Source: Climacium dendroides (taxonomy: Eukaryota > Streptophyta > Bryopsida > Hypnales > Climaciaceae). From it: a DNA stretch of 64,000 bases. The notes beneath the pieces are model-generated. The model was not told where the DNA came from. It worked only from the letters and a program-made list of their open reading frames with translations, and searched no databases. The DNA lies in the NCBI GenBank assembly GCA_950106755.1, contig OX467082.1, positions 22,444,001-22,508,000 on the forward strand, in the 5' to 3' direction. A program made the position numbers and the translations under genes. Below, one piece after another: positions 1 to 64,000 of this stretch (within the stretch, counting starts at the first letter, position 1; the number at the start of each line of letters is the position of its first letter).

Positions 1-604
1 TCCATTTCAGCACATGCTCCATAACAATAACAAAATTCAAACTATAGAATATTATCATAGCACCCATCAATGCAGGCATCAATTGATTCAAACCACATAG
101 AATTCAGCACACACTACCAATTGAATTCAATCAAACCATCACACAATAACTCCAAACTCCATTCAAATTAGCATTTCATTCCATTACAGATTTTTACAAT
201 TGTTTCCCATCTCTCACAATCTTGCTTCGATAACATCAATTGACCCAGCACAACATACTACAATGACACCCCAGACTATAGAATTGCTACACTCTTCACC
301 CGATCTCCTCACAATAGCAAACACGAAAACTAACACTATATTGCTGGCTCACTGCTCTGGATTCCCTCTCCAGACTGAGAACAATTGGCTTTCCCCACGG
401 AACTTCACCTGAACACCATAGCCAACCACCTCAACCGCCAACACAATAGAATTCATCCATCTAATCCCCTTGAATCCCATCCATCTATTGGCCAAAATTA
501 TAGAAAATCTTCCTACCCGGGTAATAGCCTATTGTTAACATTGTAAAACCACTATCACTATAGAAAACGAGGTATTTAACCAAAATTTTAAAACTCTTCA
601 CAAA

Positions 605-680
605 TTCCCTATAGATTCTTAACTACACACCTATACGGGGAGTTCTTAATGCATGCTCATATTTCAAGACTCCTACCTTA
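605..680 (+). mobile_element. Right end of a TAAGGTAGGAGG-type MITE
   Basis: The segment ending CTCCTACCTTA at 680 matches the right end of the complete copy at 55780-56161, sharing a stretch like GGGAGTTCTTAATGC followed by GCTCA and CCTCCTACCTTA. The left part of the element is not recognisable here, so this is a fragment. Confidence 0.5.
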
Positions 681-715
681 CTTGAAGGTTAGAGAGAGTT
701 AGCATAAATGAAGTC

Positions 716-845
716 AGTGTTTTTTTTTAAGAAAGGTGCCATGTGTCATCTTGTGAATGGTGTGAGGTGACGTGGACCTTGAGAATTAGATACGGAAATT
801 CAATTCCAATGCCTAAGTGCCAAATTATACCTTCATGTACAATAG
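716..845 (+). repeat. Dispersed repeat, partner near 50390-50515
   Basis: This segment shares a run of matching words with about 50390-50515: GTGCCAxxTGTCATCTTG, GAATGGTGTG, then GGAAATTCAATT and a TACCTTCAT-like end. At the 50-kb copy the unit is flanked by imperfect inverted ends, so both are probably remnants of one short non-autonomous DNA element. Confidence 0.5.
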
Positions 846-2666
846 TACTTGCTAAAAATACATGATAAGTAATGCAAAATCTTTCCATCGTGTCTAACAT
901 ATAATGTAAAAATATTCCACTCATGTTCAATTTTTTTAATCTAGTGAGTATAAGGTAAAACAACCCATAGTGGTAAGAATTAGGAGGTTTGGCCTCACAC
1001 CATTGCTAAAACTTTTCAATTTTTTTTCCTATATAAAGACAGGTGTGGGAAACAGTAAGAGCTATGAATTTTCTGACAAAGTATGAATTTGCTACAAGTT
1101 TTTGAATTGTTCATTGCATCATGGTCCAAAAGAGTCTTTAGATGACCTCACAAGTGAAAAAATGTAAATCCATTATGCTCATCTTGCTCATCTAAAGCAA
1201 CTATAATATTTCCTAACATAGAAAGCCTAAAAAGTCAATTCTCACAATGAATTCACACTAAAAAGTTAGTGGAAGTTGCTAATGAAATTACTAATCACTC
1301 TAATATTATCACATGAGACATTGATTGTGGCCCGAATCTCACATACTTTATAAAACTTGTAATGGCCTAATGGGGTCATTCCCTACGTGTCCACTATAGG
1401 GTCATTTGAGTGCAGTGTATGTTCTACCTTGGATGAAGTCAAAATCACAATGAGGTGTTATTTTTTTGCCTTGTAGACAAATAGGAATCATTGGTATTAA
1501 AAAATTGTTTTTCTTTGTATTTTTTTTATAAATTTCCAAAGTAAAAATGCTAGAACCTTCAAAGTATTCATTAAATGCATGTTTGAAGTGCCTTGAGAAA
1601 GATCCCAAACAATTCGCTAAGAGGTTTTTTTATTTTACAATCATGATGATTGTGCCATTTGTAAAGTCGGAGTCATTCAAAGTAAATAGTTTGAAGTCAT
1701 ATTGGTGACACTTCAATAATCACTTATTTGATAGGAATGGGGGGTATTAGGTAATTCTATTATATCATCAAGTAACTCATGCTGAATCATTACATTGATT
1801 TATTACATGATTAACTTTGAAGCTTCAACCCTTGATCAATGCTAATTGGATGAAGTTCACTTTTTAGAACATTCATTATCTATTAGGTAACTAGTGGTTG
1901 AGCGATCAGGGGTTGATTATCCAACCTAGAATTTTCCAAAAGAATTTTCCAAAAATACACTACTGTATTTGAAAGTTTTCACCAATCTTTCTTCCAAACT
2001 CAATAATTGACATTTCTCAAGGATGATTTGAGATATTTTATAGATGCATATGAGCCCTTTAAAGAGTTCAATTATAAAGTGAATCAAATTATCCTAAAGA
2101 TTAGAGTAAGTAGTCCAGTCAAATCCGAACTTAGATCATTTTTCAATATAAATTATTCTCCTTTTTTGGAAATAAATGAAAGTACACCCATGATCGTTGG
2201 GCCAAGGAGACCCCCCCCCCCCCTTATTGCCCCATGGTTTACCCTTGGGGAATTCACTAAATTTTTAAAAATTTGCCATCTATGATCAAATTTGTAATTC
2301 TGAATGCATATTTGGAATCAGAGGCCCCAAATTACTTAAGAGAGGTGAAGAAATACAAAATTGACGTGGCACAAATTAGGATCAAATATTTACATTTAGC
2401 CTTTGATGGGGGCAATAAGAGGAGCTCAGCCTGGTTTCTTGAAAGTTATTTGTAATGCTAGTAGATTGGTAAACAATAAAATTTGAGTAGCAACAGCTAT
2501 TTTATTTCAATTTACTATAAATTTAGTAAAATTTGAATATAATGCATTCCAACAAATTTAATAAAGTGAACTAATAATATACTTAATTTTTAGATTGAAT
2601 TGTTTCAAATTTAAAACTTTAAATGTTCAAACTAAATTTTTTTTAATTTATCAATTGTGATTCTAT

Positions 2667-2755
2667 AAATTTAGAAATTTAGAAATTTTAAATTCACAAA
2701 TTTAGAAATTTAGAAATTTTAAATTCACAAATTTAGAAATTTATAGATTTTGAAT
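2667..2755. repeat. 31-bp AT-rich tandem repeat, about 2.5 copies
   Basis: AAATTTAGAAATTTAGAAAT followed by TTTAAATTCAC repeats with a 31-bp period starting at 2667, 2698 and 2729; the third copy degenerates after about 20 bases. It is a small minisatellite in noncoding DNA. Confidence 0.7.
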
Positions 2756-5700
2756 TTTGAGGATTCAAAATTTAAAGATTTACAGTGATCTTTAGCATTT
2801 AGAATTTCATTATTATAAATTAATTTTGATTGTCATTTAGAAGAGCAATTATATCCAAATGTGACAACAGCATTGATCCTTCTATCTATGCAAGGCATAC
2901 TATTATTTGTGGCATTATTGAAAATAATATCAAATTAAATATACTTGATAGGAAAAACTATTTCATTTTAGAATTAAAATTATACCATGTATTGTAGATT
3001 TGAAATATTAATAATTTAATGAGATGTGAGATTTAAATATTTATAAATTTACAAACTACAATTCTTAAAATTTTATTAATTTACAAATTAATAAATTAAA
3101 AACTTACGAATAATTCTAATGATGAATTCTAGTTCAAAATTGGTTTAGCTAAATTTTTGTGTGATCTTTGGGATTTTTGTATTGACATACATATGGACCA
3201 CATGTGACTTCGTAGAGCCTTTAAGGCACTACAACTAAAATGGTAAAATGAAGTAGGATAGAAATGGTGGAATGAAGTTAGGACAAAAATGGTAGAACGA
3301 AGCCAAATCAAAAATGGCAAAATGACACCAAGATATAAATAATAGAAACTCAAAGTTATAAGACTAAATTGAAGCTTACAGGATCTTTCAATTGAGGGAG
3401 ATCAAAAGGTTTTGAAGGAATTAATAAGAACCTTTGGGGTTCAATTAGTTTACAAAGGTAATGCCAAAAAACTTGGATTAAAAAAATTAAATATGAGAGT
3501 TGAAAGGCTTTTAAGCCAACCAATGGGATTTCTATATCAACAAATATATGGTGTAATTTGTCATACTATTAGGTCTATTTGAAGTCATTACTAAGAAAAT
3601 GGTCAAATAAAGCTACAATGAAAATAATAGAAATTTGAAATTATAAGACTAAAATTCTAGATAACCATCCATAATCACATGATTCTCAATCACTTCTTTG
3701 TCTTTGTCACTAAGTTGTTGACTTTGTTGTGTCTTATAGCTAGGTCATCAATAAAAAATACTTAAAAAATAAGTCATCATAGATAAGTAATACATCTTAA
3801 AATCGCCCTTTAAAATTTGATCAAATTTTAAAACTTATAGGATATTTGCACGCTATGATACACAAGTTTTGTACAAAATGAAATTAAAAATATTTTTATT
3901 CACTTTGAATTTAGATTTATATAGAACTAAATCTCATTCTTTATTAGATTAATCTTTAGAATTTTAGGCTTTCTTATTTCTTTTATTGGCTATACACAAA
4001 TCTATTGTTTCTTCTCTTAGGCCTCAAAATTTACTGTGAGCTGGAACTATGAATTTCCATAATTGCTTGGCCAATGTTTTTTGTTGTGGAAAGCCTTCAA
4101 AAACATAATTTCTACACAAGTTCTACACCATTTTTAAATTACAAAACAAGAAAATTTTAAATTTGAAAGGATTTTCCACTTCAAAAACTTTAAAATTTTA
4201 ATATAAAAAATTCTTGGTAATCATATCAAGCATTTCATGGAAAAAACAAACATTTGAAAAGTTTTCAACTAAATTCACAATATACCAAATAGAATGTTTA
4301 AGGTTAGAACCTCTACTAAATAATTACTTATAGCTGGTGAATGTGATTTGGTAGATGCTTAAAATAAGAAGGTTTATTTATTCCTAATGAATTTGTAAAA
4401 ATAATAACATCTCTTAAAAACTTCCATCTAATTATAGATTTTTTGGTTTCTCAATTTAACCACTAGCTACACTACTTGATTTTTGTCATGTAAAAAATAG
4501 AAATGTTTTTTTAAAAGATTTTCAGCCTTCTCTTGGAAAGAAGATAGATGACTTTTATGTATGATTTATTTCATCACATGCATTCCAAAAAATAGGAAAA
4601 AATAGTTTCATAGAAAAATTTTCAACTATACACTCAAAAGAAGATATGGTCTAAATTATTGTAAGGTTCACCTTATAGTTGAGCCTTGATACCATAGTAA
4701 GATTGTTCAATCATATTTCTACTAAATCTTAACCTGTTAATCACTAGTTGAGTAATTATTTTGTAGCACCAACAAATAGCAAACTAGTCTATATGTTAAT
4801 GTAGATGCTTGTTTAGTAGGTGCACCTAGAATTTCAACAAAGAGTCTAGTGTGTTGTTGAAAGAGAATTGAAAAATTCATACAGAAATTTTTATTAACTT
4901 TCAAATAACCTTTGGAGCACAAGGCATTGAATTCCAAATATTTTTAGGTCATCAACAACAAAAATTAGAAGAATAGTTAAATTGTGAGATTTGCTCAAAT
5001 TAAAGTATAGGATAGACAAGATGATATTGATACATTAGAGAAGTTAGGACTTGAAGTGGAGTTGTGCAAGATTGAAGTTTTATAAGCATTAAACTTAAAG
5101 ATTAATCTCAATACATATAAAGCTTCCACATTTTCTTATCAAGGAAATAAAAATGATTTAATTGGTGAACATGGTAAAAAAGGGAACGCAAAGGTTGAAA
5201 AATAATAGGGGCATTTCTTTCAAGCTTCAAGGCTTCACATTCTTTATTATAGGTTTAACAAACTTGAAGGAAAAAAATGCATACTCATATTACCCCCTCG
5301 AAGCAATTTACTCATTAACAAATCCAACCATAGGATCCTTTAGTTCACTTATTAGAGTATCCCCTCCTAAAATTTTAGAATAAGAAACCTTACCAATTGC
5401 TAGATCATGATGCTTAAATTTCACAATGAAATATTTTCAACTCTTCCCAAATTATTAGGTTTCATCTTTCAAAAAATGTATCTTCAACTTATTTCATCAA
5501 CATATTACAAAAATTTGCAATTTGTAGGATTTATACATTTTTTGTTAAATTTTATGCTTTGAAAAAAATTTATGCTTGAAAAATGCAATTTTTTTCAAAC
5601 ATTGGTATTTTTTTCAAACATTTTTTTCAAAAAATAAAAATTTTCAAAGTATAAAAGTTGAAAGAAATTCAATTTTTTGTCATATTTATGCTTGAAAAAA

Positions 5701-7026
5701 TACCAAATAGAAAAAAGTAGAGTATGATTTAAAAATACCAAATTGTTAAGAACTTTGTCATAGAATTGAAAATGTCAATCTCCAAAATAAACAATCTACA
5801 TCCAATGCTTTTATTTTTTTCAAAATATTAAAAATTGAGTTAAATAAAAGACTTCAAAGTTTACTTTAAAGGAGCCAACTTTCATAAGTGCTTGCAAACT
5901 AAAAATCCTCATAACTTTCATCTTATTAATCAAAATGGGATGATTAAAAGTTTTCCACATCTTTCTCTATAGAAAACCAGTTCAAATTTTCATTTCTTAA
6001 AAAAGTGATTTTTTAGCTACCCATGTTATCCACCAAACAACAAAGACTACATATCATTCAATAACTTTTTAACCATATATAGTCAAAAGTTGTGAAAATT
6101 GTTGTGAATTGGAGCTTCTTTTTAATTACATATTGTGGGAACATTTCAAATAAAAAAAGCAAAAATTTTGTTCGTAGTGAGGTGCATAAAATCACTAATT
6201 TGTCAAAAAAACCCTTCTTTGGTTCTTTAGGGATTAACTTTGAACCTATTGGACACATAAATATTGAAGTTAAAACAATTTTGTCATAAAATCTTTAAAA
6301 GTAAAAAGTCTTTTCAAAATAAGGATTTATTTTAGATTTTATATTTGTAGTGATAACAAAAGTCACACTAACTAATACAATTTGAAAACAAGTGTTTTGT
6401 TTGTTTAGTTTATATATGTTGGTAGAATTGATTTATGCAACCATGAGGCAATGGTTATGCATTAAAACTTGAGACAATGTATATGCATTAAAACTTTTAA
6501 AATTACATAGGGTAAGATAATTGGGAAGAAATTTGGCATAAATTAGATTTTAGGTCATATGGAATTGTCATTAATATTATAGAAAAGCTATAAGGAAAAA
6601 ATGTAAAAATTTGTAGTTTTATGTGATTTAACACAACCAAGGTAGAAAATATATGTTAAATTTCAAAAGTAATTTTTTTGATTAAAAAATTTGACTTAAA
6701 GAAAAAACATATACAAAATTTAACCTAAGTTGAGCCATTATAGCAATATCAACAACATACATAGTACCAATAAACAATGATAACAACGACAAATTGATAG
6801 GAATTCTAAGGATTGTTAAATAAAAATTTCAAGTTTATAAAGTCTATGAATTCTATAATATTCTTGAATAATTATCGTAAAGTAGCCGACAATGAGTAAG
6901 CTCAAATTCAAAATTTTCTACTGTGAAAAAGAGACTCCATTCATGGAAAACAAAGGGTCTCTAGTTTTGAAGCACTACAATGTTATATTTGGATTGTCAA
7001 TGTGTGATATTGATTTGGGATTTAAG

Positions 7027-7031
7027 ATTAT
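7027..7031. repeat. Target-site duplication ATTAT (left)
   Basis: ATTAT lies immediately before the TGT of the 5' LTR and recurs immediately after the ACA of the 3' LTR (20938-20942). A perfect 5-bp duplication is the expected Ty3/gypsy integration footprint and fixes both element ends. Confidence 0.95.
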
Positions 7032-7127
7032 TGTAGATAGGCTAGTAGGGTTAATTTGTTTGTTTGTTTTTGTACAAATCGGAGTGTAAATATGCAGTAA
7101 ATGACAAACAATTGGTTGATTTGGAGT

Positions 7128-7823
7128 CCTATTTGGCCGATTTTGTAGTGTTAAAGTGTGTTCGATTTGGATAGAATGGGTCATTAGGTGTGGTCTGATG
7201 TCCAAGTCGGAAGTTCAGTCGTGGTTGGTAAATGTTTGTAGTTGGTTGGTAGGTTGCTGTCCAATTAGGATGTTGTTTTGTGATGTCCGAGTTGGCAGGC
7301 CGAGATATGTGTGAGTCGCCAAATAGGAATGTCTGGTGATTTAGTTGAAGCTGTCGAGTCAGTTGGGGTGGTTGAGCTTCGTCTTCCCTAGCTCCTATTT
7401 GGGTTGGGTTCTGTCCATTTTTCCTCACCCATTGTTGAACGTTTCCAATGCGTGTCCTAGTCGGTTTTGGCTGTGTATTTGCTTTCCTGTGTTTGGGTGC
7501 GTGTAATTCCCAGTTGGAAGTGTGTCTATGTCAGTCAGAGTTGGTCGGAGTGTTTGTGTGTTTGAGTGTGTCCTAGTCGGGGATGTGTTTGTGCCAGTGT
7601 ATGGCGGTGTGGAAGTGTGCGGAGTTATGCAGGAATTCAATGAGGAATTTATCCAAGTCGGGGGTTGATTTGGAAGAGAAGAGTGGAATGCGAAATTTGT
7701 GAAAGTCTGTGTGTTAAAGAAATGAGATGCAGTGAATGCAAGAGGTTCCAAGTTGGTGCAAATAGCTAGATTAATTCTAAACTTGGAATAGTAGTTGTGC
7801 TGAGAAGATGAGATCCTATTCGG
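7128..7823. promoter_or_regulatory. U3 cluster of twelve CCNANTNGG motifs (5' LTR)
   Basis: Exact copies begin at 7128, 7202, 7261, 7287, 7319, 7394, 7456, 7509, 7572, 7653, 7748 and 7815, mostly 50-95 bases apart. Examples are CCAAGTCGG, CCGAGTTGG, CCTAGTCGG and CCAATTAGG. The pattern is its own reverse complement, so it reads as an inverted pair of CCNA half-sites around one free base. The cluster stops about 40 bp before the TATA box. Three further copies lie downstream at 8032, 8331 and 8597. A role as protein-binding sites controlling the element is inferred. Confidence 0.75.
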
Positions 7824-7864
7824 AAGTATTGTGTGATGATGTTTGATCAGGCAGCTTAGTGCAG

Positions 7865-7873
7865 TATATAAAA
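7865..7873 (+). promoter_or_regulatory. TATA box of the 5' LTR
   Basis: TATATAAAA in a GC-richer context, in the middle of the LTR, where plant LTR promoters lie. Transcription would be expected to start about 30 bases downstream, near 7900. The matching box in the 3' LTR is 20104-20112. Confidence 0.7.
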
Positions 7874-8366
7874 TGGAACTAGAGAATGAGAGTTAAATTG
7901 TAATGGTGATTTTGATCACCAATTCAGAATTATATGAATTACATTTTCAATCGAATTGGTGTTACCTATGTTGTATATTGGATGTATGGCTTGTGTATGT
8001 GTGTTTAAATGACTTATTTTATGTGATAAATCCTAATTGGAGTATTAGTGTCGTTGTAGTTATGGCGCCTTGGTGTTTTAATTGAGTATTTGTCGCGCTA
8101 ATTGGAGTGAATTGCCTGAGTGATTGTAAGAATTATTTCAAACCAATTTGTAATATGAGTATGATTCCCAGTCTGATTGTGAAGAAAGATCCTGTGGTTT
8201 CCAAAAGCGAAGACAAGAGCCAAGTTGCCCAAGATCAGCTCAAGTTGGAAGCTTAAAAGTCTAACCTGGCTGTACTTGGATTACAAACCAAAATTGGAAG
8301 TGCTGTACCTACCATCTGTTGTGCCGACTGCCGATTTGGAGATAAAAGGATTTTGCAGAAAAAAGA

Positions 8367-8372
8367 AATAAA
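8367..8372 (+). promoter_or_regulatory. Possible polyadenylation signal in the LTR
   Basis: AATAAA sits in an A-rich part of the LTR downstream of the TATA box, where the R region should be; the 3' LTR copy is 20606-20611. Other A-rich words are nearby, so the choice is tentative. Confidence 0.35.
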
Positions 8373-8701
8373 GAAATTAAAAAGAGATAAATAATATATG
8401 TAAAGGCAAAGGATGAAAGATAAAAGAATATAAAAGAAAGAAGTAAAAGATAAAGATTAAGAAACAATTTGGGAGATTCACTTAACCCTTGTGGCCTTTA
8501 AGAGTGGAGTGACAAATTTAGCAATTAGTATTATCGCGTAAGGATAGCAATTGCATGTGGTTAATGAATTTCTTTCTTAAGTCTTGGTTGCAATGACCTA
8601 TTGGGTACAAATTAGAATCAAATCCTGTTTAATAGTCTCCTTCGGAACGAACTATACTAGTTGGGTAATTCCGAATTAGGTTCCAACATCCTTCTACATT
8701 T

Positions 8702-8719
8702 TGGCGCCGCTGCCGGGGA
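8702..8719 (+). promoter_or_regulatory. Primer-binding site, tRNA-Asp type
   Basis: TGGCGCCGCTGCCGGGGA begins three bases after the 5' LTR. It matches the well-known plant Ty3/gypsy PBS complementary to the 3' end of tRNA-Asp, differing by one base (C for T at the ninth position). It primes minus-strand DNA synthesis. Confidence 0.88.
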
Positions 8720-8789
8720 GGCAAACTAATAGGTTAATATATCGTTTTGTTTTTCTTTCGTTAAGAAATTATAGATATGTTGCTTGGTA

Positions 8790-9026
8790 ATGAGCAATTT
8801 ATCTATAAATTCGGAAACTAGCAAAACTGCTAGAGACGAGAGAGTGAGGAAACGTGCCGCTGTTAAAAAGCGAAAATTTGATTCAAATTCAAGTGTAGAA
8901 AACGCCTCACCGAGTTGGAGGAGTTCTTATCAATTTGGAGAATTCTTCCAGTCAAGGCGGTTTGCTAGCCAAGTAGTGGAAAGTAATAACTTAATAGAAG
9001 AAGAACATGTAGAGGAGATAAACTAA
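8790..9026 (+). CDS. Gag leader fragment, separated from gag-pol by two in-frame stops
   Basis: An ATG at 8790 opens a 78-codon frame rich in Lys and Arg near its start (a basic RKRAAVKKRKFD patch), ending in TAA at 9024-9026. It lies in the same frame as gag-pol. The 36 codons that follow are open up to a second TAA at 9135-9137, after which the frame runs uninterrupted through gag and pol. The simplest reading is that this is the true N-terminus of Gag, cut off by two nonsense codons; a separate small leader protein is the alternative. One CCNANTNGG word (8910-8918) lies inside and encodes part of Pro-Ser-Trp. Confidence 0.55.
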   Translation: MSNLSINSETSKTARDERVRKRAAVKKRKFDSNSSVENASPSWRSSYQFGEFFQSRRFASQVVESNNLIEEEHVEEIN

Positions 9027-12000
9027 ATAGTATTAGAAAACCAACAAACAATTGGAGTTCAGGAGGGAGTCCCTGATCTTCATGGGTTAATTGATCCAAG
9101 TTGTTTTCCTAATATTCCCTCACCGGAAGGCTCGTAAATAGGGCAAAGTGAGCAGGAATATTTAGAATACAAATTGGAGAATGTTAATAGTAATCAACAT
9201 AGGAATAATGTTTCACCATTAGTAGATTCTCCGTTAGGTTCTTTTCAAGGTAGGACTAGCCCTATAGAATTGGTAAAAGAACAACCAAATTGGGTTGTAA
9301 GTCCCACTGGGAGTTTGGGAAGGAGGAAAGTGGAAATTACCATAGAATTACGTAATAAGGATGAATTAAAAACGATTGTTAAGAATTTAAATTTAGAATT
9401 TTTTTTTTATCCTTGTGATTCCTCCCAAGGGAGTGATTCATCCGAGGCTAGTATTGAAAATCAATTTGGAGAGGAAATAGTTACATTGGAAGCAATGGCA
9501 GCCCCTGCCCAAATTCCAGTTGTAATGCGACCTGGTGACAAAGCAGACCGGCCGTATTCGTTAGTACCATTTCCAAATTTTTACGGACGAATGGGAGATG
9601 ACCCTGATAGCCACGTTCATCAATTTTTGACATGTTGTAATTCTAACAATGCAAGAACCGAGGCTCATTTTTTGAGCATCTTCCCTAGTACATTGCATAG
9701 TCAAGCCAATAACTGGTTCCAAAGACAACTAGTGGGGCATTTTACAACTTGGGCTCAATTACGAGACGCATTTTTAGCCCATTTCCGTCCAGCGGCTTAT
9801 CAGGAAAAGCTATTTGAAAAATTAGCGGAATTGCATATGGCAAGTGGTGAGAGGATAGATAGTTATTATGGTAGATTAGAAGAAATAATGTTGAGATTAC
9901 CTAACCATGATTATCTCGATGCATATTTTTTGCGACAGTTTATAACCGGGTTGTATCCACCCAAGTTAAAAGCCTTCGTAAAAGAAATTAGTCCTGCTGA
10001 TTTGCTTGCAGCCTACAATAGAGCTAAGTTGTGGGAAGAAGTACATTTAGGTGAAACTTACATAGGTCCCAATTTAGTACAACCTAGCTATATTGACCAA
10101 GTAGGGGCAAAAAGAGAGGATGTGGGGGATAATAATTTTCCAATTTATACACAACCTACGTATGTCAATATGGTCCCAGTAGTGCCAAATCAAGTGGTTC
10201 CAGTTGTCCCGGTAGAACCAAACAGGGTGAACCAAATAGGAATGCTTCCGCAGCAAATTCAACCTGGAGTGAAAGAAGCCAATTCGGCAGTAGAAGCCCA
10301 GTTATTGGAAATAACAAAGCAATTGGGAAACCTACAAGTAAATATGGCCAAAACGTCAGAAAAGAAGGGTCGACCAAATAATGACCGCGCGCATATTTGG
10401 TGTACGAATTGTAGAGGACATGGGCATATGTTGCCTGATTGTCCATCCCCACCTAATCAATCCATAAAATGTCAATTTTGTGGTGGTAAGCATGAGACAG
10501 TGTCATGTAAAAACTTGCAGGCCAGTTTATTAAATCATGCTAATATTCAAAATAAAAATAGTCAAGTATACCAGGTGGATGCAAACCCAAACAATTTCCC
10601 CACTAATAATCAAAATTGGGGTAACAATGCAAATTGGAATAATAATAATAATAATAATATTCGGCAACAAAGACGAAATTTTAAGCCCAATTACAATAGA
10701 GGCCAAAATTATAATCCAAATTCAAATTATGTCAACCCAAATTTTAGCCCTAATAATTTTAATAATGGGGGATTTGTTAATAATCCTAATCAAGGGGTAG
10801 CTCAATTACCCACTAGTAATAACCAAGGTTGGGCACAAATGCCATTTGGTAATGTTAATCAGGGTCCACCAACTTATGGTGGACAAACACCAACCTGGGG
10901 GCAAAGGAAAGGAGTGATATGTTATCATTGCCGGCAACCAGGACATTACAAATCAGAGTGTCCTAATGCTAAAGCTAGTGAGCCTTATGTGCCTCTATGT
11001 GGAAATTGTGGTCAAAATGGCCATACAGCCACTGAATGCAATGGCCCACGTAAGAACGAGTCTCAAGAGGGTTATAATAATAAACATAGAGATAATAGTC
11101 CTAAAATAATTTTGGTCGAGGAAAATAATTCATCTCAACCTAATCAAGATCGTACCTCTTACCTTGTCCAAATAGAATGTAAAGATCAATTTAATGATTG
11201 GCTAAAAGATAAGGTCGTCCAAAAAGTGTCTACTAGGGGCCAAATTATTAAGGATAATCCCCAAGGAAATTTGGAAGTATTAAGAGATAAGGAAATTACT
11301 AGGAAAGAAGCTCAACAATTGTTGGAACGACAAAATCAAATAGGATTAAAAACCAATTCAGATTTAGCCTTACAACCACTTCCAGTAGTAATTCAAACGA
11401 ATGGGAATGGGAAGCAATTTACCCAGTTGGATACTAGTGAAGCTAGTATTGTCGTAAAACCGAATGGGAAAGCAGTCAAATTTGATCCTATAATCAATTC
11501 AGTGCCTTTAAAGTCTAATCAGCCAAATTGGATGGCTATGCCTCCAGTTAACCCAATTTCCGATTTGGTACAACCAGTTGGTCCGAAGGAGAGTGAACCT
11601 CTTGTTATACCACCAATTAGGATGGAGACAAATGGCACAGGAAAGTTGCATGCAACCAAATTGGATAATAGGGGTAAAGTTAAAAATCAAAACCAAATTG
11701 GTAAAATAATTAAATCACCTGTTAAAAGAAAGAAAGAGAGATTTAATCAAATTGGAATAATTGATGATGCTAATCAATATAGTGTCATGGATGACTTGGG
11801 AAAAGCCAAGGCTGATATATCCATTTGCCAATTATTGGGAATTGCCCCCAGTTGTAGGGCGGTTCTTAAATCCAAATTAGTGAGAAAAAGAAGTAGACAA
11901 GTCCTTGAGGTAGCATTAAGCCCTGATCCTGGTGCCCCTGTGATAGATGTAGAAATTGATGGCCTAATTGTTTTTGGTGTTCAAGTAGACGGTGGTTCCA

Positions 12001-14964
12001 GCGTCAACTTAATGAATTATGAAACTATGCTGGGACTACATTTAATTGGATTACAGGAAACTAAATTGGTTTTACGCATGGCAGACCAGAGTAGGGTGAA
12101 GCCCTTGGGTATATTATCAAAAATAAAAACAAAAATAGCCGGGTTAACATTTTTGATTGATTATATTGTTTTTCAACCAAATACACCTAATACATCTTAC
12201 CCAATCCTATTGGGTAGGCCATGGCTTTATCAAGCCAAGGTTAAAGATAATTGGGGTAAGGGAGTTATGAAAATTTTTCAAGGGAATAAGGCCGTAAACA
12301 TGACTATGTATTCTTCTAAATATTTGGGTGAAACTCAATGGAAATCGCCAGGAAATACAAGTGATTTTGGTTATGATTCTGAATTAGAAGAAATGTCCAC
12401 AAATAGGATTCATACCAAGATTACGGGTAATGAACAAAGGGGAATAGCCATAAAAAATTATAAAGAGATCGGCCCTGGTGAATATATCATTCCATGTGAA
12501 GACGATGATAATTCCGATAAGGCCATTCAAAATTGGTTGACTGATTCTTCGGTTAATGGTATTGAGTCCGATTGGGAGTTGAGTGATGATAAAGAAGATG
12601 AACATAGTAGTCAAGCATCAGATATGCCTATTCGGTCTTATGTGTCTAAAGGTCATTGTCAAACTGTAAATATAGGGCTAGAGAGTGAAGAAAAGAATAT
12701 ACAAATATCAAGTAAGTTAAGCCCTATGGAATTAAGTTATTGGATTAAATTTTTTCAAGAAAATTCTAAAACTTTTGCGTGGTCATATAAGGATTTAAGG
12801 GGTGTTTCCCCAAGTATTTGTGAGCACCATATTGATTTAGAGGATGGTGCCAAACCAATTAGGCAACGGCCCCATCGTTTAAATCCAAAGTATTCCCTAT
12901 TAGTGAAAGAGGAAATAGAAAAATTAATTAATATCGGGTTTATTTATCCGGCACCAAATAGTGAGTGGGTTAGCCCAATTGTAATTGTACCTAAAAAAGA
13001 TGGTCGAATTAGGATTTGTCAAGACTTTAGGAAATTAAATGCCGTGACGAAAAAGGATGGATTTCCCTTACCTTTTACTGATAGTATTCTTGATACCGTA
13101 GACGGACATGAATGCTACTCATTCATGGATGGGTTCTCCGGTTACAACCAAATACAAATTGCAAAAGAAGATCAATCTAAAACGGCCTTTGTTACCGATT
13201 TGGGAATTTATGCCAGTAAAGTTATGCTATTTGGTCTTTGTAATGGAGCAGCCACCTTTCAACGTGTGGCCACTTTAGCCTTCCAAGATTTTCTCCGAAA
13301 ATTTATGGAGATTTTCTTGGATGACTTTTGTGTGTTCGGAACCAAATCGGAACACCCTGCTCAATTAAAAAAATGTTTTGACAAGTGTTTTGAATATGGA
13401 ATTTCATTGAATGCGGCCAAGTGCCAATTTGTTGTACCTTACGGGAAATTGTTAGGTCATATAGTGAGTAAAAAAGGGATTAGTACCGATCCCGATAAGG
13501 TGGCTAAAATTTCTAAATTACCTATTCCTAATAGTATTACCCAAGTAAGGGGTTTCCTTGGCCATGTTAGTTATTATCGGCGTTTTATAGAAAATTATGC
13601 CCAAATTGCCCTACCCTTAACCACCTTGTTAAAAAAATTAGAGGTAGGCACTAATCCTATTTGGACACCTGAATGTGATGGAGCATTTTTGAAATTAAAA
13701 GAAAAGCTCGTCACAGCTCCGGTTTTAATATCACCAAATTGGGATGAGCCATTTCATGTTTATGTGGATGCTAGCAATGTAGCTATGGGGTGTATTTTGA
13801 GTCAAAAAGATAAATCTAATAAAGATCACCCTATATACTATGCTAGTCGGCAATTTATACCGGCAGAGAAAAATTATACCACCACTGAGCGTGAAGCTTT
13901 AGGTATGGTTTATGCGGTACAAAAATTCCGCCATTACCTACTTGGTTACAAATTTACCTTTTACGTAGACCATGATGCACTCAAATACGTCATCAATAAG
14001 CCACAATTAAGTGGTAGATTGGCTAGGTGGGTTTTGCTTTTACAGGAGTTTAATTTTGACATAGTGGTACGTCCTAGTAAGCAACACTCCAACGCTGATT
14101 TTTTATCTCGGCTTGAAAAATCTTCCAATTCAGATGAGTCACCACTTGAGGATGATATTCTTGATGCAAATCTTTTTGAAGTAGATATAATACATATGGA
14201 ATATGCTGATGTTCTTAATTATTTGTCCATGGGGTCATTTCCAAGGGATTACAGTTATAAACAAAAGCAAGCCCTTATCAAAAGAAGTAGTCCTTATACT
14301 TTGTTAGATAAAACCTTGTATAAATTGGGTCAGGATGGCATACTTAGGAGGTGTATATTTAAAAGTGAAATAAATGACATTCTCCAAGGTTGCCACTCGG
14401 ATTCGTGTGGTGGCCATTTTGCAGGCATTTCTACAGCACAAAAAGTGTTGTTGGCAGGATATTGGTGGCCATCATTATTTCGTGATGCCCACGAATTTGC
14501 CAGAAGATGCGATCCATGCCAAAGGATTGGTAAGCCCACCATTTCTATGGCTATGCCGTTGATACCCCTTATGGCATTAGCCCCATTTGAAAAATGGGGA
14601 ATTGATTTCGTAGGCCCCATTGCCCCAGCTACAAAGTATGGGCGAAAAAAATATATTTTAGTAGCAACTGATTATGCTACCAAGTGGGCGGAGGCAATGG
14701 CTACTCGTAATGACGATGCCAAAACGGTGGCACGTTTTTTATATGAAAACATAATTTCCCGCTTTGGATGTCCACGGGAATTAATTAGTGATCGGGGTAC
14801 ACATTTTTTAAATTCTACTATAGAGGAATTAACTAATAGATTTTTAATCAAGCATAGAAAAACCTCACCTTACCATCCCCGTGCCAATGGGCAAACTGAA
14901 AAAACGAATGGGATATTGTGCAAAATTTTAACGAAGACCATTAGTGGTGCTTCTACCAATTGGG
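8910..14964. repeat. Twenty CCNANTNGG motifs within gag-pol
   Basis: Exact copies begin at 8910, 9285, 10097, 10232, 10279, 11422, 11523, 11560, 11613, 11656, 11693, 12216, 12578, 12627, 12855, 13342, 13656, 13734, 13937 and 14956. Six lie within 280 bases (11422-11701), in the poorly constrained stretch between gag and protease. Only four lie in the 2.5 kb of RT-to-integrase sequence from 12900 to 15400. Many single-mismatch versions such as ACAAATTGG and TCAATTTGG accompany them. Confidence 0.8.
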
Positions 14965-15377
14965 ATGAAAAATTATGGAGTGCCTTGTGGGCGTATAGAA
15001 CCGCCTACAAGGGAACTACAGGATTTTCCCCATTCCAACTGGTATACGGCCAAGAGGCTATATTGCCTATTAAGTTTGAAATTCCTAGTCTACGGGTTGC
15101 CATAGAAAACAAATTGGGTGATGAAGAGAGTTTAAAGCTGCGATTAACCCAATTAGAAGCTTTAGATGAGAAGCGGAGAGAAGCCTATTTAAATACTTTA
15201 GCCACCCAAAATCGGAGAAAGTCATATTATGATTCTAAGTTACGTCCTAAAGAATTTAAAGTTGGCAATTTGGTTTTACTATATGATAGCCGGTTCTTTA
15301 AATTTCTGGGAAAACTTCAAATGCACTGGTTGGGTCCCTATGAAGTAGTTGATGTCAATCCTAATGGGTCATTGTAG
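9174..15377 (+). CDS. Gag-Pol polyprotein (gag, protease, RT, RNase H, integrase)
   Basis: A single frame of about 2,067 codons with no frameshift. The 9174 codon is TTG; the first ATG is 9495 (residue 108), so the true start is unclear. Visible domains, numbered from 9174: Gag core at about 125-300; zinc knuckles near 410 (CX2CX4HX4C), 433 (a shortened CX2CX3HX4C), 582 and 609; an Asn/Gln-rich spacer; aspartic protease around VDGGSS (about 939), with DGG in place of the usual DTG/DSG; RT at about 1210-1420 with the active site as FLDD (about 1381); RNase H from YVDAS (about 1528); integrase zinc finger (HSDSCGGH, then CDPC at about 1780) and the D-D-E core at WGIDF, SDRG and GQTEK (about 1810, 1872, 1907). 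TAG at 15375 cuts the normal C-terminus: the same frame continues to TAA at 15447-15449 with the typical LKPY ending. It makes the particle and copies and integrates the element. Confidence 0.96.
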   Translation: MENVNSNQHRNNVSPLVDSPLGSFQGRTSPIELVKEQPNWVVSPTGSLGRRKVEITIELRNKDELKTIVKNLNLEFFFYPCDSSQGSDSSEASIENQFGEEIVTLEAMAAPAQIPVVMRPGDKADRPYSLVPFPNFYGRMGDDPDSHVHQFLTCCNSNNARTEAHFLSIFPSTLHSQANNWFQRQLVGHFTTWAQLRDAFLAHFRPAAYQEKLFEKLAELHMASGERIDSYYGRLEEIMLRLPNHDYLDAYFLRQFITGLYPPKLKAFVKEISPADLLAAYNRAKLWEEVHLGETYIGPNLVQPSYIDQVGAKREDVGDNNFPIYTQPTYVNMVPVVPNQVVPVVPVEPNRVNQIGMLPQQIQPGVKEANSAVEAQLLEITKQLGNLQVNMAKTSEKKGRPNNDRAHIWCTNCRGHGHMLPDCPSPPNQSIKCQFCGGKHETVSCKNLQASLLNHANIQNKNSQVYQVDANPNNFPTNNQNWGNNANWNNNNNNNIRQQRRNFKPNYNRGQNYNPNSNYVNPNFSPNNFNNGGFVNNPNQGVAQLPTSNNQGWAQMPFGNVNQGPPTYGGQTPTWGQRKGVICYHCRQPGHYKSECPNAKASEPYVPLCGNCGQNGHTATECNGPRKNESQEGYNNKHRDNSPKIILVEENNSSQPNQDRTSYLVQIECKDQFNDWLKDKVVQKVSTRGQIIKDNPQGNLEVLRDKEITRKEAQQLLERQNQIGLKTNSDLALQPLPVVIQTNGNGKQFTQLDTSEASIVVKPNGKAVKFDPIINSVPLKSNQPNWMAMPPVNPISDLVQPVGPKESEPLVIPPIRMETNGTGKLHATKLDNRGKVKNQNQIGKIIKSPVKRKKERFNQIGIIDDANQYSVMDDLGKAKADISICQLLGIAPSCRAVLKSKLVRKRSRQVLEVALSPDPGAPVIDVEIDGLIVFGVQVDGGSSVNLMNYETMLGLHLIGLQETKLVLRMADQSRVKPLGILSKIKTKIAGLTFLIDYIVFQPNTPNTSYPILLGRPWLYQAKVKDNWGKGVMKIFQGNKAVNMTMYSSKYLGETQWKSPGNTSDFGYDSELEEMSTNRIHTKITGNEQRGIAIKNYKEIGPGEYIIPCEDDDNSDKAIQNWLTDSSVNGIESDWELSDDKEDEHSSQASDMPIRSYVSKGHCQTVNIGLESEEKNIQISSKLSPMELSYWIKFFQENSKTFAWSYKDLRGVSPSICEHHIDLEDGAKPIRQRPHRLNPKYSLLVKEEIEKLINIGFIYPAPNSEWVSPIVIVPKKDGRIRICQDFRKLNAVTKKDGFPLPFTDSILDTVDGHECYSFMDGFSGYNQIQIAKEDQSKTAFVTDLGIYASKVMLFGLCNGAATFQRVATLAFQDFLRKFMEIFLDDFCVFGTKSEHPAQLKKCFDKCFEYGISLNAAKCQFVVPYGKLLGHIVSKKGISTDPDKVAKISKLPIPNSITQVRGFLGHVSYYRRFIENYAQIALPLTTLLKKLEVGTNPIWTPECDGAFLKLKEKLVTAPVLISPNWDEPFHVYVDASNVAMGCILSQKDKSNKDHPIYYASRQFIPAEKNYTTTEREALGMVYAVQKFRHYLLGYKFTFYVDHDALKYVINKPQLSGRLARWVLLLQEFNFDIVVRPSKQHSNADFLSRLEKSSNSDESPLEDDILDANLFEVDIIHMEYADVLNYLSMGSFPRDYSYKQKQALIKRSSPYTLLDKTLYKLGQDGILRRCIFKSEINDILQGCHSDSCGGHFAGISTAQKVLLAGYWWPSLFRDAHEFARRCDPCQRIGKPTISMAMPLIPLMALAPFEKWGIDFVGPIAPATKYGRKKYILVATDYATKWAEAMATRNDDAKTVARFLYENIISRFGCPRELISDRGTHFLNSTIEELTNRFLIKHRKTSPYHPRANGQTEKTNGILCKILTKTISGASTNWDEKLWSALWAYRTAYKGTTGFSPFQLVYGQEAILPIKFEIPSLRVAIENKLGDEESLKLRLTQLEALDEKRREAYLNTLATQNRRKSYYDSKLRPKEFKVGNLVLLYDSRFFKFLGKLQMHWLGPYEVVDVNPNGSL

Positions 15378-15449
15378 TTAAAAGATTTTGAAGGAAATTT
15401 ACTTCCCACTAGGATAAATGGTTACCGGCTTAAGCCATATTTTGTATAA
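15378..15449 (+). pseudogene. Pol C-terminal tail beyond an in-frame TAG
   Basis: The 24 codons after TAG 15375-15377 keep the reading frame and end in the sequence RLKPYF, typical of the end of Ty3/gypsy Pol, before TAA at 15447. The TAG therefore interrupts Pol instead of ending it naturally. It may be read through, or the last residues may be dispensable. Confidence 0.7.
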
Positions 15450-15470
15450 TGCCGAGGCCGGCATTTTTAT

Positions 15471-15480
15471 TTGGGGGGGT
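15471..15480 (+). promoter_or_regulatory. Internal G7 polypurine-like tract after pol
   Basis: TTGGGGGGGT sits about 20 bases after the end of the pol frame. In compact Ty3/gypsy elements this is where the 3' polypurine tract and 3' LTR would begin. Here 3.8 kb of extra sequence follows. It could be a central PPT or a relic of a former 3' end. Confidence 0.45.
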
Positions 15481-16394
15481 AGTCATATTTATAGTTCCCT
15501 TAAACTAAGTGTTAGCTAAATAAAATAACATAAAATATTTATAGAACTATAGTTATAGTGATAGTAATCTTTAAAAAAAATAAAAAATAAAAAATAAAAA
15601 ATAAAAAAAACAAAAAAAACAAAAACAAAAACAACAGAAATTAAAAAATTAAAAAAAAATTAAAAAAAAATTTAAAAAAAATTTAAAAATTAAAATGATG
15701 AAGAAAAGATGGGAGGCTGCCAAATCGGAAAAGTAACAAGTGCCAAGCAGGCAATGGGGACCACTCACGATTTGGGGTATCAGTTCAAATCCGAATCATC
15801 ACTCAAGCCGCCAAATTCAGGATCCGAATCGGGGGCGATCAAGTGAACAAGAACCAAATTGGTTAGGAAGTTGCAAATTGGGACGGAGTTTTGCAATTAG
15901 GTTGCAAGAAGAGGAGGAGTTGTTGGTGTGAGAGAATTGTGTCCGATTAGGTTTTTGCCGCTGGTTTTGTTGCTGGTCTAGTTTCAAGTCGGGTCTCAGG
16001 AAAGTGGCTCGGCGCAGTCTGAGTGTGGTGAGCATTGCCAAGTCGGGAGAGTTTTGCTTTCTCTGTAAGCAGGGTGGTGTTTTGCCAAGTCGGTTGTGTC
16101 CGAGGTTGGTTTTTTTTTTTTGTGCAGTTGCATTGTGTCTGTCGTGTTCCAAATTGTCAAGAAAAAAAAAATAAGAAAAAAAAAATGTAGCCCTGCGTCG
16201 GGCAAGTCGCAATTTTGTGTTTTTGTGTTTTTGGTGATCCAATTTGGAGAGGGGTTTTGCCTGCTGGCTGGGACAAGCGAGAATTAGTGCCAATTTGTTG
16301 ATTGAAGCGGAGTTGCGCCGAGAGTCAGTGAGGTTTTCCATTCCAATTTGGAGCATTTGCAGAGAGAATTGTGAGTTTGTGCGTTGCAGGTACA
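15481..16394 (+). other. Noncoding spacer between pol and the 3' frame
   Basis: It begins with an A-rich block (about 15574-15690, mostly A with T and a few C) and then turns to GC-richer, motif-dense DNA. Exact CCNANTNGG words start at 15720, 15824, 15854, 15943, 16038, 16085, 16239 and 16343. TTGCAG at 16384-16389, six bases before the ATG at 16395, could be a splice acceptor for a subgenomic mRNA. No convincing protein is encoded; the minus-strand opening here is low-complexity. Confidence 0.6.
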
Positions 16395-18786
16395 ATGTCA
16401 GGCAAAGGCGAAGGAGAAATTGATACGATGGAGCAAGAAACCCAGTTGATGGAGCGCGAGACGTGTTTGGAGAAGAAACCAAGGTTGGGCGACGAACAGC
16501 AAGCGCCAATTGCATTGGCCAGTGAGGATTTTGCAGTTGAGGTCGTTGTTCAGGCGGAATTTCCAAGTTGTGCGGAGATCGAGCAAGCAAAACTCCAACA
16601 AGCCGAGTTGGGAGATTTTTACCGATTGAGCAAGAACTTAGGAGAGGGGGATCTCAACAAACTGGAAATCTTCACAATGTCGTATGTTATACCACAACGC
16701 CAAGGGATGGTGTGTGGCGAGCTAGTGGAATTGCATCCAAATAGGATTGCGGAGGTGTTTCATTTGCCAAATTCAGGTTTGTTTGTAAGAGCTGTCCAAG
16801 AGGAGAGCACGAATTCGGTTTTGGAGTGCTTGAGTGAAGCATATCCTAGTGGGCAGCCAGAGCGTGACGAGTGGGAGATGCAGATGATTAAACCTGATTG
16901 GCGTCCGTAGATCACATGGGTGATGGCTAATTTGTTATTGGAGCAGACGGAAGGTAGAATTTCTAAGGGAAATCTCCGAGTTGTGATGGCGGTGCGAGGA
17001 GGTCAGAAAATCAATTGGGCGTTGTTTCTTTCACGGAAGCTGCATTCTGTGGTGGTAAATTCCAAGAAGTCACCTGGAGAGGCTTTGAAGGCCGCCAAAT
17101 TCTTATCCTATTTGGTGGAGGAGAGTTGCAAACATCTCCAGGATAGGCTAACAGTACCGAAGGACGAAGTGGGGCAGTCAAGCCGAGTTGTGCCTCCACG
17201 GGCAGTTGGACAATTTAAGTCCTAGTTGGAGTTGGTGTTATCTAATTTGGATCAGTTTGATCCTGCAAGGACGGAGCAGTTAGCGAACCGAAACACCGAA
17301 TTGGAGATGCAAGTGGCTCAATTGAAGGCCGAGTTGGAGGCGGTCAAGGAGGAGCGAATGCAGTACGAGATTCAAGTGGCCATGGAGCAGCAAGACATGG
17401 TGGACCAGATCGGGGAGTTTCGTTTGAAAGCTGAGCGCTTTGCGCGAAAGGCTGCAGCTGAGTATGATGCCAAGTTGGAGCTAGAAAGACGAGTCAAGGA
17501 TATGGAACACGACATGGAGGAATGGAGTGCCAAATTGCAGAAGATTATTGCCAATTCGGAGTTTGAGGCTGAGGAAGAACTTGTTACTTTGAATCAGTCC
17601 GAGTTGGTGGGACTTGAGGCGGAAATGCAGCGGGTGGAGAAGTGGCGCCAAGATTTCGAAACTACCACGAGTAAGGGAAGTAAGGCAAAGCCCTGTCCAA
17701 GTCGGAAGCGCCAGCGAGTCTTGCATGTGGAAGATTTGGCAGCGTTGGCCTTGCAGATGCCACCAACTGCCAACTTGGAATTCGCATACGCCTGGGAGCG
17801 GGAGATGTTTTTTCTTCACACAGGGTTGAAGTTTTCTGAGACTTTGCCTAAAGCACGATTCAAAACGATTTGGAATCGGGCGGTGCAGTTGAAGAGTGAA
17901 AACTTGTTTGCAGAGATCATCACGAGAGGCGAGGTTGTCCCTAATGACAAATTGGCTGCGCTTGCGCTAATTGGAGATTTTGGAGCTAGGAGTTTACTTT
18001 TCTACTCCGAGTTGGAAGCTGTGTTAGCCCAGCGACGGAGAATGGCTGCAACCTATTCGAAGAAGAAGTGTTTCTATGTAGGATCCAAATGGGTGGATGG
18101 TATAGTTGGTGCTTTGGCAGTAGCAGGTGCACCTTTGTTGGCTGCGGACGCTGATTGGGTCAAGGCTATTGGGGAGCTAGATGAAGTGTTCAAGTCTTCG
18201 GATTGGATGCACGAGTTGGTGGCTAATGTCCAAGATCGGTGTTTACAAAGCAGTGTGGTGGACGTGCACCCTGCGACGTATGTGTTCAAGTTTGGGAGTG
18301 TTTGTTCGAGATTGGAGGTCAAGATGAAGGCGGGTGCTATGAAGAAAGTGCCAATTTGGGATGTTGCTGCGGAGTTGAGTTATATTCAGCCCCAAATTGG
18401 TGAGACTCTCAAGTTGCTCTCTGGTATGTCAGACACTTTGATCACTTGGAAGCTACCAGATTCTTCCGAGTCGAGGTTGCAGGATCGATTTTTGGGGTGT
18501 TATGAGAGCCTTTTTGACAAACCTTCAGATGTCCCTTTTCCTAATTGGAGTGCGGTCACTTGGCTGGGGCGTGACCACAGTGAGGTGCACAGAGCTCCAC
18601 TTGTGGCGTTAGACAAGTTGGATCATATGGAGCGGGCCTCTAGGGTGAGTAAGCCACCCAAGTCGGTTGTGTCTGACCCACGGTTCTGCCCTTGTCCAAG
18701 ATGTTACTTTTGGAGGAGAGATGCCTAGTTGGATTCGTTGTGGTATAACTGGCCAGTCATCCCGGGGAAGTTCACAACCTATTTGG
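15720..18786. repeat. 3' region array of 27 CCNANTNGG motifs
   Basis: Exact copies begin at 15720, 15824, 15854, 15943, 16038, 16085, 16239, 16343, 16603, 16737, 17107, 17221, 17296, 17329, 17470, 17551, 17599, 17697, 17771, 18007, 18085, 18351, 18392, 18540, 18658, 18724 and 18778. Inside the reading frame the word is read in all three phases, for example Pro-Asn-Trp, x-Lys-Leu-Glu and Gln-Ile-Gly. The DNA word, and not a peptide, is what is repeated. Flanking bases differ from copy to copy, so these are not tandem duplications. Confidence 0.85.
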
Positions 18787-19235
18787 AGTGCGTGGATTCT
18801 TATTCACAATTTTCCATGGAGCACAGGAGTCACAAAGATTCGGTTTGTTTTCGTGCTAGTGTCTTTGCAGCTGTCTTGGCGAGCTGGTGCAGGGAGTACC
18901 AATTTGTGGTGGATTACCGAGTGGGAGCCCGGCTTAGCACGGACATGGAAATATTTTCTAAGATTCACTATCATTCGGCTAAGCGGATGCGACTATTGGA
19001 GTTGATGTGCATCACGCAATTTCTTCCAGGAGCTCACAATGTGATGATTTCTGATGCCTGTGTGGAGGTGGGCACTTGCAGAGGTCCAGTTTTTCAGTTC
19101 TATGATAACCAGGTTTCAATTTGGGAGCAGCGAACTGAATTAGCCAAGCGGTTACAGGTGGAAGCTCAAGGTCTCAAATTGCGGCAGCTGACTCCTTTCA
19201 AGTGCGATGTAGATCGAAAATTGAAGTCCAAGTAG
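16395..19235 (+). CDS. 3' extra frame of the retrotransposon (coiled-coil, NLS-like), interrupted by three TAG codons
   Basis: From ATG 16395 one frame runs 946 codons to TAG 19233-19235, broken only by TAG at 16908 (codon 172), 17223 (codon 277) and 18726 (codon 778). Random sequence of this length should hold dozens of stops, so this is a maintained or recently maintained gene. The N-terminal part (codons about 90-270) loosely recalls the uncharacterised plant-transposon proteins found beside Athila/Tat pol genes. Codons about 292-390 form a strong coiled coil rich in Glu, Lys, Gln and Leu. A basic patch SRKRQR at about codons 436-441 looks like a nuclear localisation signal. A Cys cluster (CPCPRC) lies just before the third TAG. 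I see no transmembrane segment, so it is not an obvious envelope protein. Function unknown; an element-specific DNA-binding or anti-silencing role is a hypothesis. The 27 motif copies between 15720 and 18786 mostly fall inside it. Confidence 0.7.
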
Positions 19236-19239
19236 TTTG

Positions 19240-19270
19240 GCGGGGACGCAAACCTCTGAGTGTGGGGCTA
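19240..19270 (+). promoter_or_regulatory. Polypurine tract region before the 3' LTR
   Basis: The sequence GGCGGGGACGCAAAC, then GAGTGTGGGGCTA, leads directly into the 3' LTR. A G-rich GTGTGGGG just before the LTR is typical of plant Ty3/gypsy plus-strand priming sites, although here it is interrupted by T and followed by CTA. Confidence 0.6.
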
Positions 19271-20937
19271 TGTAGATAGGCTAGTAGGGTTAATTTGTTT
19301 GTTTGTTTTTGTACAAATCGGAGTGTAAATATGCAGTAAATGACAAACAATTGGTTGATTTGGAGTCCTATTTGGCCGATTTTGTAGTGTTAAAGTGTGT
19401 TCGATTTGGATAGAATGGGTCATTAGGTGTGGTCTGATGTCCAAGTCGGAAGTTCAGTCGTGGTTGGTAAATGTTTGTAGTTGGTTGGTAGGTTGCTGTC
19501 CAATTAGGATGTTGTTTTGTGATGTCCGAGTTGGCAGGCCGAGATATGTGTGAGTCGCCAAATAGGAATGTCTGGTGATTTAGTTGAAGCTGTCGAGTCA
19601 GTTGGGGTGGTTGAGCTTCGTCTTCCCTAGCTCCTATTTGGGTTGGGTTCTGTCCATTTTTCCTCACCCATTGTTGAACGTTTCCAATGCGTGTCCTAGT
19701 CGGTTTTGGCTGTGTATTTGCTTTCCTGTGTTTGGGTGCGTGTAATTCCCAGTTGGAAGTGTGTCTATGTCAGTCAGAGTTGGTCGGAGTGTTTGTGTGT
19801 TTGAGTGTGTCCTAGTCGGGGATGTGTTTGTGCCAGTGTATGGCGGTGTGGAAGTGTGCGGAGTTATGCAGGAATTCAATGAGGAATTTATCCAAGTCGG
19901 GGGTTGATTTGGAAGAGAAGAGTGGAATGCGAAATTTGTGAAAGTCTGTGTGTTAAAGAAATGAGATGCAGTGAATGCAAGAGGTTCCAAGTTGGTGCAA
20001 ATAGCTAGATTAATTCTAAACTTGGAATAGTAGTTGTGCTGAGAAGATGAGATCCTATTCGGAAGTATTGTGTGATGATGTTTGATCAGGCAGCTTAGTG
20101 CAGTATATAAAATGGAACTAGAGAATGAGAGTTAAATTGTAATGGTGATTTTGATCACCAATTCAGAATTATATGAATTACATTTTCAATCGAATTGGTG
20201 TTACCTATGTTGTATATTGGATGTATGGCTTGTGTATGTGTGTTTAAATGACTTATTTTATGTGATAAATCCTAATTGGAGTATTAGTGTCGTTGTAGTT
20301 ATGGCGCCTTGGTGTTTTAATTGAGTATTTGTCGCGCTAATTGGAGTGAATTGCCTGAGTGATTGTAAGAATTATTTCAAACCAATTTGTAATATGAGTA
20401 TGATTCCCAGTCTGATTGTGAAGAAAGATCCTGTGGTTTCCAAAAGCGAAGACAAGAGCCAAGTTGCCCAAGATCAGCTCAAGTTGGAAGCTTAAAAGTC
20501 TAACCTGGCTGTACTTGGATTACAAACCAAAATTGGAAGTGCTGTACCTACCATCTGTTGTGCCGACTGCCGATTTGGAGATAAAAGGATTTTGCAGAAA
20601 AAAGAAATAAAGAAATTAAAAAGAGATAAATAATATATGTAAAGGCAAAGGATGAAAGATAAAAGAATATAAAAGAAAGAAATAAAAGATAAAGATTAAG
20701 AAACAATTTGGGAGATTCACTTAACCCTTGTGGCCTTTAAGAGTGGAGTGACAAATTTAGCAATTAGTATTATCGCGTAAGGATAGCAATTGCATGTGGT
20801 TAATGAATTTCTTTCTTAAGTCTTGGTTGCAATGACCTATTGGGTACAAATTAGAATCAAATCCTGTTTAATAGTCTCCTTCGGAACGAACTATACTAGT
20901 TGGGTAATTCTGAATTAGGTTCCAACATCCTTCTACA
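19271..20937 (+). repeat. 3' LTR, 1,667 bp
   Basis: Identical in length and borders to the 5' LTR, with two transitions between them (20682 A for 8443 G; 20911 T for 8672 C). All 15 exact motif words are kept, with the U3 cluster at 19367-20062. TATA box at 20104-20112; possible AATAAA at 20606-20611, where the transcript would be polyadenylated. Confidence 0.97.
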
Positions 20938-20942
20938 ATTAT
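20938..20942. repeat. Target-site duplication ATTAT (right)
   Basis: ATTAT directly follows the terminal ACA of the 3' LTR and matches 7027-7031. Confidence 0.95.
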
Positions 20943-21779
20943 ATGAACCAAAGAATGTTGAAAATTAAATGAATTGTATACTTAAATAACTATAAATTGA
21001 ATGTGTTATACACAAGGAATTGATAAAGATGAAAAGTTTATATTTTACTATCTAAACAAATTTTGTATAATGTTGGATGCACTTTTGTCATGCAAAACTA
21101 CCATTGCATTTTTATACAATTTCAATCAAGAAAACCAAATTTGTAATTTCAAAAATCCAAAATTTTATTTTAGTGAACTTTAAAGTTGTTTTTCATATTT
21201 TTTTCATGCTAATTGATTGAAAACCTTTGAAGATGAAATCACAATTCAATTGTATAGATACCAATAGGTAACATCAATATGCACTTCATTTTTCTAGAAT
21301 TAATCTAAAGAAGGTTTCAAAATTAACACTATCAAGGATTTGATATTGCAATGTTGTATAATTAAATTTTGTGAAGGATATACTTGTGTATTGTATATCA
21401 TGACATACTAGTTGCATACATATTGGCAAGAGATAGGAAAAACTTGTGTATGACAAATCACAAGAATGTTTGCCACACTCTAGGATTTCATTGTGAACAT
21501 TGGATGAAATAATTAGATGATATTTCTTATAGGTGAAAACATAACAAATTTTATAACATGAGTTATGACAAGGGTCATGACATTCCCTACTTAATATAAT
21601 AGAAATCCATACAATTGGACCAATAATACACTAACCAATATTTATGATTACATTTGAAACCAAAACTTCAAATTCTTTCTAAATTGATTGTAGATTGAAT
21701 ATTAGTGATTTCAAAAGATTATTTTTCCTTTCAATTAGATTGTTAGGTTTTAATTATCGTGATTTCAAAAGATTTTTTT
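20943..21779. other. AT-rich intergenic DNA
   Basis: Continuation of the AT-rich DNA into which the retrotransposon inserted. No protein similarity or clear repeat structure was seen. Confidence 0.5.
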
Positions 21780-22900
21780 TATCATACTTATTTTTTAAAG
21801 TTGTTTGGAATGATCAATTTTTGAACTTAATGATCCATTTTGTCGTAAGTGCATTAAATATGTCTTTTGGATCAATGAGACCCAAACTGCCATTCTTCTT
21901 TCTTGTGCAATAGTCCTCCTATGCAACTTGAACACAACAATTATGGTCAATCCATGACCACTAAATTTTTTGTAGAGACCCCCTATTTTGCGAATTATTT
22001 TTAGTGACACTCTTCATATAAAGATAAAGAACCAAAGAATAGAAAGCAAAATCAAGTTTATGATTACAACCCTACCAACTAGTGAGAGACAGGATGTGAT
22101 CCATCAAACATGAAGGTATCAACATCATCCATATCCAAGTCCAATCCAAGGGGAGTTCCTAATAATTTTGAAAGTTGTTGTAGACCTGTCTATTGACAAT
22201 CAAAATTTTGCATCTATGATGGTAGGGGATTATCTACGAATTGGTAGGCTACATTCATTCTAAGACCTTTTGCTAAATAGAATATTTCTAACAATTGAAT
22301 AAGGCATTTCATATTTGCTTGTGTGCCTTTAATAGTGTAGTTTGTGTCATTTGCATATTGGATAATCAATTGATGTCTGACATCAAAGGGGAGTAAAATG
22401 CCCTCAATACTCCTTTGGCTCTGTGCTTTTCTATGAAGAGGAACAAATTCAATGAACATATTCGTGGCCAAAATCAATGCCTCTCCTATAAAGAAGAATG
22501 AGTATGGTGCCAATGGACACTCATGTCTTAGAACTCCCCTTGAGACTTTGAAGCAATCCATCTCAATCCCATTGATGCTTACAACCGCTTCAACTCCAAT
22601 GAACATAAGTGAATAAAGTGTGAAGAAACACCCAACGCTTCCATCACTTTCTACAAAAATGGGAAGTGCACAATATTGTAGGCTTTTGTAAAATCAAGTT
22701 TGAGTAGAATCATATTTTGTTTTGATTCTTTGACCCAAGATAATGGTCTCATGAGTAATCAATACATTATCCAAAATGTAACACACTGGAAGAATGGCGG
22801 TTTGATCCTCACTAATCATGTCCACAAGTAGTAGTTGGAGTCTCCTCTATAAGCCTTTGCTACTATTTTATATGCAACATATTTTCAAGTTTTCAAATCA
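21780..22900 (-). pseudogene. Decayed LINE (non-LTR) reverse transcriptase
   Basis: Read on the minus strand, fragments in several frames line up with plant L1-type reverse transcriptase in the right order. They are a stretch like SEDQTA...YILDNVLITHETI (about 22720-22860), then VSINGIE...FKVSRGVLRHECPLAPYSF (about 22480-22600), then QYANDT at about 22330 where the active site is normally QYADDT, and finally a C-terminal GLIDPKD-like block near 21840. Stops and frameshifts separate them and the second catalytic residue region is altered, so it is dead. The 130-codon open stretch 22214-22606 is the best-preserved piece. No poly(A) tail or target duplication was identified. Confidence 0.8.
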
Positions 22901-24374
22901 CAATTATATTGCAATTGTATAAAATAAAATATCCTATTGTTCATAATTCATAAGTAAAATTAACTTACTTTTTGAAATAAATCATAAATTTCATCTTTTA
23001 AGTAAAGAAATCCAATTAATTTGTGCCATAATTCAATTGAATATGTTTTACTAGTAGTGAACATCTATCTCCAAAGCAATCTCTACCTATTTATTAGTGC
23101 ACATTTCATCATGAATTAGTTTATCCATTGATGCATTCATCCATCAAACAACATGACAAAGGTCACAACACAATCATCATAAATTATTTCATTTATCAAT
23201 GCATTCATTCATCAAAGGGCATGACAATATGTTTTTATTGCTATGTACTTGTAGTGTACATTTCAAATTTCTAAATGTGGTTTGATAGTATATTGTAGCA
23301 CAAATAGGCCACAATAAAATTGGAGCATAAATATGATGGCCTTTCTAAAAGAAGATTTTTTCATTTCCATTTTCTATTGAAAAATGATGGTGTTGTTAAA
23401 ATAACAAGCAACTACTTTATGAGAGTTTTTGCCCATAGAGCCCTAGAAATATGGAAAGTGGAATGATAAGTGAAGAACAATGAATCACTAATTTTTTTCA
23501 TTCTTTAAATGAACTTGGTTTGTGAGTAAGGTACTACTCAAATTTCCTTACAAGAACTTTTGTTGATGCAAAGCTTCCTCCCTTTTGGTCCAAAGCTAAC
23601 AAAGAGGGAACAAAACAATCAATTAGGCTTCTATTGTGGAAGCATTGGACTCCAAAGGAAAAAAACAAGGTTTCATTTGGGAGAATGGAGATTCTCTTGA
23701 GCACATTACTTCATTCTTGCACTAAGAATCTACAAGAAAAGTTTTAATAATCTACATTGTACAAATGTTTGAGAACTCATCCAATATTTTACAAACATTT
23801 GGATGAATTAAATTATCAATTTGTGTGTACATATGGTAGATAGCTCCAAAATAGCCCCAAACCCAATTACAACCCCTAGTACTAATTGTGCCATGTTCCA
23901 TCCTCATGTAGTGGAAATTGTAAAGGATTTGCATTATGACAACTTTATAAGTGCAGGACTAAAAGGTTGAAAGGGTTGGAATTGGGTTGAGTAGTCAACA
24001 TTTTTTGAACTCAATGAGAACCACCATTTCTTTTCTATCCATGGAAAAAGGTTCAATCATTGTTCTACAAACTTGAGGGACACTTTTTGATTACCATTGC
24101 AATTGTGTAGGAAATCAATAGACCCATTAGAATCTAAATGGATATATTTATTTTTAAATGAACTCACTAAAATACATGTTTAAAAAAAATCTCCTTTTTG
24201 CCATTTTACCTACAATTTTATTTATTTTTTAATTAGACATGTCTTGATATGTGCAACAACAAAAGTTGACAATAGGTCATCCTTTGGTCCTACCATAGAA
24301 GATGGGTACACCCGAAATCACACCCTCCCTAAAGTCACCATCATCACTCTGTCTACATCTCCGAAACCAATACA
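22901..24374. other. Intergenic DNA, nothing recognised
   Basis: AT-rich sequence with short open stretches only. Some of it (23100-23230) repeats phrases such as CAACATGACAA and CATCATAAATTA, but no defined element was found. Confidence 0.4.
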
Positions 24375-24741
24375 TAAGGTAGAACTACCCATTACCACCA
24401 TTTACCCAATTCCCCCACCTACATGTTCCTCCCATTTCCATCACTGGCTCATCTTATTACCACAATCTTACTCATCCATGATCATGATGGCAATGCACTA
24501 GCGAGCGGAGCCCACGCTTCAACAATGGTCTGGTCATGCTTTACCAAGGGTCTACTCACAGTTTTACATTTCAGCTTTGAAAAATCACAAAAAAATTCAA
24601 TTCTTGTCAGAATGTCTTCATTTTTTTTTGCAATCAACTTCTCTCAAACAATTCAATCTCTGAAAAATATGAGAGCTCATAAATAGCTTCTCCAAAGTAC
24701 CTAGATAGCAAATCTGTATGGTAATGGGTAGTTCTACCTTA
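24375..24741 (+). mobile_element. MITE, family 1, 367 bp, with perfect 23-bp inverted ends
   Basis: The left end TAAGGTAGAACTACCCATTA (first 20 of 23 bases, 24375-24397) is perfectly inverted at 24719-24741. The outermost TA on both sides fits a TA target duplication, as in Tc1/mariner-type MITEs. There is no transposase, so it is non-autonomous. A diverged copy in opposite orientation is at 33611-33987. Short open frames inside it are not genes. Confidence 0.85.
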
Positions 24742-25054
24742 CCTCGTATGCTGAAGAAACAATTTTTGCACCTCTACCCCCCAAAAAAGCTTTTTTTGAA
24801 ACTTCATAACTTTGACATACAATACCCAAATGCCTCATTCTTTGGTGCGTTGGAACCTCCTTTCCGACAGTCCCACTTGCCCCCATTTTGCATTGACTAC
24901 CAAGTGAGTCAATGAAAAACTTGACCCGTCTAACTCAATCACAACAACTGGTCACAGTACCCCAAAGTGGCAGTTTTCTGTGGGTCTTCATTCTTCAAGG
25001 GCTGGACGTTCAAAGGAACATTGAAGTCAACCTGACTTCCCAAACCTGACTTCC

Positions 25055-25110
25055 CAAAGAAAAAGAAAAAGAAAGAAAAAGAAAAAAAAAGAAAAAAGAA
25101 AAAGAAAAGA
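25055..25110. repeat. Purine-only AAGAAAAAG stretch
   Basis: Over 50 bases of A with single G residues, strongly strand-asymmetric. It precedes a GC-rich patch (25230-25400). Confidence 0.6.
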
Positions 25111-25229
25111 GCCGCATCTTCAGACTAATAAAATAACAATGAATTAAGAATCACTAAACTTGTGGCTGAGAAGTACGTTCGCCGTCGGAAAATCATCTCA
25201 GTTTTGTCAAAATGGAAAGAAACGACTGA

Positions 25230-25400
25230 TTTTCTGAGCGGCGAGAGAGATGGAGGCGACAGAGGCTGCGGCCAGGTGGGCCCGCATGGGTCCGGGAGGG
25301 GAGGGGGTGTCCGAGAGGGGAGGGGGGGGGTGGGGGGTCCGGGACTGAGGGTGTCCCGGGGAGCCCTGCAGGCAGGCAGGCACATGCAAAAGAGGGCTCC
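25230..25400. other. GC-rich, G-run patch with quadruplex potential
   Basis: An isolated island of high GC in AT-rich DNA. About 25299-25345 on the plus strand carries successive runs such as GGGAGGGGAGGGGG, GAGGGGAGGGGGGGG and GGGGGG, which could fold as G-quadruplexes. A 153-codon opening across it (25162-25623) is low-complexity Gly/Arg sequence and matches nothing known. It could be a former promoter or CpG island, but no gene is visible nearby. Confidence 0.45.
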
Positions 25401-25864
25401 CTTCCAGAATTCTCCATGTGTGTGCTCCATGATGATGTCAGTGAGTCCTTTTGAAAATTCCTTTGAAAAATATGCAATCAGTCTGTCTGTCCGTCCGTCG
25501 GTCCTCGTTTGGACAGATGACAGCGATTCAACACAAAAAAAAAGAAGAAAAAAAAGGGAAAAAAGGGAAAAAAAAACAAAAAAAATATTTGGAAAACCCC
25601 CCCAAAAAAAACAAGCCCTGTGAGGAACACATGCCTGCCTGCGACATTTGACTCCATTGCTGACTAAACTTAAGTTAGTCTTACATAATTTAAAATTTTA
25701 GATTGACCGGACTGATATTTCCGTCCAGTTCTGAGTAAGTTACGACTGGGCTAAAATTAGATGAGTTTGTATGGTTTGTAGTACTACTACTATAGTTTTT
25801 AATGATCCAAAGCAAAGCAGCAGGGACCCATGTTGAATGTGGGAAGGGAAGGCAATGAAGGGAC

Positions 25865-26155
25865 TACACCTAATTTTGACCACTTCCTAAAACCGACCAC
25901 GGCCGAGATTCTTGCCTAAAATGTAACTCCCGCTATCCATAAAAGCTGGTTGGTTTTAAAAACACTTATTTTCAACACTTTGAGAATTTGTAGTTTACTC
26001 ATGCGAACAGTGTCCGGAAAACGCAATTTTAAGAGAATCTTGAATCCCCCTTCTGACTACAGTACCCCCAAGATCCCACCCCAAAGAAAATTCTTTGATA
26101 TAATAATGAGAATCATGTTGAATTGCTTAATATTTGTGCAATTTCAGGTGTAGTT
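25865..26155 (+). repeat. Dispersed repeat, partners near 38495 and 58030
   Basis: Words such as ACCTAATTTTGA, GATTCTTGCCTAAAATGTA, AGAGAxxTTxGAATCCC and CAATTTCAGGTGTAGTTT recur in order at about 38495-38745. A shorter version (CTTGCCTAAAATATA) lies at about 58030-58130. It has no coding capacity and is probably an old mobile element. Confidence 0.5.
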
Positions 26156-27349
26156 TACCCTTGGTATTTGTTGCATTGTTAGAAGTTGCTACGATAGAGA
26201 AGCCTATTACCATGCAAACTAGCGATCTCAATATCTTTGGGCCAACTCCAAGAAGGGCACTTGTTTTTCAAAGGTGTGCATGTTCTTGTTTTGCAAATTG
26301 AACCTACGTGGAATTATAATTTTTTCGATTAAAATTGTAATTTTTATGAATTTATAAAGTGGTCTACCCTAAAATTACAAAACCATTCAAAGAGTGGAAT
26401 CATGAACATCTTGTAAACAACCCATAATTGCTCTCCCATTGCAATTATATAGAAGTTCAAGATGCCATGCACCATCTCCAAACTAAAATGAACCTTTGGC
26501 TCCCAACGTGCACCCCTTGCCATATCTATTACCACCCTTTTGCAAATATAAAATTACTTTGCTAGTGTCCTCATTAAGTCACACAATCATTGCAATGATT
26601 TTTTCATAAACTGTCTAGATTTGGATAATGTATTGAATGGTATTAGGGCCAAAATTAGGATGATGAAATTGGGCAACGAATGGAAATGTGCCTGTCTACC
26701 TTACAAATTAACATCTAAGGCAAGCCACGATCCTATTTGAATTACAATTTAATGGCATAAGATATACACAAATATCTTTGTGGTAGGAGTATAATTTTTT
26801 TTCTAATTGGGTGCCAAGATCAAAAGTTTTGTTGTCCAAAATTTTGTCTTGCAAGGTAGAAAGTTGTAAGTAAGGGGTGCAAAATTCCTCTTCTACTTTT
26901 GAAAATTGACAAACAAAATGTAACCAACATTATGAAGTACTGATGCAACTATACAAAAAAATAACCATATGTAGTGCAAAAATCCTCAGTTTAGAAAGAG
27001 TTAAAATTTGTTGAACCTTTCAAGATGGGTTTAGAAAAAAAATTCTTGTTAACTTAAATTTTGAATTTTTTTTCATGCATTCCCATAGTAGTTTCATACA
27101 AATTTGTGTGTTCAAGTTTCAAGAAAGATATTATTTTTTCAATATGTACCATTATCCTAACAATTGACAATTTTTGTCCAAAATGTGCCCTAGTTCTTTA
27201 AAGATCAAATTTCAACTTTGCATGCAAAGTACAAAAACCTCACACCCAAAGGAATAAAAGTCTACCATAATAATTTAGTAGTATTGAAAAAAATACATTT
27301 GATCTATTTTCAAAATCTAATATCTTGTAATTCTTGTAATCAATCCATC

Positions 27350-27600
27350 CCTTAAATGACATTGTTTGTTTGTTGTTTGTAACGGTAAGATCTCCTAGAC
27401 CATATGTCTTCTAGTCATATTTTTGGTACTATTGGAAAGCTCTCTACAAAGAAGGATGTGTAGGTTTTGTCTTGTGGCATTTGGATCTTCAACAAGAAAA
27501 TATATTAAATTTCACAGCTTTTAATAGTTAAAAAAAATAGAAATTTACTTTTATTTTACTTTTTGGTTGTAGCAACAACACATGGCTATACTAGAGTGTA
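27350..27600 (+). repeat. About 250-bp dispersed repeat, copy 1 of 3
   Basis: Shares an ordered series of words with 49325-49592 and 52890-53131: TTTGTTTGTTT at the start, then AGATCTCCTAGACC, GGTACTATTGGAAAGCTCTC, a TTACTTTTA block, GGCAACAGCACA-like sequence, and an end near ACACTAG. All three are in the same orientation. Coding capacity is absent. Confidence 0.6.
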
Positions 27601-27959
27601 TTTGAAATGTTTTTTTGCAAGTTTTCATAAATACAATAGTTTAAGGCAAGATCTAATAGTTGAGAGTAAAAAAATAAATTTTATTTTCTCTCATTGTATA
27701 AGAAATGACAATTTTCAGTGCATGGTACAAAAATTTATATTTCAACCTTTCAATATTTTGAACAAAGAAAATTTTTAAAAGAAAGAAAAACAAAATTAAA
27801 AAATTTATTGGACAATCAAAGGATGAAGCATCATGGACTACACCAAAAACTAACTTTTAAAAGTTAGTTTTATATAAAATGTTTCTATAGGACAGTTCTG
27901 AATTTTAGTTTGCATTTTTTAATATAAATTTTTTCAATTTGTCAATTAACCTCTACTTG

Positions 27960-29160
27960 GATGTGTTGCATGCAAACGTTGGTTTTGACCTTATCTTTTT
28001 GGAACTCAAATGCTTTCCTTTCAAATCCCTTCCCAATGTAAGTCTTTGATGCTTCCTTACCTTTTCAATCAAATTCTATACTATGCATCATGTAAATTAC
28101 TTGAATTTGTTTTACATCATTCCTACATCTTTGCCACATTATTTTCACATTGATACTAAACCTTTACATCATTTTACATCAAACCACCTTTTTTTCATTT
28201 TTTAGATTTTTTAGATTTTCGTGTCAATTGATTGGAAGGTCTTTTCAATGTTATCCTGAATGGACCAAGTAGTAAATCCAACAACTACTACCAAAGTTGT
28301 TGGACATTAGGCTAAGGGTGCATAAAAATATACTACACATGGATTTTCACATCTTTTCAACATGCATGTCACATCCTTTTCACATTTGTGATACACCTAT
28401 TCACATCAATCCCACCTCTTTTTTCCACTTCTTTTTTCCATTCTTGCCACACTTCTGTATTTGATGTCTTTGCTAGATTTTTTTTAATATCTTTGCCATG
28501 TCTTTTTCCACTCTTAAAAGGTCAAGTGCTCAAGGTTGAGATGACACATATTGTACCCAATTCTACTTCAATTATATTTATTCTTATAAGATAAAACATT
28601 TGAGATGCCAGTGATAAATAAGAAAGTTAAGTCCACTTCACATCATATCTAAGATATTGCGTAACCCTACTTCAAAAATGAATAGGATGGGTGCATGCAA
28701 ACAAATCCTTGGAATGTGCTTTTCACATCTTTTGTACATCCAAATCACATCCTTTTCATATTTGTGATCCACCTATTTACATCAATTCCACCTTTTTCAC
28801 ATCTCTACTACACATCTCTACTTGTTGTCCTTGCCACATTTTTCTTACATCTTTGTTATATTTTTTTTCTCTATTCTTAAAAAGTCACGTGTATAGGATT
28901 GAGATGATATATATCAATCCAATCTTACTTCAATTATTTTCCAATTCTCACAAGGTAAGATATTAGAGGTGGTAAATATAAAAGTCAGGTCCACTTCACA
29001 TCATATCTATGACAAATGTTGTATGACCCTACTTCAAAAATGGATAGAATGGGGTGCAAATAAATCCTTTGGACATGTTTGGATGAAGATACCCAACTCA
29101 GCTCTTCAACTTCAATTGTCTTCATACCTTATGTCACACAACCAAATAGCCTAATTTTTT
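27960..29160 (+). repeat. CACATC-rich duplicated locus A
   Basis: The segment aligns throughout with 34960-36830. Both begin with a stretch like TTTCAATCAAATTC, continue through GGAAGGTCTTTT and GTAGTAAATCCAA, and then hold tandem-like units of about 350 bp. Each unit starts TTCACATCTTTT, contains CACATTTGTGATxCACCTAT and ends GGGTGCATGCAAACAAATCC (ends near 28708 here, 36375 in locus B). Two units are seen here. It is noncoding, probably an old non-autonomous element or satellite-like array. Confidence 0.65.
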
Positions 29161-31211
<2,051 letters not shown>

Positions 31212-31314
31212 TTCAATGAATATAACAAAACTGGTAGCTTTGAGTTGTTTTTGACTCAACATAAAATGGCCTTGGGGACTTCAAGGTTAATTTGTCCCCT
31301 CAAAGACAGTGACA

Positions 31315-31612
31315 TTACTAGAGTTTTTGTTTTTGGCTTTCTAGTACCAGATTGCACTAGAAAAAAAACACCAATTTGGCCAAAAAAATGTGAATTTTTT
31401 TGCCAAAAAGCTTCAAACCAAAAAACAAACTTGGATGAAACCACCAGATTGTGGACAAAAGATAAAATTAGGCACGTGTGATATGTACGAACGTGATCTT
31501 TTCTATCCACATATTGAATGTTGAAATTTGAAGCACCTCCATAACATTTCATATCACCACTTTGGCACTTCACAAAAAAAATGAAAAAAATGAAAAAACC
31601 AAACCAAACCAA
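31315..31612 (+). mobile_element. Short repeat element, relative of the nested insertion at 35435
   Basis: It contains the same ordered words as 35435-35716: GGCTTTxTAGTACCA, then TTGxACTAG, TTGGATGAAA, TTGAATGTTGAAATTTG, and TTTCATATCACCACTTTGG followed by an A-rich tail with AAAATGAAAAAA. The ends are less clear here than in the other copy. Confidence 0.55.
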
Positions 31613-33610
31613 ACCAACACCACCTACTCCAGAGGCTCACTGGCCTGGATCCAAGTAGCAGCAACATAGAACGACGCAGTAGAAGCTTACAAATTCTTGC
31701 GCAAAACAATAAAACAAATTCCTTCGCCTTTCGCCTTTCGCCTGCCAAACTTCCTGACTCACGCCTTGTCCACAAGCAACTTAACTTAAGCCTAAATCAA
31801 GTCCTTGATGGCTCCCTCGGTTCCCGTTTTTCTACGGACCACTGATCCAAGAATTAGTTTATGGAATTTAGTGCAATTCGGGACCTCCAAGACACCAAGA
31901 GCAGCAGCATCCACTTCGGCTACCTTGAGAGGGAGTAAGGTAGAAGCATTAGTTGTCAACCATGCCCAGTACCCAACCAATAGGGAGTGCTATTTCCAAC
32001 CTCAGGCCCGAACTCAAGCTTGGAATGGGTGTTTGTTGTTGTTGTTTTGTCCTTTTCAAGGTTGAGACTAATAAGGTCATGACACATGTCACGAAGTAGT
32101 GAGCAGGAAAGTAAGAAGAGACGAGCAAGAAAGTAGCAAGCTCTTCAATGATCAGAATTGGAATACTCACTCTGAACATCGACTATGGGTCAACAATACT
32201 TTTTGGCTCCTGAAATTCATGGTAGCTTCAATTTCAGGAATCAAGTTTTGAAAAATTAAGCATCTTCATATTCAACCTATCTTCCTACATGGGAAAAATT
32301 TCCACCATCCCATATTCTTCACCATCGGCTCCAGAATTGCTTAAGTGATCCACTACTGTTGCTTCTATCTTTGTAAGTAATTTTTAAAAAATAGAAAAGA
32401 AATAATTTTGCAAATTGTAAAGGATTATCGGGAATACTATTATTATAATACAAAACGGGACTAAATAGATGCCAATTCCAATGTGGAGGAAGTTGCAAAT
32501 GGGCTATCATATCAAGTTCTGTTGTTTGTTGTCAATAGTCTTGTCTAAAATCTAATTTTTTTTCAAGGATTTGCTCCAATGTGTACCAATTTAGCTACTA
32601 AAAATTTGAAGTAGCAATGCAAATGTTTTTTGGCTAGTTCTGTGAACACTGGTATGGACAAGATCCAAACTATCCGTAACTTAACCCTTGAACATTGAAG
32701 CGGACGTTTTTTTGCATCCGATGACATGACAGAGAATCTCTCTATATAGGACAAAAGTACAACTATTCATCCTCGAAATTTTGCAAGAAAAAGGGGAGGT
32801 CTTCTACAGCGATTTGTCTTGCAAGACAACCCTCGAAATTGTTTCATCATTTTTTAAGCCAATGCTTCACACGGCCATAAAAGTGGATGATTTCCAAAGC
32901 CACCACCCCGTCGTCCTTCAAGGGTTAAATTAATAATAAGCTGATGTAAGCTAAGTACTCAGCTTTTGTCTGTCTGGGAGAAGGAACAAAGCCACAGAGC
33001 CCAGTTCTCGAGGGAAAAGTGGAAGTTGGACAAAGTGGAAGTAAGTAACATTTCAAGCGCATATTTTATGCCTTGAAAATGGGTTTGTGTTTTTTTTGTG
33101 TTTTTTTTTGTGTTTTTTTGTTGTTTTGGGGGTGTATTTTATTTCGAGCGCATATTTTATGGCTTGAGAATTGGGGTTTGTTTTTTGGTTTGTGGGTCAT
33201 CGCGGCCATGTTCAAAGGGGACGGACCTGTGTCTTATTAATAAGTTAAGAGTGCGAGATCAACCGTTTGCAGACTCTGGTGCGTGGTGTGGCCGACAACA
33301 AGAGCAGCAGCTGCAGCAGCAGCAGCACTACTATCAGCTTGAAAATCATAGGTTAGGTCTGTTTTCTGGGGCTGATGATTTGATTGATGCACACCAAATT
33401 TTCTGACATGAACCGCAAAGCTTACGCTTGCTCAGAAAAAAAAAAAAAAAAAGTCTCGTCAAAATCGGTCGCCTTGATACGGTGCCTCTCGCTTGGATTA
33501 AGATAGATCGGCCCCATTTGCACAGTTCTGTTCAGTTCATTGAGTAGAGATCAGTTATGCAGGTTTTAAAATAGTAGTACCAAGGGTGCAACGATTGTTG
33601 AGGTAATGGG
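31613..33610. other. Intergenic DNA with scattered less AT-rich parts
   Basis: Short openings at 31800-32065 (either strand) do not resemble known proteins. A repeat shared with 37262-37510 and 56234-56600 lies at about 32690-32900, with words like CCGATGACATGACAGAGAAT and CAACTATTCATCCTCGAAAT. A CAG-rich run (33302-33329) and T/G-rich runs near 33085-33120 are low-complexity. No gene is called. Confidence 0.4.
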
Positions 33611-33987
33611 TAAGGTAGAACTACCCATTACCACACAGATTTGCTATCTAGGTAATTCGGAGGAGCTATTTGTTAGCTCTCATATTTTTTCAGGGATTGA
33701 ATTGTTTGAGAGAAGTCAATTGCAAAAAGAATGAAGACATTCCAACAAGAATTGAGTTTTTGGTGATTTTTCAAAGTTGAAATGTCAAATTGTGAGTAGA
33801 CCCACCCTTGTTGAAGCATGACGAGACCATTGTTGAAGCGTGGGTTGATGTATCGGCTCACTAAGTGCATTGCCATCGCGATAAAGGATTAATAAGATTG
33901 TGGTAATAGATGGGCCGGTGATGGAAGTAGGAAGGACCTGTAGGTGACAGAATTAGGTAGATGATGGTATTGGACAGTTCCACCTTA
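33611..33987 (-). mobile_element. MITE, family 1, diverged copy in opposite orientation
   Basis: Reads as the reverse complement of 24375-24741 over its full length. The end at 33611-33633 still matches the consensus exactly, while the end at 33965-33987 has several substitutions. Flanking TA dinucleotides are retained. Confidence 0.8.
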
Positions 33988-34959
33988 CACCAAAAAAACT
34001 TGGGCTCCAACGCATGAACACCAAGGTGTTTTTTTTGGACCAGTGTCCCCCTTGTTGTCCTCACTATAGAGGCCACTTTTTGGAGGGATGAAGCTAGAGA
34101 GGTCAGATTTCTGACAGTCTGGCAAAATTTCGCCAGAAAAAAAAGCCCTAATGAACACAAGTGGTACCTTGTTCAAGGGATGAGACCATTGTAAGTGGGG
34201 TACCATGTCCTTGAAATAAGGGATTTGTAAGTAGTTAGTAACTCAAACATTTAGTGTAAACTAAAAGAGGTGACTTATGGCCCATTGTGCACTTGGGAGG
34301 GGGGTGAATTTTTTAAGCAACGTTATTTGTAAAAGCTTTTTTTAGATTTATCCCACAATTGTAGAACCTCATATAGTCAACATTGCCCTTCATGTGTGTG
34401 TGTTGTGTTGTTTTATTTCTCTAATTTTGGTTGTTTCTGATGATTTCAAGCCAAAAATGAAGTCAAAACAAGTTGTAAACAAACTTAAATGATTGGCCAA
34501 AAAAAGTCTTCCTGAATTTCTTCTTGGCCTTGGGGCTTGGGTACATTCAAGACCTTTCTAAGAAATACTCCCCTTAGGTCTAGGAAGTCAATATGTATTT
34601 TAACCATGTAGGATTCCAACAAGGATTTTCATCCATTGAAAAAATGTTGGGCTACAACACAAATCTATTTGATGTAAATCCAAAAATTAGATACTCTAGC
34701 TATCTTACAATCAAAACACTCCATTTCTTTGAACTCCAACCCAAATTTTTGGGGTGTAAACAAGCTCTTAGTGTCACTATTGTTCTTTTCAAAGGAAAAT
34801 AATTGAGTCCCCCTTGCCATGTTGTTGATTTGAATTGCTCAAAAAAATAGTTTTAAATGAATCCTTGTTGTCAATCTCAAATACGATACTTACAAAATAT
34901 AATATATGACACTATATATACTATATATAATATGGATGTATAGATATAGGGTCTATATT

Positions 34960-36830
34960 TATAGGAACTTGAATGCTCTCCTTTCACACCCCTTCCTAAT
35001 CTAAGCCTTTGGACTCTTCCTTATCTTTTCAATCAAATTCAATGTTGCATATAAACCATTTAGCATGTAAATTACTTGAATCTTTTTACATCATTCCTAC
35101 ATCTCTACCACATCCTTTTCACATCCATACTAAACCTTTTCATCATTTTATATCAACCCACATTTTTCACATTTTCTTCCTTCATTTTTTGGATTTCCTA
35201 TGTTTTTCATATAAATTGCTTGGAAGGTCTTTTTGATGTTATCTTCTTGACCAAGTAGTAAATCCAATTACTATTATTAAAGTTGTTGGACACTAGGTTG
35301 AAGGTGTGCTAAAATATACTACACTTGGATTTTTTACATCTTTTCAACATGCATGTCACATCCTTTTCACATTTGTGATACACCTATTCACATCAATCCC
35401 ATCTCTTTTATACATCCTTGTTGCACATCTCTACCATGGTTTTTTCTTTGGCTTTTTAGTACCAAATTGTACTAGAAGAAAATACTTTGGCAAAAAATGC
35501 AACAATTTGTAAAGTTTTTTGCAAGAAACTTCAAATTTAAAAAAATTGGATGAAATTGTCAAATTATGGATGAAAAAAAATTATGGACATGAGATATATA
35601 CTAGTGTGACATTTTTGTCCAATATGTGGATGAATGTTGAAATTTGGAGAACCAATATAACATTTCCTATCAATCACCACTTTGGTACTTTATAAAAATG
35701 AAAAAAAACTTGGTGGTCTACTTGATGTCTTTGCCACATTTTCTTACATCTCTTTCTTGTCTTTTTTCTATTCTTAGAAGGCCATGTGTAAGAGTTTGAG
35801 ATGATATATATTGTATTCAAGTCTACTTTAATTTTTTTTATTCTTATAAGATGAGATATTCAAGGTGCAGCCATCTAGCAATCTAGGTGATAAATGTAGA
35901 ACTTAGGTCCACTTCACATTGTATTCATGACACTGTATGACCCTACTTTAAAAATAGATAAGTTCAATCGAGAAAATAATGGATAGGATCACAATACAGA
36001 ACCAGATGGTGAAGTGAATTGTATTAGATTTTACTTTCACATCTTTTCTATATCCATGTTACATTCTTTTACCATCTGTGATACACCTATTCACATCAAT
36101 CCCGCTTCTTTCTCACATCTTTGTTGCACGTTTCTACTTGATGTCTTTGCTACATTTTTTCACATCCAAGCTGTCATATTTTTTATTTTTAAAAGGTTAG
36201 GAACCTCAAGGTGATATGACACATATCAAATCCAATCCTACTTCAAATTTTTTACAAGGTAAGATATCCGAAGAGCAAATAGTAAATAACAAAATCAGTC
36301 CCACTTCACATCATATCTATGACATTGCATGTTCCTACTTCAAAAATAAATAGAATGGGTGCATGCAAACAAATCCTTCATCGATGCTTTTCACATCTTT
36401 TCTACATCCAAGTCACATCTTTTTCACATTTGTGATACACCTATTCACATCAATCCCACATTCCTATCTACTTGATATCTTTGCTACAATTTTTTTGCAT
36501 TTGTGTCACATTTTTTTTTGTTCTTAAAAGTTTAGGTGTATGAGATTGAGGTGACATATATCCAACCCAACCCTACTTCAATTATTTTCCAATTCTTACA
36601 AGATAAGATTAAGAGGTGTAGGTAGCAAATATGGAAGTCACAACTAATTCACATCATATTTATAACAAATGTTGCGTGATCCTACTTCAAAAATGGATAG
36701 GATGGATGCATGCAAACAAGTCCTCTAGACGTGTTTAACTGAGGATGCCCAACTCAACTCTTCAACTCATGTTGTGTCCATAGTTTATGTTAGCCAACCA
36801 AGTAGCCTGATTTTTCACATACGCAACTCC
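34960..36830 (+). repeat. CACATC-rich duplicated locus B, with a nested insertion
   Basis: Second copy of the arrangement at 27960-29160, with about three of the 350-bp units (starting near 35330, 36030 and 36385). One unit is split by a 282-bp element at 35435-35716. Noncoding. Confidence 0.65.
35435..35716 (+). mobile_element. Nested 282-bp insertion with TCTAC target duplication
   Basis: The host unit normally reads CACATCTCTACTTGATGTC (compare 36124-36142). Here it is broken into ...TCTAC (35430-35434), 282 extra bases, then TCTACTTGATG (from 35717). The insert begins CATGGTTTTTTC and ends AAAACTTGGTGG. A related sequence is at about 31315-31612. The clean 5-bp duplication identifies it as a mobile element; the class is unknown. 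Confidence 0.75.
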
Positions 36831-36839
36831 CTTTGACTA

Positions 36840-38124
36840 GCTCTAACACTTATTTCCCACTACAAAGGTTTGTGTTTTCCTACATGCCTTAAGTGTACAT
36901 CTAATACTATTAGGAACATGGTCCATGTAGATTAAGCTTTAATACCTACACTTTGTCTAACTCATCATTTGTTATAAGCTCATAGGTTAATTAACCTTAT
37001 AAGGACATACCTGATGGCCTAAAAGTAATTGATGGATGAAAAAGAATCCTTCTACGTAAAACGCAAGTGCAAACGTTCATCCTTGAAATTTTTTTGTGAA
37101 AATAATAAAATCTTGCACAAATGTGTAACCTCCAATGAATGTTCTTTTAAAAAAAATTCAAATCAAATTTTTAAAAAAATGAATGATTCACACTGTTCCC
37201 CAAAGGATGATTTCCACGGTGACCAACCCCAACATTCGATCACTCCAACAAGTTTAACCCGTGAACAACACTGTAGCCATCTTTCGGTCGATGAATGTCA
37301 CATAATCCTTGCGTGTAGGACAGAAACTCAACTATTCATCCTCAAAATTTCGCATGAAAAGGGGGAGGTTCTTATACAATAATTTGACTTCCAACGAGTG
37401 CTTTAGGATTGTTTTTTTTTTTAAAACCAACTATTCACACAATGCCAAAATGGATGATTGCTGAAAGAGATGATTTCCATGGTCGTAGGCCCGTCTTTTA
37501 AGGGTTAACGATTAATTTGGTATCATCCATTGACTTGTTTGTTCGAGCTCCACTCATTTGAACTCACTCTCCCCCCCCCCCCCTGCGCATCGATTCTTGC
37601 AACCGGTGGGATGTGAACATGGGCTCGCTCGCTCTTGCGCTCGCGGACCATCCCGGGTGCATTAATTCCAAGGCATGGTGCTCGCCCTCTTATTCAAATC
37701 CGGAAAGGGCTACAGGGCAAGTTAAGTTCACTGAATGCTTTTGGATTGCATGTTGGATTCAGTGTTGGTTTCAGAGCTTGTTGGCCGTATGTCAGTTGAA
37801 GCTGTTTGGGGCTTTGTAAGTTGTGCGTCCTTGTTTCAATGGTGTCGAGTCCTTCACCTTTGTAAGTTTGCATTGTGTGGCGTGCTTGTGGCGGAGATTG
37901 TGGCCGGGGAAGGCGTTGAATGATTCTACGATCTAGAAATATCACTCATCGCAATTTCTTGCAATTTCTTGTAATTTCTTGCAATTGGTCATTAAGGAAG
38001 GTTGTCATTTTCAACATTCAAGTGTTACATTGGATGAACAAGAAGTTGGTTGGATGAAAATAGTGCATACAAGCCCTTCGTTCATCGTCCAAAATATGGA
38101 CGTCGGAGCGTTTTAGGGTTAAGA
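36840..38124. other. Intergenic DNA with repeat fragments
   Basis: 37029-37382 is open for 117 codons, but it consists of two or three diverged units of a dispersed repeat (words like CAACTATTCATCCTCAAAAT) also present near 32690, 56234 and 56445, so it is not called a gene. A C12 run at about 37571-37582 is followed by a less AT-rich stretch to 37925 of unknown origin. Confidence 0.45.
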
Positions 38125-38492
38125 TAAGGTGGGAGGTTCATAAATCGCCTACCTGAGAATTGAAACTCGATTTCGAGGGAGGTGAAGCTTCTTGAAATTG
38201 ATTTTTCAGTTAAAAAAAAGTTTCCTTGAAAAAAGACAAGTGGAATTGGCATCTAATTCAAGTCATTTCATATTTTTTGGGAGCTCTGGTGGAATTAGTT
38301 GTGAAATTTTGAAGTTGAAATGGGGCAAGGCTCTCAAATCACCCACTTCCTAAAATGTAGATACTTTGTACATTGATGAAGGCTACAAAAAAAAAAAAAA
38401 AAACATGTACAAATAGTGCACATTTGAGGAGGTGGGCAATTTTAGAGCCTCTAAGTTTTTAGAGCCTCTGGGTTTTAGAGCCTCCTACCTTA
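38125..38492 (+). mobile_element. MITE, family 2 (TAAGGTAGGAGG ends), 368 bp
   Basis: Left end TAAGGTGGGAGGTTCATAAA and right end ...GAGCCTCCTACCTTA are imperfect inverted repeats. Internal words (GGAATTGGCATCTAA, TTTCATATTTTTTGG, GAGGAGGTGGGCAATTT) recur in the copies at 39035 (inverted) and 55780. The ends share TAAGGT with family 1, so one transposase may serve both. Confidence 0.75.
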
Positions 38493-38494
38493 AT

Positions 38495-38745
38495 TGAACC
38501 TAATTTTGATTGCTTCCTAGAGCTGCAATCTAGATTCTTGCCTAAAATGTACTTCTATTCTTCATGAGAGCTTACAATTGGTTACCTTAAGCATTATTTA
38601 TACAATGTCAAAAAAAAATTCATTCTAAGAGATTTTAGAATCCCATTTTGACTATTGGTCAATAAGCCCCTGTGAAAAAAAAAATATAATAAAAGGGAAC
38701 CGCATTAAATTGCTTGTTTATGCGATTTTAGATGTAGTTAGTCTA
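38495..38745 (+). repeat. Dispersed repeat, partner of 25865-26155
   Basis: Follows the MITE directly and repeats the CCTAATTTTGA, ATTCTTGCCTAAAATGTA and GATTTTAGATGTAGTT landmarks of the 25.9-kb copy in the same order. Confidence 0.5.
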
Positions 38746-39034
38746 TAATCCGGGGAGATTTTTAGTTTAACCAGCTAAAATCCTACATTTTCTTAGACCA
38801 ACCGGTTGTTTGAAGCATTCTCTCGGCTAGGCCTTTAAAAAATAGATAATATTTTATGATTTTCCTCTTAAATGATCAGTTTTTTTTCTGAAGATTTTGA
38901 AATCAATTCAGCAATTCTTGATTTCAATTGGCCAACTTGTAACTAAATGTTGGTACTCCCCGTACATTGGTAGTTACTTTGTAATGTTAATGAGATTAGT
39001 TGGTTGTATGTTTCCAAGTATTGCTAGCATTCAT

Positions 39035-39318
39035 TAAGGTAGGAGGTTTGAAAAATGTATATGCTCTAAAACTGCCCACTTCTTCAAATGTACATTGTTT
39101 GTACATATTGCTTTTTCATCTCCTTTAGCAATACACAAATAGTGTACCTTCGAGGAGGTGGGCGATTTGAGAGCCCTATGCCATGTCAACTTCAAAATTT
39201 CATAACTAATTTCACAAAGCTCCAAAAAATACAAAATGACTTGGGTTAAATGCCAATCCCATTCACCTTTCAAGGAAAAATGGACTGAAAAATTAATTTC
39301 AAAAAGTTTCACCTGCCA
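39035..39318 (-). mobile_element. MITE, family 2, truncated inverted copy
   Basis: Begins TAAGGTAGGAGGTTTGAAAA, then runs as the reverse complement of the family through GAGGAGGTGGGCGATTT and TTAAATGCCAATCCCATTC. It loses similarity after TTTCACCTGCC, before the second inverted end. It is therefore missing one terminus. Confidence 0.65.
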
Positions 39319-39319
39319 A

Positions 39320-40754
39320 TATATAGTGTTGTTTTATCTTGTAATAATTATCCTTTGACATATTTGTATTATCAAATGTGGCGCCGCGGTTTGATCTTGT
39401 GATTACAAAATGGTTGACTGTACGATACCATTTCTAGCAATTTGCAACAAATTTGCAACAGTGAGGCTTTTCACTAGATCAAAATATTTGTTGATGCCTA
39501 ATGTTATAGTGACATTCAAACCCACCCAAGTTCTGCAAACACTCGATGGAATGGGTCATGTTTTGTACAAATGTCTACTCCCTCTATCCCTATAAAAAAA
39601 CCCTCTAAAAACCTTCTCTATGGTGGATTAATTGTATTTTTAGTCATTGTATCAATGATACCTGTGTTCAAGAACTAGTAACCCATCCCCTAAATCTATG
39701 CAAATTTTTTAGCGTAGGCACCGTCACTAAAGCACTCAAAATCCATACAGAAAGTATCATATTTAAACATTGTTCGTGAATGTTGCCAACTCATCATTCT
39801 TGATGGTTTAATGGTTGGTGGCGACAATGAGATTTTAGAAATATCTTGCTCCCAACCTAAATACCCACAACAAGGAAACCTAATCCTCTTCACAAACAAA
39901 ATTTCATAGCGTTCAAGTGGCCACCAAATCCATCACCAACGTGACTATTTGAGGAAGCAACACAACTATTTGAAGAACCCAAGCTTGCTATGAAAAGAAT
40001 GGCCACTTGCCTCCACGAGGTCATTCAACATGGCCAGTGACAACTATAGTTGACGGAGCTTTTTAGTGGGACACAAATTGTGCCTGATTTGGAGGTTTTT
40101 TAGAGGGACAAGGGGAGTATTTTACAAGAAGAAGAAGAGTAACTCTGGTTGTATGACCAACGTGAATGAAGAGTCTGTTGGGAAAGGTCTATTTTACACA
40201 AATAAAATGTAGGGCTATCTGGACGGATTCTCGCCCTACAACTGCCCAGGAGAAATGCATGTATGCCGGTGTACATTTCTTTCAATGCATCCCCCTTTAA
40301 GAGCTCTTTTAAAATTACCAAATTTTTTTTAATTTAAATTAGACCGTGGACTTTTTTTTCAAACTAATCAAGTTTACATGCTAGTGCTCATTCTATCCTG
40401 GGACAGAATTTCCCATGCAAACACTGTGATTCCTATCTCTAATTGGGCTATTATTTGGGAGGATTTTCAGCATACCATATGATAACTGTGCACCATGTGG
40501 GAGCTAAATAAATGTGTAATAGGCCTAAAATCAGTCACCCCAAGTGTGGAACTAACTCTTACTTGGGAAAGACCATTGGTTGGGGTGAACCGACCCTCTT
40601 GCGCATCCGCAAACGATGTACGACAAGCCTAATATGGAGGGCTGTTTTGCCCCCATATTTTAGCCTTGGGAAATTGCAAGAATTTTTTATTTGCAACACT
40701 TGAAAAAATTTGCAAATTTTGAGTTCATATTTGCAATCAGAGGCACCAAATTAT
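39320..40754. other. Intergenic DNA, nothing recognised
   Basis: Short open stretches on both strands have no recognisable similarity. No repeat with clear ends was found. Confidence 0.4.
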
Positions 40755-41009
40755 CTATACTAAATAGTGAAATTAGGTTGCCTTAACAATTAGGTTACCT
40801 TATTCAGGAAAGTTACCTCATGACTCACCACTTCTCCAGATGGAGGCACAAGCAATTCTTTAAACCCAAGCCATGAACCAGTGCACCAACCCATGCAACA
40901 CACATGGCTCCTACATTAGTGCATCCTTTTACAGAAATTGTACATATTTATATAGTGTAGAATGTCAAGAAATTGGTGTGGGGCAACCTAATTTCACTAT
41001 TTAGTGTAG
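40755..41009. mobile_element. Mini inverted-repeat element with CTACACTAAA-type ends, 255 bp
   Basis: The left end CTATACTAAATAGTGAAATT... (40755-40782) is inverted at 40982-41009 over 28 bases with one mismatch. The shared terminus with the elements at 43463 and 53129 is (A)CTACACTAAA. No coding capacity. Confidence 0.8.
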
Positions 41010-43462
41010 GAAAAGTGTAGAGAGATAGAATTAAACATGGCACAAAATAGAGGGCTGTTTTTTTACATTCACCATTGGCTAGACCTCTGCATTAGGCTTG
41101 TCATACAATTATAAGCGCAACTTCACTCATCCTCCTAAAATCCTTGGCAACTTTTTTTCCCAAGATTTTATCCGGGGGGATCTTGAAACACATATTTGTG
41201 TTTATGAATCATATTTTACAACTATTGTTTGGGGGTCATCAATAAATTATTCTTTTAACTAAGTTGCATTTTAGAATACATCTTTATAGTTTTGGAAATT
41301 TGAACAACCCCTAATCTTTAAGGGACTAATGATCATCATACCATTCATTTATTGCTCTTAAATTGCAATCTAGGTCAATAATAGATTTTGTTGATTTCAA
41401 ATTCATCTACCGTTACTCTAAAATCTAAGTTGATAATACATAATCTCAAATATGTGTTTTAAGATTTTTTTTCATTCATAATTTTTGTGAAAATCACAAA
41501 TATTCAATCTACAATAGATTTTAGAAGGAATTTTTAATTTTTGACATTAAGTTTTATTAAAAGACATTACTTTGTTTACTAGTCGATTTAATTATTTAAC
41601 CACAAGGTAAAACATTGACATTGAGTGCCCAAAAATCATCTCCAAATTTGATCATTTCCTTGAAATTTGCTCTTTGACATATATTTTAAAATTCCCATAG
41701 TGTGTTTCTCCTCTCTATACTTATTGCATCTATGGTCTTGTAGAAATTAGTGATTTTGATCTAATTAATATTCAACATCATCTCAAATGTTTAAGTTTGT
41801 CAACAAATCATTAAAGTACAAAACTAATAGTTGCCAATAGGATGCTCCATAGTATATTTTTAAATCTTTGCATTACTTCAAAGTATAGCAAGGAACAACT
41901 TATTGGCAATGACTATTGTAGAATTATCTTTAAACCTACCATGATTGCAAAAGAGCTAAAAAAAATAATGACCTTACAAAGAATTCAAAGTATGTAAATG
42001 AAAAAAACCCATTTATTTACATGTTTATATAAAATTTGATTCTATGTACTTTTAATTCATGAAAAAAAGCAAAAAATTCAATCACATGATGTGTAATTCC
42101 TTGATTGAAATATACACCAATTGATTAAAAAAACGAAGAAAAAAGCCTAATTACTATAAATCCAATCATGCCTTGATCCAAATTACTATTTGAATGAATT
42201 TTGAAGGGGTTTTTCGGTAAAAATTACTAAGGTAGAAGCATCCATAATCATCACTTTAAGAAGATTGAAGTACCAAAATTGAGCCATTAGGCTTGGAAAT
42301 TATATTGTTAGGTAAGCAAAAACAAAGCAAAATTATTGGCAACACTTCCTAAAAGTCACTAAGAAGCATGTGTGAACAATATTCTTCCAAAGTCCAAAAT
42401 TCCTAAAAATCTACAGGTTTAAGTAGGTCATACTAAAATGTCAAGCCCAACCAAGGTATTGAAAATGGTGAGCCATTGGTGCCCGACTTGCCTCCATTGT
42501 CCCAAGTTTGTTCACTACGTTGAAGGTTGGGGCCTCGTCTATTGCAAGCTCACTTTGCTATAGGCTCTAGTTGGCGCAATGTAGTCTTAAGGGTCGCCTA
42601 CATTTTTGAAATCCATGACTCCGCCTCTCCCATACTCTGAAGCTCCATCGGACCTGTACTTAGTAGCTTTGCCTCCCTCGTGCTAGACAGGTCTACCTCC
42701 CTCGTGTTGAGCACCTCTGCCTCCCCCACCTACACATTCACGATGACCCTAGTCCAGTTGCGCCTTCGCAAATCACTTTTTTTTCTTTTTTGCCCTCTCA
42801 CTCACCTTACATGCTTTCTCCCATTCTCTTTCCTCTTTTTTCTACTACATTTGGATTTGCCTCATAAAACGCTCTACTTGCTTGTGTGCCTTTACTTTTT
42901 GAAGCTTTCAGATCCTCAACTTCCTTCTACTACTCACGTTCTTGTACCACAATTGCCTTTCTCATTGCCTTCTCTTGCACAGTTGCGATGTAGTCATTGC
43001 TAATCATTAGTATGGATTGATTAGTGGTTCATGAGTGACTGTCGTCCTCCTGGTTGGGCATTGGAGCTACAGTAACAGGAATAGGTTGTGGGTTGTAGAA
43101 GTAGATGCATCATTGATCTCAAACTCCATGTTCTTGTTGGAAGAGTGGTCGTTACTATCTTTTGCAGGCACGAAGTATTGTGATGCTAATTATTGCTATG
43201 AACTACATTTTTGCATTTCGGAAATGTCTTAATCAACACCTTCACCTTGTACACATAGGTTGTATAGTTGGTCTTCTTCATTAGAATTATGTTCATGTAG
43301 TCGCTGTGAGTAGCACAAGCTAGGCCCCATGTACTTGACTATGGCAGATGCTTGAAGTGGCCACATTCCCATTTTGAATGAAGATATATTCAAGTAGAAA
43401 CTATTGTTAATATTTAAATTGTTCAAGATTGGATAAGAATGATTAATAAAAATTTTGGTAGA
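41010..43462. other. AT-rich intergenic DNA
   Basis: No gene recognised. 42480-43000 is less AT-rich and open for about 100 codons, but it is a low-complexity Ser/Leu/Thr-rich string without a known match. Confidence 0.4.
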
Positions 43463-43690
43463 ACTACACTAAAAATTGTATTTATTGCCTTGTATACTAA
43501 TTGATTTGAATATGCTATGAATTTTTATTCTTGATAAATATTTATACTGACTATGTTTATAAAGATCCTCCTCTTTGAATAGTATTCATATCTATCATGC
43601 TTTTGATAAAAGTGTTCATCTATTGTAGAAAGTTGTAGCCTTCAGTAAGTAGCTAGTATGAGTAACACTAAATACAATTTTTAGTGTAGT
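43463..43690. mobile_element. Mini inverted-repeat element with CTACACTAAA-type ends, 228 bp
   Basis: ACTACACTAAAAATTGTATT... at 43463-43484 is perfectly inverted (22 bases) at 43669-43690. The interior does not obviously match the other two members, so the family seems defined by its termini. Confidence 0.85.
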
Positions 43691-45641
43691 CATCGGGAGC
43701 CATCAACCATGAAAATAGTCTTATTGGTCTTTATGAAATATATTGTTGATTTCATGAAACAGGTTCAGTGAAATTTTGAATATGACTACAAATTGCAATG
43801 AAATTAGATGAAGCTATAAACTAAATAGATTGTTTGCAATATGATCTTAGTTCACAATTGAATGATATTGTGAGCATATCCATTATAGACAAAAGTCTAA
43901 GATCTTTGGGCAAAAAAGTTGGAAAAGGATCCATAATGAATTATTATACCATTAACTATTACAGGTCTAGGATAATTTTCACGTAGAAATTGTTAAAAAC
44001 TATCAAATTTTAGGACAACGAGATAAAAATGATTTAAAAAAAATTCAAACATACAAAGTAAATTAGAATCTAATAGGAATGTGTGGAAAATTTTCATAAT
44101 TTTTGACCTTTTAGATTCTAAGATTGTACTATTTGAAGTTAGAAGAATTTTTCTTTCTAAAGTTGTCTCATACAGGCAACACACTTTAACTTATCTTAGA
44201 GTGACATCTTTGCATCCTACAATATGTTAGTTATATGCTTGAAAAAGTTCAAAAGTAAGAGATTATTTTTCATGAATTACTTGAACTCCTCCAAAAACTT
44301 TGGACAACAAATTTTTTTATCAAAGCACCTACTTGGGAAAAAAATTATAAATCCAACAAGGTGATAAATGTTTTCAACTTGTGTCAAAATTTGAGAAAGA
44401 TCTATTTAAATTTGACTTTTTAGGAACCTTCCTAAATTTTCAATTGGTCATTCAACCATTTGGTCCTTTAGAGGTTAAATTGATTGATAAAATTTGTATA
44501 ATACTTTTGTTAGAGTTTGATTTGATTCTACAACAAAAAAATTTATAATTGCATATGATGATTTATTAGAATTTTGCGGAACCTCAAATTCCATGAGGAT
44601 AAAATAGAAAGTTTAAATTTATTGGAAATAGGATTTTAACCTTAGAAGGATGGGCTAGTCATTGTGAAAACCATTGTTTTTGGTACTATGTGAATCATTT
44701 GCTTCAAAAAAATCAAGAAAACTCATTGAAGGTCAAACTATTATGCAAATCCTCTCCTTTTCACATAAAATTCCAAAGATAAACATATGCACTTCTATCC
44801 TATAGATAAGGATTCTCATCTATCAAATACTTAGTGGTCGTGTATGGAGTATAATTTGCCCACCAATATTTTTAGTTGTGGAAATACAATGACATGTCTT
44901 TTAGCCATTTAATTTCTAGGAACTTTGGGTGTAACATCCACAAATTAGAGCACTATCACCAGTTCCACAAAATTGGACTATGGCATGAAGAAGTGTCAAG
45001 GCACTTGTGACCTCATGAGATGTAGTGGTGCACTCAACTTGATGCTCCACACCACCAAACCCTTAAAGTCCTCACTAAAGCTCTCCCCTTTCTTCTCAAA
45101 ACTCTCATTAGCTTCCATGTCCTCCACTAAAGCCATTGTCAAAGTTGACCAAGTTTGGCATGAGAGTAATATTGCCCATTGCAAAGACCCTTGGATGTTG
45201 AACAAATGTAGAATTGACGAGAAGAACCGCACAACTTTTAACGTGACATGGTGTTGGTGTGGAGCTATTTTTGCTTGCATAGGTGCGACAAGTCCGGAAT
45301 GTCATTGCCAAGGCCTAATGGTGATGTTCTTAACCTGTTTGTATGCCCATTTCAAGTAGCAATTTCAAACAACAATTTTGAAATTTCATGTGCCTAGCAA
45401 TTGTTGATGCATAGGCAGATATTCCTTCTTCCTATTCTAATCTTTCTTTTCTTGATGCTCACTTTTGATGCTCCACTCCACTCAAATCTCTAGCTCTCTT
45501 TCAACCCATAACCGGTAACATGGCACCATCCCATTGGCAACCTATTACCATTGTCATTACAAGTTGCAATTCATAACCTTTCAACTTACTTCCTACACCC
45601 TTCAATCATGAAGATCAAAGGTTGTACAACCGGTGAAGTAT
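43691..45641. other. Intergenic DNA, no gene called
   Basis: The longest opening (44973-45359 plus, with a minus-strand shadow) gives a Cys- and Ser-rich string unlike any family I know, and it has no context supporting expression. The rest is AT-rich. Confidence 0.4.
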
Positions 45642-45670
45642 GATAACCGATCAGCCGCTGATCGGTTATC
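45642..45670. other. 29-bp near-perfect palindrome
   Basis: GATAACCGATCAGC, one C, then its exact reverse complement GCTGATCGGTTATC. In transcribed RNA this would be a 14-bp hairpin with a one-base loop; in DNA it could be a cruciform or a dimer-binding site. It sits just upstream of a stretch (45690-45850) with recurring AACCCxAATTCGGAA-like words. Confidence 0.7.
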
Positions 45671-47037
45671 TAATACAAAAACTCAACCCAGAAGCGGAAC
45701 CGAAATTTAAAACCCGAAAAGAACCCAAATTCGGAACTCGAATTCAAAACCTGAATTACGAACCCCGAAAGCAGAACCGAACTTCGAAACTCACAATCGA
45801 CACCCAAATTCGGAATCTCAAATCAGGGTGTGTGCCTGAGTCAGAACCCCAAATCAAGGGAGTCCGAGAAGAAAACGTAATTTTGACGTGATTGTTCGAT
45901 TTGCAGATTCTCATGCAGACGAGACTCGGAGCTCATCATCGTGAACTGTAGTGGGCCACCATTCTACTCCAAGGTTGGAATTGGATGCAAATGAAAATCC
46001 GAGAGTTTCCGGTGCTTCCAAGCAAGCTCCAACTCCGCTGCCTCATCGTTCTCCTCGGGAGTGGACCTTTGAAACCCTATTTTCATCTGTCCAGACACAA
46101 ATGTGCAGACACAACCGCGATCAGCGATTTCGAGGTCTGAGTGCGGGCGCTAGTTTACACCAAAAATTCCCAGAAATCGAACAGCTGAAAGTCAAGTCGC
46201 TGTGTTTCTGCACCTTAAATAATGGCGGGCATCAAAGCCACGGCGTACTTCTAGGGTTACATAAACCCGAATTTTCAAGTTACAAGTATTGAGACAGAGT
46301 ACTTGATCAGTTTAGTAAGAAGGAATGATTTTCAAGGAAACAAGGATTTCTAGCTCACAATCTATATAACTTCATTGCACAAATCATTACCAAATTGATC
46401 TATTATTCCGTATGTTGCGACAAACAATAACGGGTCTATATTGCGAACCAAGCCCTCGTAGAGCTGGTGCAGATGGTCACTTCAAGACTCTTGAACATAA
46501 ATACGTATAAGATGAAACACGAAAATCATTATAAACAGAGCAAAGGAAATAACCAAATTAAGAATACAAATATCGCAAATTCTTCAGAATCGGAATAGTA
46601 CAGTGATACGAAACTGCAATTCAAACCATCAGCAAAATTCAAAGATCTCTCTCCAAAATGGAACACAATTGAATTAGACAAATGCGAAATCAGCCATGCA
46701 TCAGACACACTTATAACCCGATAACAGCATCTCATACTGAAAAGAAGACCACGCTCAAAGTTTCTAATCAACTTTAAATTTACTACTCGCCTGCGCAGAG
46801 GCGGACGAGGAAATATCGGCAAATAAATTCAGTCCTGGGTGATGACTGTCACAGAACAGTCAAGGCATCCCCCCTGCTTCCAAATGCATACCAATTTCAA
46901 AGAATTGGTTTACAAGAGGGTCCAGGCAGCTACAAAACAAAAAACCACACAATTCTCGAGTTATATGGTCCAGGGAAGTGGAAAAACAGGTATATTGACA
47001 ACATTGATCATGCTACAACAGTGAAAAAAGATACGGT
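45671..47037. other. Region downstream of PsbP, including its 3' UTR
   Basis: Less AT-rich than most of the window. 45690-45850 contains recurring short words around AATTCGGAA and GAACCC. The part next to 47037 should hold the PsbP 3' UTR (minus strand). Open stretches at 45951-46292 and 46529-46822 do not resemble known proteins. Confidence 0.4.
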
Positions 47038-48408
47038 CTAAGCCACAGCGAATGAGTTCCACGCTGTCTCCATCTGCTTCTTCACACCCTTGAACCATCT
47101 CTTGTCACCGGCCTGGGCCTTGAACAAGTACAATTTGCCACCCTTCACTGTGGCAGCGAATAAGTGATGCTTGCCTCCTTCAGTTCCATCAGCACTACGG
47201 GTGAGCACGTTGAGCTTGTAGTAGGGTCTGCCGTTTGCCGTCACTGCGGCGGCATCCATGATCGAAGCCGTGGAAACGGCGTTGTTCAAGAATCCTCCCT
47301 CGGACTGAGTCTTTCCAGAGTAGCTCTGCTTCCCGAGAAGGAACGAAACCTGCACATTATCACCGCAATAAAAAAAATCAGATTAAGATGTGATCAAGGA
47401 AGTATGTAAACCAAATGCATTTTTAAGTGACTATAGCCATATCCATAAACATCAATTACCATGGCTGCAAACGTAAAAAAAGTGGCAGCGCCATCGATTG
47501 CCACATGTGAAAAAAGTTGGCACGCCGCAAAAGTTGACAGACGGAGTGTTAAGATTCCAATGGAAAACATTACAGCTATCAAGGATATTGAAAATGAAGC
47601 CTACCTCCTCCATGAACTTCTCTGGTGACCCGTAATCGGTGATGGAACTCTTGCTAGCCGGGGTGATGGACACGCACAAATTCGTCGCGGGATCGAAGTT
47701 ATCCTCGTATCTCAAAACGGTGCCGGGAAACTCCTTCTCCTTGCTCGGGTTCCACTTGGAGGGAATTTCAACGGAGAAGCCTTCGCCAGCGAAAGGTGTG
47801 TACCCCGACTGCTGCTTGGGAGTACCGAATACGTTAGCTGCCACACGCGATCCCATCAATATCATCACAAACTCCTCTTTAACATACATAAAGATTCAGA
47901 AAACTTCAAACACAAAAATTAAACAACGTGTCAAAAGATAAAAAAAACTCGTATAATTCATAAAACAACTAACGTAACAGTCTTCAAAAACTAAAATCAC
48001 GCAAAACGCCAGCCACAATCAAACGACGCATAACCGATCGTCACTAAAAAAACATTCGGTAAATAAATGAGCAGTACAGTATTCCAATTCCCAGAACAAC
48101 ACAAAAATTGTTTTCAAACCAATCCATGACCGAATTCCAATGCACTCACCGCTCTCGCCATAAGCAGCATTGGCAGGCGCAGTCTTAACACCAGCAGCAA
48201 CCGCGCCAGCAACCAAAGCCAGCGCCACACGACGGCTCACCGCCTCGCTCTCGGATCCCGACGCCGATGCGCGCACGGCGAAGCACTGGCGAGCAGCCAC
48301 CGAGGCGACGCGAGGCTTGGCGGCGACGGCGACGCCATTGAGACCGCTCTTCGAGGAAGCCAAGGAGGAGAGCCCGGACGACACAGCAGCAGCTGCGGTG
48401 CACGCCAT
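47038..48408 (-). CDS. PSBP: PsbP, 23-kDa oxygen-evolving-complex protein, chloroplast precursor
   Basis: Three minus-strand exons with GT-AG borders: 48408-48150, 47837-47605 and 47349-47038 (stop), giving 804 nt and 267 residues. Residues 1 to about 45 are an Ala/Ser-rich chloroplast transit peptide. Residues 59-81 hold a twin arginine, a hydrophobic stretch and an ANA cleavage site, as expected for Tat-dependent import into the thylakoid lumen. The mature protein starts AYGES and has 186 residues, the standard PsbP length, with family hallmarks such as [23 protein letters not shown] and AGDKRWFKG. PsbP binds photosystem II on the lumenal side and helps retain calcium and chloride for water oxidation. 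All exons are intact, so the gene is probably functional. Intron 1 is 48149-47838 and intron 2 is 47604-47350. Confidence 0.97.
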
Positions 48409-48570
48409 CGCAAAATGGAAGTTCGGTGTTGTTGGTGCAGTAGCTGTAAGCAGCGATGGTTCAGCGCATTGAGGAACAGACGGATCGATGAGAGACAGAC
48501 GAGGAGTGTGAAGAAGAAGACGACGAAGAAGTAGTAGGAAAGGAGAAGAAGTGAAGGCGGTGATGGCGCT

Positions 48571-48610
48571 CGGGATCGATCGGGATCGATCGGGATTGAT
48601 CGGGATCGGG
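48571..48610. repeat. Four tandem CGGGATCGAT 10-mers upstream of PsbP
   Basis: CGGGATCGAT occurs twice, followed by CGGGATTGAT and CGGGATCGGG, about 160-200 bases upstream of the PsbP start codon on the template side. Each unit contains GATC/ATCG palindromes. It may be a promoter element or simply part of the 5' UTR. Confidence 0.75.
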
Positions 48611-48833
48611 ATAAAGGTGGCTATGGCGAAGCTCAATGGCTACTCGCCATATCCACTGCGTTATCCGGGGAAAGATGCTTTCGCGAGTGATGATTGGTGG
48701 CTTTGAACTTTGGCCCACCTGGGTTGGATTGCTACAAAGCACGTCAGCCACACTCCCAACGAAAAACATCCATGAATCGATGGATGAGCGAAAGCTTTCG
48801 TTCTCTGCAGACTTTCGTTCTCTCTCCGTCCGC

Positions 48834-49037
48834 TTCCGCTCTTTCTCGTTCTCTTGCTCTGTCTTTTTCGCTCTTGGGGTTTCCTTTCTTTCTCTCCCCC
48901 CTTCCGCTCTTTCTCATTCTCTCGCTCTGTCTTTTTCGCTCCTGTGGATCCATTCCTTTCTCTTTCCCCTTCCGCTCTTTCTCGTTTTCTTGCTCTGTCT
49001 TTTTCGCTCTTTGGTTCCCTTTCTTTCTCTCACTTTT
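48834..49037. repeat. 68-bp pyrimidine-rich minisatellite, three copies
   Basis: Units begin TTCCGCTCTTTCTC at 48834, 48902 and 48970, each with TTGCTCTGTCTTTTTCGCTC-like cores. The plus strand is almost pure C/T. It lies upstream of PsbP. Long openings across it on both strands are low-complexity artefacts. Confidence 0.85.
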
Positions 49038-49324
49038 CCACAAGAAGAATTCTCCGCGCCCCTAAATGCCCAAGGCCTTTTATTTTTTAGCTTCGAGGGA
49101 TTTGCTCTAAATCAAACAAAAAGCCAACATTTTGATAAGGTGTATCAATTTTTTTTGAATTTTTAAATAATTTAAAATAAGGTGAAATCACCTATGACTG
49201 ATCAAATAAGCAATTGTGGACATGATTTAGAATAGTGAAAGGCCAAACAAATATTTCCAGAGATGCAAAGATAGAAATGATGGAGATTGCCAAAAATTTG
49301 GTAATTCAATTGCTTGAACTGAAA

Positions 49325-49592
49325 TTATTACTATACCTTAAATTGTTTGTTTGTTTTGTTTTGGTTGGTTATCACATTGAAATTTCCTAGACAGTGTGTC
49401 CCCCCATCACATGCTTGGTACCGTTAGAAAGCCCTTGGCGAGGAAGGGTGCATCGGCTTGGTTTCGTGGCGTTTGGATGTACGGTGTGAAAGTTATTGAA
49501 TTTTGAAGTTTTCATGGACTGAAAAATTAGAAATTACTTTTACTTTTGTTTTGACTATGGCAACAGCACAAGGCACACTAGTAAATTTTGAA
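49325..49592 (+). repeat. About 250-bp dispersed repeat, copy 2 of 3
   Basis: Same order of landmarks as 27350-27600 and 52890-53131: TTTGTTTGTTTTG, CCTAGACxGTGT, GGTACCGTTAGAAAGC, TTGGCGAGGAAGG, TTATTGAATTTTG, TTTTGACTATGGCAACAGCA, ending GGCACACTAG. Confidence 0.65.
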
Positions 49593-49904
49593 TGGTAGAA
49601 GTTAGTCTCGACCTATGTCCAATGTATAGACTCTTCAAATTAGACTCTTCAAATTTTGATCATTCAAAAACTACTTTCTTGCTCACTACTTTGTGATATG
49701 TGTCATGATCATACTAGTTCCAATCTTAAAAAAAAAAAGAAAAAAGAACATTCCAAGCTTTGGTTGGAAATTTGTTCCAACTTTAATTATAAATAACTAC
49801 ACACTACATGTTGGATATTGGAGTTTTTGGTTGGAAATGAGTGATCCTACCTTATAATTAAATATGGCATTTAATGAAATCACTTCAAGAAAACAGCGTC
49901 CAAA

Positions 49905-50062
49905 TTGACATGTCTAAATTGATAGACAGTGTCCGAATTGACAGAAAAATGTCTGAATTGACAAAAAAACTGATAGATAAAACGTTTGAATTGATAGAAA
50001 AAATGTTTGAATTGACAAAAAATTGATAGATAAAACGTCTGAATTGACAGAAAATGACAGCA
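49905..50062. repeat. AT-rich minisatellite built on GAATTGACAGAAAA
   Basis: The words GAATTGACA, TGATAGATAAAACGT and TGAATTGATAGAAAAA alternate with a period of about 52-53 bases over roughly three units. Noncoding; the minus-strand opening across it is Phe-rich low complexity. Confidence 0.65.
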
Positions 50063-50347
50063 TTCCCTAGTATTGAATTTCCAGAAATTGTGACATGGTA
50101 TGATTGAATATGTAAAAAATATCAATAAAAATAAATTTACCCTCAAAAAAATCTATGAAGCAAAGCTTTTAGTACCACTAAAACTGTGAGTATTGATAAA
50201 TTGGTAAAGCTAAGAGCATTGATAAAGCCCTAGCAGAGCTAAAGTTGTAAAATGAACTTTGAGAAATTTTAAATCAAATTAACCAAAGGAAAATCAATTG
50301 ATAAAAGAAATGATTTTATCAATGAGGCCTAACAAATCTAACTCCAA

Positions 50348-50535
50348 TGTATAATACCGTACATGAAGGTCTAATTCGGCTTAAAATAAGTCATTTTTGT
50401 AAAAAAGTGCCACATGTCATCTTGAGAATGGTGTGCAGTGACATGAACCTGTGATAATTTGACATGGAAATTCAATTTCAATACATGAGTGTCGAATTAG
50501 GCCTTCATATTACAATACCCTACACGTATGGTAAT
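50348..50535. mobile_element. Probable short inverted-repeat element, ends diverged
   Basis: The left part TACATGAAGGTCTAATTCGG and the right part CGAATTAGGCCTTCATATTA are imperfect inverted repeats. The interior matches 716-845. Confidence 0.5.
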
Positions 50536-52889
50536 TCTCTAAATCGGCCCTTTTCCGTGGTGGTTTAGTGGCTAATTGAGGAGTTAGAAATTTTCAACAA
50601 AATTTGGAAAAAAATTGAACATGTTGTTGTATAAAGTGTACACTAATGATAAAAATATTCATATCAATTAAAATTTTAAAATGTAGTCAAATTTATTTGT
50701 GAAAAATATACTTTTGGTATAATTTTAAAAAATTTAAGAATCTTTAGTAAGTAGAATAAAAAAAATTGGAATTTTGTAGTAAGAATTTCATGAATTTTAA
50801 AATTTTATTGATTGAAACATCATTGACTAAAATATGGTCCTAAATAGTTATGTCTTTCATAGTTTATTTCGAAAATACCAAAAAAAATTGTGCAAAATTT
50901 GAAAGCATATAGATTATTCATAGATTAATCCTCATAATATTTTGGAGATTTTTGGAGTGAATTATAGAAACTAATCATATTTAAATGAGGAATAATTCAC
51001 TCAATAAAATTTTAAAATTTACAAAATTTATATGGCAAAAATAAAAATAAAAATCTCATTCTATTTCCTAAAGAATCTTGAATAAAATTTATTTGTATTA
51101 AAAAATATTCACTAATATATTTGATTAAATTTAAAAAAATAAAAACTTGGTTTTAAATTTTTAAAATTTTTTATATATATACAAGTGTGTTACTTATACA
51201 TCTTCATGTCCAAATAGTTGTTTTTTCTTTCTTTATTGCTTGTCTTCTTTTTTCTTTAAAACATTGCTAAACACCAATGATCCCTCTTCCCACGGGTGGA
51301 GGTATATTCCTTTTTTCTATACCTTGATTGTTGATTGTTAGCTAAAATGAAGGATATTCATTGATTTGTAACCATTGCTAAAGAGTGATGTAGCCAATGT
51401 AAGGAAAGCCGCCCATGATTAGTAAATCTTTTAAAGTTTAACCAATATAAGTGTGTTTGACTTCAAAATCTAACTTTGTAAATTTAAAAAATGATCCTTC
51501 TAAAATGACTTCAATAAATAAACAAATAATTGTCAAACATCACCATAATCGGAACTTAACATTTTAAAGTAGAAAATAATTTCTTGTAAAAATTATAAAA
51601 ATATTTAATTTTAATTATGGCTTTAGACAAGACTTGGTCATAGAGGTACGAGACCAAATGACAAAAATGATGAAATGAAGTCACAACATGGTCATGAAAT
51701 CATGATGCCACATAACAATGAAAATAAAGCCAAACAAGCCCAACCATGATTGTTGCTTCATATAATTAGTGTGTACCTTCATCCACGTCATCCACAATTA
51801 TAATATTTTTATAAAATATAATAAATACAATAAAAATATGATATTGATGTTTGAAATTTGATAAATTATTTGAGGTCCAAGCTTATTTATATTTATAAAA
51901 TTTATTTTGTATTGTTGCCAGCAATAAGAGTAAAATCTTTTATTTATAAGGGTTTTGGTAATCACTAACTAATCACATATGAGAGCATTTGTCATTTTGA
52001 AACCATAAATCCTTGTTCATGCAAAACCTTTTCTCTACTTGCATGTTGTCTTCAATCATGACCATGGTCAAAATACGCTCCAACAAATATGTTCCAAATT
52101 CAGTATTGTGTATAGAAAATTAAAGCCAACCACCATAAGAGCGATTACAACTTGGCTGTAAAGGCAAACTTAAGGATTTGGTAATTGAACTATATAATGG
52201 GATGTTTACAAGTGATTTCTAAGTTCAAGTAAATAAATTGTCTAATCATATATCTTTGTAATTGAATGCCTGTTGGTTCTCCCTTTCAATCTACTCCGAT
52301 ATCCATTGCATGTTGATGGATTTCTTGCTCTTGTCATCTAATTATGGTGGCTTACATTTTGTTTGGATATGTTGTTTAGTTGAAGCCAAACTAGGCTCTT
52401 TGCAAAATTATGGTTGGTTGTTGTAGAGTACTTGATCAAGCAACAAGTAGTTACCTGACTTTGGTGGTTGCAAACTTTGACTGCTATGATTTATGTCATC
52501 TCCTGATCTCCATGATGAAGGTGCATATGGAGATTGAAGTGCATTAGCAACAAGAAGTTCACACCATTCACCAAGGTTGGTCTTGATGACCACTTTTGCC
52601 AAATTCCCATATTCTTATGAAGGCTACATTTTGGAATTTCTACTTAAAACGGTTGCCAAGCTAAAAACAAGGCCTTCAAAATTTTCAATGGATGTCATTG
52701 ATAGCGTGGAGAGTAGTAAATCCCTAATTTATAATTGATTTTAGAAGAAATTTTCAACATTAGATTTCAAATCAATAAACTCTTGAAGAAGATGGAGTTC
52801 AGATTTTATAATATATTCCATACATTGCAATCAAATCCATACATGAAGAAGGAACTTAATATCCTCCAATTTATCTAAATCTCAATTCC

Positions 52890-53131
52890 TACCTTAAATT
52901 TGTCTATTTGTTTTGTTTGTTACGTTGAGATCTTCCAGACCGTGTATTCCTTGCTCGCGTTCTTGATACTGTCGGAAAGCTCTCGGCAAGGAGTGTACGG
53001 GCTTTGTTTTGTGTTGTTTGAACCTACAGTGAGAAAATTATTGAATTTTGCAGTTCTCATGAACTTAAAAAAATTAGAAAATTACTTTTAGTTTTGTTTT
53101 GACTGTGGCAACGGCACATCCAGGGCACACT
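52890..53131 (+). repeat. About 250-bp dispersed repeat, copy 3 of 3
   Basis: Landmarks as in the other copies, including AGATCTTCCAGACCGTGTAT, TACTGTCGGAAAGCTCTCGG and GGCAACGGCACATCC. It ends GGCACACTA, exactly where a CTACACTAAA-ended element (53129) begins, which suggests that element inserted into or beside this repeat. Confidence 0.65.
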
Positions 53132-53476
53132 ACACTAAAGATGATAAATAGTGTTATGTTGTGATTAGTGTTACCTGAATTTTTACCCCGGTCACTCTAA
53201 ACTTCAATCAGTTGGCATTTAGTGTTGTGTTCACTTTTTTGAGCAATATCTTTTTTTAGCATAGAATAGGTTTTTTAAGTTCATACATTTTTCTTTGCAT
53301 TTTGATGAAATAGTTAGGTAACACTAAATGTAAATTTGTAAAAAATTTATACTCAATAGTTGACAAATAGTGTCTATGTTGACATTTAGTGTTAGTTACA
53401 TTAACCGGGTTGTTGACAATTAGTGTTATGGTTCGTGATTAGTGTTACGAACACTATTTATCATCTTTAGTGTAGT
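53129..53476. mobile_element. Mini inverted-repeat element with CTACACTAAA-type ends, 348 bp
   Basis: ACTACACTAAAGATGATAAA... at 53129-53155 is perfectly inverted over 27 bases at 53450-53476. Inside, TAGTGTT or its complement AACACTA recurs about ten times, mostly near the ends. That resembles the subterminal repeats to which CACTA-type transposases bind. If the ends are trimmed by a TA on each side, the element starts CACTA and ends TAGTG, as CACTA elements do, but a 3-bp target duplication is not evident. Confidence 0.85.
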
Positions 53477-53479
53477 CTC

Positions 53480-54645
53480 ATTGAAACCCTCACGATTTAA
53501 CCCTCAACGCCCCAGCAGCTAAAATATCGCCTTTCACGATTGTTCAATCTGCAGATGCAGTTTGAGATGAAGCATGTATCGGCCAAAATTAAATTGGAAG
53601 TTGGTGGCATGCTGGGAGCAGTACACGACTTCGATTGTCCGCACAGATCACTCATTTTGCTTTCACAATTGCAAATCGTGGTGGGAGTGGAGGGGGGAGA
53701 TGGCGGCTATGGTTGAGCAATTGCACTTGCCACACCTTCGGTCGTATCATGCAAGACCCACGGGTCCATGATGCTCCGAATCCCCTGGGCCTTCACCAAA
53801 GCTGCGGAGGTACATTTTGTGAAGTAGTGCCTCACCGAACATTGTAGGAGTTTTGTTTTGTGGTTGTGCGTAGTCGATACCGTCTCCAAACTGCACGATC
53901 GATGCCTGTGCATGGGAGCATGAGTTCTAGACTAGTATAGTGTAGCAGCTCTAGCGGATTTTTTTGACCCATGTAATCGACTGTTACTGCAATTTGAAAG
54001 TATCCTGCTTCATATTCACAAAATGATTTGGAAGTATGCGGTTCATTGTTGACGGGGTTCTGTTTTGCGGACCGGGTCCCAGCCGGTTGCGCCGTACCCA
54101 GCCGGTTTCCGCGTCATACTTCTCGCAACTGTGGTCCTCAGTTCGATACCTTGCGCATCCTGTGCAAATCACCACAGCACCTAAAAATTGGCATGGGTAT
54201 TACGAACTACCACACCCACCACCTCCTGAATTTTCTCGGTATCAACGGACAAGAAATCTCTGACCATGTCGGTCGAAAGTGCAGGAACCATCCAATTTCG
54301 GGATGAATTACTGCCGGTTAGCGTCCACAAGATTGTTATAATTTTCACATCCAGACGGTGAAATTGACCTGAATTTTTCCCATTCATACATAATTGAGTT
54401 AACTATCGAAATCAACGGTGACATTTTGTTCCTGCACCGGAGCTGCACAAAAATCGATGCAGAGCGTCAGAACCTCGTAAACCGTCTGCAGCACGATGTC
54501 TGGGATGGGGCGTTGAGGGGTTAAGCCAGCTATGGCTACGTCTAAGCACATTGGCTGCAGAGAATTTACACTCGAATATAAACTACAAATACAGGTCAAA
54601 CCAGCTCATTTTTATTTGAGTGACTGTAGAGCTTTTGAGTCGATG
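53480..54645. other. GC-richer stretch, no gene recognised
   Basis: Composition is closer to that of genes than to the surrounding DNA, and openings of 60-90 codons exist on both strands (for example 54028-54306), but I could not match any of them to a protein family. It may hold remains of a gene next to the oxidoreductase pseudogene. Confidence 0.4.
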
Positions 54646-54649
54646 CTCC

Positions 54650-55700
54650 TTACATCAGTCTCACGTCGTCTTCACATGACCACGACGATTTTCCCTGTGG
54701 CGTGTCCTTCGATGCTTCGGGTCCATGCTTGCTTCTCTGGCTTTGGCCAAGGAGATCGAACGTCGACCACTTTCAACTTGCCTTCTGCCACCAGGTCGGT
54801 GACCGTCTGCATGCAAGAAGCAAGAAGGTCGTGTTCTTGGCATCCAGGACGAACGGCAGAATGGAAAGCTCTGTTGCGAGAGCGTGATTTTTATTGTACC
54901 AGTTCCGAAGCACTGTCTTCAAAGTTGGGGTCATGTCGATGACCTTGCCTCGCTTCGATCGTCAGCTGGGCTTTGAAGGCTTCCAAGGGTTGGGTTGGTA
55001 GCTAGGGGGCCAAATGCACCACCACGTCGTATTTCTTCCCCGACGACGAGCTCTTGGAGTTGGCTCCGTCGTCGTGGCTCTTGCAGTCCAACACTTCGTC
55101 TGCTCCTAAGCTTCGGACAAGCTCCATGTTGCGGGCTCCACAGGTGGCTGTCACGAAACAACCGGCTAGCTTTGCGATCTGTTCTAGCTCAACAGGGGTG
55201 GCAAATTGGGTCACACTTTATCAACTCATCAAAACCTGCACACTGAGTCTACTTTGAATTGTTGATTTAGACAATGATCGACGTCTTGATAGCATGTATT
55301 GCATGGCATGGGGGGACATTCATTCAGAATTTCTGGGATCCATGAATAATCCAAAGGTCAAGTAAACTACGAAACCACTACTTAAGTTCAAATTTCAAAG
55401 CACCGATCGACACGTACGTGCTTTGAATTGGGAGTAGATGCGCTTTGTTTGAACTTGGTTACTACCTGGGTCCAGAAGAGGCCGACACTGATGAGAATAT
55501 TCAGTTTCGGGCCTGATCCGTCGAGCTTGAGCCCAACCAGCTGGATGGCACTTGGGAGAGTCCGTCGTCATGGCCAGCAACTGGCAGAGATGCAGCCTCC
55601 ACAGCTGTAAACATGGGCTGGCCTCTTCACCGTGGACGTCACGGGAGCCAGGCTGATACTCTGCAAAGTGCAAACCCACCGCCTCTCTACACGAGCCAAC
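54650..55700 (-). pseudogene. Quinone oxidoreductase-like (chloroplast envelope CEQORH type) pseudogene
   Basis: Minus-strand pieces follow the order of a zinc-independent MDR quinone oxidoreductase, as in the plant CEQORH family. EAASLPVAG is near 55570, then a GLKLDGSG-like segment near 55520, then AKLAGCFVTATCGARNMELV with SLGADEVLD and SGKKYDVVVH (55020-55175). A VIDMTPTLK-like segment follows near 54940, and GKLKVV with SIEGHATGK close to the C-terminus (54680-54790). These fall in different frames, stops intervene, and a stretch of about 200 bases (55215-55395) separates two parts of the nucleotide-binding domain. The N-terminal third is not seen. It is a broken copy; an intron could explain the gap but not the frame changes. 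Confidence 0.75.
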
Positions 55701-55779
55701 CGGTGGTTGTGTGCTTGTCTCATTTAAAAAATATTAATTATTAGTACAACACTTTATCTAGCCATATGGATATGAACAA

Positions 55780-56161
55780 TAAGGTAGTCGGTCCATAAAG
55801 CGAGCATCTAAGGACTGAAACCTGAATTTTGGGCAGGTGAAACTTCTCAAAATATTTTTCAGTAAATTTTCATTGAAAGAAAAGAGGAATTGGCATCTAA
55901 CCCAAGTTGTTTCATATTTTTTGGATCGTTTTTGAATTAGTTACGAATTTTCAAACGAGATGGGGTATAGGTCCTTATTTATGTCCCTATGAACGGTTCA
56001 CTTGCTACTTTTGAAGATAAACGGGAAAGCAAAGAGTATGATTGGCTCTTGTCATTAAGAATGGACTACGAAGGTCCATTTAAGAACCACTTCACATCCA
56101 TTGACAACTACCTATATGGGCAGTTCTTAATGCCCGCTCACATTTTGAGCCTCCTACCTTA
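55780..56161 (+). mobile_element. MITE, family 2, 382 bp
   Basis: Begins TAAGGTAGTCGGTCCATAAA and ends TTTGAGCCTCCTACCTTA. It shares GAGGAATTGGCATCTAA and TTTCATATTTTTTGG with 38125-38492. A 73-codon opening inside is not a gene. Confidence 0.75.
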
Positions 56162-56164
56162 CAT

Positions 56165-59100
56165 TATACTTTACAACTTTAGTTTGACAATCATCATTAC
56201 TAACCCATAACCTTGGAACACCTCCATGGACACTTAGTGTCCGATGGATGACAAGAGAATTCTTCTGTAAAAGATAGAAATGCAACTATTCATCGTTGGA
56301 GTTTTGTTGAGAAAAAGAAACATCTTCTACAGTAGTTTGACTTCCAATGAGTATTTTTCCTTTTTTTAAGAGATTGATTCCTATAGTTTTAGAAAATGAT
56401 GAATTCCGCAGAGACTAGCCTGTCCTTACAGGATTAAATGTCAAGGCGGATGTTTTGTGTCCGATGAATGATAAAGAATCTCTCCATGCAAGAGAAGAAG
56501 TGCGACTATTCATTCTCCAAATTTTGTAGAAAAAGGAACGTCGCCTTTTACAATAGTTTGTCTACTAATGATCAGCTTGTCATTCAAGGATTAAATTCTT
56601 CTTCTAAGTTAGACTTCATAATACATCTCTACAATTTTAGAAATTGTGATTGTCCTTAAGTCTTTAGAAGATCATATTTATAAAAAAAATGGCAACTTGG
56701 AATGACAAGGTAAAGTGGATGGAATTGAATGTGACTTGAAATGATATAAGAGGCATGAAGGTTTAACCCAAAAACGACGACGAGGCCATTTTGTGGCTTT
56801 TGGATTAATGTTTCTTAAATTGTAGAGAGTTGGAAAGCAATTTTCATTCACTTCTTTCTTGTTGACCTTCCATGTTGGGTTATGAAGATAATCTAGTTGA
56901 GTTTGGAGTCATGCTATTGTTTGTCTTCACATAAATGAGAAGTTACTAAAAAAAATGGATCACAAAATATGCTATTTTAGTGTATTTTAGAAAGTTATTG
57001 CTCCTTGCTTTAAATCTGAAATTTCTTTACAAAAATGATATTTTTTGAATTTGAGACCAACTAACAAAATAAAGTTCATTCACTCTAGTTTCTACTCCAA
57101 TTTGAATTTTGAAAAAATTCCTAACAATCAATTTTTTATTGCAATTTGAACTTTGAATATATTTTCAATGTCTACTATGTTCTAATTATAGAATGGCACG
57201 GAAATTGAGTTTACACCATGTTGTTCATCACTATAATATGCACACATGGTGAAATTTCCAGATTTTTTGAAATAATTTTCTATTTGATATGATTTTTCTT
57301 CATTATATCTTCAAAAATTCACAAAAAATCAATTATTCACAAAAAATTGTAAAATTTTGATAAAACAAAGAAGACATGTTGCTTCATCTCTAAAAAATAA
57401 ATTAAATTTTTTTCATACATATCTTGTTGCAAAATGGCATTAGATGGGATTTGAAGCTTGTACAGTACCGTTTCAGGCCTATTTCCTTGTTGTTCCCCTT
57501 ATAGTGAGCTATCAGGGAAAAAAAATTCAAAAATTCAAAAAAAAAATTTAGTTCTTAGAATGCAAAAAAATGTTGAATTTAAATTCCAAAAATGATGTAG
57601 CCGGGTCTCGATCACATTAGCATGTTGCACTGTCACTGCTCTGTCACTGCTGCAGTGCGTTCCCCACCATGATAACTCATGGCCTTCTACATGTAGCCAA
57701 AAGTTATGAAAATTTTTACGCCTTAAAGCTACTCCTTAGGCACATGTTCTATGAAATTTTTCAAAGAAAAAAATAAAAATTCCATTTTTAGTGAGCTACC
57801 CCAAATTGGTATGTTGCCAAAAAATGGTGTTTGGACCTTTGAGAGTTAATATAAGAATCTCATTTCAATAAGATCTTGAATAGAAAATAAATGCATATTG
57901 TATTCTGTACATTTAATATGATTAATCTTTATGTATTAAATGAATCTTTCATATAAAAATTACATAGACCTCCCTATCCATATAAAACTTTTAGAGATTC
58001 ATTAGAGGTATTAAAACAAGTACACTTAATTTTGGACCTATTACTAAAAGCAAGCCATTTAAAGTCTTGCCTAAAATATATTTTCTTTAAATACGAGAGC
58101 CAAGGGTTAATTTGGGGTATTTCTATAATCCATTCTTTAAAAATTTATGTCTTTATCCAATGTCCAAATACACATGCTAAAAATGCCTAAACTTTGCTAT
58201 TGGTTGGCAATAAGACCCAACAAAAATTAAGACAATCGAAATGTTAAGAACCATGGTCAAATGCTAGTTACATAGTATTGTTTAGAGCTTTTGATTGTCA
58301 ATGAGGACAATTCTTGATATATAGATGTTTGAACCAAAAATAATACTATAATCTAAATGTTGATGATATAAGATTTATACAATTTGAACATTTGAGATTA
58401 GGAGATCTAGTGTCAATTTTTGATATACCTATAGACAATACTTTGTAATTTCATTATTTATTTATTTAGTGTCCAAATAATGCATTCTGAAGTGAGTTGG
58501 AATCCTCTCACCTGTCCAAAAGATCTAATAGAAGTAATTTATGTATTATAATAATAAGTATGTTCAATTATTACTTATATCAATTATAGGTACACTTATC
58601 ATTTCTTTAGGTAAATCTTATAATGATAAACTCAACACAAAATTTCTTCTAAATGTTCAAAATGATAATAATCGTAGCTTCAACAAATAATTTTTTTTCA
58701 ACACAATTTTGCAATGGCTTAATGAAGCCAATTTTTAGATAAAGTGAAGCATTTTATTTTCTAATACATGGAATTTCCATTTGAGGTCCTAGATTTAGTA
58801 TGGTTCAATGAGATCCAACCATTGAGAGGCTTTGTATCATAATATGAAAGTACAACATTATTGTAGAAATAACATCACTCTCAATTACCATGTTATTTTT
58901 TTATTATAATGTTGTAATTTTACATTATTTAATCCAAAAAAACACCCATTCAACAAGCTAAGCTTAATTACTTAACCCCCAAGTGCTCTAATGTCCAATT
59001 TATGAACAATGACAAGTTAAAACTCTTCATTCTTTCTCATTTTGTTTGGATGAAAGTTGTCATAATTTGTGGAGATACTTTATGAAGTTATTGTCCTATC

Positions 59101-61008
59101 TAATAGTTGGATTTGGTTTCACTAGAGTGCATATTTTTCTAAAATTATGAATGTGGAAGAATGTTAAGTGGTTGATTAAGCCAAAATTGCATTGACTTTA
59201 GTTAGAACTTGATTTGCAAAAATGAAATCATAGGTTTAAAGAACACAAAAGTTTCAAAAAAATCATTGTATGAAGAAAATTTCATTTCAAATACATTCCA
59301 ACAAATTCTATTCAAAAAATGATAATATTTTCCACTTTGTAATCAAATTTAGAAGAAATTCCGAAATTTCTCTTTCAAAATTTATAAAAATATATTAATG
59401 ATAGCATTGGTGAATCTACTATACAAATAGAATCTAAAACTGAAAATCTACTATTTTTATTTAAATATGAATTCTAAAATATGCTTCCAAATTACAATAG
59501 ATTTTTTCAAATTGTCAAAAGAAGACTCTAGACATTTAGGAGTTAATGACTAAATGTTCACATTTCAAATAATGGATGAATGCAAAAACATCCTAAATAT
59601 ACCAAATGCATTTTTTTGAAGATTCTTGCATTAGTTCTTTAACCTTTAAAAGACGAACTTGTGATTGTAGAAATCATCTTTTTAGTTATCATTGCATTTC
59701 CAATCTATTAGAAGAACTCTCTATCATCCATTGAACACTAAACGTCCTCCTCAACATATGAAGGTTAACATTTATATGGTTTGAATTTTGAAGACTTTAC
59801 TTTGCAAATATCCTATTATTCAAAGGATACTAGACGGTCTAGCCTCTAAAAGCAATTTTTTTACTTCACAAAATGACTTTTCAAAAATGACTTGAATAAA
59901 AAAATAAAACTAGAATCTTGAAAAGTCATTAAAATTAGAACGTAACATTTTGAACTTCAAAAAAAATTACTGAGAAAATCATGAATAATCAATTGACAAA
60001 GACTTTCAAATTTGGACTTCAAATTTTATTGAAAACTATTCATTCATGTACTAGTTGATCTAAACACATGGATATGATCTATGGATCATATTTTACAATT
60101 GTTGTTTAACAGTCATCCCTATATATTCTTCAAAGTTGCATTTTATAATGCATCTTCACAATTTCAGAAATCTAGACTACTCCTTGGGGTTGATACAAGG
60201 GAAACAAGCCTAGACTAAGTTAAAGCACTGGTGGAGCATGAAGTGAATATTCTATTGAAAAAGCTGAGAAAAACACTTCTGAGTGGGTTGGCACAGCGTT
60301 TGTCATATATTAATTGTTTACCTGAATCAGATGGATAACACCTCGAGACTACATAAATCAAGTCACACTCGATCAGGTCTTCTGAGAGGAAAAGAGAACG
60401 CGCAACGTACAGAAACTCTACATACCTTCAAAGTGGAGGAAGGTACACTATTGGAAGTAGAAATTTTCAGCAGCCACTGCATATGGCAAAGAGTCACACA
60501 GTAATGTACAATAACTGTAGTCCTCGAAGTTCTACCAACACTGACACTCCTAAAAGTCAGGTTTGAAACTTCTCACTGGCAATTAAGATAAACTTCAACA
60601 GGATCTCTCAACTTTTACTCTTACAATGACCAATAGCAAAGTCGTCTTCCACAAGCTCTCAACCATCTACAGAGACACCAGAATACAGATGAGGTGCATA
60701 ACTTTCGGGAGAGAAAATCGTCTAAACAAGAGACAGTCGAACTTCCCCTATGCAAAGTTCGTCCCTACACACCATCATACTCGGCTTACTGAGACTCAGC
60801 CACAGAACAAGGCAAGGGGGTGAGAAGGGAACAAATCTACCTCCAATAATGAACAGATAGGTAAACACTTCATTTGCCCACAGTAACAAAGCACCTTCGT
60901 GGCACGCGGGGCGGAGGGGCGGAGGGGCGGATAGAACACCAAATCGACGAAGCGATTGGCCATGAGAACAACCTAAAACAGGAGCCACAATGTCATGATT
61001 TGAATTCA
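56165..61008. other. AT-rich intergenic DNA, ending in the WRKY 3' region
   Basis: Two copies of the dispersed repeat with ACTATTCAT and TGTCCGATGxATGA words lie at about 56230-56340 and 56445-56600. A fragment of another repeat is at about 58030-58130. From about 60200 the composition becomes less AT-rich, and the last few hundred bases should include the WRKY 3' UTR; a GC-rich triple GGAGGGGC repeat is at about 60907-60930. No gene was recognised elsewhere. Confidence 0.45.
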
Positions 61009-63624
61009 TCATACTAGTTTGTGCGATGAATCCGGCTGCTCTTGCTTTAGCCTGGAGGCACCAAAGCTAGATCCATGTAGGAAAGGTTCTCTACTTTGCG
61101 GTAAGGACCTTGGATCATTGAAACTGGGATGGGCAATAGAGGCCGCAAGACTGATAGCAGTGGCAGCCGCAGGAGGTCCCTGTTGTTCTCTGACCCCCGA
61201 TGCCCGGGGACCGAGTCCCACACTCATTCCTAACTCCACATCCCCAGAATCCCTGTCCCTGTTGTCTTCCGGAGCTTGCCCAAAGTTATGGTTCCCATAG
61301 CTAATTCCTTGGTCTTGCAAAGATTTAGCTGTTGGAGCGACTGGTGCAAGAGCCTGCATTGCCACTTCATGTCCAATATTACGAGCAGCAGGAACATCAT
61401 GATTATGCTTCCCTTCATAGGTAGTAATCACCGCTTTGGGGTCATTCGAGGCTCTCTCCACATGTTTCCGAACTGGGCAACCAAGATTTGTGCACTTGTA
61501 GTAGCTCCTACAAATCATAATACCACAAAACGTCAAGATGTCAAGACTTGATAGAGTTTACGATCTCCAATTCAGGTCCGTTAAATCACTTCTAAATAAA
61601 GAGTCTAACTTGGGCATTCTAAGACTGTTCACACCTTCCACATAAACAGAACGAAGCAAATGTGAGGAATACGAACATGCAAAAGCACACAATGACGAGC
61701 AATACTCTAGAGTACACTTGAAAGGTAGAAGCTCGACAATGCAATCTAGATCAGTTGTAATCAAAGACAAATCGTGTGATTTACTCAAATTGATAAGATC
61801 AAAAAATAATATGCAAACATATAATAAGACCTTCCCCAGGTGAGCATGACTCTGATATGAAAGTTAGCACTAGCGATACCAAAGTATCCACCACTGGAGT
61901 ACCTGCCTTGTGATTACCAGCAGTAGAGAACAAAGCATACCCTAAATTATTATAAAAAGCAAATAATGTGAGCACAGCACAAATTAACGTTAAATTGAGT
62001 CTCGAGAAAACAAAAACATTCAGACTGGGAGCTTACCGAGGATGAGGGTTCCCTTTCACCACTTTCTGACCATATTTGCGCCAGCGGTAACCATCGTCCA
62101 AAATATCAACATCACTTGTAGTTTGCACAACTACCCGAGGTTCCCGAATCATTCTTGGAGGCGGTATTGGATCCTTTGACTTCTTGTCTTTTTTCCTGAA
62201 CCCAAAAGAGAAGAAAAAAGAAAAAAGAAAAAAGTTGTAAATCACTAAGGCCAACCCCTCATATTTAGTGCCCGGATTGACCATAATTCCAAGTTAAACA
62301 GTAAGATCTGGGGAAGTGCAAGACAGAGTTAGGAACAGTTACCTGCGCTTGGAGTCAGGCTCATCGTCATCGCCATCCTCAGTCGACTGTTTGCTTCCAG
62401 TACCTCCCTCTTCATCGCTAGTCGACGGAGATGATGGATCAGCAGCAGATCCTGCACGCCCTTTCGCCAAATCTGAACCGTCACGCTCTGCATTTCCACC
62501 TTCATTTTTTACCAGAGAGGCAAATCCAGCTCCTGGAACAACTAATAAATAAAGGTTAAGTCGTCGTCCAAAAAAAACAAACATTCGTGTCGATGAACAG
62601 CCAAATAGTCAATTTAAACCTTAACTACTCAACTGAAAATAGAAAGACCACTTTGAAAACTTTTTGAAATAATAGTCCAATACAGTTACTTCAAAAAAAA
62701 CTACTACCGTAAAAAAAAAGCAGGACATGATTTCTCCATTCTATTGTTACATTCTGTTTTCTTCCTTGAAGCTTCCGAAATGTTATATTTTTAACTCCTG
62801 TAGATATAAGGCAGCCACTACTGGCCACTTAGAGGTTAAAGGATCTCAAGATAGAGAACTCTTCGCTTCAGGAGGAGACAGTAATCGCTTCTGAGAGACA
62901 GCGACACAGATACCCCATTGTCTAGAGACTTCAGAAGAGCTTCATCACAAAAGTTTCCGAGTGCATTGTGTCTAGGGACTTTAGTAGAGTTTCATTATAA
63001 AAGGCTGGGAGTCCATTGGGCACTACGCAAGAAGCTCACACAGCTTTGGGTTATGGAGATTCCTCACCTGAACTGTCGGATATGAGATGAGCTCCACTCA
63101 ACGACAACCGCCTAGTGGGTTGAGGCTTGGGGTGATTGTGATCACCCTTGTAAACAATCTCGGTCACCTGCCCATCATGTGAACGCTCTACTTTTTTCTT
63201 CATAGGACAGTTCACATGTGTGCACTTGTAGTAACTTCGAGGGAATTCGCTACCTTTAACTTGCTTCTGCCCATATTTTCGCCAATTGTAGCCGTCCTCC
63301 GATGGTCGATCCGCAAACGTCGGCACAGCAGGAGCCTGCTGGTCAGATCCTTGAGAACCCTGAGAAGCCGTCGGTTGTGGATCAGCAGCACCTGCTGTCT
63401 GCACAGGGGCGCGAGCTTGCAAGGGCTGAATATCGGAGAAATTCACAGGAACTGCAACTGGAGCTGCTTTGGAAGGAGGTTGCGATAAAAGGGGTGGAGC
63501 TGGGGGCAGAGCGGTTCCAGACGAGGCCGCAGGCTGCTGCTGCTGCGAAGCGGGGGCTTCGTTCAATTGAGAGAGAGTGTGCGTCTGATGATGGGACATC
63601 CCACCAAAGGCCGACTGCATTGAC
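61009..63624 (-). CDS. WRKY: Group I WRKY transcription factor (5' end probably outside the window)
   Basis: Four minus-strand exons join in frame: 63624-63068, 62541-62343, 62195-62037 and 61507-61009 (stop), encoding about 470 residues. Exon 1 holds the N-terminal WRKY domain (WRKYGQK, then a C-X4-C...H-X-H zinc finger ending GDHNH). Exons 3 and 4 hold the C-terminal domain (WRKYGQK, CTNLGC, GKHNH), split by an intron exactly after PHPR. That is the conserved plant R-type intron position of group I C-terminal domains. Two WRKY domains define group I, which bind W-box promoters (TTGAC core), often in defence and stress responses. A Gln-rich stretch precedes the first domain. The first in-frame ATG seen is at 63620, but TTGACCAG just before 63624 looks like a splice acceptor. 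The usual Ser-Pro-rich N-terminus of group I is absent, so upstream exon(s) probably lie beyond 64000. The exon 2 start could instead be a few codons downstream, after TTCCAG. Confidence 0.93.
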
Positions 63625-64000
63625 CTGGTCAAGTTAGTGACGACTAGAGTTGACGAATAACTGTCTCAATGTGGGAGTAGGCGAAACAAATCAGCAGTCG
63701 ACAACTTTCAACCCTCATCACCGCCAAACGAAAGAATACATATAAATGGTAAGAAAATAACCGTAATGACGTTCCCCACGACCAATTCCCCCTAGGGTTG
63801 AGAAATAAATTGCCAAGAAAGAATTTTTCATATTTTATCACATTCTTGCAGAATAAATATATACACTAGAAGCAAGTGACAGAAATCCAATCTTGACCAG
63901 TGGATGATGACAACAGGAAGGGATAATATTACATAACGATCTATCATTTGACATAAAAGACCGATTCAGAAATGTCAGTGCAAATCAGCTTACTGACCAT
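63625..64000 (-). other. Probable WRKY intron or 5' region
   Basis: AT-rich with no coding similarity. If the acceptor at 63625-63626 is used, this is intron; otherwise it is 5' UTR or promoter. Confidence 0.5.

Follow-up and report, generated by a model that had tools for sequence, protein, structure and literature searches.

The window, the 64,000-nucleotide stretch of DNA analysed here, contains a young LTR retrotransposon of the Ty3/gypsy type at positions 7032-20937. The element has two LTRs of 1667 bp each, with 2 differences between them, a target-site duplication, a gag region and an RT-RNase H region placed ahead of the integrase. The bounds given by the first-pass annotation are correct, as judged from the alignment of the LTRs by blastn and the 5-bp duplication at both ends. 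The domains listed by Pfam in ORF1 are Retrotrans_gag, zf-CCHC, RVT_1, RT_RNaseH, Integrase_H2C2 and rve. A third gene, ORF2, lies downstream of these. The features are as follows.

7027..7031, no strand: left target-site duplication, ATTAT
7032..8698, + strand: 5′ LTR (TGTAGA...TCTACA), aligned with the 3′ LTR by blastn; 15 motif copies
7128..20844, no strand: 85 dispersed copies of CCNANTNGG, the first at 7128-7136 and the last at 20836-20844
8699..8719, + strand: primer-binding-site-like stretch TTTTGGCGCCGCTGCCGGGGA, read from the sequence
9138..15377, + strand: ORF1 (gag, zinc knuckles, RT, RNase H and integrase; Ty3/gypsy), from Pfam; 24 motif copies
15448..16394, + strand: pol-ORF2 spacer; 8 motif copies
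16395..19235, + strand: ORF2, the third gene, with homologs in the same genome that have uninterrupted frames; 21 motif copies
19271..20937, + strand: 3′ LTR, aligned with the 5′ LTR by blastn; 15 motif copies
20938..20942, no strand: right target-site duplication, ATTAT

The primer-binding-site-like stretch presumably resembles the Athila/Tat type. The window copy is not fully coding. ORF1 ends in a TAG at 15375, with the next in-frame stop 24 codons later at 15447, and the ORF2 frame is interrupted by TAG at 16908, 17223 and 18726. The last two of these fall within motif copies of the form CCTAGTTGG. An A-rich tract is present at 15571-15695 within the pol-ORF2 spacer.

The palindromic motif CCNANTNGG occurs in 85 exact copies across the element, 15 per LTR and 55 internal. 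The first-pass annotation had reported 77; its count for the LTRs holds, and its 47 internal copies were too few. Five copies were found outside the element (1366, 31371, 44328, 57801 and 63111) where three had been listed, and with 7.6 expected in the rest of the window the motif is indeed at chance there, as had been claimed. One LTR plus the internal region contains 70 copies. Dinucleotide shuffles (500) gave 3.1 +/- 1.8 with a maximum of 10, and shuffling within 100-bp blocks (300 runs) gave 3.3 with a maximum of 9. The whole count was never reached by the shuffles which the annotation had called for. Chance and base composition are thereby ruled out as the source of the motif, and the enrichment is confirmed and is stronger than first stated. 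Codon-preserving shuffles (500 each) gave 7.8 for ORF1 vs 24 observed (largest 16), and 0.4 and 2.7 for two ORF2 pieces vs 4 and 13 observed (largest 3 and 7); a third piece held 2 vs 0.3, a count that the shuffles did reach. Codon usage is excluded as the source for ORF1 and the larger ORF2 pieces.

A de novo search among words with six fixed letters and a span of at most 11 placed CCNANTNGG first (z 37), and the other 39 words printed were overlapping or relaxed forms of it. Relaxation of the outer base to A/T is symmetric, with 20 copies each of ACNANTNGG and CCNANTNGT. Other relaxations are asymmetric, with 14 copies of GCNANTNGG vs 3 of CCNANTNGC, and CCNANNTNGG is mildly enriched (16 vs 3.2 expected). 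The density per kb is highest in the first 800 bp of the LTR (15.0), the pol-ORF2 spacer (8.4) and ORF2 (7.4), intermediate in the gag-protease linker (5.6), RT-RNase H (3.9) and integrase (3.8), and lowest in the rest of the LTR (3.5), gag (2.7) and the leader (2.3). The earlier statement that density is lowest in the RT-integrase core is therefore inexact.

The genome searched comprises 412.6 Mb, and all loci described here come from it. At least 89 ORF2 matches were found. The DNA was read at 44 of them, in batches of 30, 6 and 8, at loci picked from the match lists by choice and not at random; DNA was also read beside 8 of 58 pol matches, 5 of these being extended, and three upstream stretches had been read earlier. 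The first-pass annotation had proposed related family members as a test of the enrichment, and all 30 loci of the first batch (L009-L038, the window's own included) carry it. Each holds 13-53 copies of CCNANTNGG, generally in about 4.5 kb of DNA; the shuffles average 0.6-1.3 copies, with maxima of 2-5. The ORF2s of these loci, referred to as class 1, are 43-100% identical to that of the window, its own locus included.

More distant ORF2s in the same genome accompany other palindromes, which were found de novo. Class 2 carries CCNATNGG (L039-L042, L047 and L063; 24-48 copies vs 0.8-1.7 expected) and keeps CCNANTNGG as a minor form in 6-14 copies. Class 3 carries ACNANTNGT, also written GACNANTNGTC, usually with a G before and a C after it (34 copies vs 1.3 in L043, 17 vs 0.6 in L048). 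Class 4 carries GNCNANTNGNC, with 42 copies in L044, 17 in L059/L068 and 43 in L061/L067, where 0.3-0.7 are expected; classes 3 and 4 partly overlap. Class 5, the weakest, is of the CNATNG type (L045 and L049-L052; 52-72 copies of the core vs 9.6-12.2) with A/T-rich flanks, often as CTATAG. The core C-N-A / T-N-G is common to all classes.

A class motif is present in 46 of the 51 loci read. It is absent from L046/L056, L060, L058/L065 and L062/L066, all of which contain ORF2, and from L057/L064, whose 7 kb downstream of pol yielded no ORF2; this last is the only candidate for a related element with neither ORF2 nor motif. The motif in these five loci may have been lost, be very different or never have been gained. 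Since L046 codes for an ORF2 homolog and has no motif, the motif is not a by-product of coding for ORF2.

The geometry of the site was examined by comparing inverted, everted and direct pairs of the half-site CCNA at spacers of 0-8. The enriched form consists of inverted half-sites, CCNA/TNGG, with a fixed spacer. In class 1 the inverted pair at 1 bp stands out (70 vs 3.2), the next best being 2 bp with 16, and half-sites beyond the full sites are near expectation (427 vs 401). This supports the earlier proposal of a two-fold-symmetric DNA site. Class 2 favours a spacer of 0 bp (107 vs 4.4), with 1 bp second (31 vs 4.2), and classes 3 and 4 favour 1 bp (68 vs 3.3 and 75 vs 1.2). Class 4 is also enriched for direct and everted pairs (31, 27 and 16 vs 1.4, 1.0 and 1.2) and has 276 lone half-sites vs 220 expected, so its site may be wider. 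A dimeric DNA-binding protein would require such a geometry, and binding of this kind is predicted. No helical phasing of the site spacings was seen. The only repeats that Tandem Repeats Finder lists within the element are A-rich tracts, in agreement with the earlier view that the sites did not arise by tandem duplication. In the window element, L054 and L055, the three stretches tested, no tandem repeat covers the sites, and this origin is ruled out there.

Selection on the sites was assessed by codon alignment of the ORF2 DNA of different copies, the expectation being the rate at which any six such bases stay identical. Between the window and other class-1 copies, the sites kept in place were 12/19 vs 3.9 for L010 (76% nucleotide identity), 12/20 vs 2.2 for L014 (69%), 15/21 vs 2.3 for L012 (68%), 8/20 vs 0.8 for L021 (56%) and 7/18 vs 0.8 for L020 (56%). 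The pairs L014-L021 (57%) and L020-L021 (58%) kept 12/21 vs 1.1 and 13/26 vs 1.4. At the kept sites, identity of the free bases was 0.81, 0.69, 0.67, 0.50 and 0.67 for the five comparisons with the window in that order, and 0.53 and 0.59 for the other two, close to the overall nucleotide identity of these seven diverged pairs. Within coding DNA, the six fixed bases are thus constrained, unlike the free bases. Near-identical pairs carry little information (20/22 vs 18.7 and 23/24 vs 20.1). In class 2, L039-L040 (89%) kept 21/25 sites vs 14.2; across classes 3 and 4, L043-L044 kept 4/14 of the 7-letter core vs 1.5. Sites of different classes never coincide in ORF2 (0/18 and 0/19).

The annotation had asked whether site positions are conserved or turn over at a steady density. 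The fixed bases are kept, unshared sites turn over and the density stays. Its view that the repeated unit is DNA and not protein is borne out by the codon-preserving shuffles of ORF1 and the larger ORF2 pieces, by the conservation of fixed bases with drift of the free ones, and by related elements whose related proteins accompany a different motif. In classes 3 and 4, small coding pieces only equal the codon-shuffle maxima (L044, 3 sites, largest 3; L048, 4 sites, largest 4) or lie near them (L043, 7 sites, largest 6). The argument from coding DNA therefore rests on classes 1 and 2.

The ORF2 protein contains an N-terminal part weakly like PF20167, a coiled coil and a conserved C-terminal part. 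The best E-value for PF20167 is 1.6e-4, below the curated cut-off, and Pfam scans of 33 ORF2 pieces and 9 N-terminal pieces list this family, weakly. DUF1985 and DUF287 do not appear in these scans (the 25 commonest of 46 families for the 33 pieces, and the 9 N-terminal pieces). Profile searches gave no convincing relative of known structure for ORF2. The best alignment of the ORF2 model was with the crystal structure of VANC21 and DNA, and Foldseek returned no significant match for the model.

In 16 class-1 elements with matched coordinates, pol is 88-91% identical to that of the window and ORF2 43-47%. The pol beside ORF2s of classes 2, 3 and 4 is 71, 67 and 68% identical to the window's. 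In a tree of 23 ORF2s, classes 1, 2 and 5 each occupy one side of a branch (100/100), as does class 3 (86/99); a caution is that this tree joins the long branches of classes 2 and 5. The six labels require five changes, the minimum, which none of 200 shuffles reached; near-copies inflate this clustering, so the independent switches of motif are few (about five). A tree of 18 chosen rows, additional distant ones among them, needs six changes, two each for class 3, class 4 and the motif-less rows. The motif classes largely follow the ORF2 tree. The motif also fills the gag-pol DNA of a class-2 element (L053; 28 vs 1.6), and 4 of 17 pol sites of the window have the same centre as a class-2 site, where the null gives a mean of 0.2 and at most 2. 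Aligned pol of the class-3 element contains only 2 sites and that of the class-4 element only 4, most sites lying after pol.

Relatives seem to exist beyond this genome, since two metagenome proteins carry protein-level traces of class 1. P0001 (jgi source) is 79% identical to an ORF2 piece over 63% of the piece, and was the one relative among the best 7996 candidates scored by shared words; a second ORF2 protein search found no relative among the best word-sharing candidates scored. P0002 (ena source) is 88% identical to pol. In a protein-level footprint test of 60 of 121 proteins, 18 of which had been covered by an earlier run, P0001 and P0002 scored high (z 5.1 and 8.2), which is weak evidence because the baseline for this motif was raised (mean z 1.8) and a control motif reached 5.0. 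A fold of P0001 from 3 rows had a pLDDT of 37 and was unusable. Searches confirmed no relatives in viral contigs and found none in phages, and the 7 plasmid records were all below 60% identity. Named pol protein matches include elements of liverworts and seed plants. Elements bearing PF20167 also occur in other plants, one example being the source of the Tripterygium protein P0014.

The palindromic tag changes together with the fast-evolving ORF2, a pattern suggesting that every family encodes a protein of its own to recognise its DNA. This family specificity and the link to a third gene had escaped the first-pass annotation. The proposed explanation is that a clade of Ty3/gypsy LTR retrotransposons carries ORF2, between pol and the 3′ LTR, as the gene for a sequence-specific DNA-binding protein. 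This protein is probably the binder of the motif. It would act as a dimer, perhaps via the coiled coil, and contact two inverted half-sites with a C-N-A core, family-specific flanks and a spacer of 0 or 1 bp.

A first alternative is that integrase, Gag or RT reads the motif, for integration into the family's own copies or for contacts of the intasome or capsid. Zinc knuckles and integrase bind nucleic acid; both are encoded in ORF1, and an element's genes may have a common history, in which case motif class could track pol as well. Against this, a class-3 and a class-4 element with different motifs share 85% identity in aligned pol, and pol changes little within class 1, where ORF2 is the fast-diverging protein. 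Integrase is not known to need sites along a whole element. This alternative is considered improbable.

An equally improbable source is a host transcription factor or chromatin protein whose binding the elements exploit for expression. The density peak in the first 800 bp of the LTR is at the usual promoter position. Related families of one genome, however, carry at least four different motifs, the sites run through coding DNA and the word is at chance in the window outside the element.

It is slightly less likely again that the motif works in RNA, be it in packaging, dimerisation, export from the nucleus or control of translation. The sites are part of an element that is expected to be transcribed over most or all of its length, and the strand gives no verdict between RNA and DNA because the letters of a palindrome are identical on both strands. 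Covariation of the symmetric positions was looked for and not found, so no RNA stem is implied and a stem is rejected. Complementary bases at the inner free pair are, if anything, below expectation (15/70 vs 22.6 and 78/239 vs 92.1, and 24/77 vs 32.5 in class 2). A two-fold symmetric site with free bases is characteristic of DNA dimers. That the sites reflect host attack or mutational bias and not a function of the element, as the decay of many copies by stops, often TAG, might hint, is very improbable, as such a bias would neither keep the fixed bases between families at 56-76% nucleotide identity while the free bases change nor differ between related families.

Under the proposal of an ORF2 dimer, point substitutions under selection would have spread the site across LTRs, spacer and genes, until its density made the element itself the preferred target. 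The protein bound to the scattered palindromes would mark the family's own copies. By analogy with VANC, its likely purpose would be to counter silencing of the family through loss of DNA methylation or repressive chromatin. Targeting of this kind would spare the rest of the genome, and sites within genes would make the whole copy a target. A change in ORF2 specificity would then give rise to a family with a new site. The chances of an anti-silencing role are about even, and a repressor or copy-counting role is possible. Taken as a whole, an ORF2 dimer that binds the dispersed sites, likely against silencing, has a somewhat better than even chance of being correct.

If true, these families would be a source of naturally occurring DNA-binding proteins whose palindromes are related yet distinct. 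The related families of one genome form a series of candidate protein-motif pairs with a strict signature, the fixed and free bases inside coding DNA, so that the specificity of binding can be tested directly, as can its evolution and its consequences for silencing. In the literature covered, the one such self-activation system is that of the VANDAL DNA transposons. In a limited check of the open-licence literature, seen in part, no such system was reported for LTR retrotransposons. The methylation of these elements is the subject of a 2026 paper which takes VANC as the model and, in the part available, asks whether proteins of Tork and Athila elements modulate their own epigenetic landscape (PMC12844716).

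Among known genes of similar position are the Athila-type and other additional ORFs (aORFs) of plant LTR retrotransposons. PF20167 (Transposase_32) is described, in the parts of the papers available, as related to Athila ORF1 (PMC11728184, PMC7264820). As in ORF2, such a gene is an extra one on the sense strand between pol and the 3′ LTR, and the N-terminal part of ORF2 is weakly similar to PF20167. Unlike ORF2, these genes are discussed as env-like or functionally unknown, and the portions of these papers covered do not mention a matching motif in the element's own DNA (PMC11728184, PMC7264820). The TRP28 ORF of Retand differs in being an antisense gene for a different protein, with tandem-repeat arrays in about half, and the abstract makes no mention of a self-targeting motif (PMC11963269).

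The closest comparison is with VANC/VANDAL of Arabidopsis (Hosaka et al. 2017, PMC5735166; Sasaki et al. 2023, PMC10398659). According to the parts of these papers available, VANC proteins bind to motifs within the VANDAL family that encodes them, from which they remove silent marks. Both systems combine numerous copies of a family-specific short motif with an accessory protein, and motif and protein differ together between families. The present elements likewise have a dense short motif that differs between sister families, and an accessory protein that diverges faster than the catalytic one and whose type matches the motif. The VANDALs, as far as these sources describe them, are Mutator-like DNA transposons with motifs in non-coding tandem repeats, whereas the present elements are LTR retrotransposons with gag, RT and integrase, in which dispersed palindromes lie in many cases in coding DNA. 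The motifs of VANC21 (YAGTATTAY) and VANC6 (AGTTGTCC/AGTTGTAC), as given there, are not the inverted half-sites of this element, and the VANC domains DUF1985 and DUF287 are absent from the Pfam listing of ORF2. As carrier, repeat structure and Pfam domains differ, the system is not classed as VANC, although it is proposed to work in a similar manner. Each family may possess a DNA identity code, a reading that could as readily fail as hold, in which its own dimeric ORF2 would read a palindrome with which selection would have saturated the element's sequence, genes included. New families would arise by switching the spacer or flanks of the C-N-A half-site, with no cross-activation of sisters, and the system would be a retroelement counterpart of VANC that operates without tandem repeats.

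In the window element, a young copy, all four in-frame stops of ORF1 (the gag-pol frame) and ORF2 (the third gene, the proposed reader of the family palindrome) are TAG, and two of the four fall within motif copies, which read CCTAGTTGG. Across the 1.5-kb core of ORF2 at 30 loci of the same genome, TAG is again the most frequent stop (TAG 32, TGA 19, TAA 7), and only 2 of these 58 core stops overlap or adjoin a motif. C-to-T decay at CAG would fit as a candidate origin of the TAG stops. The stops of the window element are listed below, together with further frames recognised by eye.

Features of the window
15375, 16908, 17223, 18726: in-frame TAG stops of the window element (ORF1 and ORF2)
22214-22693, minus strand: open frame resembling a non-LTR reverse transcriptase fragment (by eye)
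61009-63665, minus strand: frames that, by eye, resemble pieces of a gene for a two-domain WRKY transcription factor

The site of the class 4 elements, which carry a different family-specific palindrome, may extend to TNGNCNANTNGNCNA, since pairs of its half-site in direct orientation with a 3-bp spacing are enriched as well (31 found, 1.4 expected; L044 and L055). No class motif is detectable in the ORF2-bearing elements of the same clade at L046/L056, L060, L058/L065 and L062/L066, where slash pairs denote one locus. The motif-less L046 holds an open stretch of 569 aa and is adjoined by a pol match.

Genome-wide, the class-1 motif CCNANTNGG occurs 71360 times and the control word, its reversal, 39497 times; class-1 elements may account for the excess. 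A possible footprint of CCNANTNGG at the protein level comes from P0014, a PF20167-bearing protein of an element in the flowering plant Tripterygium wilfordii; as the test is weak, its z of 7.1 is no more than a lead.
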